From contig OX485807.1 of NCBI GenBank assembly GCA_950295325.1, positions 21,299,666 to 21,363,665 of the forward strand: a DNA stretch of 64,000 nucleotides. Direction: 5' to 3'. Below, one piece after another: positions 1 to 64,000 of the stretch. Within the stretch, counting starts at the first letter, position 1; every line of letters starts with the position of its first letter. Position numbers and translations under genes: made by a program. The notes below the pieces were generated by a model. The model saw only the letters and a program-made list of their open reading frames with translations, was not told the DNA's origin and did no database searches. This stretch comes from Polytrichum commune (lineage: Eukaryota; Streptophyta; Polytrichopsida; Polytrichales; Polytrichaceae).

Positions 1-283
1 TATTTTCACTTTTTTAGAGATAACATTAAATCTGGGCTGAATGCCATAGACCATATAAGATATTACTTAAATAATTGTTAAAGACCAAACATTGTATATC
101 CCATACAAACAAACGCCCAGCCCCTTAAGAGTTAAGGACTGTGAAGATGCATGATCTCATTCTCATAGAGGCAGTAGCTTTTTCTATATCACTAGTTTGG
201 AAATTTCATTCAAACTGAAATATACAAGACAAATATTGCAATTGACACAAGAAAGGGTTGAATGAGTAATGACGTACATTAAG

Positions 284-480
284 GTAGATGGGTCTTAAGT
301 GGCTCATTTTCTTAAACAAACCCCTAGATTTGATTGGTATGTGGTTCACTGAGGATCAAAGAGCAAACATCATGCAGACACATGTTTGAAAGAGATTGGA
401 CTATGTCTTCAAAATATAAATAACTACTCTACACTCAATAGTGAACACATTTGGGAGGACCTATGTATCCAGTTAAGAAA
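284..480 (+). repeat. Dispersed MITE-like repeat, family A, 3'-truncated copy
   Basis: The copy begins with TTAAGGTAGATGGGTCTTAA and runs through the conserved core (a 'TTTGAAAGAGATTGGACTATG'-like block, then 'CTCAATAGTGAACA', then 'GGACCTATGTA'). Other copies end in the reverse complement, ACCCATCTACCTTAA, which suggests a terminal inverted repeat. This copy loses similarity after about 480. Confidence 0.55.
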
Positions 481-894
481 TCAACAAACATGCACCTCCG
501 ATAACCATAGCTAAATCTGGGGAGGCTTGGTTTTCAATCCAATTTTTCCATATGTTTCGTCGTAGATTTGCTAATGCAATACGAGTTTGGAGTGTGTAAA
601 TCTAATCAGTAGAAGTTGGAGATTATGAGAAGCGAACAAAATAACACCCAAATACCATAGTAATAAGAAACATGCATGATGGCATTGTTGGCTGCAGCCA
701 ATGTAGACCTCAGAAATAGAAAGTATACAAGTAGTGTGATTTTCCTTAATGACTATGAAACAATTTCTGCACAGTTCAAACGTTGATCTGTGGGACAAGG
801 GCTGCGTAGGAGACCCATCCCTCTCCGCCATCTGTTTCTTTGAAATGCCCACTCCTGCAACTTTTTTAGGTAGACATGCCTAATTCAGTGCCAC

Positions 895-1255
895 ATTCTA
901 AACAGACACCTATATTAGTGTGGTGAATGGTTGGGTGTGGATCTAAGAACAAACACCAAAAAGACATGGGTTGAAAAGACATTGGACTATGTGCTCAAAC
1001 TTTACTAACCATTTTAGACACAATAGCCAACATAATTGGAGAAACCTATATGATCATAACTCAGATAATCTTCACTTTGAAGATGAACAGGATATTCACA
1101 CGAGCTCCAAAAATTAGGAGGAAAATGGATTCAGGCAAAGTTTGAATTTGCTACTCATCACACTCTAATTGCATGTTTCATATCTGTTATATATCCTACA
1201 AGAAGTGGGTGCAAGGAGATAAGTGTCCGTTTAAGACCCGCTTACCTTAGTATCA
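895..1255 (+). repeat. Dispersed MITE-like repeat, family A
   Basis: The core matches the copies at 14.5, 51.4 and 52.2 kb: GACATTGGACTATGTGCTCA, then an 'ACAATAGCCAACATAATTGG' block, then GAAACCTATATGATCAT, then 'GAGCTCCAAAAATTAGGAGG'. It ends in a degraded form of the terminal motif (AAGACCCGCTTACCTTAGT). It carries no open frame. Confidence 0.6.
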
Positions 1256-2120
1256 CTATTTCCCTAATGCAAACCGCGGCTGCATGATTCCATTTTAGCA
1301 AAAACTGCATTCTGACCTACGGACTAACTGGAGAGATTCGAGAAAAACCCTAGAATGCATCCCATCAACCTCCAATACTTATCTTTGACGATAAGTCAAA
1401 CTAGGGTTTAGGGTTTACGCAAACAGCAAGAAGTATAAGAACAGGACTGCTTAAACTCTTCTGTGCAGGCTCAGGGACAAGCAAAGCTAAATCCAACGGA
1501 TTGTCTCATCTGGAGTTCACGTGATGACTTCCCACTTAAATCAGGCAGAATAAATTGCAGCAGCAGTGTTTCTGTAGTCCTATATCTTGGGAATGAGAAC
1601 AATGCCGATGATTCGGAATTGCAAAACCTCCTTGAAGCATCAGTAACAAACATCTACATGACCTAAGTCGACCATTCAACTCCATGACTGTTATGGCATC
1701 CTCAAAGACTCTGCAGACCAGCCACTAACCTAATCCTTTTAAGTGAAAATCAAGCGACAAATCAACACTCATCGTGCAATGTCAGAGAGCATGCAGGTTT
1801 CTAATGTTCCCAAAGCTGACTGATGATATAGAGAATGCTGAAGAAAACATGCCGATTTTGAATTCAACATATGTTAGGCTGCACATGCCAAGGGAGTCCA
1901 GAAATCACACACGCCTAATCTTGTGCAAGAACAGATGACCTAGCATAATGGCTTAAGAATTGTAAGCAATATGATAGAAACCCTTTATTGCCTTGCAACA
2001 AACTACAAGCGCAACAAGCTGCAAAGCTCAGAGACCTATCGTGGCACATCTCCGGCATCACAAGCACCTGATATTCAATTGTGATGGTACTCCACACTTT
2101 CCTCACATCCAAGAGCTCTG

Positions 2121-2453
2121 TCACTTCTTCTTCTCACCACCACCGGTGGCACGCATCTTCCGCAACACGGTGGTCATCTCCTCTCTCTTTCGCTTGGCAC
2201 GCAAGTGCGTGCCCAGTTTCCTCTTGGCCACCTTGAGAGCGCGCTTGTCCTTTCCAACCTTCAGGAGCTCGGTGATCCTCTTCTCGTAAGGAGCAAACCC
2301 TGCCACCTCGCGGATGAGCTTGCGCACGAGCGAGGTGCGCTTGCCGAGCTTACCTTTGGTGCTGGACGGCCGCTTGGCGATTTCGCGCTTCGTCACCTTG
2401 TGACCCCTGTTCATGCCTACGGCGATGCCGTTGCTCACAACGGAGGGCGCCAT
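2121..2453 (-). CDS. RPL36: 60S ribosomal protein eL36
   Basis: Encodes eL36, a small basic protein of the cytosolic large ribosomal subunit. The protein is 110 aa, the usual plant length (about 105-113). The diagnostic central block is [20 protein letters not shown], followed by [20 protein letters not shown] and a Lys-rich tail ending GGGEKKK. The ATG at 2453 was chosen because homologues begin close to it with a motif like GLNRGH (here [18 protein letters not shown]). The frame stays open a further 62 codons upstream, but that part has no family similarity and is probably 5' UTR. The coding region is uninterrupted, although plant RPL36 genes often carry introns; an intron in the 5' UTR or a retroposed copy are both possible. 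No poly(A) relic is seen downstream, and there is no disabling mutation, so I treat it as functional. Confidence 0.95.
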
Positions 2454-3637
2454 CGCTGCCAAACTTCTGCTCCACCTCTCGCTTGCAGGGAAGCCTCCGC
2501 TTGCAAAAAGAGCGTCTCCATCGCCAAACCCTAACCCTTGTGCTCTGGGGCTGAGCAGACGGTCGTCGAGCTCTCGATGAACGTTTGTGGACGAACGTCG
2601 TTCGTTGCTCAATCTCGTCCGTTGCTCAACCTCGATCAACCGGAAATTAAACTTACCCGGTGACTTATTTTTTTGGGTGGACCTTAAATCGAAGTGGTTG
2701 GAATCCTTAATTTTTCTTGCTACTATTTTTATTTAAAATTAATATTTTTATTTAAAATTTTATTTTTATATAAATTTACGAAACTCGTTATTGAATCAAT
2801 CAAAGTAAGCTCAAGGAATTATGATGATCTTGCAATTCTAGTTATAATCTGGAAAATAAACACTTCTAAAATGAGTTGGTGAAGATCAATGATGATGATT
2901 TTCTTGCAACCACATGGATGTAGTCTATAATTCACCCGTTATAACTTTCTCTTTTAGACATGCCAAGGCCATAGTGGGTATAAATGTGAGTAGGTGTTCA
3001 ACAAAAAGGTAATTAAGGTGAAGAAAAAAGTTTCATTTTTGGTTGTCGGTTGGTTAAACTTCTAAAAGCTCAACAATTTTCCACGTAATGACATGCATTT
3101 TTTTCATTTGCTAAAACGACGGTTGCAATGCTAATACATAAAAGCTTGTAAATGTTTAATAGGACTTGTGAACGTTGAATTGGTCAATTCTGGAGCATTG
3201 TCCCTTGTGTTGAACTTCTTGGCATCACAGAGATGTACTTATGCCAATGGATAAAGCATCAGTAGGGATCCAACGTGGATCCAACAAACATAGATCAAGT
3301 GAAAATCGGGTTCAATACTTGTTGGGGGACATAGATCATGTAATGGAAGCTTGAAAATCTTAAGGGGTTAAGGCATGGCCACACGTTTTAGTGACACCAA
3401 GCAATAATATTAAGGGGTGTTGATTTGGGCAACTTCTTTTGAGAGGAGACTAACCCTCTCTATATGTAATATACATTTACTTCAAGTTGTGGATTCCATG
3501 ATCAAAAATAATTTCTACACCACATAACACTCTACTAGATAAAGTTGAAGCTAGGATGATATTTGGTCAATATTACACATGAAGGGTTGTTTGCACTGTA
3601 AAGGTGATTATGGTTGTGGTTAACAATAATAATTAAA

Positions 3638-3672
<35 letters not shown>

Positions 3673-5490
3673 TCCCTTTGCACTTGTCTTGTGCAAATCC
3701 TTGTGTTGTGGTCATAGTCAATGGTGGGATTGGTCTTTGCAATCTATCATTAGTTCTCGAACTTGGAAAGAAACGAAGTGATTATTTTCCTTGTTGGCCT
3801 TGGATTGGCAGACCCTGGCCTTGAAGCTCTCTAGTGGTACCACGTGAGCATGAACAACCAACCTAAGAATGTTAACCATGCATATTGGTGGGGTTGGTGG
3901 AGGGTGAGGGTGAGGGTGGTTGCAATTGTGGTTTTCATCTATTAAGCCATTTTCTATTAAAATATTTTTTAAAAAAAAGTAAACCACAACCACAGCCGCA
4001 ATCACCCCTAATGTAAATGATCCTTGAGATGATGATAGTTCATACCCTTATAATAGAGGGGTTGAAAATCTCCACTATATGTGTATGCATATTGAAGTGT
4101 TTAAATGGGAGGAAGTGCTTCTAAATTTAGCCATAACATAGACGATTGCAGTAAGTTCTCCTCTCTCAAAGTGTGGATGGAAACTTAATGTAGAAATAAT
4201 GAATGTCAGCTGCTCTAATTTGTATAGTTAGGGTAGAATGGGCCTAAGGCTTGATGTCTTCCCCTAAGTCTTTGTGGAGATTTCCCACCAACACCTTGCA
4301 TCCTTAGTTTTAAGGGAAAAAAAACAACATAAATGTAAACAATCATCCACATCAACATCCTACAAAACCAAATAATGTGGTCCTTACTAAGTTAAACTCA
4401 AAGACATGGCGTGGGTTGAAAATCAACGGGGCCCACATCTATCCTCAGTATGAGAATTAATGTGGGATCTAGAGAATTGTTATGGCCTACATTAATATGA
4501 CAATGTAGTGCACCTACTATGTCAACCCCCAATGCTCAATACAATCCTAATTGTGTCTCATTTGCTAAAGGACTTAACCCTAATGTCCCTTAACCCTAAT
4601 GTCCTATGAGCAGTTCATTCTAACCCCTTTGACATTAGTTCGGATGGTTTCTTGATTGTTTACACTACTACTCTTGTTCATGTTTAAGTATGCTATATTT
4701 TTCCATGTGGATAATTTCAATTAAACAAAGTTAGTTATTTCAGATTAATTCAAATTTGGGAATATGCTTTCAACCAGTTTACAGTTGAACCAGATTACGA
4801 ACCAAAACTTGACATTTGTCACCTCCGGGTTTAAGGGCAACATATTCTAAACATGTTTTCTTTTGTTGATTCCTATGTGTAAATGATTCCCCATTGAATT
4901 GAAGATTTGCATGACACTCAAACGCATCATATCCAAAAAATCTACCATCCGAATTTCTAGTTGGACATGTGGAAGGTGGGTGTAAATCCATGTGGAAGGT
5001 GGTAGTTGTGGCACGACTGCCTCAACTTGCAAAGCTTCTTCAAAAATTAAAATAATGATTTCAAGATTTGTGAGTTGATTTGAGTAGATATATTGCCCAT
5101 TTTTTGTACGAGGATAACATTTTGTCACTTGTGAGCTGATTTGAGTGGAGGTTTGACCAAAAAAAAACCAACCCTAATTTAATTTTTAAATTATTTCCCC
5201 TTGAGACCACTATTGACATTCCTGTTATAACCTCCTACATAATAAAGCTTCAACATTTCAAATTTGGAGTGTGAGTAGTCATCTTTAACTAGCAAACATC
5301 TATATAGTTGGATTTGTCAAAAAAAACTTTAGATCTTCAGCTACAATTGCTAAAATTGAGGTCAATTTTTTTGGGCAAATTTGAGGGAAATTGGACGTGG
5401 GAAGTTAGGGGTCAAGGGCTAAATGTCATTTTTAAATTGGTTGCATGAGGTTAAAGGTGTCCATATTGGCAAAATGCGGGGATGGTCTTA
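2454..5490. other. AT-rich intergenic DNA upstream of eL36
   Basis: This holds the eL36 promoter and 5' UTR side (2454-2660, noticeably GC-richer) and then about 2.8 kb of AT-rich sequence with no supported exon. A (CA)n microsatellite lies at 3639-3670. Small open frames on either strand show no domain or codon bias. Confidence 0.55.
3639..3670. repeat. (CA)n microsatellite
   Basis: About 16 uninterrupted CA/AC dinucleotides read directly from the sequence. Confidence 0.95.
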
Positions 5491-5606
5491 TAGGCCCCCC
5501 ACACATACTGGTGGTGGGCAGCAGTGAACGGGCGAACACCGTTCGCTGCCACCAGTATGTGTGGGGATGTTTTCAGATTCTCAAAATATTACGGATTCCT
5601 TGTACG

Positions 5607-8080
5607 AATGAGTTTGAGAAATAACCGGTTGAGCTTTAGGGTACACCATGAGATAATAATATTCACGTGCACATTACGAATGAGTTTGAGAAATAACCGG
5701 TTGAGATTTAGGGTAAGCTAGGAGACAATTTTATTCCAGTGCACATTACGGATGAGTTTGAGAAATAACCGGTTGAGCTTTAGGGTAAACTAGGAGACAA
5801 TTTTATTCCAGTGCACATTACGGATGAGTTTGAGAAATAATCGTTTGAGCTTTAGGGTAAACTAGGAGACAATTTTATTCCAGTGCACATTACGGATGAG
5901 TTTGAGAAATAACCGGTTGAACTTTAGGGTAAACTAGGAGACAATTTTATTCCAGTGCACATTACGGATGAGTTTGAGAAATAACCGGTTGAGCTTTAGG
6001 GTACACCATGAGATAATAATATTCACGTGCACATTACGAATGAGTTTGAGAAATAACCGGTTGAGCTTTAGGGTACACCATGAGATAATAATATTCACGT
6101 GCACATTACGAATGAGTTTGAGAAATAACCGGTTGAGATTTAGGGTAAGCTAGGAGACAATTTTATTCCAGTGCACATTACGGATGAGTTTGAGAAATAA
6201 CCGGTTGAGCTTTAGGGTAAACTAGGAGACAATTTTATTCCAGTGCACATTACGGATGAGTTTGAGAAATAACCGTTTGAGCTTTAGGGTAAACTAGGAG
6301 ACAATTTTATTCCAGTGCACATTACGGATGAGTTTGAGAAATAACCGGTTGAACTTTAGGGTAAACTAGGAGACAATTTTATTCCAGTGCACATTACGGA
6401 TGAGTTTGAGAAATAACCGGTTGAACTTTAGGGTAAACTAGGAGACAATTTTATTCCAGTGCACATTACGGATGAGTTTGAGAAATAACCGGTTGAGCTT
6501 TAGGGTACACCATGAGATAATAATATTCACGTGCACATTACGAATGAGTTTGAGAAATAACCGGTTGAGCTTTAGGGTACACCATGAGATAATAATATTC
6601 ACGTGCACATTACGAATGAGTTTGAGAAATAACCGGTTGAGATTTAGGGTAAGCTAGGAGACAATTTTATTCCAGTGCACATTACGGATGAGTTTGAGAA
6701 ATAACCGGTTGAGCTTTAGGGTAAACTAGGAGACAATTTTATTCCAGTGCACATTACGGATGAGTTTGAGAAATAACCGTTTGAGCTTTAGGGTAAACTA
6801 GGAGACAATTTTATTCCAGTGCACATTACGGATGAGTTTGAGAAATAACCGGTTGAACTTTAGGGTAAACTAGGAGACAATTTTATTCCAGTGCACATTA
6901 CGGGTGAGTTTGAGAAATAACCGGTTGAACTTTAGGGTAAACTAGGAGACAATTTTATTCCAGTGCACATTACGGATGAGTTTGAGAAATAACCGGTTGA
7001 GCTTTAGGGTACACCATGAGATAATAATATTCACGTGCACATTACGGATGAGTTTGAGAAATAACCGGTTGAGCTTTAGGGTAAACTAGGAGACAATTTT
7101 ATTCCAGTGCACATTACGGATGAGTTTGAGAAATAACCGGTTGAGCTTTAGGGTACACCATGAGATAATAATATTCAAGTGCACATTACGGATGAGTTTG
7201 AGAAATAACCGGTTGAGCTTTAGGGTAAACTAGGAGACAATTTTATTCCAGTGCACATTACGGATGAGTTTGAGAAATAACCGGTTGAGCTTTAGGGTAA
7301 ACTAGGAGACAATTTTATTCCAGTGCACATTACGGATGAGTTTGAGAAATAACCGGTTGAGCTTTAGGGTAAACTAGGAGACAATTTTATTCCAGTGCAC
7401 ATTACGGATGAGTTTGAGAAATAACCGGTTGAGCTTTAGGGTAAACTAGGAGACAATTTTATTCCAGTGCACATTACGGATGAGTTTGAGAAATAACCGG
7501 TTGAGCTTTAGGGTACACTAGGAGATAATAATATTCAAGTGCACATTACGGATGAGTTTGAGAAATAACCGGTTGAGCTTTAGGGTAAACTAGGAGACAA
7601 TTTTATTCCAGTGCACATTACGGATGAGTTTGAGAAATAACCGGTTGAGCTTTAGGGTAAACTAGGAGACAATTTTATTCTAGTGCACATTACGGATGAG
7701 TTTGAGAAATAACCGGTTGAACTTTAGGGTAAACTAGGAGACAATTTTATTCCAGTGCACATTACGGATGAGTTTGAGAAATAACCGTTTGAGCTTTAGG
7801 GTAAACTAGGAGACAATTTTATTCCAGTGCACATTACGGATGAGTTTGAGAAATAACCGGTTGAACTTTAGGGTAAACTAGGAGACAATTTTATTCCAGT
7901 GCACATTACGGATGAGTTTGAGAAATAACCGGTTGAGCTTTAGGGTAAACTAGGAGACAATTTTATTCCAGTGCACATTACGGATGAGTTTGAGAAATAA
8001 CCGTTTGAGCTTTAGGGTAAACTAGGAGACAATTTTATTCCAGTGCACATTACGGATGAGTTTGAGAAATAACCGGTTGA
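5607..8080 (+). repeat. 72-bp tandem satellite array, 34 full units plus 26 bp
   Basis: Units start with (G/A)ATGAGTTTGAGAAATAAC and end in GTGCACATTACG. Unit starts fall exactly at 5607 + 72n up to 8055, so 34 units contain no net insertion or deletion. Five main unit types are visible. One has AAACTAGGAGACAATTTTAT; one has ACACCATGAGATAATAATAT. The others differ by GAGATTT/AAGCTAGG, by CCGTTTGAGC, or by TTGAACTTT. Every unit contains TTTAGGG, the plant telomere motif, once. Since 72 is divisible by 3, the array yields repeating 24-residue peptides, but several unit types end the frame within it and there is no sign of coding. Confidence 0.95.
5967..6974 (+). repeat. Two tandem copies of a 504-bp higher-order repeat
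   Basis: Units 6-12 (5967-6470) and 13-19 (6471-6974) follow the same order of seven unit variants, and by eye differ only at 6904 (G for A). Units 1-5 look like an incomplete copy of the same order. Units 20-34 are less ordered. This is the pattern expected from unequal exchange acting on multi-unit blocks. Confidence 0.85.
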
Positions 8081-8253
8081 AACCTAATAGTCCAAAAAAA
8101 ATTATCTTGTGCTAGGTCGACATTCACAGTGAACGGGCGAGCTGGGCGTTCGTTGCGCCCAGTCGCTGCCGTTACAAAAATTTATGGGAAAAGTGGCCCC
8201 CTGCTGGTGGGAGCCTGGGACTGGCCCTCCCACCAGCAGGTGTGGGCGGGCTA

Positions 8254-9155
8254 TTAGTTGCAAGACCTAGTTTTCTTTGATCTTGGGCGCTAAGGGTGCA
8301 TTTAAATTGGGGTATGGGTCTAAAAAGCTTAGGGTCCATAACATAACTTAATGATCTTACTTTCAAACTCAAGATTGGTCCCTCAAACTAGGAGGGGACC
8401 ACCAAGATTTGGCAAGAAAGTGATGCCACATTAGTGCCACTTCATTCTTTTATATATTGAACATGAAACCTAACACAAACTCCTGGAGTCCTAATCTTTG
8501 CTCTCGACCGATAAAATTGCTCAAGTTTAGAGATTCTTTGGTCTTGGACCCTAATGTAAACCCACCCTATGAGATTAAATTTCACCTTTAAATTGGCAGA
8601 ATGAGTCTAGAGGTGTCCTTATTAACAACTTATGAGGACGCTCTTAGTTGGAGATGCCATACCTATGAGAGTCTGTGTTCAACTTAAACATCTCTCAATA
8701 AACCTTACTTTTGTACTCAAGATTAGACCCAAGCTCGAAGATGAATAAACTAGGAGAAACATTTCTTGAGTCGAGACCTCAAAGATATGGCAGGAATGTG
8801 ATGCCCACATGAATGCCACTTCATTTTTCTCATAGCTTGGACCATGAGCCTAGTGTAAACTCCTTGGGTCCAAAATTTTGTTGACCAATAGGATCGCTCA
8901 ATTTTGAAGTTTCTTTGGTCTTGGACCCTACTAGTATAAACCCACCCCATAGTTATATTGAAGATTGCAAGTAGAGGCCTTGATGCCAATGAAGCTTTGA
9001 GCTCCCAAAGTACGCCAACCTCTTCATACAAATCTCTGTTTGTTGTTTGTTGTGAGCTTGAATGTTGATTGCGAGAGAGAGAGAAGCTCGACAATTTCGA
9101 TCGTTAGCGAGAGAAAGCGAGAGAGGGAGAGGAGCTTAGCAATCTTTTGATTGAT

Positions 9156-9158
<3 letters not shown>
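8254..9158. other. Upstream region of the PAC1-like gene with a diverged direct duplication
   Basis: Two diverged copies of about 230 bp lie at roughly 8360-8600 and 8740-8965. Both share 'CACTTCATT', then 'AACTCCTGGAGTCC'-like and TTCTTTGGTCTTGGACCCT blocks, the last offset by 377 bp. No exon is supported. The proximal part (9060-9158) is purine-rich and probably belongs to the promoter or 5' UTR of the next gene. Confidence 0.5.

Positions 9159-9191
<33 letters not shown>
9159..9191 (+). promoter_or_regulatory. (GA)n tract directly abutting the start codon of the PAC1-like gene
   Basis: An uninterrupted GA run of about 33 nt ends one base before the ATG at 9192. GA/CT tracts are common in plant 5' UTRs and core promoters, and can bind GAGA-binding (BBR/BPC) proteins. 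The repeat is seen; the regulatory role is inferred. Confidence 0.5.
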
Positions 9192-9196
<5 letters not shown>

Positions 9197-11482
9197 GGGC
9201 ATGCCGGATCCCCTGACGGACATCCCTCCGCCCTCACGCTTCGACCCCGACGACCTCAACAACTTCGCTTCCAGCCCCGTCGACTTGTGCACAAAGCCGC
9301 TCGTGCTGGTAAGAACTCGTTTCCTACTTCCTGTTAAAACAATTAGAGTATAGGGTTTAGGGTTTCCATGAAAAGAAGAATGTCGCATCGTGTCTGGCCA
9401 CATCAGTATTTGCTTGCGAGGACAGAAGACAACTTTTTTTATGTTGTGCTTGTCTCATATCTGTTGCTGATTGGCAGTGGGCTCCTTGGGCCAGGAACCT
9501 GCTGCAATCTGGGGCGTTGGAGCCGCGGTTGCTGCTTCTGTCTCTGTCCAATGTCGGCAGCCACCTCTTGCACCATATCCCCAACAAGCGGATCCTTGGG
9601 TCCATTGTGCTTCCAGAAATTTCCATGGTGAGTGTCATCCATCTGTTGGACTCTTATTCGACTTATTGCATTCTTGTGTTGTTCGGAATTCAACATGGTG
9701 AATGGGAATCAGAGGTGTCATTGAAAGAAGCAGGATGGATGTGTTTCCATATGGCTGTAGATTGCAGAAGAAGGCTTTGACGTAAGGTGCAGCGGTCTGA
9801 TGGTGTGCATGATCCTCTAAACAATGCTTATGTTCTTAGTTTTTGATATTTTAGAATTTGATGTGCAGGTGAATAATCAAATAGAACCAAGTCCACATAA
9901 CAAAGAATGCTACCTGTTTACAGTCGATCCTGAAGCCTCAGTTGTTTTAGTGTCGGTTCAATACACAATTTCACCTGAACGCGCCTCTGTGTGGGCAAAG
10001 ACTCTGTTTGAAGTCATTCGCCCTGACAGGTATGTCTTAATTCATCCTTGCTTGCATTAGAATTCATCCCGTGGTTGTTTCTCTGGCACTGTTGATTTCT
10101 GTGATCAAATAGTAGAGGTCTTTATTAGGGACTTTCCCTCTTTTAGGGTTTATTGATTATCGCCAACAATTATGTGGGGCACAATAGAAGGGTGCGTTAT
10201 TTTAATTTGTACCAATTTAACTTCAAAGAGTTTCTGGTCTGGGCAGAAAGTTAGACATGTCAATGCTACAAGAGCAACCTTTGCTCTCTGCTAGAATTGA
10301 TCTCTCTCTTTGGCGAGGATTGCATTTGCATGCACATTTCAATGTGCTAACAGTCAGACTTCTATCCACAAGTTGAGACTGTAGGTGTCCAAAAGGAGTG
10401 ACACTACTTATTTTGTAAGTCATGTGATTGTGGAGTACTTGCTGACAGTAATAGTCATTTTTTTCCTGAGTGTCCGTGGCTTCCCTGGATTGGAAGTTGG
10501 AGATGAAATAAATATTGGTTGTGGTTTTGTGGTATAGGGTGTTGATGTTGGGGGCCATATCCAGCCATCATTTCAGGGGAAAAATATCTGCAGATGAACC
10601 TTTATTATTCCTGCTGGAAAGCAGTGAACAGAAGGTACTTACTGAATACGTTCCTATTGTTAAAGGTTTATAACCATAGTTGATGTTATACCTGTGGTTA
10701 ACATAATGTATAAGTGTTCCACAAAGGATGATAATTTAGGCACGAATGTTAACTTGCATTTTTTTTTCAAAATTTATCCATCACCTTGTAGAAACTACTA
10801 CGTTCTGGACAAGGTGGTCACCTTCTTAATAACTGGAATCAGGGTTATGTCTGGTCAATTTTTATCTTGAGTGCTTGATTTCCTGAGGTGAGATCACTTT
10901 GATGATACATAAACTTCACCCACCAATCATGGTTTGGATATGTGGGTAGTAAATACTGTTGCTCAAGTTCTGAAGAATTGTGCAACTTTATGTTTGCAGA
11001 AGGCAGACAAGGATCAATTAGCTGTGGCTCCATACTATCCATCTGGGAGCTTGGTGGATGGTGTTGCTGCAGCCCTCATTACCCATGTACGAGATTATTG
11101 CACATCCACCTTTGCAGTTCTTAGGTGCTGAAGAACAAATTTCTCTTAATTTTGCTAGACTCAGCTAGTGTGGACCTGACTGTTGTTAGGTTATGAATAA
11201 TAATTGCCTGAAGTAGATGATGCTTTCTTGATGTGTAGTTGCTGCTTTGTTTGTTGCATGACGAACCTATTTGTGGTGTTGCAGTGTCAAATACGGGGTT
11301 TGAAAGCGCGCTTGTTGATGTCGTGGCCAGATACAGACTTTAGTGTTGTCCGCCAGATGTCATCAGCTCTCAATGTTCTCTGTAAACAAGCCCTTCCCAA
11401 GCTCTTGGGCCTGGATTTCATCACTGCTGGAAAATCTACTGTTGGGAAAAAAATACAAGCAGATTCTGAGCTCTACATGTGA
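9192..11482 (+). CDS. Proteasome assembly chaperone 1 (PSMG1/PAC1) homologue, six exons
   Basis: Predicted 256-aa protein. PAC1 works with PAC2 to guide alpha-ring assembly of the 20S proteasome. Exons are 9192-9308, 9478-9627, 9869-10029, 10577-10634, 11000-11086 and 11285-11482; every junction is GT-AG and keeps frame (the exon 3/4 junction splits an Arg codon). The N-terminus is Pro/Asp-rich (MAGMPDPLTDIPPPSRFDPD). Two regions match the PSMG1 family as I know it. One is a segment in exons 5-6 with LVDGVAAALITHCQIRGLKA (residues about 180-199), followed by a hydrophobic LLMSWPDTD strand. The other is the extreme C-terminus, ending DSELYM. The family's usual length is about 250-290 aa, so the model seems complete. 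The start ATG is the first after the GA tract. The nearest alternative would be a general plant protein of unknown function, but the C-terminal match favours PAC1. Confidence 0.85.
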
Positions 11483-14478
11483 GACCTGCCTTATCTTCTC
11501 AAGACAATCATTTACTTATACCCTACGGCAGTCAGGGCTTACTTGCTGTGTCTTGCAGAGTAAGAGAAATTTGGAGCTTCTGAACGGGTCTGAGGGACCA
11601 GATTTTAAAGCTTAACCTTCTTGATGCATGAGGCTTCTGTGCCCTTCATATTGACTCATTGCCACATCTAGCAATAAAAGAAAAAGCTGATGCAGGCGTA
11701 CAGACACTTGTAGAGACACATATAGTTGCAACTATAAATGATGAGGCATGCTGATACATTGATCCTGAGCCTTTCAGTTGCATTTATATGGGATATAATA
11801 TGCTTGCAACTGCAAGCCTTGAATTTTGAAATATACTCTTTTCCTCAAGTACCAGAAGAGATCCAGTCTGTCTGTTCAGTGTGGTATGGGGTTGGACAGG
11901 CCATATGTTATGTACATGCAAACGAGGGTATTAAGGAGGGTTTCAATACACACAAGTGACTAGGTAACCAAATCCAAGCATGTAACTCTCTAAATTTCAA
12001 AGATATCAACAATGTGAAGTTTGATGACTCACCAAAGCCATTTACCACTTCTTTACTCAAACTATTGTTTCAAATATGTAGTTGATTCTGGAACGTTGAC
12101 ACAGAAATCTTAAATCTGACCTCCATTGTGACCTGAGAGTTTGGGAGGGATGGATCTGAATCTTGCCAGCACCCTGCTGATGTTTGAAATAAACATGTGT
12201 CATATTATTCGCACATGAATTGAATAATTGTCAGTCACCTCTTTACAGTGTCTCAAAATATCTCTTCTACCTGAAGCTGGATTTAGACAATCGAACTACT
12301 CAATACTTCATGGCTTGTTTATAGGGCAAGTGACAGTGTCTGATTGTTGTGAACACTTGAAAATTTGGAAATTGACATTGCCTGCTGAAGAAGCAATCCT
12401 ACCTTATGCCTGCTAGTTTTTTGTCAGCAGCTGGAGACTCAGGTGATTCCGCCACATTTTGCAATTTTATAAGCATCCAATTCTGGTGAAGTCATCAAGA
12501 GCTATAGTGATCAATAGTAACTGCTAATGACCTCTGCTTCTGCTTAAATTGAAAGAAACGCCAATTTATTGGAAGCGACTGATCACAAACATATAAGACT
12601 CGCTGGAGGATAAGTGCTGTTCAATTAGGGTTTTAGGAATCCTCAATTCTTCACTGAAGAATGTCACCATTACACAATGTCCTTTCTGTAATGGTTCTCT
12701 AAAGTGTCATGATACGCAATCATTTTGAACTCAGGTTATCATTGGCCATGTGGATTACACCACAACTTGCAGGGCCCTGGACCAGTGTTCAAGATTGAAG
12801 TCTTCAATGCCTTCAAACGTGATTTGGCCCTTCAAAATATACTTGTCTCAAAACAACCCTTCATAATGCAACCCCAAATTGAAAATGAAGACGTCACTTG
12901 AAGTCCTCAATATAATTTGCCCGTCTCAAGAACCAACATGCGTAGGGCATTGTTACTACAAGAAGTGGAGTTAGATTTTTGATTCTTAATTCTTCACATT
13001 GTACTGGAAACATGTACCATATAATTCATAGTTTAATATGGGTTTTGTATATCATTTCTATATTCTTGGATTGAAGTCTTGGATTTGAACCAACGCTTCA
13101 GCTGAAGGGACCAACGAAGTATGTGAATGCAAGATGGATGTAAAGTCCACATGGATTCGTACGTGGCATCGAATGGATAGTGTTTCATGGTCACTTTGAT
13201 AATTTTGAAAAACCACCTCGTGGAGGTAGGCCTAACACAAATCCGAACTCACAACCATTATTTTATTTTATTTCAGCTTGCATGAATAGAAATTCATTGA
13301 AATAGCAGTTGATTGAGGGACCTGTCACATATGACTTCATACTACACTTGAGGGTCCGTGACCACCCTACATGATCTTGGAGGTGTGTTGGGACGGCCTT
13401 CGGACGCTTTCTTTTGGGCTCTCACAATTTCATAGTCATGGCTCTTGGCCCATGTGTGAAGTGGCCCTAAGGACGGGTGACCTTGTAGCACTTGAATTCC
13501 AATCCACCCTATCATTATGGCCCACCTAATCTTAGTGGGAGTATCCAAGTAAACCACTTTTTTTTCTTTTTTTTTAATTTTTTTTTTTAAAAATCAACCA
13601 TGTGGGTACCTAGCTAGAGGTTGATATTATCTACCCCTCCTCTTTAAGTGAATGAATGTAGGTTGGAGATGATAGAGATCGGAAGTTTTTGGTCTTGCTA
13701 ATGTAAGCGAGGATGTTTACCAAAAACTCTGACAAATTCCATACAATAATTATCACATTTGTGTGGGTGGACGACCTCAAGATACATCCGATGTTATAAG
13801 CGTTGCCACTTGGTCCATCTAATGTCAAAAACTTTAGATCTTATATCTAGAAATGAAAGTCAACCAATTCAAGGGTTTGATGGATGTCAATGATTGTCTT
13901 TCTAAGGCCACTCTTGGCAATGTTACTTTTTCTTTTCTTTTTCATTTGTGCGTTTATGCATATTGGAGTGCTAGTGCTCATGTTTTCAATGTTATGTTGC
14001 AATTAGACAGTAGGTGTTCATTGCACGAGTATCTCAATGCATGCTCAATTCTTATCCACAAAGATACACAAACATGCATTTACTTTAAAATATATTAGGC
14101 ACAAAGATTGTGGCTTTAAAGAGTTTAGAGTAGTGACAACAATTTAGGGTTTGCCACGTTAGGTAGGAACCTTATTCAACTTAGGAATACATGCTTAGGA
14201 CGTGAATCTTAGTGTTGCTTGACCTACATTTATTAAAAAAAAAATTAAAATCAAATAGCATGCAATAAGCAAGAATTCTTTTAATATTTTCTATATATGA
14301 AGCATCTTATGATTGAGAAATACATAACATTAGTTGATACGTGGTATGAAGAGTTCACCCCCACATAGCAACACTACTTACCTTCAAGTTACATATGCCA
14401 TAATTCAAATTATCACACATGATGTAAGAGCCTAACTTCGAAAGAAGAGGTTTATCATACAAGCAACCGCTAAGCAAT
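11483..14478. other. Intergenic DNA downstream of the PAC1-like gene
   Basis: The first few hundred bases probably contain the 3' UTR of the PAC1-like gene. The rest is AT-rich with a long T tract near 13557-13588. No exon, RNA gene or complete mobile element is recognised. Confidence 0.5.
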
Positions 14479-14862
14479 GTGGGACATTATAAGGTAGACA
14501 ACCCTTATTTGATTACTTTTCTTATTAGAACACCCTTATTTGAGTGGTATGTGGTTTGGTGTGGCTCCAATGATGGATACCAAGAAGGCTTGTGTTTAAA
14601 AGAGGTTAGGCTACATGCTCAAAATCTAATAACTATTCTAGGCTCAATAGTCAACATAATTGGCAGGTAAAAGGGGTCCTATATGACCATTTAATGAGCA
14701 CAAGGATGAATAAGACATGCATACGAGCACCAAAAGTGGATGAAAACTTGCATTTTTTTTCATCTTGCATACCTCTTGTACAATTTGCATTTTCATATTG
14801 TAGGAGAAGTGGGCTTGTTGGGAAAAGTAGTCATTTTCAACCCATCTACCTTAATTGACATT
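14479..14862 (+). repeat. Dispersed MITE-like repeat, family A
   Basis: A well-preserved copy with CACCCTTATTTGAGTGGTAT, TGTGGCTCCAATGATGGATA, AATAACTATTCTAGGCTCAA, TAGTCAACATAATTGGCAGG and CCTATATGACCATTTAATGA. It ends in CAACCCATCTACCTTAATTG, the inverted form of the motif that starts the copy at 284. Confidence 0.65.
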
Positions 14863-14864
14863 GT

Positions 14865-15800
14865 CTCTCTATCCTCAATAAGACATCTCAAGTTTTCGCG
14901 CAATCATCCTTAGATTGCTATTGTATGGATCCTCAAGAACACAACACACACACACACCAGTTACACCACATAATAATATTCCAATAGCTGATAAATCTTC
15001 AAAAATACAAACCTCGATGAAGTTGAGAACATGTTAGAAATCCTCCACTGAGCAATACTTTGATGGATTGACATTGTACATCAATGTGGGAAGGATTCAA
15101 GTTACAATCAACAGGATTCAAGCTACTAAACTGACTACCTAGAAAATAAGAGATTCCTCGTACAAACCACCACAAGTTGACAACTAGTCAATGTGGATTC
15201 CGGATTGACATTATCTCCATCCTTGATCAGAAGATATTTCAAGTTCTCGAGCAGTCTTCCCAAAATTGATATTGTACACAGCCTCACACACCAGTCTCAC
15301 CACAGATAGCATCCCAACACCCGATACATATTTGAAAATTCCAGCCTCCGCCAGGCTGAGAACACATTACAATTCTTCCGCCGTGCACTGATTTGGTGAA
15401 ATGGCATCGCACATCAATGTGGGAAGGATTCGCAAATTACATATGACAGAATTCAAGCTAATAAACATGTTGCAGGATTGGAATGGGTGACCAATCTGAA
15501 ATAAGAGATTCCTCATATGAACCACCACAATTAATCAATGTGTTCTTAAATTGCCATTGTCTCCGTCCTCAATCGAAAGACACTGCACATCAATGTGGGA
15601 AGTATTCACAAGTTACATACACCAGGATTCAAGCTAATATACTTGTTGCAAGATTGGCATGGGTGACATATCTGAAAATAAAAGGTTCCTCCTACGAACC
15701 ACCACAATAAATCAATGTGAATTCTGGAGTTGACATTGTCTCTGTCCTTGATCGGAAGACACCATCTCGAGTTTTCGAGCAATCTTCCTGAGATTAATCG
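14865..15800 (+). repeat. Irregular long tandem repeat beside the 3' end of the MFS gene
   Basis: About three diverged copies share CATCAATGTGGGAAGGATTC (15079, 15412, and 15588 as a GTATTC variant), 'GATTCCTC.TA..AACCACCACAA' and a GACATTGTCTC block. The long unit is 333 bp and one copy is shortened to 176 bp. The array ends about 140 bp before the stop codon of the minus-strand transporter and may lie in its 3' UTR. Confidence 0.6.
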
Positions 15801-15939
15801 ATTGATTGATATTGTACACCAACCTACACAAATACTACTACTGACTACCTTCATCATCATGTCATGTAATGTCAGACAAACATGTACAAAGAGTCCTATA
15901 AATTCGATTCTACTTGGTTGAGGAAGAAGGATGGGCGTT

Positions 15940-18900
15940 CTACCGCGATTTGCGCTGCGCCCGTCTCTTCTTCTCGATCGAGCCATTCGGCCCATATAGG
16001 TCTTGGTACAAGGGGCGGATCCGAAGAATGAGCACCACATTGAGGAGGATACCAATTGCACACATCCCTGCCATGACCAGGAAGACGGAACGGAAACAAT
16101 GAGACCCCATGCACCTCTGCTGGGGGTCACCTCCGAAGCTTGCAAAACTCTGCAAAACTGTGCTGAGGAGTGATGTGGTCGTTGTGAGGTGGGGTGCTTT
16201 AGCTGCCTCTCTGTCATACAGCCACCCGGCGAGCACGCCGGAGAACAGGAAGGAGCCCAAGGGTATGTTGAGAATGAGGAAGTTGTACAAGATGCCAAAA
16301 TGCTTCAATCCAAAGAGCTCGGAGGCGGTGGGCACGGTGATGGAGATGTGAACACCGTAGCAGACCCCGACCACAATGGAGCCGAGGTAGAGTGACCCTG
16401 GTGCCGCTGTCGCAAAAAGAATGTAGCCCATGACCAGGAATAATTGTGCGAGTGCCATCCACACTGGTCGCGGGATGGCTGCTTTCCTGCACATTTTCAT
16501 CAGCAAAAAAGAGTCAAACCTCCGTTCTTGTTCAACATATGTGTATAAATATCCTTGTAAGTATTGATGTGCAAATATCAACACTTACAGATAAACATAA
16601 ACCATAACAAAAGAATCAAGAGAGATAGGTAATCCAGCGCTTTTCGAGTTACATACTGCATACAGAGCAATCAGAAACTCGAATGGAAAAGAAAACAAAT
16701 CACACATGCACAATAGCCAAAGTGGAGGCAAGCCAATTGACCAGGGGCCATCCACAATGATCTATCTGCATGGACGAAGCCACCTTCAAAAACATCCCCA
16801 CTGACTTCATCATCAGTTCCCAAGAGTGGATGCTTGTTTTGATTTTCTCCTACTGATCTCTAGAGGCAACGAAAACACTCAAGGAAATTGTTTTACTAGT
16901 ATGTATAATAAGACCTCTAATTCGAGACATGGAAACCGGGAGGGATAAGACGAAAACCCTGAAGCAGGAAAAACAAAAGCTAAAAGTTTAGTTTGTTCAA
17001 CAGAGCCACCCTATTTTTTCTAAGCAGATTTTGACAAGCTCCCCTTTATGGTTCATCCAAACTCTTGAAAATTGTTTCTAACACTCCAAAATGTAGGGGC
17101 TCAACCCAAACTAAAAACAAAATGCACAACTTGCAATGAGAGCATGTCAGTCCAGGTCAAAGAATTGCGCAAGTATAGTATGAGAATGGATTTGGCAGAT
17201 ACTGCAATGTGACTTGAGGGATGGTAATTAAAAAGAGTAAGGTCTGGCAGATTCATACTTGACATAGTACTCGGAGATGGCGCCAGCGCCAATGCGACCG
17301 AAGAAGCCCCAGATGCTGACGAGGGAGATGAAGAGGGAGACGTCAGTAAACCCTTGCGCCTCACCAATTTGGCCCAAATTGTTGATGGCCGTAATCCCAG
17401 TGCCAATCCCGCACAAGAAAGTGAAAAACAGCAACCAGAAGTCGATTGTTACCAAGGCTTCGGAAAGGGTATGATCTTGCCCTAACACAGGCGCTCGGCT
17501 CACCTTCGAATCCTCACGTTCCTTCAAATCCTCACACTCATCAGCAGAATCAGCTTCCTTCTCAATTTCACCCTCACCACCATCCTCCACATACTCTGTA
17601 CCCATGTGCTCAGCATCCTCGTTGTTTTCTTCTTCCAAAAGTGGCTTCTTAATGCCATCTGCTGCCGGTGCTTCGGAGGAATTCGAAGACTGGGTTAACC
17701 TTCCCTCCGTGTAGGCTTTGATCATGAGCTTGAAGGGGACACCAAGAGGGGCAACGAGGAATATCAAGAGCACAACTGCGAAGAGCTTGAACTCGAGGGT
17801 GGTGAGAGGGAAGAAATTCTCAAGCAGGGTGAAAGTTAGAAGGTAAACTGCGAGAGAGAGTGAGATCCAGTTGAGGACGGTGAAGTTGGCCTGCTCTTCT
17901 ACGTCTTCTTCGTGACTGGACGATGGGGGAACCTCGCTCAAGAACAGCATGGCAACGAGGCAGACGAGGGCGGGGAGGAATGTGAGCAGAAGTAGGAAGG
18001 CGGAGGCTGAGCTGGTGAAGAGCGCTGCGCACAACTGTGTGAAGATGGCGGTGCTCAGACCAATGTAGCCCTTGAGTGTACCGGTGACAGTGCCTCGGCT
18101 CCGTGGGAAATTGCGCATGCATGTCACCAGCACCGCCGTGTTCATCCATGTGCTGCTGTTCCCGCCCATGCACAGGACCACGCACATCTGCAAACACACT
18201 CCCACCAAACTCTTTAAGGTTCAAGAATCTCTAACAGCAGTCCTACAGACATGGCAAATTCGAACCTCCCAGGTGTGAGAGGGGAGAGAGAATTGGAGAG
18301 TAATAATGAAGATGGAAGCAAGCGAAGGATCTGAAAGTGATGCATGTGGAAACTGTGAGGTGTTTTTTTCCTAAAAGCAATCAGACGACCAAGTGATGTC
18401 ACATTTGACCAGAAGTGGTTCTGTAGACTCCCCCTGTCTGTTGAGTGCAACCGCTGTGGGAGAGGTTGAGAAATGGAAAATTCGAAGCTCAAAGTTTAAG
18501 GAGGAGAGAGAGAATAGGAGAGTGGCCTTGATGGAACCGAGCGGGGTTCTGAAAAAGCGAGGTACATGGAAATTCTGAGGTGTTTTTTCTCTGGAAGCAA
18601 TCAGACGACCAGGTGTTGTCCACATTGACCAGAGTGGTTTTGGAAAATCCCCTGTCTGGTCAGGGCAACCTCCGTAAAAGAGAGTGTCTTTGAGAATGCA
18701 GTGACTACTCAAAGTACTCTGCCCTTTCACATCACACCTTATCCCTTCTTGACTTTCATGAAGCGGGGAACATCAAACACCGTCTTGGATAGGTAGTCCC
18801 TAGCCTCTCGACGATCCTCACCCGTTGAGAGACAAGACAGTAGGAACTGATGGGAGAGGCGGGGGAGGGCAGAGAACTGGAGGAGTAGAAATGCAGAGAA

Positions 18901-19412
18901 ACCACACATACTTCCACAACAGTACAAATTGCACAAGCCTATCATTCCTTCCAAACACTTTCACGGACTACGAAACCACCAACTCCGTCATGCATGTCAA
19001 CAATCCTCTTCCACTGAATGAAGAAAAAGTGAAGGAAGGAAGGAATGCAGAAACAGAGAGAGGGGTTGGGGGGGGGGTATCAGACCTGCCAGTACGAAGG
19101 GGGAGAGATTCTCTGCCCAATGACCAAGTATTGCACACCATAGCCCACCGCGCCTTCAAGGGCGCCGATCAAGAGGATAGCCCAGGTGGGCAAACTGTCC
19201 GCCAATAGGCCTGCCACCAAGCCAAACGATTTGCCTACATCCTTCGCCACACCCAAGTTGTTGAGCTGCAGCTGGTTGTATCCCATCACCGCCTTCAACT
19301 CCGACGAGTAGTTGGCGAATGTGTAATTGTTCCCCGCAATCGCTTGCACCCATATCGCGGTCACTAAACCCACCCATTTCTTGCTAATCTTCGAGTACCT
19401 CGAGTTCAACAT
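15940..19412 (-). CDS. NFD4/nodulin-like major facilitator superfamily transporter, three exons
   Basis: Predicted 600-aa polytopic membrane protein. Exons are 19412-19086, 18187-17259 and 16486-15940, with GT-AG junctions in frame (GCAG acceptors; the last junction splits a Lys codon). Exon 1 gives the start of the nodulin-like domain: KKWVGLVTAIWVQAIAGNNY, then a hydrophobic hairpin. Exon 2 carries NFPRSRGTVTGTLKGYIGLS (residues about 135-154), the conserved cytoplasmic motif of the family, several membrane segments, and an acidic loop at about residues 290-335 rich in Glu and Asp. Exon 3 has KAAIPRPVWMALAQ and the C-terminal helices, ending in a basic tail. The ATG at 19412 was chosen because similarity starts right after it. 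Plant relatives are 550-600 aa membrane proteins of mostly unknown substrate (some are linked to karyogamy/NFD4 or to ion transport), so I do not name a substrate. Exon 1 alone could begin earlier in frame, but the upstream residues look non-coding. Confidence 0.9.
18250..18690. repeat. Imperfect 220-bp tandem duplication inside intron 1 of the MFS gene
   Basis: Two diverged copies share TGAGGTGTTTTTT, AAGCAATCAGACGACCA.GTG, a TTGACCAGA.GTGGTT block and a CCCTGTCTG block, offset by about 220 bp (for example 18361 and 18581). They lie wholly inside the intron and have no coding content. Confidence 0.7.
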
Positions 19413-20560
19413 TGCACTAGAAAAGAAAACAGTTTTTAAATACAAATACTCCACCAAGAATCACAAGTCTTGCATGCGTGCGTCCCCTGAGGTTGCTTAC
19501 GCCCTTCGATCATGCCACCTTACTCGATACCTCCCTCAATAGCCCAATCTCTTCCTCGCTCTGTGTACACGCACACAAAAACGGTCCTGAAGAAATTTAT
19601 ATCCAACCCAAAGTTACTACGTTTCAGTCTCTCCAATTCCCACGTGCCGATCGCTTCTTCATCGCTGTTCTGTCATGCTTGTGAGAATGCGGTCAGTGTT
19701 CTTCCAGCAACACTTAATTGACTCTTGCGCTCTCACTTCATTCCACACTTTTTATCTTGCAGAGTGCAAGAACAACTATGATTCCTGCCTAAACAATTTT
19801 TCTGGCCTCGAAGTACTAATGCCTGCCCCAAGGAAGGCGAGTGTCTCTTCTGGAAACCGAACGATAAGTCGGTGCTATTGATGAAAGCCAGCAACAACGA
19901 TGTGCCAGGGTTTAAGAATTGATAGAGCGCAGGTGCTTGAGGCCTTTGTTTAAACACAAGACAAAGTTCAATTAATTCATCCACTCTCCTTACTTCCACA
20001 AACTATTTTGCGGCGTACAAGAACAACTACATAGCATTCCTGCCTAATTAAATAAGACGTTTGTTTTTGCCGCGGTAACTTAATGCGTGCCCCGAAGGAA
20101 GGAGTCTCTCTTCTGAAAAAACGAACGATCGATCGGTCCTGTTGATGAAAGCCAGCAACAAACATGCCAGCAATTTGAGATATGGACTCAGTGCAAGTGC
20201 TTGAGGCCAGCTTCTGTATTGTTCCCTTCTACCCACTGGGAAGTGCCACGCGCCCTGTTTCTCGTCACCTTCGCCCCTCCAACCGCTGCGAAACCCCAAC
20301 TAATTTTTTTACTAAGCCACGAACTCCCTCGCCTTCCAATTGCCCCGCAGTAAACAGACTCACCAAAACCAACTCTCCAATCAGCCTCTGCTTCTTCTAT
20401 ACTAATAACTCAACTTACTCCCCGGTCGCAATGACTTACTTAACCCTCAAACCCACTCACCCACTTGCTCGCTCGCTCACTCTCCACCGCTTACGTCGAG
20501 CCGGCTGATCTGACGGAAGAAGTTTCCAATACCAAGTGGCCACAAATTACTTATTACACC
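19413..20560. promoter_or_regulatory. Upstream region of the MFS gene with a diverged 264-bp duplication
   Basis: This contains the presumed promoter and 5' UTR of the minus-strand transporter. Two related segments lie at about 19758-19945 and 20008-20205. Both hold AAGAACAACTA, a 'GCCCC.AAGGAAGG' block, CGAACGAT and TTGATGAAAGCCAGCAACA, the last offset by 264 bp. Whether the duplication contains control elements cannot be told from sequence. Confidence 0.45.
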
Positions 20561-21452
20561 ACATGACACTGGGTGCATGCACATATAATCGTCACCACCG
20601 CGACTTATTATAACGAACAACTGAGAAATCGGGAACCGAATATTCTCCATGCATTATCCATCGCCGCTATCCTCGGTTCCAATCTCTCCCTCTCTCCTAC
20701 TACTGCGGATGCATGGGAAACTCGAACTCTGATGAAAGCTCCGATGGTTCTCTCTATCTCTACATCTATCTATCTATTTCCTCGCAGGCTCTTTTCCTTC
20801 TGTGAGTCTTCGAATATTTTTGTATGTCTGCGTAGATATTTATTGATGCTTACTGAATATCCGGCTTATTACCGCTCGCGATACAGAGTAGGTATGTAGG
20901 ATTCAGAAATTGAGAATTCTTTCTGTCGATTTACGAGTTGCACGACGGCGACTCAAATGCTCCTGGACAGAAACTCTCGGCTGCGAAGAAAGATAGGCGA
21001 CACATGGACGGCGGTCATGGGGGATGGAAGATGGGTAGGTGGATGGATGAATGGATGGATGAATGAGGTTGGAATTGTTGGATCCGTTAGGCGTTCATTA
21101 TTATTATTAAGTCATCATCACTTTCGTCAAAGCCGGGTGGCAGCCAATAAGGGGAGGCGGTGGGATTTATGTGAGCACCCAATAGGTGCGTCTTGCATGA
21201 GTGAAACTTATAACGGAAAAGGAATAAATAAGTAGTAGTAGTAGGCATCCGCTCTTCAAAAATGAATTTGTTGTCTATGCTAAAGTTAGGACTAGACTTC
21301 CTCCACTACTTATCTCATTCAAAGAGGGGGTGGGTTAATAGTGCGTGTGGGAAATCAGTGTAACCACAAGATCTAGGGTTTCAGAAGTCCAAAGTGTCAA
21401 AGTGCTAGAAACTTGTGATGCAAGCTCTCTTCAGTTTCTTAGTGTTATAAGT
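20561..21452. other. Intergenic DNA with GGAT/GAAT microsatellite
   Basis: No exon is supported. A short GGAT/GAAT repeat lies at about 21033-21064. The interval 20560-20950 is rich in C and T and could be regulatory, but nothing specific is recognised. Confidence 0.45.
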
Positions 21453-21610
21453 TAGCCCACCCACACTTACTGATGCCGCCCACCAGTGAACGATTCCTAC
21501 CAACATGAGTCGGTTTTAGAGTTAGTTTAGCCAATGAGAACCACTGGTTGCAACCAGTGTTGGTACTCACCGTTCATTGGTGGCCCGCACCGGTAATTGT
21601 GGGTGGGCTA
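21453..21610. mobile_element. 158-bp foldback MITE related to the ends of the satellite-bearing element
   Basis: The left end TAGCCCACCCACACTTACTG and the reverse complement of the right end, TAGCCCACCCACAATTACCG, pair. The pairing continues through CACCAGTGAACG with CACCAATGAACG and into TACCAAC. The same end motifs bound the array-bearing element at 5491-8253. No target-site duplication is convincing, and there is no coding potential. Confidence 0.65.
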
Positions 21611-23012
21611 TCAGTAGATGCTTCAAGAGTGAGTGATGGTGACCGAAAAAGAACAGGAAGCAGAAGCCTCTTTGAGCTCACCAAAACAAAACTATGCACT
21701 CTATAAACACCTTAGAACACGCACTAAGTATCTTGAAATGTAAGGTAAATGAGGATGCTTTCATGAATTCAGTGTCACTCTAGAAGAAAGAAAAATTCAG
21801 CCCTCGCTAATTATGAGATTTGGCAAAGTAGCGTGTTTCGAGAACTAGTACCACACGCACTAAAATGGGATAATTAGTGTACTAAGTGTCGCATACGATT
21901 CGATCGGAAGCATGGAACGCTATAAAAAATTTCTATATATAACTCACTTTCTCTTCTTCCCCAAATGGTATTGTGGCCATTGTAGAATACCAAACGCGGG
22001 ACAAAGTGCAGGTTCAAGTTGATGGATGAGGTCATGGTAGTTTTGTCGAGGTCGGCACACACATGTCAAGTGTACTTGCTGCGGAAATAGTGTGAACGGT
22101 TGGACCCGATCTCTATAGTAATCGTGGTCATGTTTGGACTCACGTGGAGCTTTATCATCTTCAAAAGTGCACACTTCCCATTTGCATTCGTGATATGGTA
22201 CAATGGTTTACTTCAATTTTTTTATTACAAAACAACATCCAACTTTAACTTGGAAAATTCCATCTACATTCTAAGTATATCATTATGACACACTGCATCC
22301 ATCCATGTCTAAACCCTTGCCTCCAAAGAACCAGTGTACGGGTTGTTTCGCTCCAGCCATCCATCCATGTAGTAGGTGATACTAATTACCATAAACAATG
22401 TAGACCAATGATAGAGGGGGGGGGACCAACAATGGTACAAGAAATCTTATTGAAATAGCAAAAATATGATTCAAATTTCAAGCCTTAGAAGGAAAGGGGA
22501 TATATATGTGTGTGTGTGTGCAAAGAATAATAAAGTCTTCCAAGATTATCAATTTTTTCTCCTTCTGCGGTTAATGTTTGGGTTAGCGTTTCTTTTTGTT
22601 GCCATTTCAATCATTTGGGTTGTAAGAAGTTGGCAATTTATCAAGTAACTTCGAGTAAGGCTTTACATCATCATACTTTCCATCACTATCAACATACGAT
22701 TTCTCGACAATCTTCATGCATCACTGAAAGAACAGTACAAATCTATCACAATGGTAAATTCACATATATACATATATTCCAATGATGTAGGACAAGTTTT
22801 CAGTGATGCATGTCAATGATGCAAGACGTATATCATAAGAGTACTCACCACTTGGCGCTCGTTCAGTGGGCCCTCGAAATGTAACGATCGAATGCTCGGA
22901 GAGTTGTGCAAGGAGACTCATATTCTACATGAACTCCCAACATCCGACGGTTATATTCCAAGGGCCCACTTCGTCTTGTAATGTTACAATGCTTGTAGTG
23001 GATGCTTATAAG
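21611..23012. other. Intergenic DNA, nothing recognised
   Basis: AT-rich sequence with a short (GT)n run near 22507-22520 and a G tract near 22417. No exon or complete element is supported. Confidence 0.4.
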
Positions 23013-23337
23013 CTACACAAAATCTGATATTTAATGTTTGATTAGATTTAGTGTTGTTACCACCCTACCATGCTCAACAGTAATTCTCAATTCTTTAACA
23101 ATTAGTGTTAGACATAAATGTGTTGCTACCTTCCCTACTGCCACCTCTCTTATTCTATCCTTTTCTTTCATATCCTTACTAACACTAAATTCAAACATGT
23201 ACCTTCCACATAATACCATAGTTGGTATTTAGTGTTGGAGTTTAGATTTAATGTCACTTACTTTCATAGGGTTATTGATATTTAGTGTATGTGTTCGTAT
23301 TTAGTGTATCAAACACTACATATCATATTTTGTGTAG
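23013..23337. mobile_element. MITE-like element with inverted ends CTACACAAAAT
   Basis: The left end CTACACAAAATCTGATATTT pairs with the right end (reverse complement CTACACAAAATATGATATGT). The inverted similarity extends about 40 bp through TGTTTGAT. The interior is AT-rich and repeats 'ATTTAGTGT' several times. About 325 bp long and non-coding. No clear target-site duplication. Confidence 0.6.
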
Positions 23338-25082
23338 TTGATAGTAACTTAGAACACGTAGCTGTAATACTCTTCCGGAAAAGCAACTAGAAGTGCAGTG
23401 GATGGATGGATGAAAAAGAAAATGGATGAAAATGAAGATGAAGCCGCTTTCAGTTAGCCTTTGGCTCCAAATTGAGGAAGGGGAGGTCACAATAACACCG
23501 TGAGGGATGGTCACATCGGAATGCCCGTCCGCCGCGAATAAAAAGAGTTTTCAATTTCCCCGGCTCTTGTGCCACAAGCAATGTTGAAAGTTATGTTGGT
23601 GGGCCACTTAAGGTAAAGAGTGCTCCAACCCGTCACTTTGAGCAATGAGTGTGTATTCTATTATTACATTGGGAAAAAACCAAAGCTCCTTGAAAGGGGA
23701 TTTCCAACGCACCAAAGTGTGCCTTCTAAAGTTTCATTGGTAGATTACCCAAAATCTTTGGGGAGGCTAATGTTCACATGGTGAACATTATCATAATCGA
23801 TATGTACTTATCGTGCAAGACTTTACAGTGTTGATTTTGGGTGGGGTGTTGTTTTGAGCAGCCTCAATCTTAGTGGTGGCGACGGCGGATGTTCCTAAGG
23901 CCTAAAGGCCATCTTAGGTTGTTTCGTCAAAGTTACAAGGGGTCCAATTATAGGGCATTTCTCATCTTGGATATCACATAACATTATTCATCATCACTGT
24001 GCATCATTGAACCATGTAAACGACCTTGTAATCATTGGGTTGCAACCACATTGGGTGGCATTGGACATTTGTTATTACGGTGCAAGTCATGGAGACCATT
24101 CAATGTTACATTGATTTCTAATGCCACACTATATCATATACTAGTGTAGTTTCTAGTTACTTCTTTCTTTCTTTTTTAAGATGAGACCTCCCTACAAGTA
24201 TTGTGGAGATAAGGAAGGTGCAAAGTACAACATAACATTACTTAACGATGTGTACCCTAAGAATATAACAATGCGATGTTGTTTTAGTCTTATTTTGAAT
24301 CTCCGTGCACAACTTTTTGAGCATCTGAATGTTATATTCTAAGGACCCACAAAACGAGAGTTGAACATTGAGTAATGGTATGCACCGTCCAAGCCTCTCA
24401 ATAATAAGTGGATTTGAACATGTGTGGCGGCCTTGACTTACATGATCCCATCATTAGCATGAACATATTTCCAAGTAAACTATCTATTCTCAGAGAGAGA
24501 GAGAAAGAGAGAGAGAGAGAGCCCTCGATCGCATACCTAGAATTTAAGATTCTCCAAGACTTAGATTCAAATACATACCACGTACGTTTTATCACTATTG
24601 TTACTTATGATTTTTTTTGGGGGTCCTCTTTGAAACAATTTGCATAGTATGTAGTTCCAATCTCATATACCAAGTAGAGTTTGATTTCGGCATTTCAAAT
24701 TGTTCGAGTCTTCTCATCACGTTTTGGTTTGCGGCTGGATGTGCTAGGTTCATAACTTACTGGATACTACACTAATTATCCCAACCAGTGCATGTTACTA
24801 TTCGAAGTTATGTGGTGCAATAACATCTTACTTAGGAGTTTAACTTTTACTAACAAAATTTTAATGAGTTGAATAGATAGAGTTGTGCAAATTATGGTTT
24901 GAGCGAAATCATTAAAGCTTCCTACTTGCCACGTTATCTCATTGCTCTACAAGGTGGGCAATGTTGTCACTCTATTTTACAATTTATATATACATATGTA
25001 ATTGGACTCCGGGCAACATGAATTAGCATGAAAACACCCCCAAGTTAGTGTTATGTGATCCGATTGACCACAAAACTATGCT
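23338..25082. other. Intergenic DNA with GA microsatellite and a partial family-C repeat
   Basis: An interrupted (GA)n run lies at 24492-24522. From 24775 to about 24870 the sequence matches one arm of the foldback element at 56876 (TTATCCCAACCAGTGCATGT, then TTACTATTCGAAGTTATG, then GCAATAACATCTTACTTAGG). No exon is supported. Confidence 0.45.
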
Positions 25083-25438
25083 CTGGGCTAAATCACATAT
25101 GTGTTTGGTTGGGCCCCGCCCCTCCCACGCCTCTTTCACTGCTTGCTCTTCCTGTTCGCACCTGTGTGGGAACTCTTCCCCGTTGGGAACCAATGTGACA
25201 ATAGTTGGTCACTTAAGCCATTAAGCTCCTTTGGTATGTGAAGGAACTTCACCAATTAGCTTGGGAATAATGAAAGTGGTGTCAACTTGAATATTTGTAA
25301 TTTTGACCGGGTATTATCACATTGGTTCCCAACGAGGAAGAGTTCCCACACATGTGCGGGCAGAAAAACCAGGCAGTGAAAGAGGCGTGGGAGGGACGGG
25401 GCCCAACCAAACACTATACGAATGTGATTTAGCCCAGG
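25083..25438. mobile_element. Large foldback element with ~130-bp arms
   Basis: 25083-25212 is the inverted copy of 25304-25438. Paired blocks include TGGGCTAAATCACAT, TTTGGTTGGGCCCCG, CCTCCCACGCCTCTTTCACT and GTGGGAACTCTTCC.CGTTGG, ending in GGAACCAATGTGA. A loop of about 90 bp separates the arms. The RNA would form a very long hairpin. Non-coding. Confidence 0.75.
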
Positions 25439-25489
25439 ACCAAAACTATAGCGAGGTTTGATTACGTACACCAATGAACAGGGAGAACC

Positions 25490-25560
25490 AACCGTTAGTT
25501 ACAAATGAACCGGTTGAGTTTGAAAGAATAACCGGTTCAAATTCAAGACGTCAAGAAAAG
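25490..25560 (+). repeat. Single diverged unit related to the 72-bp satellite
   Basis: Contains ATGAACCGGTTGAGTTTGAA followed by AGAATAACCGGTTCAAATTC, sharing the GAGTTTGA-AATAACCGGTT core of the array at 5607. Confidence 0.5.
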
Positions 25561-26754
25561 TACCAATCCCTTTAGAGGAATATAGAAAGAATATTCTTGA
25601 TTAAATTAAAGAAAAACACCACACAATGTCGACACACAACCGGGTTTGTCTTGGAAACCCTTAGAATCTCGACCGATATTGTCCAATAATCTCCCCTGGA
25701 CACTCACTTACACTCATTGAAGTGTGCACATGCATTTCAATGTGAAGGGCTTCAAAATAATCACACTTCACTCAAACTTTCAAACTTTTTTTGCAACAAT
25801 CCATAGATAAAAATAAAAATAATTGCACATTCACATATAGCTATGTATGCCAAGCCGAAGTTGTAGGAGTTATTGGAATTTGGAAATGTCTTCTAGAGTG
25901 TCAAGATCAGAGTCTATCTATGTTTTTATTTGCAAATTGCAGCCATTGTATTTTGTGACATGCAATTTTTGAAGAGGTCTTCATTGTGAAGGGTGAAAAC
26001 TTTACAGAGCACATTTTTGTGAAGTGCCCAAAAGAAGGGGAAAAAAAAAACTTTTTCGACATCCAAAATGACATTTGACAGGTGTTGAAGACTTCAACAC
26101 TGAACACTGCCTACACTGCCAGCGAAGCCAGTAGGAACTCTCACCGACAGCTCCCACGTCGACACGTGTCCGACAGAAAGCACCTTGTACGGAAACTGTA
26201 CTTTTCATGTACCTTGCCATCATTTTACGGCCAATAGGAAGCGAGGGCAGCGTCAGAAAGGTTTTCCTACGCCGAGCCTTTGCCCGCGGGCAGGCCCACC
26301 AATATATGGGTGCCCCCCACAAATATGTTTATTATTACCAAAATATCCAACCTCCAAAAACTCCCAACAACCAATCAGGACTCACTGACTTGCATGGGCA
26401 CCAGGTCGCCAAATATATCTATACATACTTTGTGGATGCCATGCATCCTCCACATGGCGAGCCCCTATTGGCTCGTGACGAGGGCTGAAGTTTAACCCAT
26501 GTCTTCATTTGTTGTCGAGTCATCTCAAATGACAAGCCCACTCTCCTTGCATCTTCACTTTAACATCCGCAATGCAGATGCAGATGCAGGGAAGTTGCCC
26601 ACTCATTGACATAAATATCAAACACTTATGAAAATTCATATATGCTAGAAGTCTTGTACTCCATGCATATATATGTGAGAGATTATGCAGGGAGGGTTAT
26701 ATATAATAAGGCACAGATTTGTTCGACCTTCGGCATGTTATGTTTCTCTAGTAT

Positions 26755-27015
26755 CAGCTAGTTATAAATGAAGCAGATGAGTTTGAGACTTCAAAAAAAA
26801 AATACTAGTTACAGATGATCCGGATGGGTTTGAGAAATAACCGGTTGAGGTTTGGGACTTCAAGGAAATTACTAGTTATAAATGAACGGGATGAGTTTGA
26901 GGAAATAAGTGGTCGAGGTTTGAGACTTTAGAAAATTAACCATCGCATACGAACCGGACGAGTTTGAGAAATAACCAATTGAAGTTCGTGACTTCGGAAA
27001 ATTACTGGTTGTTAT
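26755..27015 (+). repeat. Short diverged tandem array related to the 72-bp satellite
   Basis: About four units of roughly 66-68 bp share GATGAGTTTGAGAAATAACC (variable), a GGTTGAGGTTTG block and a GACTTC..GGAAATTACTAGTT block. The first half is the same core as the 5607-8080 array and the second half is unrelated to it. Confidence 0.7.
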
Positions 27016-28100
27016 AGAGGAAATTCAAAAGTTAGTATCGAAAACAATGCAGGTTGAGTGGCAATTTTGCCTGGGTTTGCATTTGCATCTTGGATGGAGG
27101 CCACTTTTCATTCCCGAATGCAGTTGCAGATCCAAGAACAACATGGCTTGCTCTAGTTCAAGGTCTTTAAAGCAAATTTTGGTGTCAAATCACCTAAAAC
27201 AAATGATGTCCAAGTTGTATCACAAATTTTAAGTTGGATAGGCACGTTTGTATGATGATAATTCCTCCCTCTCTCTGGGTTAGGCTAGGGATCCATGGTG
27301 TCTATGTAAATTCATCCATTGTGAAGGTGAAAACGTCGTGGATTATAGTATAGCCCGAAAATGAGTATTTTAAGATAATTTGACTCCAATAGTAAAGTCA
27401 AAGACCTTGAATGAGTCTAGTGCAGTTGAATTTGGATGAAGCGACCCTCAATCTTGTAGGGGATTTTTTTATTCTTTTATCTTTTATCTTTCCATTGGAG
27501 TCCTTTCATTCACGATGGACGAGTTTATGTAGATGCCATGACTCCCAAGCCTCCGGGCTAGACATCCAACTCTTTGAGTTGGGCCCCCACCACTATTGCC
27601 AAGTTAAAGGTGGTTTAGTACAAACATGACTCATGGGGAACTCCATTGGGAACTTAGGGAACCTTCAAATCCCACACAAATGCTCTCATACAACCGGTTG
27701 CATTTCATTTCATTTCAAGGTTGGTCATCAAAAGGGGCTTGGAGTTGATGGTTAGTACCCTTGGTTCTACCTCTTAGAAGGAAGAGGTAGGAGTTCAGAC
27801 CCCCCCCCCTTCCATTGGCATCATCTCCTCTACATGTCCTTTTAATGAAGGACTTAGTTTTAAAAAAATTCATCCAAGATTCGTGAGTGGATGGAGGTGG
27901 AAATTTCATACAACGTGAAGTTTTTCAAGCCCTACCCAAGGGGAAGAAAAGCGAGAAGTTGGGGCAGCATAGGAGCCTTTGGATCTGTCAGATTGCAATT
28001 GATGACCGAGATCTTCCTAGCCCCTGACCACACGGGAGGCGTTCACAACACCTCAATGACGCGGAGGGCCCAGAGCAGAGAAATACTATTGTAATGAATT
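27016..28100. other. Intergenic DNA, nothing recognised
   Basis: AT-rich with a C tract at 27801-27809. Short open frames lack support. Confidence 0.4.
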
Positions 28101-28109
28101 TTTAATGAA

Positions 28110-28463
28110 TCTTTTTTGGGGGAAGAAAAGATGAAGACAAAAGACGACAAGAGAATGATCAAAGAAATCAACACACATTCACTTGTTGGTACATGGTCAT
28201 TCCTCTTGGTCCACATTCGGTTTACACAGCTAGGGCGAACCAACCCGTACAGTGGTTCCTTGGAGGCAAGGGTTTAGGCATCCAACAAGGAACGAGTGTA
28301 TGGGCTGGTTCACCCAAATCCGGTTTACACCTAATGAGGGGCCCAAAGGCTCTATAAATTGGATTTTTGAAAGAAAAAAAAGAAAAACTTAAAAAAAAAC
28401 CAGACCATGGGAAAAGGCCATCTTCCATGGTCCGACTTCATGGTCCATGGTGTAAAGCGGCCC
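28110..28463 (-). mobile_element. Tourist-like element, 5'-truncated copy in reverse orientation
   Basis: The right end (28463) reads, reverse-complemented, GGGCCGCTTTACACCATGGA and is followed by TAA. The internal blocks match the complete copy at 47428-48013 in the opposite direction: CCATGGAAGATGGCC, then GCCTTTGGGCCCCTCA, then GTGGACCAAGAGGAATGACC. The other terminus is missing. It contains a nested 93-bp insertion (28228-28320). Confidence 0.6.
28228..28320. mobile_element. 93-bp nested MITE with 10-bp target-site duplication
   Basis: Compared with the copy at 47.5 kb, the host repeat is interrupted here by 93 bp flanked by an exact CGGTTTACAC duplication (28218-28227 and 28321-28330). 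The insert folds: GGGCGAACCAACCC near its left end pairs with GGGTGAACCAGCCC from its right end, and GGTTCCTTG pairs with CAAGGAAC inside. A 9-11 bp duplication suits Mutator-type elements. Confidence 0.7.
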
Positions 28464-29291
28464 TAAGCTTACATGATGAAGGTTGGTAAGGTAAAATTGT
28501 GGATGGGGATGAGGAGGTGTAAAGGCATCGGCCATGCATTTGACATTAGACAAGTGTTGGAAAGCAAGGATGACATGGCATCGCCAAGTCAATGAGGGAG
28601 GTCGAGCGTGCCAGGCGTTACTAATCAAAAGGTCTTGTTGTACGAGCCCGGCCATTTGTTTGTACTTTGGCTGCTTGTCTTTGCATGGGGGAGGTAAGGT
28701 AGCATGGGGTTCGGTGAGCGACCTAAATAAGTTAAGTTACCAAATGGGGAGATTGAAAACGTTGATTGTTATGTATGCATGCATGTACACTAACTAGGGT
28801 TGTTAAGTTAGTGTGATTAACACTAGTTTCTCTACCATTTCGTAAACATTTAGGAAACGTATTTTTAGTATGATAGCAACTCTAATGTTGGACTAAATTT
28901 ACTTGAGAAAAAGAATTATGGCGACATCAATTAAGTAAGAAGACAATCCTGCATAGTTTCACGTGTCTCCACTTGTCATCATGGGTAGAAAATAGGGTTT
29001 AGGGTCACGATAACGTTATGGGGTCACAAAGTGCCTCTCATATGCTCCTACGTTAAGGGATAGTGCCCCGACTATGTTTGGAATGGTCCTACCACATTGT
29101 GTCTGTCCTTTGAATGTCGGGGGGAGGATGCAAAAATCCTAAGCGTTTGACAAGAAACGGTGTCATTTTGTCGCAAAATTGAGACATTGCATTAACTAGG
29201 GCTTTACTTCGCAGTAAGTAAGTTCCTAGTATTCTAGAAAGTTACGTTCGGCCTGATGATGCCAATGACATGATTGCTTTTTTTTTTTTGG

Positions 29292-29462
29292 AGACAGAAG
29301 GCCGACATGCCAGCGGCAAAGCACAGGAGGCAACTCACCACCTGGCAAGTTTTCCATCAAGTAGAGAGGAGATTTCATAGCCGGGATTCGTACTGCCAAC
29401 CTCTTCCTTGAGATTTGGGTATCTCTCCACCATCATCCGGTAGTTTAAGGTCATCTCGGACC
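29292..29462 (-). pseudogene. Fragment of a conserved plant repeat protein, interrupted by TGA
   Basis: The minus strand reads MVERYPNLKEEVGSTNPGYE, then ISSLLDGKLARW, an in-frame TGA, then VASCALPLACRPSVS. I recall very similar peptides (with SSLLDGKLARW and ASCALALACRPS) recurring in predicted plant proteins, probably transposon-derived, but I cannot name the family. Only about 57 codons remain and no start or splice context survives. Confidence 0.45.
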
Positions 29463-29908
29463 AAATGATGACATGATTGTTGTTGGCGTCTAGTGTGACT
29501 GGGTCTTTAACTCAACCCTAGTCCAAACTCCATCGCCCCTTGCAAACCCCAACCGTTGCCACATGCCATGACCACATGGTGAGCTCAAAGGAGTGGATAA
29601 CAAATACGGTGAGAGACCTAATATGGACATCTTTTGGATTTCAATATAATCATGCATAGGTTTGTTTTAAAAGAATAACGCTACATGAGCACATCCAAAT
29701 GAAGAATATGAGAATTGAGCTAGCTATTTTTGAAGTCGAGATGAGTATTTCTTGAAGTGGAAGTTGACCTAAAGAATCAATTATAGTAAAACATCATAGG
29801 GGAAAAAACAAACAAGAATATTGTCATATGAAAAAGTTGACCTATGATGTTGTTTCTTTTGGATTAGTGATACCTTTCATATTTGAATGAGTGCCCATAC
29901 GTGACAGT

Positions 29909-30275
29909 TCATTGTAGGTCACCGTTCATGATAACTATGACCTTTACAGTTATCAAACACTTTAGCTTTACACCCATTTCACTCATGATTTTAGAAGAGC
30001 TCTCATGAATATTTTTATTCATTATCAAAGTCAAGGTTCTCTTTCTCATTAAATGATCATATAGGTCTCCCCCCATTATCTTGGCTCGTAAATCTAGAAT
30101 GGTTAACGGATTTTGAGCACATTGTCTAATCACTTTTAAACACATACCTTCTTGGTGTATGTTCTCAGATCCACACCTAACCACACACACTCGAATTAAA
30201 AGTGTCCATTCAAGATAAGTAACCGAATTAGGCCCACTCACCTTGGATGTAGCATACCTTTGAACACATAATTGT
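29909..30275 (-). repeat. Dispersed MITE-like repeat, family A, reverse orientation
   Basis: The minus strand shows GTGTGGTTAGGTGTGGATCT, CACCAAGAAGGTATGTGTTT, ACAATGTGCTCAAAATCCGT and CCTATATGATCATTTAATGA. By chance this copy keeps an open frame of about 126 codons on minus, with no domain. Confidence 0.6.
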
Positions 30276-30338
30276 GACCATTCATTCATGGACGTTGTTG
30301 TTGGATGGAATCACATGTAAGTTTAGACCCATAACTTA

Positions 30339-30783
30339 GGGTTGGTTTACAATGGTGACCAATGACCATTGTAAACCACCCCTTTCTAGAATCTCTCATT
30401 GGTTGAGAATTCAGTGGCGGTCACACTTTGTTTTACACAAGGTCATCTAAAATAGGAATGACCATGGGTGAGCATGTTAGAAAATGAAAGCAAAAATTAA
30501 GGGTGACCATGTCCATGTAAAAGAAAATTCCATTAAAACCAAAATATATTTATATATAATATTATTAGACTATACTTTTGTTCAATTAAAAGTATTAAAA
30601 TCATCTTAATTAAAGATACCACATCCCAATATAAGTCCGCTTTGCACTATGACGCGCGGCCAAGGTTTTTAAAACGTGATGTGGATTGCTCTTGGTCATG
30701 GTCTTCACATCACCGACCATGACCATGATAAATCATAAATCATTTTTTTCTATTGGTCACTAGTCATTTGTGTAAACTAGCTC
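30339..30783. mobile_element. Tourist-like MITE, ends GGGTTGGTTTACA, TTA duplication
   Basis: The left end GGGTTGGTTTACAATGGTGA and the reverse-complemented right end GAGCTAGTTTACACAAATGA pair and continue into a TGACCAAT block. TTA flanks both sides (30336-30338 and 30784-30786). The ends resemble those of the copy at 47428. About 445 bp, AT-rich, non-coding. Confidence 0.6.
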
Positions 30784-30786
30784 TTA

Positions 30787-32442
30787 GATATCTTCCTTTT
30801 GGGCATTGTGGTGCATCATGCACTTGGCATTAGATGTTGAAGACCTTCAAAACATTAGAAAGTGACCGTGTAACTTGAACCTTTCACTCTTGGTAGTAAA
30901 ACTTCAGGTAGATTTGACTAAATTTAGTCACATGTTTATAAATGACTTTGTCCTTGAGAAGTTGTCGTGACCTCATTAACCCTTTAGCGTCTAAGAGGCC
31001 CAAAATGGGCCCTCTCTCCATGCATAAAGATATGTATTTGAGTTACATAAATCCACTTGAAGTCAACCATGTCAAAAGCGGTCCTACCTAAAATCAATTC
31101 ACTCTTCAAATGCACTTTCTGACTTCATAAAACACCTTGATGTCAATGAAAAATCATGCAGTCCGAGCAACCTTGGATGCAAATACATACGTTGTATTCT
31201 GATGATCAATGTCAAGTACAGGTAGATTTTGGTCTTCTTCTTGACACAAAACAATGCGTAAAACAAGGCTTCAAACCCATGAAAAAATACTTAGAATACG
31301 AGTTTATGAACTCGAAGAGGCATGTGCGGGATGTGTGTTTGGTCGTATAACGGAACCCCATGTCCTTTGAGGGTTAACATTGTCATCCCCATGTTTCAAC
31401 GATTTTGACCTCAAGCAAGGATTTCGGTTTACGAATCAAATAGCTACTCGGTAAGTCTTTTTGGATACGGTAAGAAAGTGACTTTCATTCCACATTTCCG
31501 CCATCAAAGGGGAGGAAACTTACGCTTTTCGAGCCTATTCTATTATTAACCGAGCCTTTGTACACTTAAGTTACCACAACTTTCGAGTCAAGTTGGGCAT
31601 GTTCTTTGTTTAATATTGAGTCCTATTGAAACTCGGGTGACACGAGGCATTCCGTCAAAACTATCCAAAATTTCGGGTATGTGGATTTGAATGGTTTTTT
31701 TTTTTTCTATCTATTTTAGATTTTTCAAGCATTAATTGAAGATGTTGAAATCTTGGACAACGGGAACATGCGTAGAATTGATGGTGTATGATTTGTTGCG
31801 AAAACAATGCGTAACACTAGAGTGTGTTTAACATGCACGTAATGAATGTGAGGTTTTGTTTGCTTTACTTATTTTACACAAATTATGGATACTTGCTCGT
31901 TTAAGAAAAGAAAAAAGGAAAGAAAAAATGATGTAAAGTAAACTTCCTTGTATTGTAATTTTCCCAAAATGATGTTAAAAAATCTCAAAGAATATTCCAT
32001 TTATGCCTACAACATACTCCGTAAGGAAAATATATGTAGTCATTTTCTTGTTGTAGCCAAAGTGGTGATCATCGTTATGAGAATGTTCCTATTCCATGAA
32101 GTCGATTTGATGGATTGTGACATTCATCCTAAACCTTACTAATACCTAATATTAGTTTTCATATCATTACTCATCTCCTTTGGTTGTGTTCTGAGGGGTC
32201 AGGTATCACATGAGCATAGTTCGTCTTTTTGTAAAGGATTTCCTGTTGGTGGGGAGCACTCAAACTATAAACTGTGAACTTTTCAACAAGCAATTATAAA
32301 TAATAAGAGTATTTTAATTGCAACCTCTTTCTTTGGGAAGACACCATCATTTAGTAGCTTAGCAAAGTTATGTTGGGCAATTTCATCCATTTTTAAAATT
32401 TCTAATTGGATAAAATTGTGAAAAAAAATTATTTGTCCCATG
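30787..32442. other. Intergenic DNA, nothing recognised
   Basis: AT-rich sequence with short open frames only. No exon, RNA gene or complete element is supported. Confidence 0.4.
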
Positions 32443-32989
32443 TCAGAGGGCATTTTTCCATGGCCACACTTCATGGTCCCACTTTCATGGGCTGATTTCT
32501 AGGAAAATGCATTGTTGAAGCCTTTTGGCCCCTTACTCAATGTAAACTGAACATGGACCTAGAGAAGTGACCATGCACCAAACAGTGGATGTGTTGATTT
32601 TTTTAATAAGTGTCTAAAAATGGAAAATTTGAGAAATTTCTTCATGTTTGACCTTCTCCCCCCCTTCTTCTTCTCCCTTTCTTTCCTCGTAGCTATGGAC
32701 CCGTTTGGCAAAATATATATATATTAAAACGGCATTTGTTTGACATGGTCCCTTGACATTTGCAAAGAGAGAACCCCTCTTGCCTCTCTCACCACAAAAC
32801 CCACTGGACCATGAGAGTAGGCCTGAAAACAAGCCTTTCGGGGACCTCAAATTACATGGTCACTCTTACATCCCCCCCCCCCCCCCCCCTTGAATGTAAA
32901 CCAAAGTGGTCCCAGGTCGAGTTCAACAACCAATCGCATATTTTAGAGGAGCAAGGGAGGACTTCATGGTCCATGGTGTAAACAACCCC
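32443..32989 (+). mobile_element. Tourist-like element, left end degraded
   Basis: Aligns along its length with the copy at 47428: GGGCATTTTTCCATGG, then GCCTTTTGGCCCCTTACTCA, then GTGACCATGCACCAAA, then TTGACATTTGCAAAGA and CAACAACCAATCGCATATTT. The right terminus CATGGTGTAAACAACCCC is followed by TAA. The left terminus is not recognisable. A C tract of about 17 lies at 32873-32889. Confidence 0.6.
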
Positions 32990-34090
32990 TAAGAATCTTT
33001 TACAACCAACCGAGGCCCTCGGCCCAAGTAAAATTGCAATTAGCCTAGTACACGGGTTGCAAAGCATGAAAATTTTGCGGGATGGCGCCTTCATTTGAGG
33101 GTCACCGTCCAAATTCCAAAAGTCTTGTTCCATGGTCCCATATAAAGTATGCATGATTCTAGATATATAGAATCTATATTGTTCAATGGCATGCCTAAGT
33201 TTCAAGTTGATTCTTGGTCCCACAAGGGTCCCACTAATTTACCCTAGCCGAATATATGTTCACCTAAATGTAAGCGTGCCTAGAACTCCACTAAATATTG
33301 TATTTAGTGTCATATGGTATTATATGTCACCATGGTAACTTTTTTAAAATGACACTTCTTATGAAATAGTTTACAAATAGTGGAATGCCAACGTACTTAA
33401 ATTTCATCCAAATGTTGATTTATTGAAACAAAGTTTGGTATGTTTAGCATCCAAACATCAATGTAAAAAAACAATGTCGTGAATGAATGAAATTTAGGTG
33501 AAAGATCACTTAGTACGTGACAATAGTTCTTGCAACATTGTGAATCTATAGTGTCCTTTTTCTTTTTTTCTTTTTTTCACAAGGAACGACAAATAATGTT
33601 AGGTCTATGTGTTTATATATATATATATAATAAAACAAATATGAGGGTGGAGACCTTATTTGGAGTTGACATACATGTCGAATTCTAAAGGGTAATATTT
33701 GAACTCCGTCTATAGATTTAGGATACGCTAGGTCATTGACATCGATCTTCACCAAATCATTCTAGAACCATCTAGGACTTGAGAGGGGCCGCTCCTTTGG
33801 GTACATAAGAAGTGAGCTTAAAGGAGGTGCATATACTTTCTACGGCTTATATGATAGTTTGCATGAGCCCCCAACAAGTGTTGAAGCAACCCAAGTGATT
33901 GAAATTATATTTAACTTAACTTACTACAATAAGGATATGAAAAGTATGGTCATATGTGTTAACTCTAATATTAATGTGTGGTGTGTATTCGGATCTACTA
34001 GAAGTCATGCTATAGATATTTTCAATCCAAATGGAGTAGTTTACCTAACCTCATCTCAACCTAACCTCACTACACTATTATTAGTATACG
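32990..34090. other. Intergenic DNA, nothing recognised
   Basis: AT-rich. An open frame at 33859-34161 on plus overlaps the start of the next foldback element and has no domain, so it is not annotated as a gene. Confidence 0.4.
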
Positions 34091-34274
34091 GTGCCACTTA
34101 CTATTTGAAGCTACGCATTGCTATAACTTCTTGCGAAGAATGTAAACTTTTTACCAAGTAAAGTCATTTATGTTGAATATTTTCCATACAACTTATTGAA
34201 CCATTGTTGGTAACAAATGAAATCTCTATGGTGAGAAGTTATAGCCTTGTGTAATTCCAAATAGTAAGTGGCAC
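34091..34274. mobile_element. Foldback MITE, family C
   Basis: The left arm GTGCCACTTACTATTTGAAG...GCTATAACTTCT pairs with the right arm over about 41 bp. The loop (near GAATGTAAACTTTTTACCAA and CAACTTATTGAACC) is similar to that of the element at 56876-57092, so the two share a family. Non-coding. Confidence 0.65.
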
Positions 34275-34443
34275 AAAATACCATGAAGGGTGTAGAGTAC
34301 TTTAGGGCATGTGATGCCAATGCCAAAGTAGTTTCACAAAAGAAACTTCCAAGTTGTAAGGAGTTCCCAATGCTTTGACGGTCAAGTTACATGAGTGTTG
34401 CAAGTCTTTGGCCATCCATGTCTAGTTGACTCATAAGGGTTCA

Positions 34444-34445
<2 letters not shown>

Positions 34446-34520
<75 letters not shown>
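34446..34520. repeat. (TA)n microsatellite
   Basis: About 37 TA dinucleotides without interruption. Confidence 0.95.
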
Positions 34521-34526
<6 letters not shown>

Positions 34527-35034
34527 TTAATCTTTCTTTCTTTCTTTCATGAAGTTATTGTTTGACTATATTACATAATGAATGAAGGGTTGTGCTTTTG
34601 ACAAAGGTTTCAAACCATGAGTGGATGAAAAATGTTGTGAGAACCATTGTAAATTGATTAACAACAATGTACCGCATCTCTAGAAAATTGTGTGTTCATT
34701 AAGACTACTTAAGCCTTGACCATACTTGTGGACCCAAAATAATCACCGAATTGTAATTGGATCATTCTTTGAAGATCCCGTGGTGTCTTATATTCACTTA
34801 CGAATTTGATAACTCCAAGGCGTTTATGTTTGCAACATGTGTGTATTAAGTTTGATTTGTCACTTGTCATGCCCTAACAAGCCACCCGTTAATATATCTA
34901 TAATAATCTAAGGTGGGTCTCAATAACTTGACCAACCAACTTGACTTGAAAGTGACAATTTCCACTTAATCGCAAGTGGAGTTCTTGATTAGTATTTTGG
35001 TAATTTTGGACATTCTAACCAATTTTGGGCAAGA
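34521..35034. other. Intergenic DNA, nothing recognised
   Basis: AT-rich sequence between the TA microsatellite and the presumed left end of the large Mutator-like element. No exon is supported. Confidence 0.4.
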
Positions 35035-35384
35035 GGGAGTATGAGTGATAAGCAGTGAGCGGTGAGTGGTAACACATGAGTGGATATGCCAAATTTAGTA
35101 AATATGCAAAGTTTTAGGGTACATACTCAGAAAATTGCACTCTTTTCAATCGTAAAGGGCTAATATATTGATTGAACAGGAATGAAGGGGGCCTATTACC
35201 TTGGACACTTCAAAAATCTAAAAACTCTTTGTTGAATTTTATTATAAGAATCCACACCAATACATGTCACTTATTGACATTATCAGACATGCGGTTGAAC
35301 ATAACACTCGGAGCACTACCCACACTCCATAACACCGGTAAGTTCATATGACCTCATTGGAGCGTGAATGAACTTGTCATTGTT

Positions 35385-38123
35385 TTAATCCACATTGCAT
35401 AGAAATCTAAACATATAATATAGATGTTTGCAATACACCCATTTCACTTTCTTACCCAAAGACTGAGATGGCATTTTCATAAAGTCAGGACATGTGTAAT
35501 GCAAGATGTTGCCAATTGTGACAAGATATGCGATATCGTCATCAGAGACGCTGTTGATTACTACTCCAAAGCCAGGATATGGATAGGCAATGACTCCAAC
35601 CACATAGTAACCGTTTATGAGTTCGGGGATTTCTTATTTGTTTTTGTGATTTGTCATTGGTGTTGCTAGATTGCAATGAATTGTCTTCCCAAACCTGGAA
35701 GTTGGATGGCACATGGAAATGTGACCAATGGATTGGGAGTATGGCAATCTTAGATAGCCTACAATGAGGAGAAAGTGCCTCCCTACGGTACAATTGAAGC
35801 GCGACGTCGTCAACAAGCAACACCTCCTCCCTTTTAAGATTTATAGCTATCTTTAGCGGCCATGTGTTGGGTACTATAGGCCAATCAAGCACATACTACT
35901 TCTTGTTGCCACCTCACACAATGTTTGATGTCGTCAAGGCATGGGCAAAATTTGCACTCAACATTGTTGGTTGAGCCGTACCCTTTCTTCATACCCTTGT
36001 AGGTCGGGGCAAGTGTGCCATGTTTGCCAACTCTGACTTTGGCATTGCACAAAATACTTGTATTGCCTTAAATTGCCCAACATCATTTGACATAGTTATG
36101 TGTTAATATTGCAATGTGCCATTGGGAAGACGGGCAATCAATTTCTAACATCATTGTGGTATGAACCACACCATGCTTTGTATAATTTATGGACTCCTCT
36201 ATACATGCTCTTTTTGCCCTAATGTTAGGTTGAGTGGTTCATTTTGTCGAGTCTATGTGAGTCTCAATCGGCACAGGGAGTCAAGTCGAGCTTATATTTG
36301 GTGGAGCCGAAGAACTCCAATTCCTCTAGGGCACAATCCCATGTGTTAAGAACTTTTACCCCTGGATACAACTTCATGGCATCTACCATCAATTTGGGAT
36401 CACCAAACCTTGCAACAACCTTTAGTTTCAAGGACATTGAATTAGGGCCTTTACCAATAGAACCCCCTTTCAATCACAACCTATAATTTGCAATGTGCAT
36501 AAATGCACATATCAAATTTTACATTGTTGCTTTGTAAAGGCAAGTCATCTTGTTGTTGAATTATTGCAACCACTTGTTGTACATTGTTCTACAAGGTTAC
36601 ACTTGGCATTTCCGCATATTCATCTATTTTCATATACTGCAAACACCACACAAATCCTACAAGATTTTTTATATTTGTTATGTGTAAAGAAATGAATCAA
36701 CATTAAAAATAGATTGTAACAATGCACTGGCAATAAGCATATGACCACCCCATTGCCCGTAACAGAATTGCTAGAATCCCAACCATTGAGTACTCCGAGA
36801 AATCGAGAATGCCTTCATCTGTAGCAATTTCGGATGACAACCACCATGAACGAGTAAGATGATATTTAGTTTCAGCTTTGTCCATTATCTTCACGTCCTC
36901 GTAATCCTCGCATTGTTGATTGTGTTGGAATTGAAAGGATGGTTTAATATATTTATGTGTCACCTTTTCCAAGCTTGCAAACCAATGAAAAGACATGTGC
37001 ACTCAGGACCGATTGTAGCTAGATTTGGGTTGCGATCCCCGTAGATCTTTCTCACCACGTTCCGATTAACTTGGGCATTGTCTACCATAAACCCCTAGAA
37101 GTTTACCTTTGGCACTCCATTTATTTCTATGACAAAATTTGAGTACTTCTAGAAGAAAGTATGAGTTGCGCCATCCTCTTGTTGTATGTCATAGTAAAAA
37201 GTTGTCAACACCTTCTAATACTTGTTATCATACACATGACATGCCAAGGTGGTCCAATGTTTCAAGCGTTTGACATGGTTAAACATTATCCATAAGTTCT
37301 CCATATCACTACTGACTTGCATACGTTTCACAAGATCCACACCACTCCTTAGAAGGTCTATGGACAATTTGAAAACAAACACTTGGTTTTTGGACTGCCA
37401 TGGGAATATACTACTGTGGACATAGTTATAACCAGAGCGGTCTTTCGCTGCCATAATATTGAACAAAACGATTTGAATTCGACACAAAGTTATGGCAATT
37501 GGGGGAGGCAAGATATTGAGTTATCTATAACCATCTCTAGTAACGAACGTGCCATGTGATGGACTTCTCCATTTGATAGAAATTTAAGAAGTTAGTATGC
37601 CAAAGATTATTTACTTGTTGCCATTCCTATAGCAATATTTTTGGTTGTGGGTGTTTTCACGACCTCCCTAGCAACGCATTGGTAAGCCATGTCCCATGAC
37701 TCACGATATGTATCATTAAGAACAAGGTGGTCATGCACACCTAAATGAAAACAAGTCCTAGACATCCTAGGGAATGTGTAGTGGACATATATTATACAAA
37801 CATGGCACAAAACAATGTACACATGTGTGGAATAACAAACCTTGCACTCCACCCTAGATTTATTAGGCGCTACATTGCCAACCAAAAATGGGATGGGAGT
37901 TAGTCCAATCCATTCGTTGCAGTTGCGAACCCCCCATTGCGATACATGTAGGCACAATAGTTGTTTGAGCATTGTAGATGACTGGCACAACAATCATGAA
38001 TGAAGATCCAAAATCATATTGTATATTGGTTCTTCTTATTATGCACCCATGGATGTCCATTATACTTTTTGTCTTTGTCATCCATAAAATGGTTATATGC
38101 ATTAGGAACACCAAAAAACACAA
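35385..38123 (-). pseudogene. MULE-type transposase relic with SWIM zinc finger
   Basis: Read from 38123 down to 35385, the minus strand shows broken pieces of one protein in changing frames. Around 37000-37110 there is GFMVDNAQVNRNVVRKIYGD, and after a frameshift FHW...HKYIKPSFQFQH, resembling the catalytic-core region of this transposase type (an Asp followed by an FHW-type block). Near 36700-36900 lies RSWWLSSEIATDEGILD. At 35385-35603 the C-terminal part reads VTIGNILHYTCPDF...SLGKKVKWVYCKHLYYMFRF, a SWIM-like CxxF/CxH zinc-binding motif typical of MuDR-like transposases. In-frame TAG codons and frameshifts break the frame, so it is non-functional. The family assignment rests on remembered homologues and order of motifs, not on a search. 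Confidence 0.6.
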
Positions 38124-38179
38124 GGGGGTAACATAAACAAAACATTGCCATCAAAAGATGTTGGCAAGTACTTGACATC

Positions 38180-38722
38180 ATGGACATCTATACCCTCAAA
38201 ATTAATGGTAATATGATCGGATTTAGACCATTTTCTAGAACCAATATCCCACTTTGTCATTTGATTCTATCGCCTCTTGTCAAACCTAACTTAGAGGTGG
38301 ATGTACAACTCTTCAAAAATGAATATGTGAATGGTTACATGGAAGGAGATATGGTGTTGCATGTGTTGCCTTTTAACAACCATGGGAAATGTATGAAGAT
38401 CAATGACTCTGAAACATGGGTGGAGCATTGGCTATCATGCAATGAATCATTTGAGGAGATGCTTAAAAGTGATAAGGGCTATAAGAGGTTCAATAGCAAA
38501 ATGTTCTACATTTGGGATGGCAATCACCATGTGATAGCTTGGCATAGACACATTCATAGGGTGCACCCTGAAAACAAAGAGTGACATTACTCTATGGATT
38601 GCTTTGTGCTCAAACCGGCCAGTTTCATTGCTATTCTTCTAGATGCCATGCATGATGTCAATAGGTAAATTTATTTTCTGTCATTGTTTTAAGAGTTTGA
38701 TTATTTATGTCAAGCTAAAAAT

Positions 38723-38787
<65 letters not shown>

Positions 38788-40331
38788 ATATATTTATTTG
38801 TCTTTGTCAGGTATACAAAGAGTGATCATGTTAAAGTGCATAAGTTCCATCGTGTACATGGTTTTGGTATTCTCAAATTAGAGGACTTCAAGGATATTTT
38901 GACCTTGAATCAATACTCCAAGTGTGTTCAAAAGGGTGAGAAGCCAATTTGGTATGCTTTCACTAAGAATGTGTTTGCCAGTTTCTTTACAATGTAGATG
39001 TTCTACTATTTGTATATTTGACATAGTTTCAATCACTATTCTAGAGCTAATGTATTTTCTCTTCTTGTAGCATGAGGTGACATCTATCACTAAAAAGGCA
39101 TCTCTTAAGTACAACGAGAAAAAATCCTTTGATGTATGGTGTATGAGATGCAATGTGAAATGCAACTTAAAAAAGAAGCAATAGTTTCAATTCGTGGGAA
39201 GGAACTCAAGAAGCTAATAGCCGTGGCTAATCCAACTAATGATGTGGGCTTCATGAATGAAGTGAGTCAATTCAAAGTGCTTCCTATTGGTTTTTTTTTG
39301 TTATGCTTTCAATGGGTTGTTGACATTTTTCATTTTGCAAATTTGTCAAACATTATGAAGTAAATGCAGATCCTTCAAATGATTGCCACCACCCCAACGG
39401 GTGTTGTTTCAAGGCTAGGTGGTTGAAGTGGTGGAATTCAAGTGATATGGTCTGTGAGTCATTGCACTATCCATTAGAAAATATCAAAGAGAAGGTATTT
39501 GATGCATGGTTGATTAAGGCTTCTTTTTGGACTAAGTTTACCTTTACCCAACTTGTTGTTTATTCATTTTCTTATTCTTCTAAAGTTTTAGGTTAAGACT
39601 ATTAATTACTTGGATTATTTGGCAATTAGATGGTTTTGTGAAGGAGCTTCTGAATATGGAGAAGTGATTGAAGGAGAAGGTTTGTTGGGATGCATTTGTG
39701 CTTGCGCCTTTTGAGAATGCTAAGAAATGGTGCATCTTACTATGGACTAAAAGCATTTCGACCATTTTTCAGTGGCCAAGATACTTTCACAAAATCAAGT
39801 GACCTCAACAAAGTGTTAGGCGGTGACATTGCGATCAAACGAGTTATATACAAGTTGTTGTTTCATTGGTTTAACCTACTTGCAACATTTTTAATGCACT
39901 TTATGATTTTTTATTATATCTTCCACCTACATTCAAACTAACATGGGTTGTTTGATTGTGGTAGGTATTTAAAGTGGGAGTTGTTGCCGGCAAATGCCAT
40001 CTCCTTTGCATCCATTCCTGACTCCTTTGCTTCATGGATTGACACATCCCTCAAATTTTGTATTTTCACCACAAACCAGATGAAAATATGGGATTATTCC
40101 AATTGAGGTGTTGTCCATGATTTATTATTTGCCCTATTACTTTTCACCTAGCCAAAGAAGAGGAGGTGAGGAAGAAGACCAATCCAATAGAGTTGCCTCG
40201 AGATGATGTAGACACGATACACTATAAGGATGAGGTAGAGGTAGTTGTCAAACATGTAGGGAAGGGTAAACATATACATCGCTCCGAGACCGAGGAGGTT
40301 AAAACTACAGTTGCCTTCCAAATTGTAGTTG
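38180..40331 (+). pseudogene. Second gene of the MULE-like element, function unknown, first part
   Basis: The first exon starts MDIYTLKINGNMIGFRPFSR and contains WVEHWLSCNESFEEMLKSD and FYIWDGNHHVIAWHRHIHRV. A GT-AG intron (38665-38810) joins it in frame to YTKSDHVKVHKFHRVHGFGI. Later exons read KKSFDVWCMRCNVKC (39110 on), CHHPNGCCFKARWLKWWNSS (39386 on), KEKVCWDAFVLAPFENAKKW (39677 on) and a charged tail beginning AKEEEVRKKTNPIELPRDD (about 40152 on). Five in-frame TGA codons (38582, 39665, 39800, 40019, 40040) sit where the surrounding sequence suggests Trp, as expected from TGG to TGA decay, and an A-run frameshift lies near 39172. I do not recognise the protein. The Cys/His-rich middle may bind zinc. 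The 3' part was displaced by the element inserted at 40332. Confidence 0.55.
38724..38785. repeat. Compound (CA)n-(TA)n-(TG)n microsatellite, self-complementary
   Basis: A (CA)n run to about 38750, then TATATATG, then a (TG)n run to 38785. The two runs are complementary, so the tract can fold into a hairpin. It lies in the first intron of the plus-strand pseudogene. Confidence 0.9.
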
Positions 40332-43300
40332 TGTCGTAGCACGGTGGTGGCGTATTCATTAAATTAACCTGATAAACGCGTAACACGTCACAACCGCGCC
40401 AAGTTTGTTCCCACGAAGAACCTACGGTTGTTTACGACCCTAGAGAGAGGGAATCTTTCACAAACACACACACAAGAAACACCAGAAACTAAGACAACAC
40501 AAATCGGATTAAGAAATCCGGGATATTACGGAAAGTATGGCACGGATATTTCCGCCTTTCCGGTAGTGGACCGAAGTATGGAACACAACACAAAGTATAG
40601 ACAAACTCCCACCCTCGAGTAGTAACAACAATAGACTCAGTGTCCCGAATCCATAGTATAACAACTATATACACTCCATTCTAAGATTCCTTATTACGGG
40701 TCATGACTTCCAGGATAAGGTTTCCGCGATAGAGGTAGCGGATTTTACCTGTATTTCCACTATCCGCTAGATTTTCGACCGTGTCACAAAGACCATAGTT
40801 CTAGTGTTTTAGGCTAGAATGCTCAGAGAGATTTGGTAGTTGTTCATCAGGATTTCACCCTTTAGGTTGATTTCTTAGGGTTGTCTCCCTATCTCCATTT
40901 CCTCCTTCTAACTACTACCCCCTTAGACTAGTGTTATGATGGGGGCAACCCTCCCTCGGGAAGGTGTCCCACTCAAGTATCCGACGCGTGCCACCCCCTT
41001 TTACGGGGGAGAAGGTGGAAGAAGTTTTGGGTCTACAAAACCAGCTTGATCCGGTTTCCGTGATGACACAGTTTTCACTATACCACACGCGGAAACCGAA
41101 TCCTTCCTCGAGAAAGGTGGAAACACAACATCTTCACTCCTATCCTCACAATGGGTAGCTTGTGCTGTTCCACAGGTCACACAGGATAGGACCTAAGGTC
41201 TGTTGATTTCCGTGACGGCGGGGCTAACATAGGGATGGGGCTACCATGCCTACCATCCGCGGTGGGAACCAAGCGTCAGTTGCGGCAGGTGCATGAGTGT
41301 TCTAGACCAGTCCGTTACTGCTGATCGGTGTGATCCACCTCCAGGTCACGGCAAGCGGAAGGTGTAAACCAGAACTCTTCCCCTACTATTGGACATGTTT
41401 ATCCACTGCTGCTCATTGTCGGTCCCTACTTGGACGGAGTAAGTGGGGAAGAACCTACCGTGTGTGTGGAACTTCCCTTGTCCAACAACCCCACGGTGGG
41501 GTTCTTTCCCCTTGCTCGGCCAATCCTTTCCTCCTTTCCGCGCTTAAGATTCCTCCGCCCATCACCTGCTCACACAGGGGCGTTTCAACCACACGCACCT
41601 CGGGGTATTACTGTTCCCCTGTCCTATCACGGAATACTACCTAACCAACCTACACAATGATAGGGAATGGCGGAAAACTCGGAAACCTCAAGTAGGGGAA
41701 GGAGGGACCACTTGCATTACACATGTACTCAAGACTCAACTCAAAACGAAGGTGAAGTAAAGCATAAGGTCCGAATTAAACAAAAGAACATTTGCATTGC
41801 AAAATGATGAGAAAAACACCGGAGTGCTCCCTCTTAAACCAAATTAACACCCACATGCCATGGTTTCCATGCTGGAAATCACGGGCCACGTGACAGTCCT
41901 GACAATCCACCTCAATGAGAGGTCAGAACCTAAACAAAGAAAATGAAAAAGCACCCAACCCGGGGCCAATTAACTACTTGCCCAAAACAACTAAAAATGG
42001 AATCCTAACTAAAATCTACTCCTTATCCTTCCGCTTCTTCAACTTGGCCTCCTTCTTATTATGCTTCCGCTCCTCGCGGCGGTCCACTCTATCTGTTACC
42101 AAAGATGGAGCACGTGGTGGTGGCCCTGACACCTCGTGTCCATCGGGTCCGGGAATCGCTCCCACGCGGTCCACCGTCTCCGCAACGTCCGGTGCCAGTG
42201 GTGCGGACAGTTGGTTATCCGGCAGAAATCCCGGAGTAAAGAATTGCAAGTGGCGGCGGATCCCGGGCAACCACTTGGAAGTCCGTGGCAAGGCTCGGTG
42301 TTGAGACCTCGGCCACGTGACAATCACCCAAGGTTTCATCTCCAACCGCGGCAGAAACTGGGGAGGCATTGGGAACTAACACCTCAGTGGTGGAAACCGG
42401 TAGGGCCGTGATCGCCGTGATGTCCTCCACCTGGTCCACCTCTTCCGCATATTGGTTTCCACCTTCTACCGCGGCATCCTGAATTTTCACCATGTCATGA
42501 GGGGTCAGGTCGGAGTAGCTCGATGAGGACTCTCTTTCCTCCGATGACTCAACTACGACGGGAAACAATTCCGTGCAGCTAGCAATGAGGGCCTTCATTA
42601 CTTTCAAAGATGCGTCCATCTTACTCCCTTGATCCATGATGAAGGTAACCATCTTCGACCCGGAAACGTGGCCCGCATTCTTCAATTCCGTGTCGAATAT
42701 CTTGGCTTTCCACCACACATTCCCCGGGATTTCCACCATATCACTCACCTTTTGTACCGTGAGGGTGGTATCCTTTACCTGCTTAAGGAGCTTCTCTCGC
42801 TCCGCCTCCAACTTCCGCACTCGTTCCGCGGTCTTCCATTTTTCCGCAGTAAGGTGGTCAACCTTACGCTCCAGCTCCCGCAACCGGCGCGGATCTTGGA
42901 TGGCCTCATGTATTGCGGCAACCGAACTCTCCCGCGGAAGGTTGCCCACCAATTCCCCTACTTGTTGCATTTGCAGCTCATATTCCGCAATCCGGAATCG
43001 TACTCCCTCCAAGTCGCGGATAATGGTGTCCACCAGATTGTCCTCCAAGGGGAAGGTGGAGGTTCCACCTCCTACGGGCTTGGTGGCGGACCTGGTCCGT
43101 GTCGCACGATTCCCCAACATTAGTTTCCGTTTTTTGGTCACGGGCCGCTCTTTGTTGCTCAACTCCATCACATCTTCCTCTTTCGAACCCTCATGGCTCA
43201 TTTCCGGCTCCGAGTTGGTAGTCTTGACCCCCCGCATGAACTGATGCGATGTCCATTGGGTTTCTTCTTCGTCTGTGAGTAGGTTTCCGTGTGCGTAAAG

Positions 43301-44151
43301 GTGGAAGAGGAAATGCCCAATGTAAGAAGGTTGGCCTCGCTTAGTGTTGGTTGCCAACTTGTGCACCAACTCCCCAATGATGCTTCCCCAATCCACCACG
43401 TTCTTCTCATAGTGTGTAAGAAGTAAGGTGGTGGCAAGGGTAAGAGTGATGTTATAGGGCTTCTCCGGGCTAAAGATAGACACTAGAAAAGTTAACATTT
43501 TCCTTTCCCTCTCGTCTTTACAATCCTTCACAAAGTAGCCATACTTGGGTTCAACCTCTAGGAGAATTTGTCCCTGGTACAATCCTCTCTCTTAGTGGCC
43601 ATACCTTCCTCTCCCTGCTTGAACCCGTAAACATTATTCCACAATTCCGCATTCCACTTATCCGGTCGGCCCCGGATGGTGGAAGCGTAAACTTGATCTA
43701 CCTCCCCAGTGACCAACTCCCTCACCATCTCCTCACAGCGCACTCTCCAAGATTTTTCCCATAACCCGAAGTAGCCCATGCGCCTCAAGTCTGCCTCCAA
43801 TTCATTGCTCTCCTCTCGACCAGTGGGGGTGACCACGTGCACCTTGCGGAGGGCTAGCGGCTTGTCCGCAATCCTCTTCCGGGTTTGGGTCGCCATGGTG
43901 GTTGCAGCCCGCCGTCACCTGTGCGGTCCGCTCCGCTCTAAGGTTTCCGAGTCGAAACGGAATTCCTAACACTAACTTAATTTGATGTTTTTAACTACTT
44001 TAAGGATTTTAATTTTTCTTCTCAATTCTAAATAACGTACCTAATAATCTACCTATAAAGTACTCTACTTATTATGTTTTCCTTGGTCAAACCTATTTTT
44101 TAAACTTAAAACAAGGTTACTTAAGATTTTAAGAAAATGCGGGCTACGACA
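40332..44151 (-). mobile_element. 3.8-kb nested element with short TIRs and 5-bp duplication AGTTG
   Basis: The left end is TGTCGTAGCACG and the right end, reverse-complemented, is TGTCGTAGCCCG (11 of 12 match). The flanks are AGTTG on both sides (40327-40331 and 44152-44156). Removing the element and one AGTTG rejoins the interrupted plus-strand frame exactly (QIVV then APIPSPLTTTPSPSSHC). The interior is clearly GC-richer than its surroundings and encodes a minus-strand protein. TG...CA termini and a 5-bp duplication are typical of integrase-mobilised elements, but no long direct terminal repeats are visible by eye, and no pol domain is recognised. It could be a non-autonomous LTR-related element or a TIR element of another class. 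Confidence 0.65.
42215..43896 (-). pseudogene. Transposon-encoded protein with C-terminal coiled coil, frameshifted
   Basis: The frame starts at ATG 43896 (MATQTRKRIADKPLALRKVH) and runs 112 codons to a stop at 43558, with WNAELWNNVYGF and a DCTRDKF end. A second frame, shifted by one base, continues from about 43591 to 42215 for some 450 codons. It begins EVEPKYGYFVKDCKDERERK and includes PSYIGHFLFHLYAHGNLLTD, then a Lys/Arg-rich stretch (VTKKRKLMLGNR), a heptad-like coiled coil (RRLRELERKVDHLTAEKWKT onward, about residues 230-275), and an acidic Ser/Thr-rich tail. Joined, it resembles the 'putative plant transposon protein' type found in plant retroelement-like units, which lacks known catalytic residues. 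No slippery heptamer is evident at the junction, so I favour a one-base deletion over programmed frameshifting. The role is unknown. Confidence 0.6.
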
Positions 44152-44156
44152 AGTTG

Positions 44157-45412
44157 TAGCACCCATTCCAAGTCCTCTTACAACTACTCCTAGTCCATCG
44201 TCACATTGCTAGTATGCCTTCGCCAAATTCATGTACTTTGAGATTTAAAAAGTTCCAAAAAACATAGTGAGTAATGCGTCCCTGTCTGACCTAGTTTGTT
44301 TAGTGTTGTTGGAGAATACTTCTAATTGATGATGGCCCTTTTCATTTGTTTGTCCTTGAGGGAAAAAAAATGTTAGGGATGATGTAAGAATCTTTGTAGC
44401 CTCTTATGAGTTTTTTTTGCGGAAAGATTGATGGGGTTTCAATGAGTTGCCATTGTGCTCTACACTGAACACTATATTATTTTTCAACCTTTCATTTGTA
44501 CCTTTTCAATATGTGCAATGTTGATTAGGAATTTGATATCCAACTCTAAATTCTAGTTAATGTGTTTCCGCATCATGTTGTTCCTCCGCGTAATTCCCAA
44601 GCCGGAGTTTTTTTTTTTTTTTTTTTTCCAAAAGAAGAGATCAACGTTTGATGTTGATGTGGAGGCTTTGGATGTGTACTTCAATCTGACATCGGCGAGC
44701 ACTTAATTAATAAATGAAAATATCATGGGGAGGTAAAAGGGAAAAAACTTTGAATCAATGCAGATTTTAATTGAAACTTTAATAACTCCAAGGTTCGTTG
44801 TCCTTGATGCTTATGCATGTAAGACTTGGTATTCTTAAATTCTTGATGTTATCATGCAAATAAAATTCATTTTGGTTTTAAATGTGACTTGTGCTAATAT
44901 TTGACCTTCAAACGTATCAATGGCACTGGGTGCATCTATTCATGCTTGTAGACGTGGTGGCTATCATTTAGTTGCTTACGAGGAGGACTTTGCACTATTT
45001 GATGTGATCCCCATTGTGTGATGCAAAACCGACTACTCCTCCAAGTGGGCCATGTTTCCCATGATGCCTCCACTGAATCCGATGAAGAGCATGTGAAGAA
45101 GGTTCCAAGGAAAGCTTGTTTGAGTGAGTAAGTTAAGGATTTATTCATGTATTGTGTGATTTAAAACTTTCTAATGTAAAACAATACTTGAACTTTGAGC
45201 TTTACGTTTTTAATTTGCAAAAAAAAGAAAAAGCATGAGCACCACTCCAAGTTCTATGGTGTTGCCTCTATATGCAAAGAGGGCTGCTCAGATGGTGGCA
45301 AAGTAGGCATCGCCGATTCCTTGATGTAGGTCAAAACAAATAGCTCGTAACCCTTATGTAGATGACGAGGTGGATGAGTGTAATGAACTTGAGGACTAGG
45401 CTAGACTATTGT
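44157..45412 (+). pseudogene. Displaced 3' part of the plus-strand MULE-associated gene
   Basis: Directly after the second AGTTG the frame of the interrupted gene resumes with a Pro/Ser/Thr-rich stretch (APIPSPLTTTPSPSSHC) and meets TAG at 44210; beyond it the same frame reads YAFAKFMYFEI and then stops. Further downstream (45190-45410) short open pieces such as HSKFYGVASICKEG may be additional exons, but are weakly supported. Confidence 0.35.
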
Positions 45413-45883
45413 GATCACATTTAGTTAGTTGACAATGCCATCTAATGTGTGTTTGATAGGATTGGAAATGGTTGGATTGGTTTGAATTGGAATTCATGCA
45501 ATCAATGGACGTTCATTTGTGTGAGGATTTCCTCTTCTCTTTCCATCCATGCCCAAGTACTTGAGTTTTCTTTCTTCCACAATGCCTACATGACATGCTC
45601 AAGACTTGGTATGTGCTTGCATATGTTTGAGAAGTGGATGTTACATCTATCAACATTAGTAGATTTAGTTTCCATCCCCTTGTAGTTGTTGAATCTAACA
45701 GTAGAGTTAGTCATTCATTAGGATTATTGCACTTTGTTTGTGGACACCATTCAAATTATTATTATACAAAATTGTTATCCTGAAATATCACAGTTATAGG
45801 ATACGAGGTGGGCTATTACCAAATATTTTTGCCCCCTTAGCGCTCATGTGTTATTGCTCACCGTTCACATGATAACACTCCCC

Positions 45884-47427
45884 TTCGGTACAAAACCGGT
45901 GCTTGACATCATCCTTTTAATCCCCTCAATATTGTGATTTTTTTCCCATAATTTTTTTGTCATGCATCATATGTGACTTCTACTGGTATTGTATTATGCA
46001 TTAATGACCATATAGTCATGTGTTTGCACTATGTTTTTTTTTGGTTATCACACAATACATGCATAATTCTAGTATCTCTGAAGGTCTGAAATTACCTAAA
46101 GATCAATTTCCTCCATTTCAAAACCTGGAATTCAATAACTCCTACAACTAGCCGAATAATAATGTTGTCTCCATCTTTTAACAACATATTGAGTATACGG
46201 AAAATTCCCACTTGTCAAGGGAATATGACAATGTAAAGCCATAAAGGAGGCCATAGGACCACCATAGTAGAAAGGGTATTAGCAACCAATGATATAGAGT
46301 TGCTATGGAACACAACAAGGTCATGTAGTCTAAGAACTAGACCAAAAGGAACAATGTTGGAGGAGATGGACGTGTTGCAAGGAATAACTTCCTCTACCTT
46401 TTATGGTCAATTTCGTTGGTCTAGAAAGGGTATTAGCAACCAATGATATAGAATTGCTATGGAACACAACAAGGTCATGTAGTCTATGAACTAGACCAAA
46501 AAGAATGAGGTTGGGGGAGATGAATGTGTTGCAAGGAATAACTTCCTCTTACTTTTTATGGTCAATGTCGTTGGTCTAGGCTCTCTATAAAGATTCAACT
46601 TTGCCAAGAATAATACACTTTTGTGTTGAGAACAAGGACAACAAAGTGCCAAGGATGTCGGTATGATTGGTGGCTTGTTTTTACATGTTATTTCTATGCC
46701 GTATATGGTATTTTAGTGTCACATACACTATTTGCAAAAGGCGTAAACTAGATGCCTCAATGTCTCAAGGTGTCACGTCCGTTAATTGTCGATGCATGTG
46801 ATACTTTTTGTCAGTATAAGTACTTTTTTGAAGTGAAACATTATTTACGTTATGACATTTAGTAGAGTACATTGGAATACTTCAGATTATAACTTTACGT
46901 TTAGTATGGAAGGGAGGAAGATATTATTGAGCATATACTAATGGAAAGTGTCATGTGTTCACATTTTAGTAATGCAAGAGGAATACTTTCTAGAGCATCC
47001 TAATGCCAAGTGTCATTTGTGTGCACTTTAGTCAACTTGTAGATCATTCTGATTAACATAGGTGTACATCTCATAAACACTATTGAACATACTCATGTCA
47101 ACGTATTAATTAGCACACTCAATCGCCAAGTGTCATGAGGTGACAGTAATGGTGAGGTTATTGATTATTTTGGGAACCTACCATACGCGTCAAAGTAGTA
47201 TAAGTGACACTATTACACATGTGACACTAACTACCATAGAATGGTGTAGTATTACATAAGTTATTGTATTTAGTGTCACCAATTCTTTTTCTCTTGCTCA
47301 ATACTAATTGTAAAGTGCCCGCGTAGTGTCACCAACACTAAATGTAAACCTAACATTATTTGTTATTCCTTGGAAAACATATTGGACATCATGGATTTAC
47401 AATGTTGCAATTGTTGTTACTTATTAA
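45884..47427. other. Intergenic DNA with a 154-bp duplication and scattered AGTGTCA motifs
   Basis: No exon is supported. From about 46680 to 47350 the motif AAGTGTCAT or its relatives occurs repeatedly, which might be the subterminal repeats of a decayed DNA transposon, but no end is recognised. Confidence 0.4.
46269..46577 (+). repeat. 154-bp direct tandem duplication
   Basis: The copies at 46269-46422 and 46423-46577 both begin AGAAAGGGTATTAGCAACCA and end in a TCGTTGGTCT block. They differ at about a dozen positions. Confidence 0.9.
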
Positions 47428-48013
47428 GGGCTAGTTTACACCATGGACCATGAAATCTAACCATGGAAGATGGCCTTTTTCCATGGTCCAACTTGACGGT
47501 CCAACAACCATGGTCTTGTTTCTTAAAAAATCAATTTACAAAGCCTTTGGGCCCCTCACTAGGTGTAAACCTAATGTGGACCAAGAGGAATGACCATGCA
47601 CCAAAAGTGAACGTGTTGATATTTTTAATATATGACCCAAAAAGGGAAATTTTGAAAAAAAAAAAAAAAGTTTGACCATTCTCTTGTCTTGTCTTGTCTT
47701 GTCTTGTCTTCATCTTCTCTTCCCCCCAAAAAAATTTCATTCAAAATTTATTATAACATCATTCCTCTATCATGGGCCCTTGCCATTTTCTATTAAAGCA
47801 CCTCTTTTACCTCTCCCACCACAAAACCCGTTGGACCATGTCAGTGGATAATGCATGAATTAAAATATGTCTTTTAGGGATCTCGAATGTCATGGTCACT
47901 CTGACATTTTTTCCTTGGTGTAAACCGAAGTGGTACCGGGACAAGTTCAACAACCAATCACAAATTTTACAAGGCCTTGGGACAACTTCATGGTCCACGG
48001 TGTGAACAACCCC
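47428..48013 (+). mobile_element. Complete Tourist-like (PIF/Harbinger-type) MITE, TAA duplication
   Basis: The left end GGGCTAGTTTACACCATGGA and the reverse-complemented right end GGGGTTGTTCACACCGTGGA pair over about 25 bp, flanked by TAA on both sides (47425-47427 and 48014-48016). At 586 bp it is the reference copy for the family seen at 28.2 and 32.4 kb. It contains a (TCTTG)n microsatellite near 47680-47710. No transposase. The superfamily call rests on the GGGC..GTTT-type end and 3-bp duplication. Confidence 0.7.
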
Positions 48014-48016
48014 TAA

Positions 48017-50359
48017 GTGATTTTAATCATTTGTACCAATACTTCATTACAGAAATGTTAGAATGCAAAATATCCCAAACTACCAGTGGATGACTTCAAA
48101 GTGGATGAATTAGGAATAAGTTGAGATGACAAGATTTGTAAACTTATTCATAAGAACTTGAGAATGCTCAGGCGGAGGCAGGCCACAAGAGACTCTTCAA
48201 CTTTTTAAACTTGCACACCAAAACAACCTGTGACATGTAAGTTGTAAGATTTCAACAACTCTTGTGATCAATTGGCATGCAAATCACCCAACGATGAGCA
48301 CATGGAGAGGATGTTAGAGCAACATTCACATCAAAGCATTAGGGAAACTTTGAGGCCTCAACATGCCCCTGAGTTTTTTGGAGGAAAGTGAATTGTTTGG
48401 AGGCCTACATGCCTAGGAAAGACACTAGGAGTGTACCCAAGTTGGGTACTCCATGTTAGGTAACCGATACAAAGGTAGAAGTTGACGGGAGAAGGTAACT
48501 GAGGTTGCCAACGTCGGAGTGGTACTCCCAGGTACGCTTCTTTGCATGATTGGACAAGGGTTTACCAAGCTGAGGTCACCATACATGGGTACGAAAGTGG
48601 GAGGTACTATGAGACCTTCTAGTTTTATATTGCTATTTGGTGGTGCACTTTCCCAGGGGTCATTGTTCATGGGTATTGATGTCGTTCAACCCCCTCCCAT
48701 CATGCCCATCTTGGCCGTCAATTTTTTTGCACAATAACTCGGGTACGTGTACAAAGTGAGTGGAAATAGGGGTTTGGGGACCAAGGGATTTCTTTGTGTT
48801 CTTAAATGAATCCTAAACACTACGGGAGGGTAACACTACGGGAGGAGCATGTTGAGGCCTTAAAGTTTCTCTAACGAGAATGACCCGCTCTTGTCCTCAT
48901 CCTCCAGGCTCTTATGGTGATCCCTTTGTGATGTACCTTGGTTTAGCAGTTGATTGATTGATTGATTGATTGATTACAGAAGAATGATGACTAAGCACAC
49001 TCTGTTGTACTTAGCATGTGAGCGAATGATGATTGGCGTCAAACAACTCTAGAGGAAGAAATGGGTCAGACAACCCAAGAATGAATTGTGCACAAATGTT
49101 TTATAATGAATAAGTTAAATCTCATTATAAAGGTACATCACCCCCCCCCCATGTCTATATAGTGTCTATTATTAATTAGAAGGCATCCCTATCCCATTAC
49201 CATTGGGCCACTTCTCTAATTGATATGTAAAATTAGGTTGCCCCAACCTCCTTTATCGACATTCGACATAATTTTTGAATATTTCTTATCACAATAACAA
49301 AATATAAGAATCATATTTTACTCCTATGGTTGCTATATAATGGATCAATTAACAAAGTTATAAGTTTTATGATCTAATCTTGACCCAGGGTAATCTACAT
49401 GGATAAAGAGACAACCTATTTGCAAAGGCAACCTAATTACACATATCAATGTAGGTATCATGAATAACCCCATCGAGATGGAGGTGAGGGCTCGCATGTT
49501 ACACTTGTGCACCTAAACAAACGTGGAAGAGGAAAAAGGGGGGGGGGGTGCATATATCAATATAGGGAATGGAGTTGTCATTCTTCAAAATTTTGGCGAT
49601 ACACACACACGTTCACGTGATAATTTCCCTATATATGTTGGCTTTGTCTGTAGGACAGAGACTATGCATCGACTTCCATGTTTCAAGAGCAAATTTCCTA
49701 ACCACTTTGCGTTCACACTTGGACGTTACTTGTTCTTCCTATTTTTGGTCAAGTTTATTTAACGTGGATGGTGAAAGCTTGCACACCCTGGACAACTAAC
49801 CAACTAATTCAACTATTAGTTAACTAATTGCCTTTCGTAATTATAGTTGTTCGCAATTTGACTTGCCAAAAAATGTAGTTAACTATAGTTGTTCTAAAAT
49901 CTAGTTATATATAGTTATATATATCCAGTTAACCATAGTTTTTCCCTAAAATGTATGGAAGAAATATATAATTCACTATATTTGGTTATAGATATAGTAA
50001 ATAGTCATGGACTGGCATGAGCAAAGTGTACAACTGTAATTAAAGTTTTCATAAAAAAAGAACAGAGCCTCACGGTTGTACCATTTTCTTGTTCTTATAA
50101 AATCAAAAGGCATTGTGATCGTAAATAGTCACCGATTCTTCTAGCAACATGATTCTTTGGAAAATGGAGAGGTCCATTTTGAAATGATTAGGCCATTTAA
50201 GGTTAATATACCCTTGGCTTTCTTTTCCTTTTTAATTTCAAAAGTTGTCCAATATCACATTAACCCAAGATGCCCTTTCCAGACCTCAACATGCACAAAA
50301 CTATTTTTGAGAAACATACTTCCATCCTTTGAATATCTTCATCATCCAACTGAAGATTC
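48017..50359. other. Intergenic DNA, nothing recognised
   Basis: AT-rich. There is a (GATT)n run at about 48952-48976, a C tract near 49141 and a G tract near 49541. The 48425-48737 interval is less AT-rich with overlapping open frames on both strands, but without domain or splice support. Confidence 0.4.
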
Positions 50360-50560
50360 TTGTGCTCGTTAAATGGTCATGTAGGTCCCCCAATCATGTT
50401 GACTAGTGAGCCTAGAATGGTTATTATATTTGAGCACATTGTCCAATCTCTTTTCAGCACATGTATACTTGGTATATGTTCTTGGAGCCACACCAAACCG
50501 TATGCCGCTCAAATATAGGTGTCCAATTAAGATAAATAATTGGATTACACTAGTTGTCTT
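50360..50560 (-). repeat. Dispersed MITE-like repeat, family A, partial, reverse orientation
   Basis: The minus strand carries the GTGTGGCTCCAAGAACATAT, ACATGTGCTGAAAAGAGATT and ACAATGTGCTCAAATATAAT blocks of the family, with the GACCTACATGACCATTTAAC block at its 3' end. Confidence 0.55.
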
Positions 50561-51334
50561 TAGGTAAGTATGTCAAACTTGGTTGCTTATCTTAAACCAA
50601 ACACCTGTAATTGAGGGGTGTTTGGTTAGATGTAGATTGAAGAATGAACACCAAAAAAGATGTGTGCATGGGTGGTGGACTCTTCATACAACGTACGAAC
50701 TTATGTGAATGTAAGAAGGGGTATTATTTGAGGCGTTTGCGTTCATAGTATACATAACGGAGAGGTATTATTTTTCTTCAACGTGCACATTTAGAAAGGC
50801 TACTAAAATTTTGAAGTAAGTATAAATGTACAAAAGGGGGCCCTGAGGTTTAGAGAAATTTTTTCACAATAGATGTGTTAGTTTCATCTGATTCACAATT
50901 TCACCCATTGTTGTCATGTGGTAATAGTCCTCAATGACTACCTTGTCCATTCTTGTTAGGGTATGCATTTGAATTCTAGGTTTTAAAAACTAGAGGCTCT
51001 TGGAGTGCTCATGGGCTCCATTGAGTTTTTGTTCTTTGGATTGTGGCTAAGTTGTTATGCTTTTGTCTGTGTTTGTTTGATGCAATCGTTGAGTTCTATG
51101 AATGGATGAAAAAACGTTCAATGGCTTTCTCATTGGAAAGTGAAAGTGGATTTCATAAGTAATAAAGGCCTGTTTGAATCATGATCATTATTATGTATAT
51201 GTAGTGGATGCATTTATCACATAATCTAGAAAGCTTAGTATATATACATGAGCTCATTCTCTAGCATGTTGTTAGTACACATACATTTGCTTTTCTCTGT
51301 AAACTTCTCGTATATAAGGGGGTCTAATATCATA
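50561..51334. other. Intergenic DNA, nothing recognised
   Basis: AT-rich sequence without supported exon or element ends. Confidence 0.4.
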
Positions 51335-51668
51335 GTGACCCACGCACGTCGTTTAGGTATCCAATGAAGTGTCCACCCCCAAGGATATGTGTTTGAAAGA
51401 GATTAAACAAAGTGTTCAAAATTTGTTAGCTATTCTAGGTTCGATAATCAATATCATTGAGGAAACATGTATGGCTGTTTGGGAGGAAAGAGAATAATTA
51501 ATTTGATGATGAATCAAACATCTATGAGTGTCAAAATTGTTAAGGAACATGGTTGCGGTCTCGGTTTTGAATTTTTAAATCATTGTGTGCTAAATCGCAT
51601 GTTTAATATCCAAGGAGAAGTGGATGTAGAGTAAAAAGTATCCATTTGAGAACCCATCTACCTTAAAG
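51335..51668 (+). repeat. Dispersed MITE-like repeat, family A
   Basis: Contains GATATGTGTTTGAAAGAGAT, AGCTATTCTAGGTTCGATAA, AATATCATTGAGGAAACATG and a final GAACCCATCTACCTTAAAG terminal motif. Confidence 0.6.
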
Positions 51669-52129
51669 CGAGAGTTTTTTCACATAAGCCTTAAAGGTCT
51701 AAGGGGCTCAATGTACAACAACATGATTATCTATCTATATATATATTGCCCATGTATTTGCATCCAACGCACCCAATTGTATATGTGAAGCCTGACCCTT
51801 AATTACGTTGAGGTGATCAACTAATTCAAATATTTACTTGATGAATGAGTTTATTTTAGGTAGGGCCACTATAAGGTATTGAGGCCTTATAACAACAATT
51901 TAAGAAACTTTTGTTATTCTAGGAAGGTTAAGTGACTTGGAAAATTTTCAAAAAAACCCATAGATTAGCAAATCCATATAGAGTCTACCTTGTACTCTCA
52001 ACTAGGGGGAAGTTGTTGCTTGAATTCCTCAATACCTTATAAGCTATACAAGCTCCAAAAATTATGAGGAAAGTGGCTACATCCTTTTTCGGACTTTCTA
52101 ACCATCTCATAATGTAGACGTGCTTGATT
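51669..52129. other. Intergenic DNA, nothing recognised
   Basis: AT-rich sequence between two family-A repeats. No exon is supported. Confidence 0.4.
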
Positions 52130-52465
52130 TGCTCACTTATCTAATCAAACACCTATATTTGAATGGTATGTAGTTAGATGTGGCTCCAGGTATGGATATC
52201 ATCAAGATATATGTACAAAGAAGATTGAACTACGTGCTCAAAACATGACAACCATTCTATAGTCATTAATAAACACAATGGGGGGGGGGGATCATGTGTG
52301 GCCATTCAATGAACACAATAATCTTCACATTGATATGAATAGGATATTCATACAAGCTCCAAAAAATTCCAAGGAAAGTGGCTATGGCCTCCATTTGGAT
52401 TTGCCAAACATCTTATATTAACCATGTGTTTCATATCATAGTAGGAAAAATGGTCTAGTCGGGGG

Positions 52466-52499
<34 letters not shown>

Positions 52500-52520
52500 G
52501 TAAGACCCATCTACTTTACA
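52130..52520 (+). repeat. Dispersed MITE-like repeat, family A, with internal TA and G tracts
   Basis: Contains ATATTTGAATGGTATGTAGT, GATGTGGCTCCAGGTATGGA, TGAACTACGTGCTCAAAACA, a G tract at 52281 and ATGAATAGGATATTCATACA. A (TA)n run (about 52469-52497) precedes the terminal ACCCATCTACTTTAC motif. Confidence 0.6.
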
Positions 52521-55500
52521 TGGCAAATTCAATGTGGTTGTGAAGTGCAAGGGAGGATCTCGGGGAGTTCATTGCGATAATATTAGAAAACAACGTGCGG
52601 GAAAATAAAGGGTAATTCATATTCACAAAAGGAAAAACTTAGAATTTTCTTAGATGTAATATAGGTGAGAATGTATGATAAAATTTGTATTATAAATAAT
52701 ATAGACTTGATACAAATAAGGCATATTTTTAAAATATTTGTAAAAATATACCGTAGGATTTAAGGATCCTAGGTTTTTTTTTGAAATAGGGTGTCCTTTG
52801 TGTTCAGAGTCGGGAAGATTTTGGATGAAAAACTACGTCGATTTAGTTGAAAAAATGGGATGAAAGATTGATGAGGGCGGATGATGGATTAGGGTTTAGG
52901 AAAAATTGGGGGAGAACGCACCTGGGAGGTTCAAATTCAAATACGAGCACACGGATTGTTTTTGGATAGATGTTGAGGCCATTATATCCACGGTCACTTT
53001 AAGTAGGGACCCTTTGACTAAGGTATATGAGATTGATCATGTACATGGAATGGCTCTTGATGACATTGTTGCTAGACAGACTTAGCAATAGTGTTTTCTA
53101 TCTGTTTTTCCTAGAAAATACTTTGGTTTCATTTAGATGACATTCAAAAGGCATTAAGAAGAATTTTCTTTTTTTCCTTTTATTCCCTTTTTGTCCTCTT
53201 TTTTGTCTCGTTTTGGACTTTGCAGATTACCATGTAACATCAATTTGCAAGATGGTGTCCCCGTTGCTAAACCACCTCCTCTAGGGTTCCACCACATGTT
53301 TGGCAACGAAGAAGCTGGAGTGCAAGTCTTGGAGAACGTTTGTGGACAACTCATTGAAGGCTATGGCGATGAAGTTGGGGCGCTGGGATGTAACATATTA
53401 TAGATATTAAAGGCATGCATTATTTGTTGATTATATACTAGTGTTCTTAAAAGCTAAGAATTGTTTTGCAAGATGAACATGACATCTTTCATTTGCTATG
53501 AACAGTTTTGCTAGTGTTTTTAAATGCTAGAAACAATTTCTCAAGATAAATTAGAGGAGTTTTGGTTGGTCTTGTGTTTGTCTGCTTCAAGTAGGATGTT
53601 GTAGTATTAACTCTATACCCTTCTGCATTATTGCATGGACCCTATTTTTGCTTGCTTTGTTGTTGGTGTTTTAATTGTTTTTTTTGACACTCAGTACCGT
53701 TGTGTTTAATTGTGCGTGTAACTTGATCGAGGAACATGGGCTGATTTTGTTGTTTGAAACTGTTTATGAACACTCTTAATGTATAACCTTGCTGTGCCTT
53801 GGATTTTGGTGACTTAGTACTTTGAATGCTCTTAAACCCTTTGGAGCAAAATCAAATAATTATAATGAACATACCTAACTTAAAATTAGAGCTTCATCAA
53901 ATTTAAAAGTAATTATAGGGTCATTTTAAAAACAATAAATTAGCAAATTATATAATAATACGGTAGAAAAAATTAAGGATGAATAATTAAATACCCCTTG
54001 AATAAATACCCTTGTCACACACGTGTATACATATATACATGTCTAGTGAACTCCCCGAGGGGAGGATGCAATTAAAGACGACTCATTCTCAATGGCGAGT
54101 GTCAAGGATGGGTGACTGTGGGACTTATTCAAAGAGGCTCACCAAATAGGAGACCAAATGCGGTTTATGTGGAATGAGCAAAAACTTTGATTGACATTGA
54201 CTTGGTATGCCTACGAAGGCCCATTCTCATGGTGAGTAGTGAGGGTCTTGAAATCACGAGATCCCCGTTCAACATCCCAAGTCGCAACTCAAGTCCCCTT
54301 TAAATCGGTTGTTTTTTTTAATTGCTTTAATGTCTCTTATACATTTGATGATTTGTCATTTCACAAAGAGGAGCATTATCTTCGTTTGAAAAGAGGTAAT
54401 TGAGGGGAATCTATTGGTATCATTTGTGTATGAGTTAGAAAAAAGGTCTACACTTTTGAATATTTATTTTACAACTAGGTATGATTCTTTTGCTTTAAGG
54501 ATGAGTCTAACGCATTTTTTTTCCACTTCTAAACAATGATTACAAAATTTCCTATGATTCACAGTTCAAAACATGCTTATAATACAAAAAGAGATGTTAA
54601 AAAATGCTTTACAGAAGTATTAGCAATCCCAAACCAAGATCTAAATGCATGTAACATTGATCCTATACATGTTACATACATTTGACACCCTAAGTTGCCT
54701 TTTAATGTCCAAAAAATGAACCTTACCCTAAGTTCATGCATTTAAAAAAAAAAAAGGCTAATGTTTTGGCTACAACAATCACCAATGATGGTCGCATGTG
54801 CTTATGAGAAACTCATGCGGTCATCAAAAAAAAAGGTTTATTTCAAATAATTGGCTTTCAAGGGACATTTGGGGGAAGGCCGCATCCTCATCCCACCCAC
54901 AAAGCCCAAATTTTGAGAGAGAAACAAAGCTCTCCAAGCCACTTCCCACCCTCAAAGATTGAGGGTCAAAGAATTTTAGAGGGTTGTCTTTCTTGCAATA
55001 ATTGGTGACTGATGAACATTCATGATATGTATATAAACTTTGTTGTAAGATGTACACAAAACATTATTAAGCCTTTGGAATTGAGTTAGGTCCGTGGGTC
55101 CATAAACATCTTAGGTTTGTTGCGTGCAATTCGTTAAAATTTCACCCATCTCCAAATCTAGAAGTTATATATGGTGTCTTCGACCCACATACTACTTCCA
55201 ACTCTAACCTCTTGTATTCAAATATGAATTATATAAAATAAATCTATACTCCTGCTTTGAATAACATTTTGCCTGCAACATTGATCCAAAAACTTTGAAA
55301 GTCGATAATTGAGAGAATCATTATACAATGATCATAGGAGTTGCCCTAAAGAGATCTAACTATACTTGACAAATATGACCGGGGTCTGCCAGTAATATAA
55401 TGTTGAACATGTGACTATGAGTGAGCATGACTTTGAATAAACTCAATAGCCTATGATGGCTTATGCATGACAACCCTTTTGTGAAAATCACTTGGGCTAG

Positions 55501-56875
55501 TTCATTAGGAGAGACAAAATTATCGCATAAGAGTATACCTCTCCTCCATCCAACACAAAAACATGACCTCCTAAAGGTTTGTGACTGATCCATCTCAAAT
55601 GCCTTGGACAAGTCTAATTCAAGGACTTAACAATTAATTATGTTGTCAAATCAACTAAAAATAATACCACCCAGGTTGCATCCTATTCCAGGGCTTTTAT
55701 GTTGGATGAATGGGAGGAATCCTCGTACGTGATACTTCCCTCTCTCTGGTTCACTGTACCTCACTTGAGATTGGTCACTTACATTGTTGACAAATGCATC
55801 TAGGTAAGGTAAGGTAAGATAAGTGTGCGTATCATGGGCAATTCTAACTCCACATACCAATCAGGCCATTGGATCAATAAACTAAAGAGCCTATTTTGCT
55901 AGCATTTTTGAATAAGGAAGAATGCTAGTGAGGAATTTGCGATCGTGAGTTCATATGCTCCTAGGGTTTGCAATCAAGGTGCATGTTTTATGATCTATAA
56001 GGTGGTTGTGTAGAGGGATTCATTTCGAGGTTCACATGTGTTTAGAATGACATTCATATGTGCCTGGTTTGGTGTCAAATTGTGTGTATTATACTTTGCC
56101 ACATTCATACACACACGTATTGTGTTTGAAACTTTGCCTATGAGGAACTTGGACACATGGGAAGTGGTGTCAAAGTGGTTATAAGATAAGATTCTACTCC
56201 TCAAATTGGAAGCAGTCGCAAAGTGGTTCCACTTCTTTGACTACCATAACCAAGTTCCATGAATGAAAGTGGACACCAACAACATTGTACAACTATGTCT
56301 AGAATTGTCTAGAATTGCTTGATCATTTTTTTTTTTATTTACACTTGATTTTGGACAATGTTTGTGCTTAAAGTCCAATTGAAACTCTAAACTAGATAAT
56401 CATATAAGACAAGTGACCACATAGGTACAAGGCTTGAAGTTTACAAGGATTTTGCCCAATTCGATTAACCCTTGCGCATTTATATGGATTCATCGTGATC
56501 CATAGAAACCTATGTAAATTGGCCTCATCTACAAACAACAACTTACCCCTCTAGATGGTGGCCCAACATTGCTTTTGGGAAATCTACAAGTATCATGGCA
56601 TTCGGAGAATTATGAAGATAAGGTAGATGAGGCTAATTTGGTGAGCTTCCTCAATAGGACACCTAACTGGCAATGCAATTGCTCTAAAGTAATACATGCT
56701 AATTTATCTGCCACCTTGATGATAATTGGATTGGTCACCTTCGCAAAAATCAAACTACACCCACCATCCTTCATAATTAGGAGTGCTATCCACTGAGCTA
56801 TGACACACTTGATTTCTGTGGGCGAGGTGGGCAAGTTAGGAGGCGGCATGTGGGCATATAGTCAGAAGAGAATTA
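52521..56875. other. Long gene-free stretch
   Basis: The sequence is AT-rich with no supported gene. One open piece on plus (about 53224-53403) follows a good-looking acceptor (TTTGGACTTTGCAG) and reads LQDGVPVAKPPPLGFHHMFG; it could be a stray exon or captured fragment, but has no partner exon or recognised domain. The rest shows only scattered homopolymers. Confidence 0.4.
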
Positions 56876-57092
56876 CATTGATTATCCCAATTAGTGCATG
56901 TTACTATTCGGAGTTATGCAGTACTATAACTATTCATTGAGAATGCAATATTTTTCCAAGCAAAGTCAGGTATGTTCTAAAATGTCTGAACAACCTATTG
57001 AACTTTCGTCAATAAAAATTGAACTCCTGAGTAAGACATTATTGCACTGCGTAACTTTGCACAGGAACACACACTAATTGGAAATAATCAAT
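56876..57092. mobile_element. Foldback MITE, family C
   Basis: The left arm TACATTGATTATCCCAATTAGTG and the reverse-complemented right arm TACATTGATTATTTCCAATTAGTG pair, and the pairing extends through GTTA(T/C)GCAGT. Total about 217 bp, non-coding. Related copies lie at 24775 (one arm) and 34091-34274. Confidence 0.65.
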
Positions 57093-57354
57093 GTAGCCCT
57101 CCTGTGACTATGTCCATACTAATGCCATCTAAGAGACACACAACACTTAGAACTCACGACTTGCCTTAAATAATAAAGATGAATTATTGTGAAATGTGAT
57201 TAAGGTGAGTGAACCTTAAGCCAAAACTTCTAGCTCTGCGTGCATTTCTCCTAGGTTAATAAACACACAAGTAGTGTGAGATGATTAGCAAAACCAAATT
57301 GAGGCCATAGGCTTTTTCCTCATAGTCTTTGGAGCTCATATGATTTCGTCATCA

Positions 57355-57550
57355 AAGTGAAGATTCCCTTTCTTCTCAAATAATCATATATATCCTGGGA
57401 ATTATGTGGACTGTTGAACCTAGAATAGTTAAATTTTGAGCATTAATTTCAATCTTTGTTTAAACACAGGTCTTTTCAGTGTCCGTACGCCACTCAAGTA
57501 TTGGTGTCCGATTAAGAGAAGTAACCGAATTAGGCCCACTGACCTCAGAT
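57355..57550 (-). repeat. Dispersed MITE-like repeat, family A, partial, reverse orientation
   Basis: The minus strand includes GGCCTAATTCGGTTACTTCT, also present at 30.25 kb, and the degraded CTATTCTAGGTTCAACAGTC core. Confidence 0.55.
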
Positions 57551-57661
57551 CAACAAAGAAAAACATCTACCACTAAACAATAGACATACAAAATATAACT
57601 TTTGCTGGAGACACTGGCAAGAGGCCATCATCGTACTAAATTTAGTAACCCAACAACTTAT

Positions 57662-60399
57662 TTACAATTCATTTGCCAACAATACGGCTTCTCGACAGTG
57701 TTTCTTTGCAACGTCGAGCCTCTCCAACAAGGTAGACTCCTTTTGCGATGCGCTCACAAGCTTCAAATCCATCTCCAACAGCCGTGTTACGCGAATAACT
57801 TCAAATATGAGTTGCTCATTTACTCCATCTTCTAGTTTCACGTTTTCAATTTCTTCCGAAACTTTTTCGATAACAGCACTTCCAGCTGCTGCGATCATGC
57901 TGCCACTTCCAAAAGGTCTGTCCAGAAGTCCACCAAAAATCATGAAAATGTCTGCAAGAATTGCACCTTTCCCCCTGTTGAGAGGGATGTTGATGGTTCT
58001 TTCATACACTCCTGCTGCTTCCTTGGCCTCCTCCACTGAAGGCCCCGCTTCACCACCCCCTGCATATGTGGAGACAGTAGCTCAATAATGCATATTCAGG
58101 GGTAACAGATATCACCAGGTAGGGCGTTCACAGGCAATGGAAATTGTTCTCAAAAAGCATTGGACTGTGCTCGAAGAGAGGAAAAGCTATACTAAACATG
58201 AAATGCTAGAGAAACAAAAGTGGCATGTCAACACACAAGGGCCATGACAGAAAATTGGCAGTAATGAACTCTAGGAAATGATAAAAACCCTTTCCCTTGT
58301 TTAGAATAGTAAGAAGGCCACTCTAAAATCCCTTCCAAAATTTGAGGGTCAAGCGCACAAGTACCTTGGCCGTCAAGTTTGGGAAGGGCCTAGACAAGTG
58401 TCCTACAATGTGAAGAACTCATATGTACATCTTACATATTTAGTAGAATACATCTTATGTCTACAAGTAAAAGATTGAGCTACAAGATGTGTCTGCGAGA
58501 CAAATTCTGTAAGCTGTAGCATTTCCTCGGTGAGAGAAGGTACAAGAGAGAAACTGGGGCAATTCTTAGACTTTGAATGCTTAGACTATGTCTAAAGGCA
58601 TGAGCACCTTTCATAGCAAGGTCACTGTGTAATGGTTGGAGATAGCGTTGAGGCTCTATAAGCTTGAGACAATTACTAGCCAATGCCTCAAGGTTGGAGC
58701 AACTACTAAGTTTACTATGATATGGAACTCATTACTGTTATAGCTAGTAGTGGCCTTGTTTAAGGTATAAACAAATACTTAATTCACTATGCAATGGGAC
58801 TCGGTCCCCTTTGATGCATGGCCCAACAAAAGTAAACTCGTGATATTCACAAAAGAGTTTTAGCTTTAAGAAAACGCAGAACTCGTGGACAAGGAGTCAG
58901 GACCAGTTAATCAGACTCAGGATTTGTCCAAAAAAAATTTGGGTTTAGGGTTCTCACAGGCTGAAACCTTGTTAGACACATGATACAGAACACTCTAACC
59001 AGCTTAATTGAATGACATGAACATTGTACTTCTTCAGATAACATCTAGCCTACAAGGCTTAAGAATTCTACTGGGTTACCCTAACAAACAGTATCGAGAA
59101 TGCCTATTAGGGGTTTATTAAACTGGCAAGCTACCTATCCTGGAAGTTCCTTCAGGATATCCTTCTCACTCAATTCGGTTTAATAATAAGAAGTGTTGAG
59201 TGCTAATTCTTGCCGTGAGCTTCGCAGTTGCGACGGCGTAGGACCAGACCAAAAAGTGACCACAGTAGATTCAGAGAATTACTTACACGGGTCACTACAT
59301 TCTTTTTGACAAAAATAGAGAGAGAGAACACCCTAGCCAGCTTTATCGAATGACATCGACATTGCACTTCTTCAGATACATTTTAGCCTACAAAGCATAA
59401 GAGTTCTACTTGGTTTCCCTCACAAACAATATCGAAATGCCTATAGGGAATTTTGAAACTGGCAAGCTATCCTGGCTCCATAAGGATATCCTGCTCAACT
59501 GGATTCAGTTTGGCAAAAAGCAGTGAGCTTCATCAAAGCTCACACGAAACATGTGAGTCACATTAGCGATGCGTAGAACCAGACCAGTGAACAGAAAGTA
59601 TATTCAGAGAATTACTCACAAAGTCAATGACCAGGTCCTTCATTGTTTTGGATATGATAGAGAGAGAATACCCTGACCAGCTTAATTGAATGACATGGAC
59701 ACTGCACTTCTTCAGATAAAATTTAGCCTATTCACATGCAATATCGAGACTGCCTAATAGGGGAGTTAAGAAACAGGCAAGTAATCCTGGCTCCTTGAGG
59801 ATGTCCATCTCAATTGAATTCAGTTTACTAATAAAGAAGTGATCTTCATCAAAGATTACACATAAATGTATGTCACAGTTCAGATGCGTAGAACCAGAGC
59901 AACAAGTGAACAGACATTATATTCAGAGAATTTCTCAATACAGCTCAGTGACGAGTCCTACATCATTTCGACAAACAAACCTACATATGGGTACATGCAT
60001 CCAATTGTCTGCTCTCAGGTAGGTATACTCACCGAAAACGATACAAAACAAGTTACAGCACAAGTTAAACGCACCTTGCTCAAAATTTAATGCCTCGCGA
60101 GCATCTTCTTCTGACAATCCTCCCTGCCATGATTGATCTGCCGGGCTGTCCGAACTTTCAGAGACGTCCCGCAAGTCGGTTACGTTTAGCGTTTCATTCT
60201 CTACACCTTCTTGTGACTGTGCATACACTCGGCGAGCTTCTCTCAATTTCGTTCTGGAATTAAAACTGCACAAAGGCCCCTCGCCTAACCTACACTGAGA
60301 AGAAGGAGAAAGAAAAGAAGAGCGGAAGGAGATTGAAGGCACAGGATTGTAATGTCGCGTAACTAAAGCGCAACTGTAAGGGACCGATAGGAGCTGCAT
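57662..60399 (-). CDS. Predicted plastid-targeted protein of unknown function, two exons
   Basis: Predicted 240-aa protein. Exon 1 is 60399-60075 and exon 2 is 58059-57662; the GT-AG junction splits a Gly codon and keeps frame. The first ~40 residues (MQLLSVPYSCALVTRHYNPV, then SISFRSSFLSPSSQCRL) are rich in Ser and Arg and poor in acidic residues, as in chloroplast transit peptides. A Ser/Asp/Glu-rich linker follows, containing WQGGLSEEDAREALNFEQ. Exon 2 encodes a compact helical domain: EAAGVYERTINIPLNRGKGA, then ILADIFMIFGGLLDRPFGSG, then a Leu/Glu-rich C-terminal half. The LNRGKGAILADIF and GGLLDRPFG blocks look like conserved family motifs, but I cannot name the family. The ATG at 60399 is the one that supplies the transit-like leader. 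The intron is about 2 kb and carries a tandem repeat; a further small exon inside it cannot be excluded, although the frame joins cleanly without one. Confidence 0.75.
58985..59980. repeat. ~340-bp tandem repeat, about three copies, in the intron of the plastid-protein gene
   Basis: The copies start with CCAGCTT(A/T)AT(T/C)GAATGACAT at 58999, 59337 and 59677 (periods 338 and 340). They share GCACTTCTTCAGATA, a GGCAAGCTA.CCTGG block and an AGAACCAGA.CA block. The third copy fades near 59980. Confidence 0.85.
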
Positions 60400-61692
60400 T
60401 GTGCCAATTTAATCAGTTGAGCTTAATCATATAACAAAACTTTTGATCTTCAGTGAACCGTGTTGTAATTAACAAGGGGAAGTCTGAAATTGGAGAAGTC
60501 TTCCTGATTCCAAAAATTTTCAACTACCGAAACTAGGTCTCAATAAGAAAATGGCACGGAACAAGAAATTTTTGGCAGAAAGATTAGACCGAATTATATC
60601 GAGAACGCGTCTTTGCACGCTACATAAGTGAGAATCTACACAGGAACGAACTAACAGGTGGCTGAAAAGTCCTTCGTCACATGCAAATTACACAGAAAAG
60701 AACTGAAATGACTAAGTAGAATTGCAGCTACACAATCTGCATAGAAGATTGCCGAAGCAAAAAGAGAGCTGGACTTACAAACCCTAAAATTTGCCTAGAA
60801 TCTGCTTGAAAGGGAATGTGTGATGTATGAGGAGCCTGCATAGAAGATTGCCGAAGCAAAAAGAGAGCTGGACTTACAAACCCTAAAATTTGCCTAGAAT
60901 CTGCTTGAAAGGGAATGTGTGATGTATGAGGAGCCTGCAGTTGAGCTCCTTTGTGAGGCAGGCAGGATATGGCTGCACCATAGCTTTGACTTCTCATCCA
61001 TTTTGGATGATATTCATCAGGGCTTGCCTTTCAAGGACAAGAATTTAAGAGAATACCACCAAATGAAAAAAATTCAACTCCATCTATAAATGTATAAATT
61101 TTTCGATGGGACGGTGTGTATAAATGTCCCCTAGATAGAAATAATTGACGGGCACAATGTAAATGGAAAGTGAAATTTGCAGAGGGGGAATATACTCCTC
61201 TCTGTGTTGGAACTAGAAAGTGACTTTCAGTATGCATGGAAAAAAATGGATTGCATAAAATTGTTGGTGGGGACCCGAGATCATTGTGGCATGTTGCACT
61301 AATTTTTATTTTTCCATGTTAGTCTCATTATTCAAACCTTGCTCAAAGTTTTGGAATGTTTTAGGGTTTGTTTCCATTTTTCAAGAATCTCAAGATATAA
61401 AGTGCAACAAATCCACTCATGCAACATTCAAATTGAGTGATTGCGATGATGACCACATTCCACTCACATGTTTGACAACAAGACAGATCTATTCTCATAT
61501 GTTGGGCCCCCTACCCCACATGGAAGTGCTCGGACATGATATCAATAATTTAATCATTGAAATTGAATATCAATTTCAACTTGTGTTGAATCGTGAAAAT
61601 GCAGTGAGACATGCGTCAAGTGTAGACCTTTCTCTAAATTGCAATTATAAACTGCCTGAAGATTTCTATTCCTCCAAAAGAATGTAGATACA
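60400..61692. other. Intergenic DNA between the two right-hand genes
   Basis: This contains the promoter side of the plastid-protein gene and the 3' flank of the TRM1-like gene. A plus-strand open frame (ATG near 61316, stop at 61687) of about 123 codons ends just below the TRM1-like stop; it has no domain and is probably fortuitous. Confidence 0.45.
60739..60936. repeat. Perfect 99-bp tandem duplication upstream of the plastid-protein gene
   Basis: 60739-60837 and 60838-60936 read the same at every base. The unit begins GCATAGAAGATTGCCGAAGC and contains AAACCCTAAAATTTGCC. It lies about 340 bp upstream of the ATG of the plastid-protein gene. Confidence 0.95.
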
Positions 61693-63912
61693 CTAAGCTG
61701 CCATAGTCAGAACCCGGGCAATTTCAACACATTGGCTTAAAGAGCAATTAGTTTTTATTGCATTAGGTGCTATATGTGACCGGCTGGCTGCAAATCCTTC
61801 CTGCAAAGTTCCATAATCACACATTTTTAGTCCACAAGCTCAATATTCTTGCTGAACTAGAAGCATAGACTCAGCCTGCTATCCACAGACATCATAAAGT
61901 CTGCAAATGCTTCAAAGAAACAAAGTTTTCATCTCCTTGAATTGGTAAAGTGCGGGTCAGATTATCATACATTAGATTTTTTTTCAAAAAAAGAAACACA
62001 TGTCATCATGTGTGTGGTTTAAATCTAAAATATGACATGTAAATTCAATTTAAGCAGAGATGTGCCCAATCAGACCTGAATGTACAGTGACTGTCTGTTT
62101 GTTACCTCATGCAAAGCAGTAATTAGACGAGCTCGTCTCGGGGTTGAGAATTTTCCCCTCTTTGAAATCTGCATAATGTGTAGAATTTGGTCAGAGAGAT
62201 GACACCCACTAACTGTAATTGATTGACCAAAGCAAATTGCTAGACTTTGACATGTAGCAATCTGACCACCTGTTTGCACCAAGTAGACACTTGAAAAGCC
62301 TTCCACAACTGTTAGGAATTGTGAGCTATTTTTGTCCACAAGAACAACCCAAGGTAAGTTCTTGTGATACCATAGAGTGCTTCGTGCTTTGGCTTTTAAT
62401 GTATGATTATTCTTGAACTATTTTGCTGTGTGGCAGTCTTACATTGCATTAGAACAGTTCAAATCCACATGGAAATCATAGTTTGACATAGAAAAAGACG
62501 AATCAGGAAGCACCTCAAAGTATTGTTCACAAGACTTTCTTACTCACCTCATCAAGCTCAATGTAACCAACTTGTAAATCCGGATGGCTTTCTTCCAGCA
62601 TTACATCAAGGAGTTCCTTCAACTTCCGATCTTCAGCTGAGACAGTGGCCAAATTTCTATAATCGGCACCAGGTTCTAAATCCCTCTCTATCCAGCCCCA
62701 ACACTTGGCCATTTCAATCATATCCTTCAAGTCATTGATGTTATGCAAAGGGCCAGTCCATAGAGGACCACACACAGTCATTGAGGAAGACACCTGGCAA
62801 TAACAAAGCATAAGGATTCTCATTTTCTCCAAATCAGATGTTATTTCTCATATACTATAATTGTTCACACCTTGTAAAGTCCAGATGATTAAAAGGTAAA
62901 TGAAACTACAATGAAAACAAACAATGACAAGACTGTTTCTTCAGTGTCTTTCACTTCGTTCAATGTCTTTGACAAACTTGCTCAAATTCAACAGAACATT
63001 TTGTTGTGGGCCTAACCTCTGAAGGTAATGAGCATAAGCACTTGATGCGGCCAAGAGCATTCCACTGGATGACTTGTGTTTCACCACATATGTTGCAATT
63101 TGCAACGAATTTGTAATGCCTGTGAACAAATTACTCAGCAATTTGCACAGATGCATGACTACAGACCGAACTTCTGAGTAACATATGTTCGATTTCCAAG
63201 CTTCCCCACAGCACGTTTGCCTTTCAATTTGAAACTTCCATATCAAAATACCAATCCTGAGAAACTCGCATCAATGCCTCAATCCCCTAAGTCTATCTAA
63301 AGAAACATGAAGAACTCTTCAACAGATCATTTCGCAATATTCAAATCAGCCCCCTTCCTGAGAAAGGATGCAATCCTCTGTACAATTACAACAACTTTGA
63401 AACTCACACTTTGAAGCCCATGTAAAGAAAAAAGTATAGACTATCACGTTGACATTGATCAGGCAAAAGGTTCACGAAATTGTACATCACAAACTTCCAA
63501 AGGCAAAATTATCATGTAGAAACAATAAATTGTCGAAATTTCATTACAAATTGATGATGAATGTGTCATAATTGCATGACTCTCTTGTTTTCTTCAAATA
63601 TATGCCTCATTGTGCTACTATAAAGAAATTGTTACCATATGAATGATACAAACAATATAGGATAATTACATTATACACCACCCTTTGGAAAATTTTGATG
63701 TAAACACTCACTTTGTCTGAAGCATTTTGTTGGGAAGTACGCGAAGCATGACACGGAAGACAGGGCCGTGAAATGAGTAATGTGAGAATACTGGATAAAC
63801 ATGCATGTTGCGAAGAGCTGCCTCTCGTACCACGCCCCCAATCAGCATTCGCACCCCCAATTCATTGGCAAAACTCATGGGTTTTATGTAGGCCCCATAC
63901 GATGCTAATGCA
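61693..63912 (-). CDS. tRNA (guanine-26 N2)-dimethyltransferase, TRM1 family, C-terminal part
   Basis: TRM1 enzymes make N2,N2-dimethylguanosine at tRNA position 26 using S-adenosylmethionine. Six exons are visible: 63912-63712, 63119-63017, 62793-62548, 62168-62106 and 61800-61693 join in frame with GT-AG sites to a TAG at 61693, and the remaining 5' exon(s) with the SAM-binding core lie beyond 64000. The first visible exon has ALASYGAYIKPMSFANELGV, then RMLIGGVVREAA. The next holds a CNICGE zinc-ligand motif, then CGPLWTGPLHNINDLKDMIE, a TRM1 signature. ISKRGKFSTPRRARLITALH follows, and the last exon reads FAASRSHIAPNAIKTNC, the conserved C-terminal block. Plants have cytosolic/nuclear and a more divergent TRM1-like paralogue; the Ala-Ser-Tyr-Gly version seems closer to the latter, but compartment cannot be judged without the N-terminus. 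(Five exons are listed; the sixth is implied off the edge.). Confidence 0.88.
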
Positions 63913-64000
63913 CTTGCGAACATACATGCAAAAACATGTTATTCCTGATCACACAAAGAGCATCTCATAAGTTTTGAGGGCCCTCACAATTACATGCTCG

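Follow-up and report, generated by a model that had tools for sequence, protein, structure and literature searches.

A 72-bp tandem array inside a hairpin-ended mobile element of Polytrichum commune, most probably copied from another transposon family

How tandem repeats turn up at many places at once is a long-standing question. The PIF/Harbinger-like element MtPH-A6-4 of Medicago truncatula displays, in the passages of its report that concern the repeat, a 60-bp VNTR of 2 to 35 units, which at the extremes takes up almost the whole interior (PMC2213677). The repeat is present in 18 of 23 members and absent in 5, and gap repair was proposed; it is tied to one subfamily, in which it is thought to have evolved (same passages, PMC2213677). 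An array-filled Harbinger element is thus not new. The foldback element Tetris and TIR-220, both of Drosophila virilis, are non-autonomous and have variable internal tandem repeats, and the relevant passages state that these lie inside the TIRs and grew to long satellite arrays, and that the autonomous partner was not found (PMC4079207). In Xenopus, miDNA4 is a MITE of the Tc1/mariner type with a variable array, for which capture of a pre-existing repeat and microhomology are proposed in passages of two reviews (PMC12628747, PMC9659126). For mPing, a yeast transposition assay that uses Harbinger ORF1 and transposase is reported to have been published (PMC2836001).

The DNA analysed here, termed the window, is a 64,000 nt stretch of Polytrichum commune contig OX485807.1 (positions 21,299,666–21,363,665) from an assembly of 407.8 Mb in 64 contigs. 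Positions 5491–8253 of the window form an element of 2,763 bp (termed family A) whose inverted ends each contain one or two hairpins and which has TTA at both flanks. The element appears to be a young, non-autonomous element of the PIF/Harbinger type. Part of a 72-bp array, copied from a Harbinger-like MITE family (family B), would have taken the place of its interior, and the array length would then have changed inside A. The probability of this reading is put at about 0.75. Coordinates are shown in Table 1.

Table 1. Positions in the window of the family A element, its parts and related sequences.
Feature	Position	Strand	Remark
Left copy of 3-bp target duplication, TTA	5488–5490	.	TTA recurs at 8254–8256
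Family A left end, including hairpin 5497–5566	5491–5602	+	112/112 identical in L009 and L010; fold z −6.26
72-bp tandem array, 34 units and a partial unit, higher-order repeats	5603–8080	+	
Family A right end, including hairpins 8132–8173 and 8196–8247	8081–8253	+	99% identity across 173 bp, L009 and L010; fold z −5.02
Right copy of target duplication, TTA	8254–8256	.	
Possible paralogous empty site: one TTA within a diverged direct copy of the sequences flanking the insertion	8576–8930	+	weak evidence
158-bp MITE, A-type termini, without array	21453–21610	+	3-bp flanks differ, AGT/TCA
Family C copy containing the repeat-unit core	25470–25696	+	75% across 231 bp to a C copy
Old family B MITE holding the 67-bp repeat form	26530–27153	+	ends with 4 and 3 mismatches; TRF 67 bp x 3.4; flanks common to other B loci

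The terminal sequence of the window element is TAGGCCCCCCACACATACTGG at the left and, reverse-complemented, TAGCCCGCCCACACCTGCTGG at the right, and the two ends can be aligned with each other over ~36 bp. The left hairpin has perfect outer arms of 18 bp, and the right end displays two hairpins. When folded as DNA, neither end was equalled by any of its shuffled sequences (0/200 for either). The array consists of 34 full units of 72 bp followed by ~30 bp, and carries 34 TTTAGGG motifs, one per unit. Mismatches between units average 3.7 at lag 1 and 2.22 at lag 7, i.e. there is a higher-order pattern; the lower value at lag 7 makes it probable that blocks of ~seven units arose by duplication. 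An earlier note on this DNA, made from the letters alone, had placed the array (with its start at 5607) inside inverted ends with TTA on both sides, with a hairpin in each end and one TTTAGGG in every unit. That description stands, with the array start moved to 5603. A classical foldback element of the Tetris type was ruled out by the position of the array between the ends and by the ~36 bp span of the left/right alignment.

Neither an Rfam scan nor a tRNA scan (the latter with the bacterial code) gave a hit in the window. Elsewhere in the window, matches were found to ribosomal protein L36e (2121–2732, minus strand) and to a nodulin-like MFS transporter (15940–18208, minus strand). A direct duplication of 154 bp with 92% matches is present at 46268–46579, and a 99-bp unit is repeated 2.1 times with 100% matches at 60737–60939.

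Two other array-bearing A copies were found, L009 and L010, on contigs 6 and 4. Each is 891 bp long with 8 units and has A ends as in the window element; the ends of the three copies show 1, 1 and 2 differences per 285 positions. Alignment of L009 with L010 is restricted to the element and the flanks are unrelated; no match to the flanks of the window element was found within either locus. The 3-bp duplication is TTA/TTA in the window, and the other two copies have TTT/TTT and TAA/TAA. The family A element is thus mobile, with three copies that have near-identical ends, unrelated flanks and their own 3-bp duplications. A search with the ends had been proposed in the earlier note as a way to find copies with different array lengths, and the length does vary among A copies, from 34 units in the window to 8 in the two 891-bp copies. 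The note had also proposed a look at the TTA duplication and at empty sites. All three copies have duplications of their own, but an intact empty site was not found: a genome search with the joined flanks returned just both flanks of the window insertion. A 2-bp TA duplication, raised as A ends in TA, was ruled out by the TTT and TAA at L009 and L010, and a Helitron by the inverted-repeat ends together with direct 3-bp duplications.

Next to the element, the joined flanks have 75% identity across 75 bp to positions 8576–8650, passing the junction by just 4 bases, and 76% across 160 bp to positions 8775–8930, colinear with the first match. Judged by sequence, this segment may possibly represent a paralogous empty site, although the suggestion is a weak one.

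The terminal pattern of family A has 59 exact matches in the genome, left and right ends counted alike, versus 0 for the reversed control; the pattern is therefore not a chance one. Both ends were seen in 24 elements, a count that omits seven one-end loci (L047, L054, L056, L057, L059, L061 and L062). A matched 3-bp duplication is present in 18 of the 24 (16 TTA or TAA, 1 TTT, 1 TCA); the flanks of the remaining 6 are unequal, which counts against the reading favoured here. The full CTTAG target is found at 12 of the 18 matched sites, with a flanking C in 17 and a flanking G in 13. The extended target of maize PIF is CWCTTAGWG. Family A thus displays both the 3-bp duplication with preference for TTA/TAA and the extended target preference of PIF/Harbinger elements, and insertion at CTTAG-like sites points to this superfamily. 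The TIR itself does not conform: A begins with TAGGCC, unlike the listed Medicago Harbinger TIRs, which start with GGG or GGC.

An autonomous A or B element was not found among 150 scored DDE_Tnp_4 frames (of 990 candidates), the nearest being 13.8 kb from the 53 A-end places entered, and three transposase loci that were examined are without A or B ends and without a TIR flanked by TTA/TAA. The 158-bp sequence that the earlier note had taken for a relative has the same termini and no array, but its 3-bp flanks differ from each other. A second copy (L021, positions 4873–5030, 80% identical) is flanked by TAA/TAA. In L051, also of family A, a second right end lies 70 bp past the first and TTA follows both.

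Fifteen A elements, picked from the best end matches, were read through. Only the window element, L009 and L010 contain the array, and it is absent in 12 of the 15; in these 12 the ends do not flank it, which the earlier note had named as evidence against its own view. All 12 array-free elements hold at least one copy of the core of the unit (described below). In L028A, two or three degenerate copies of the core have a tandem-like spacing of 77–82 bp; each of the others has a single copy, or one per strand. The picture of a mobile element in which a tandem repeat expanded is therefore retained in part: the TIRs, the 3-bp duplication and the difference between 34 and 8 units agree with it, but an origin of the repeat in A does not, as most of the A elements read through lack the array and a more diverse form is found in family B.

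When the genome was searched with the array, 72 matches were obtained; 40 of 69 candidates were scored, so that the search is non-exhaustive. Besides the A copies there are 37 array loci (36 fetched, and the locus at 26.5 kb in the window). With a tolerance of up to 5 mismatches per 17, at least one family B end is found at 36 of the 37, both ends at 29, one only at 7, and none at L036. Both ends have two or fewer mismatches each at 22 of the 37. Matched duplications are present in 22 of the 29 loci with both ends (21 TTA/TAA, 1 TGA); the B copy in the window has AAA/TAG and no matched duplication. The ends of family B are GGGCAAGCCCAGTGACC or its variant, and GACTGGGCTTGCTC. An alignment of the flanks of 24 of the 37 array loci shows a common left sequence of up to ~250 bp and a common right sequence of ~160 bp, and the arrays at non-A loci are 96–895 bp long.

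The exact end pattern of family B has 32 matches in the genome, and eight copies were fetched. Seven of these are 371–388 bp long and have no units. The eighth, L085 (752 bp), has an irregular array with a similar core spaced at 53, 53, 110, 60 and 66 bp. All eight show TTA on the right (TTA on the left was demanded by the search pattern itself). With its short TIR and its TTA/TAA duplication, family B is a Tourist/Harbinger-like MITE. Satellite DNA independent of a mobile element is disfavoured, within the non-exhaustive search, by the B ends at 36 of 37 loci and by the array lengths. Likewise, no free satellite was seen among the 40 of 69 candidates scored, and the suggestion of the earlier note that transposons seed satellites here found no backing: except for L036, no array was seen outside A or B ends, with 7 of 37 loci having one end only.

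A 23-bp core of the unit, GAGTTTGAGAAATAACCGGTTGA, is present in 1,687 exact copies in the genome versus 0 in the control, and no core pair 72 bp apart occurs among the first 100 listed matches on contig 1. Twelve core loci were read, from the first on contig 1, and all 12 sit in a mutually matching dispersed repeat of ~226 bp, termed family C, whose TIRs resemble CAATGATCGGGGAGA. Eight of the 12 have both ends; their 8-bp flanks match at 8 of 8 bases in four, at 7 in two, at 6 in one and at 5 in one. For L100 the right end counted is that of a neighbouring copy, and L103 is almost a duplicate of L104. The 8-bp target duplication and the CA(A/G)TG terminus show that family C is a hAT-like MITE. 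Full-length C elements (226 bp) are found within the A elements L050 and L054; the flanking bases are the same, which indicates the same C insertion point.

Older B copies have C positions 34–100 in tandem, in units of 66–69 bp, and the 72-bp form is held by the loci denoted B1 and B2 and by A. From its sequence, the core of the unit is derived from family C. The TTTAGGG motif goes with the 72-bp form and also with intermediates, L033 among them; the older 67-bp form reads GGTTTGAGACTTC where the younger form reads GGTTTAGGGT. A telomere-derived unit was rejected, as the window has no tandem TTTAGGG pair and the older unit has no motif. The motif in the units thus looks coincidental, and the hint of a link to the plant telomere in the earlier note is not upheld.

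Other repeats occur in the window. An inverted repeat at 25101–25414 (111-nt arms, 88% complementary, 92 nt apart), probably another MITE, adjoins the C copy at 25470. Positions 28186–28464 and 47427–47604 share several blocks in inverse orientation (81–95%) and are two copies of a dispersed repeat.

A tree was made from 66 units with duplicates collapsed, all of them 72–73 bp save three of L033. There are two unit types in A; one groups with the B1 loci L016, near position 1208561 of contig 5, and L018, near position 14009528 of contig 7 (97/93), and the other lies separately among B1/B2 units. For each of the 14 distinct A units the nearest B unit is 0.92–0.97 identical, and the TCCAGTG variant of A is found only in L016 and L018 among the seven B loci displayed. 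The tree favours transfer from B to A, but the AU test, on an alignment of just 72 columns, leaves the direction unsettled (p = 0.127 for a single clade of A units, p = 0.107 for a B1+B2 clade without A). The stronger argument for this direction is the distribution, in that the array is diverse in B and present as three near-copies in A. The lack of the array in 12 of 15 A elements, the B ends at 36 of 37 other loci and the derivation of the core from C together make it most probable that the array did not begin in A and that it was copied from a B element, with later expansion. At its edges in A, the array abuts sequence common to the array-free L047 on the left and L055 on the right, with ~2–3 bp overlap each (for L047, the 1.7 kb that was read contains no right end). 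The array probably entered by gap repair involving a template switch.

An alternative is that A built the array out of C-derived sequence of its own, and that the B array is independent. The core copies in all 12 array-free A elements would suit this, as would the two or three copies spaced 77–82 bp apart in L028A. Yet the A array shares with B1/B2 a half of the unit that is absent from C (TTTAGGGTAAAC..GTGCACATTACG), and the core is on the opposite strand in the relatives L049, L051–L053, L055, L058 and L060, so that this origin is quite unlikely. A and B may each have taken the array from a third source, i.e. a free satellite or a further transposon family. Capture of a pre-existing tandem repeat is what the passages on miDNA4 propose (PMC12628747), and the array search scored 40 of 69 candidates. 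A third source is nevertheless unlikely: 36 of the 37 other array loci have at least one B end (at 5 mismatches per 17), the 67-bp, intermediate and 72-bp units are all within B-flanked loci, and the first 100 core matches listed on contig 1 contain none 72 bp apart.

The insertion of a whole B element in A, with later loss of its own ends and retention of the array, also seems quite improbable. Nesting does occur, as the full-length C copies in L050 and L054 show, but neither junction has a B end or B flank; both junctions fall within the array, abut A sequence and are alike in the three copies. An objection of another kind is that the 34 units in the window result from misassembly of a shorter copy. 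Near-identical units are indeed difficult to assemble; however, the window units differ in an ordered fashion and have variants of their own, and the assembly is made up of 64 contigs, so that such an error is very improbable.

The copying of the array from B into A can be placed in a proposed series of five steps. A fragment of ~85 bp of the hAT-like MITE C, which is present in B, would have come into B by a route that can only be surmised. Inside B, a 67-bp piece would have been duplicated in tandem and have drifted to the 72-bp unit; the forms and the intermediates are observed, and their order is presumed. A stretch of B1 array that included two or more unit variants would then have been copied between A ends, as the common units and unrelated ends suggest, perhaps by gap repair after A excision or by similar template switching, in the direction favoured by distribution and tree. 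The array-bearing A, whose copies and duplications are observed, would have spread to three or more chromosomes by means of a transposase acting in trans. Finally, unequal exchange or slippage may have led to the difference between 34 units in the window and 8 in L009 and L010.

It appears rather likely that the repeat has had three transposon families, belonging to two superfamilies, as its carriers. A hAT-like MITE would have provided the core, which would have become a tandem array within a Harbinger-like MITE; this array, unit variants included, would next have entered a different, hairpin-ended element, which spread the repeat again. If this is true, the history of the repeat is independent of any single carrier. 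That the array in the three near-identical A copies most likely came from another family suggests that repeats can pass from one mobile element to another. As one genome contains a candidate donor family, the recipient together with relatives that have no array, and the two junctions, a repair-mediated hand-over is directly testable. In a limited search of open-licence PMC papers, no report was found of an array passing between, or common to, named transposon families with unrelated ends, which suggests that the transfer from family to family is what is newer here.

Family B resembles the Tourist-like MITEs of the PIF/Harbinger superfamily in its TIR (GGGCAAGCCCAGTGACC), its TTA/TAA duplications and the 371–388 bp of its array-free copies; it differs from them in the internal array of some copies. 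Family A is like Tetris and TIR-220 in its variable internal tandem repeats and non-autonomous nature, and in that an autonomous partner was not found; unlike the description in those passages (PMC4079207), the array here is enclosed by the ends, and the non-exhaustive search revealed no free satellite. Family A shares with miDNA4 the variable array in a MITE; miDNA4 differs in its transposon type, and no donor transposon is named for it in the passages of the reviews (PMC12628747, PMC9659126). There is also a likeness to MtPH-A6-4, as its report describes it in part (PMC2213677): both are TIR elements with 3-bp duplications and an interior of short tandem repeats. Unlike in MtPH-A6-4, the array here is common to two families whose ends are unrelated, and hairpins are formed by each end of A.
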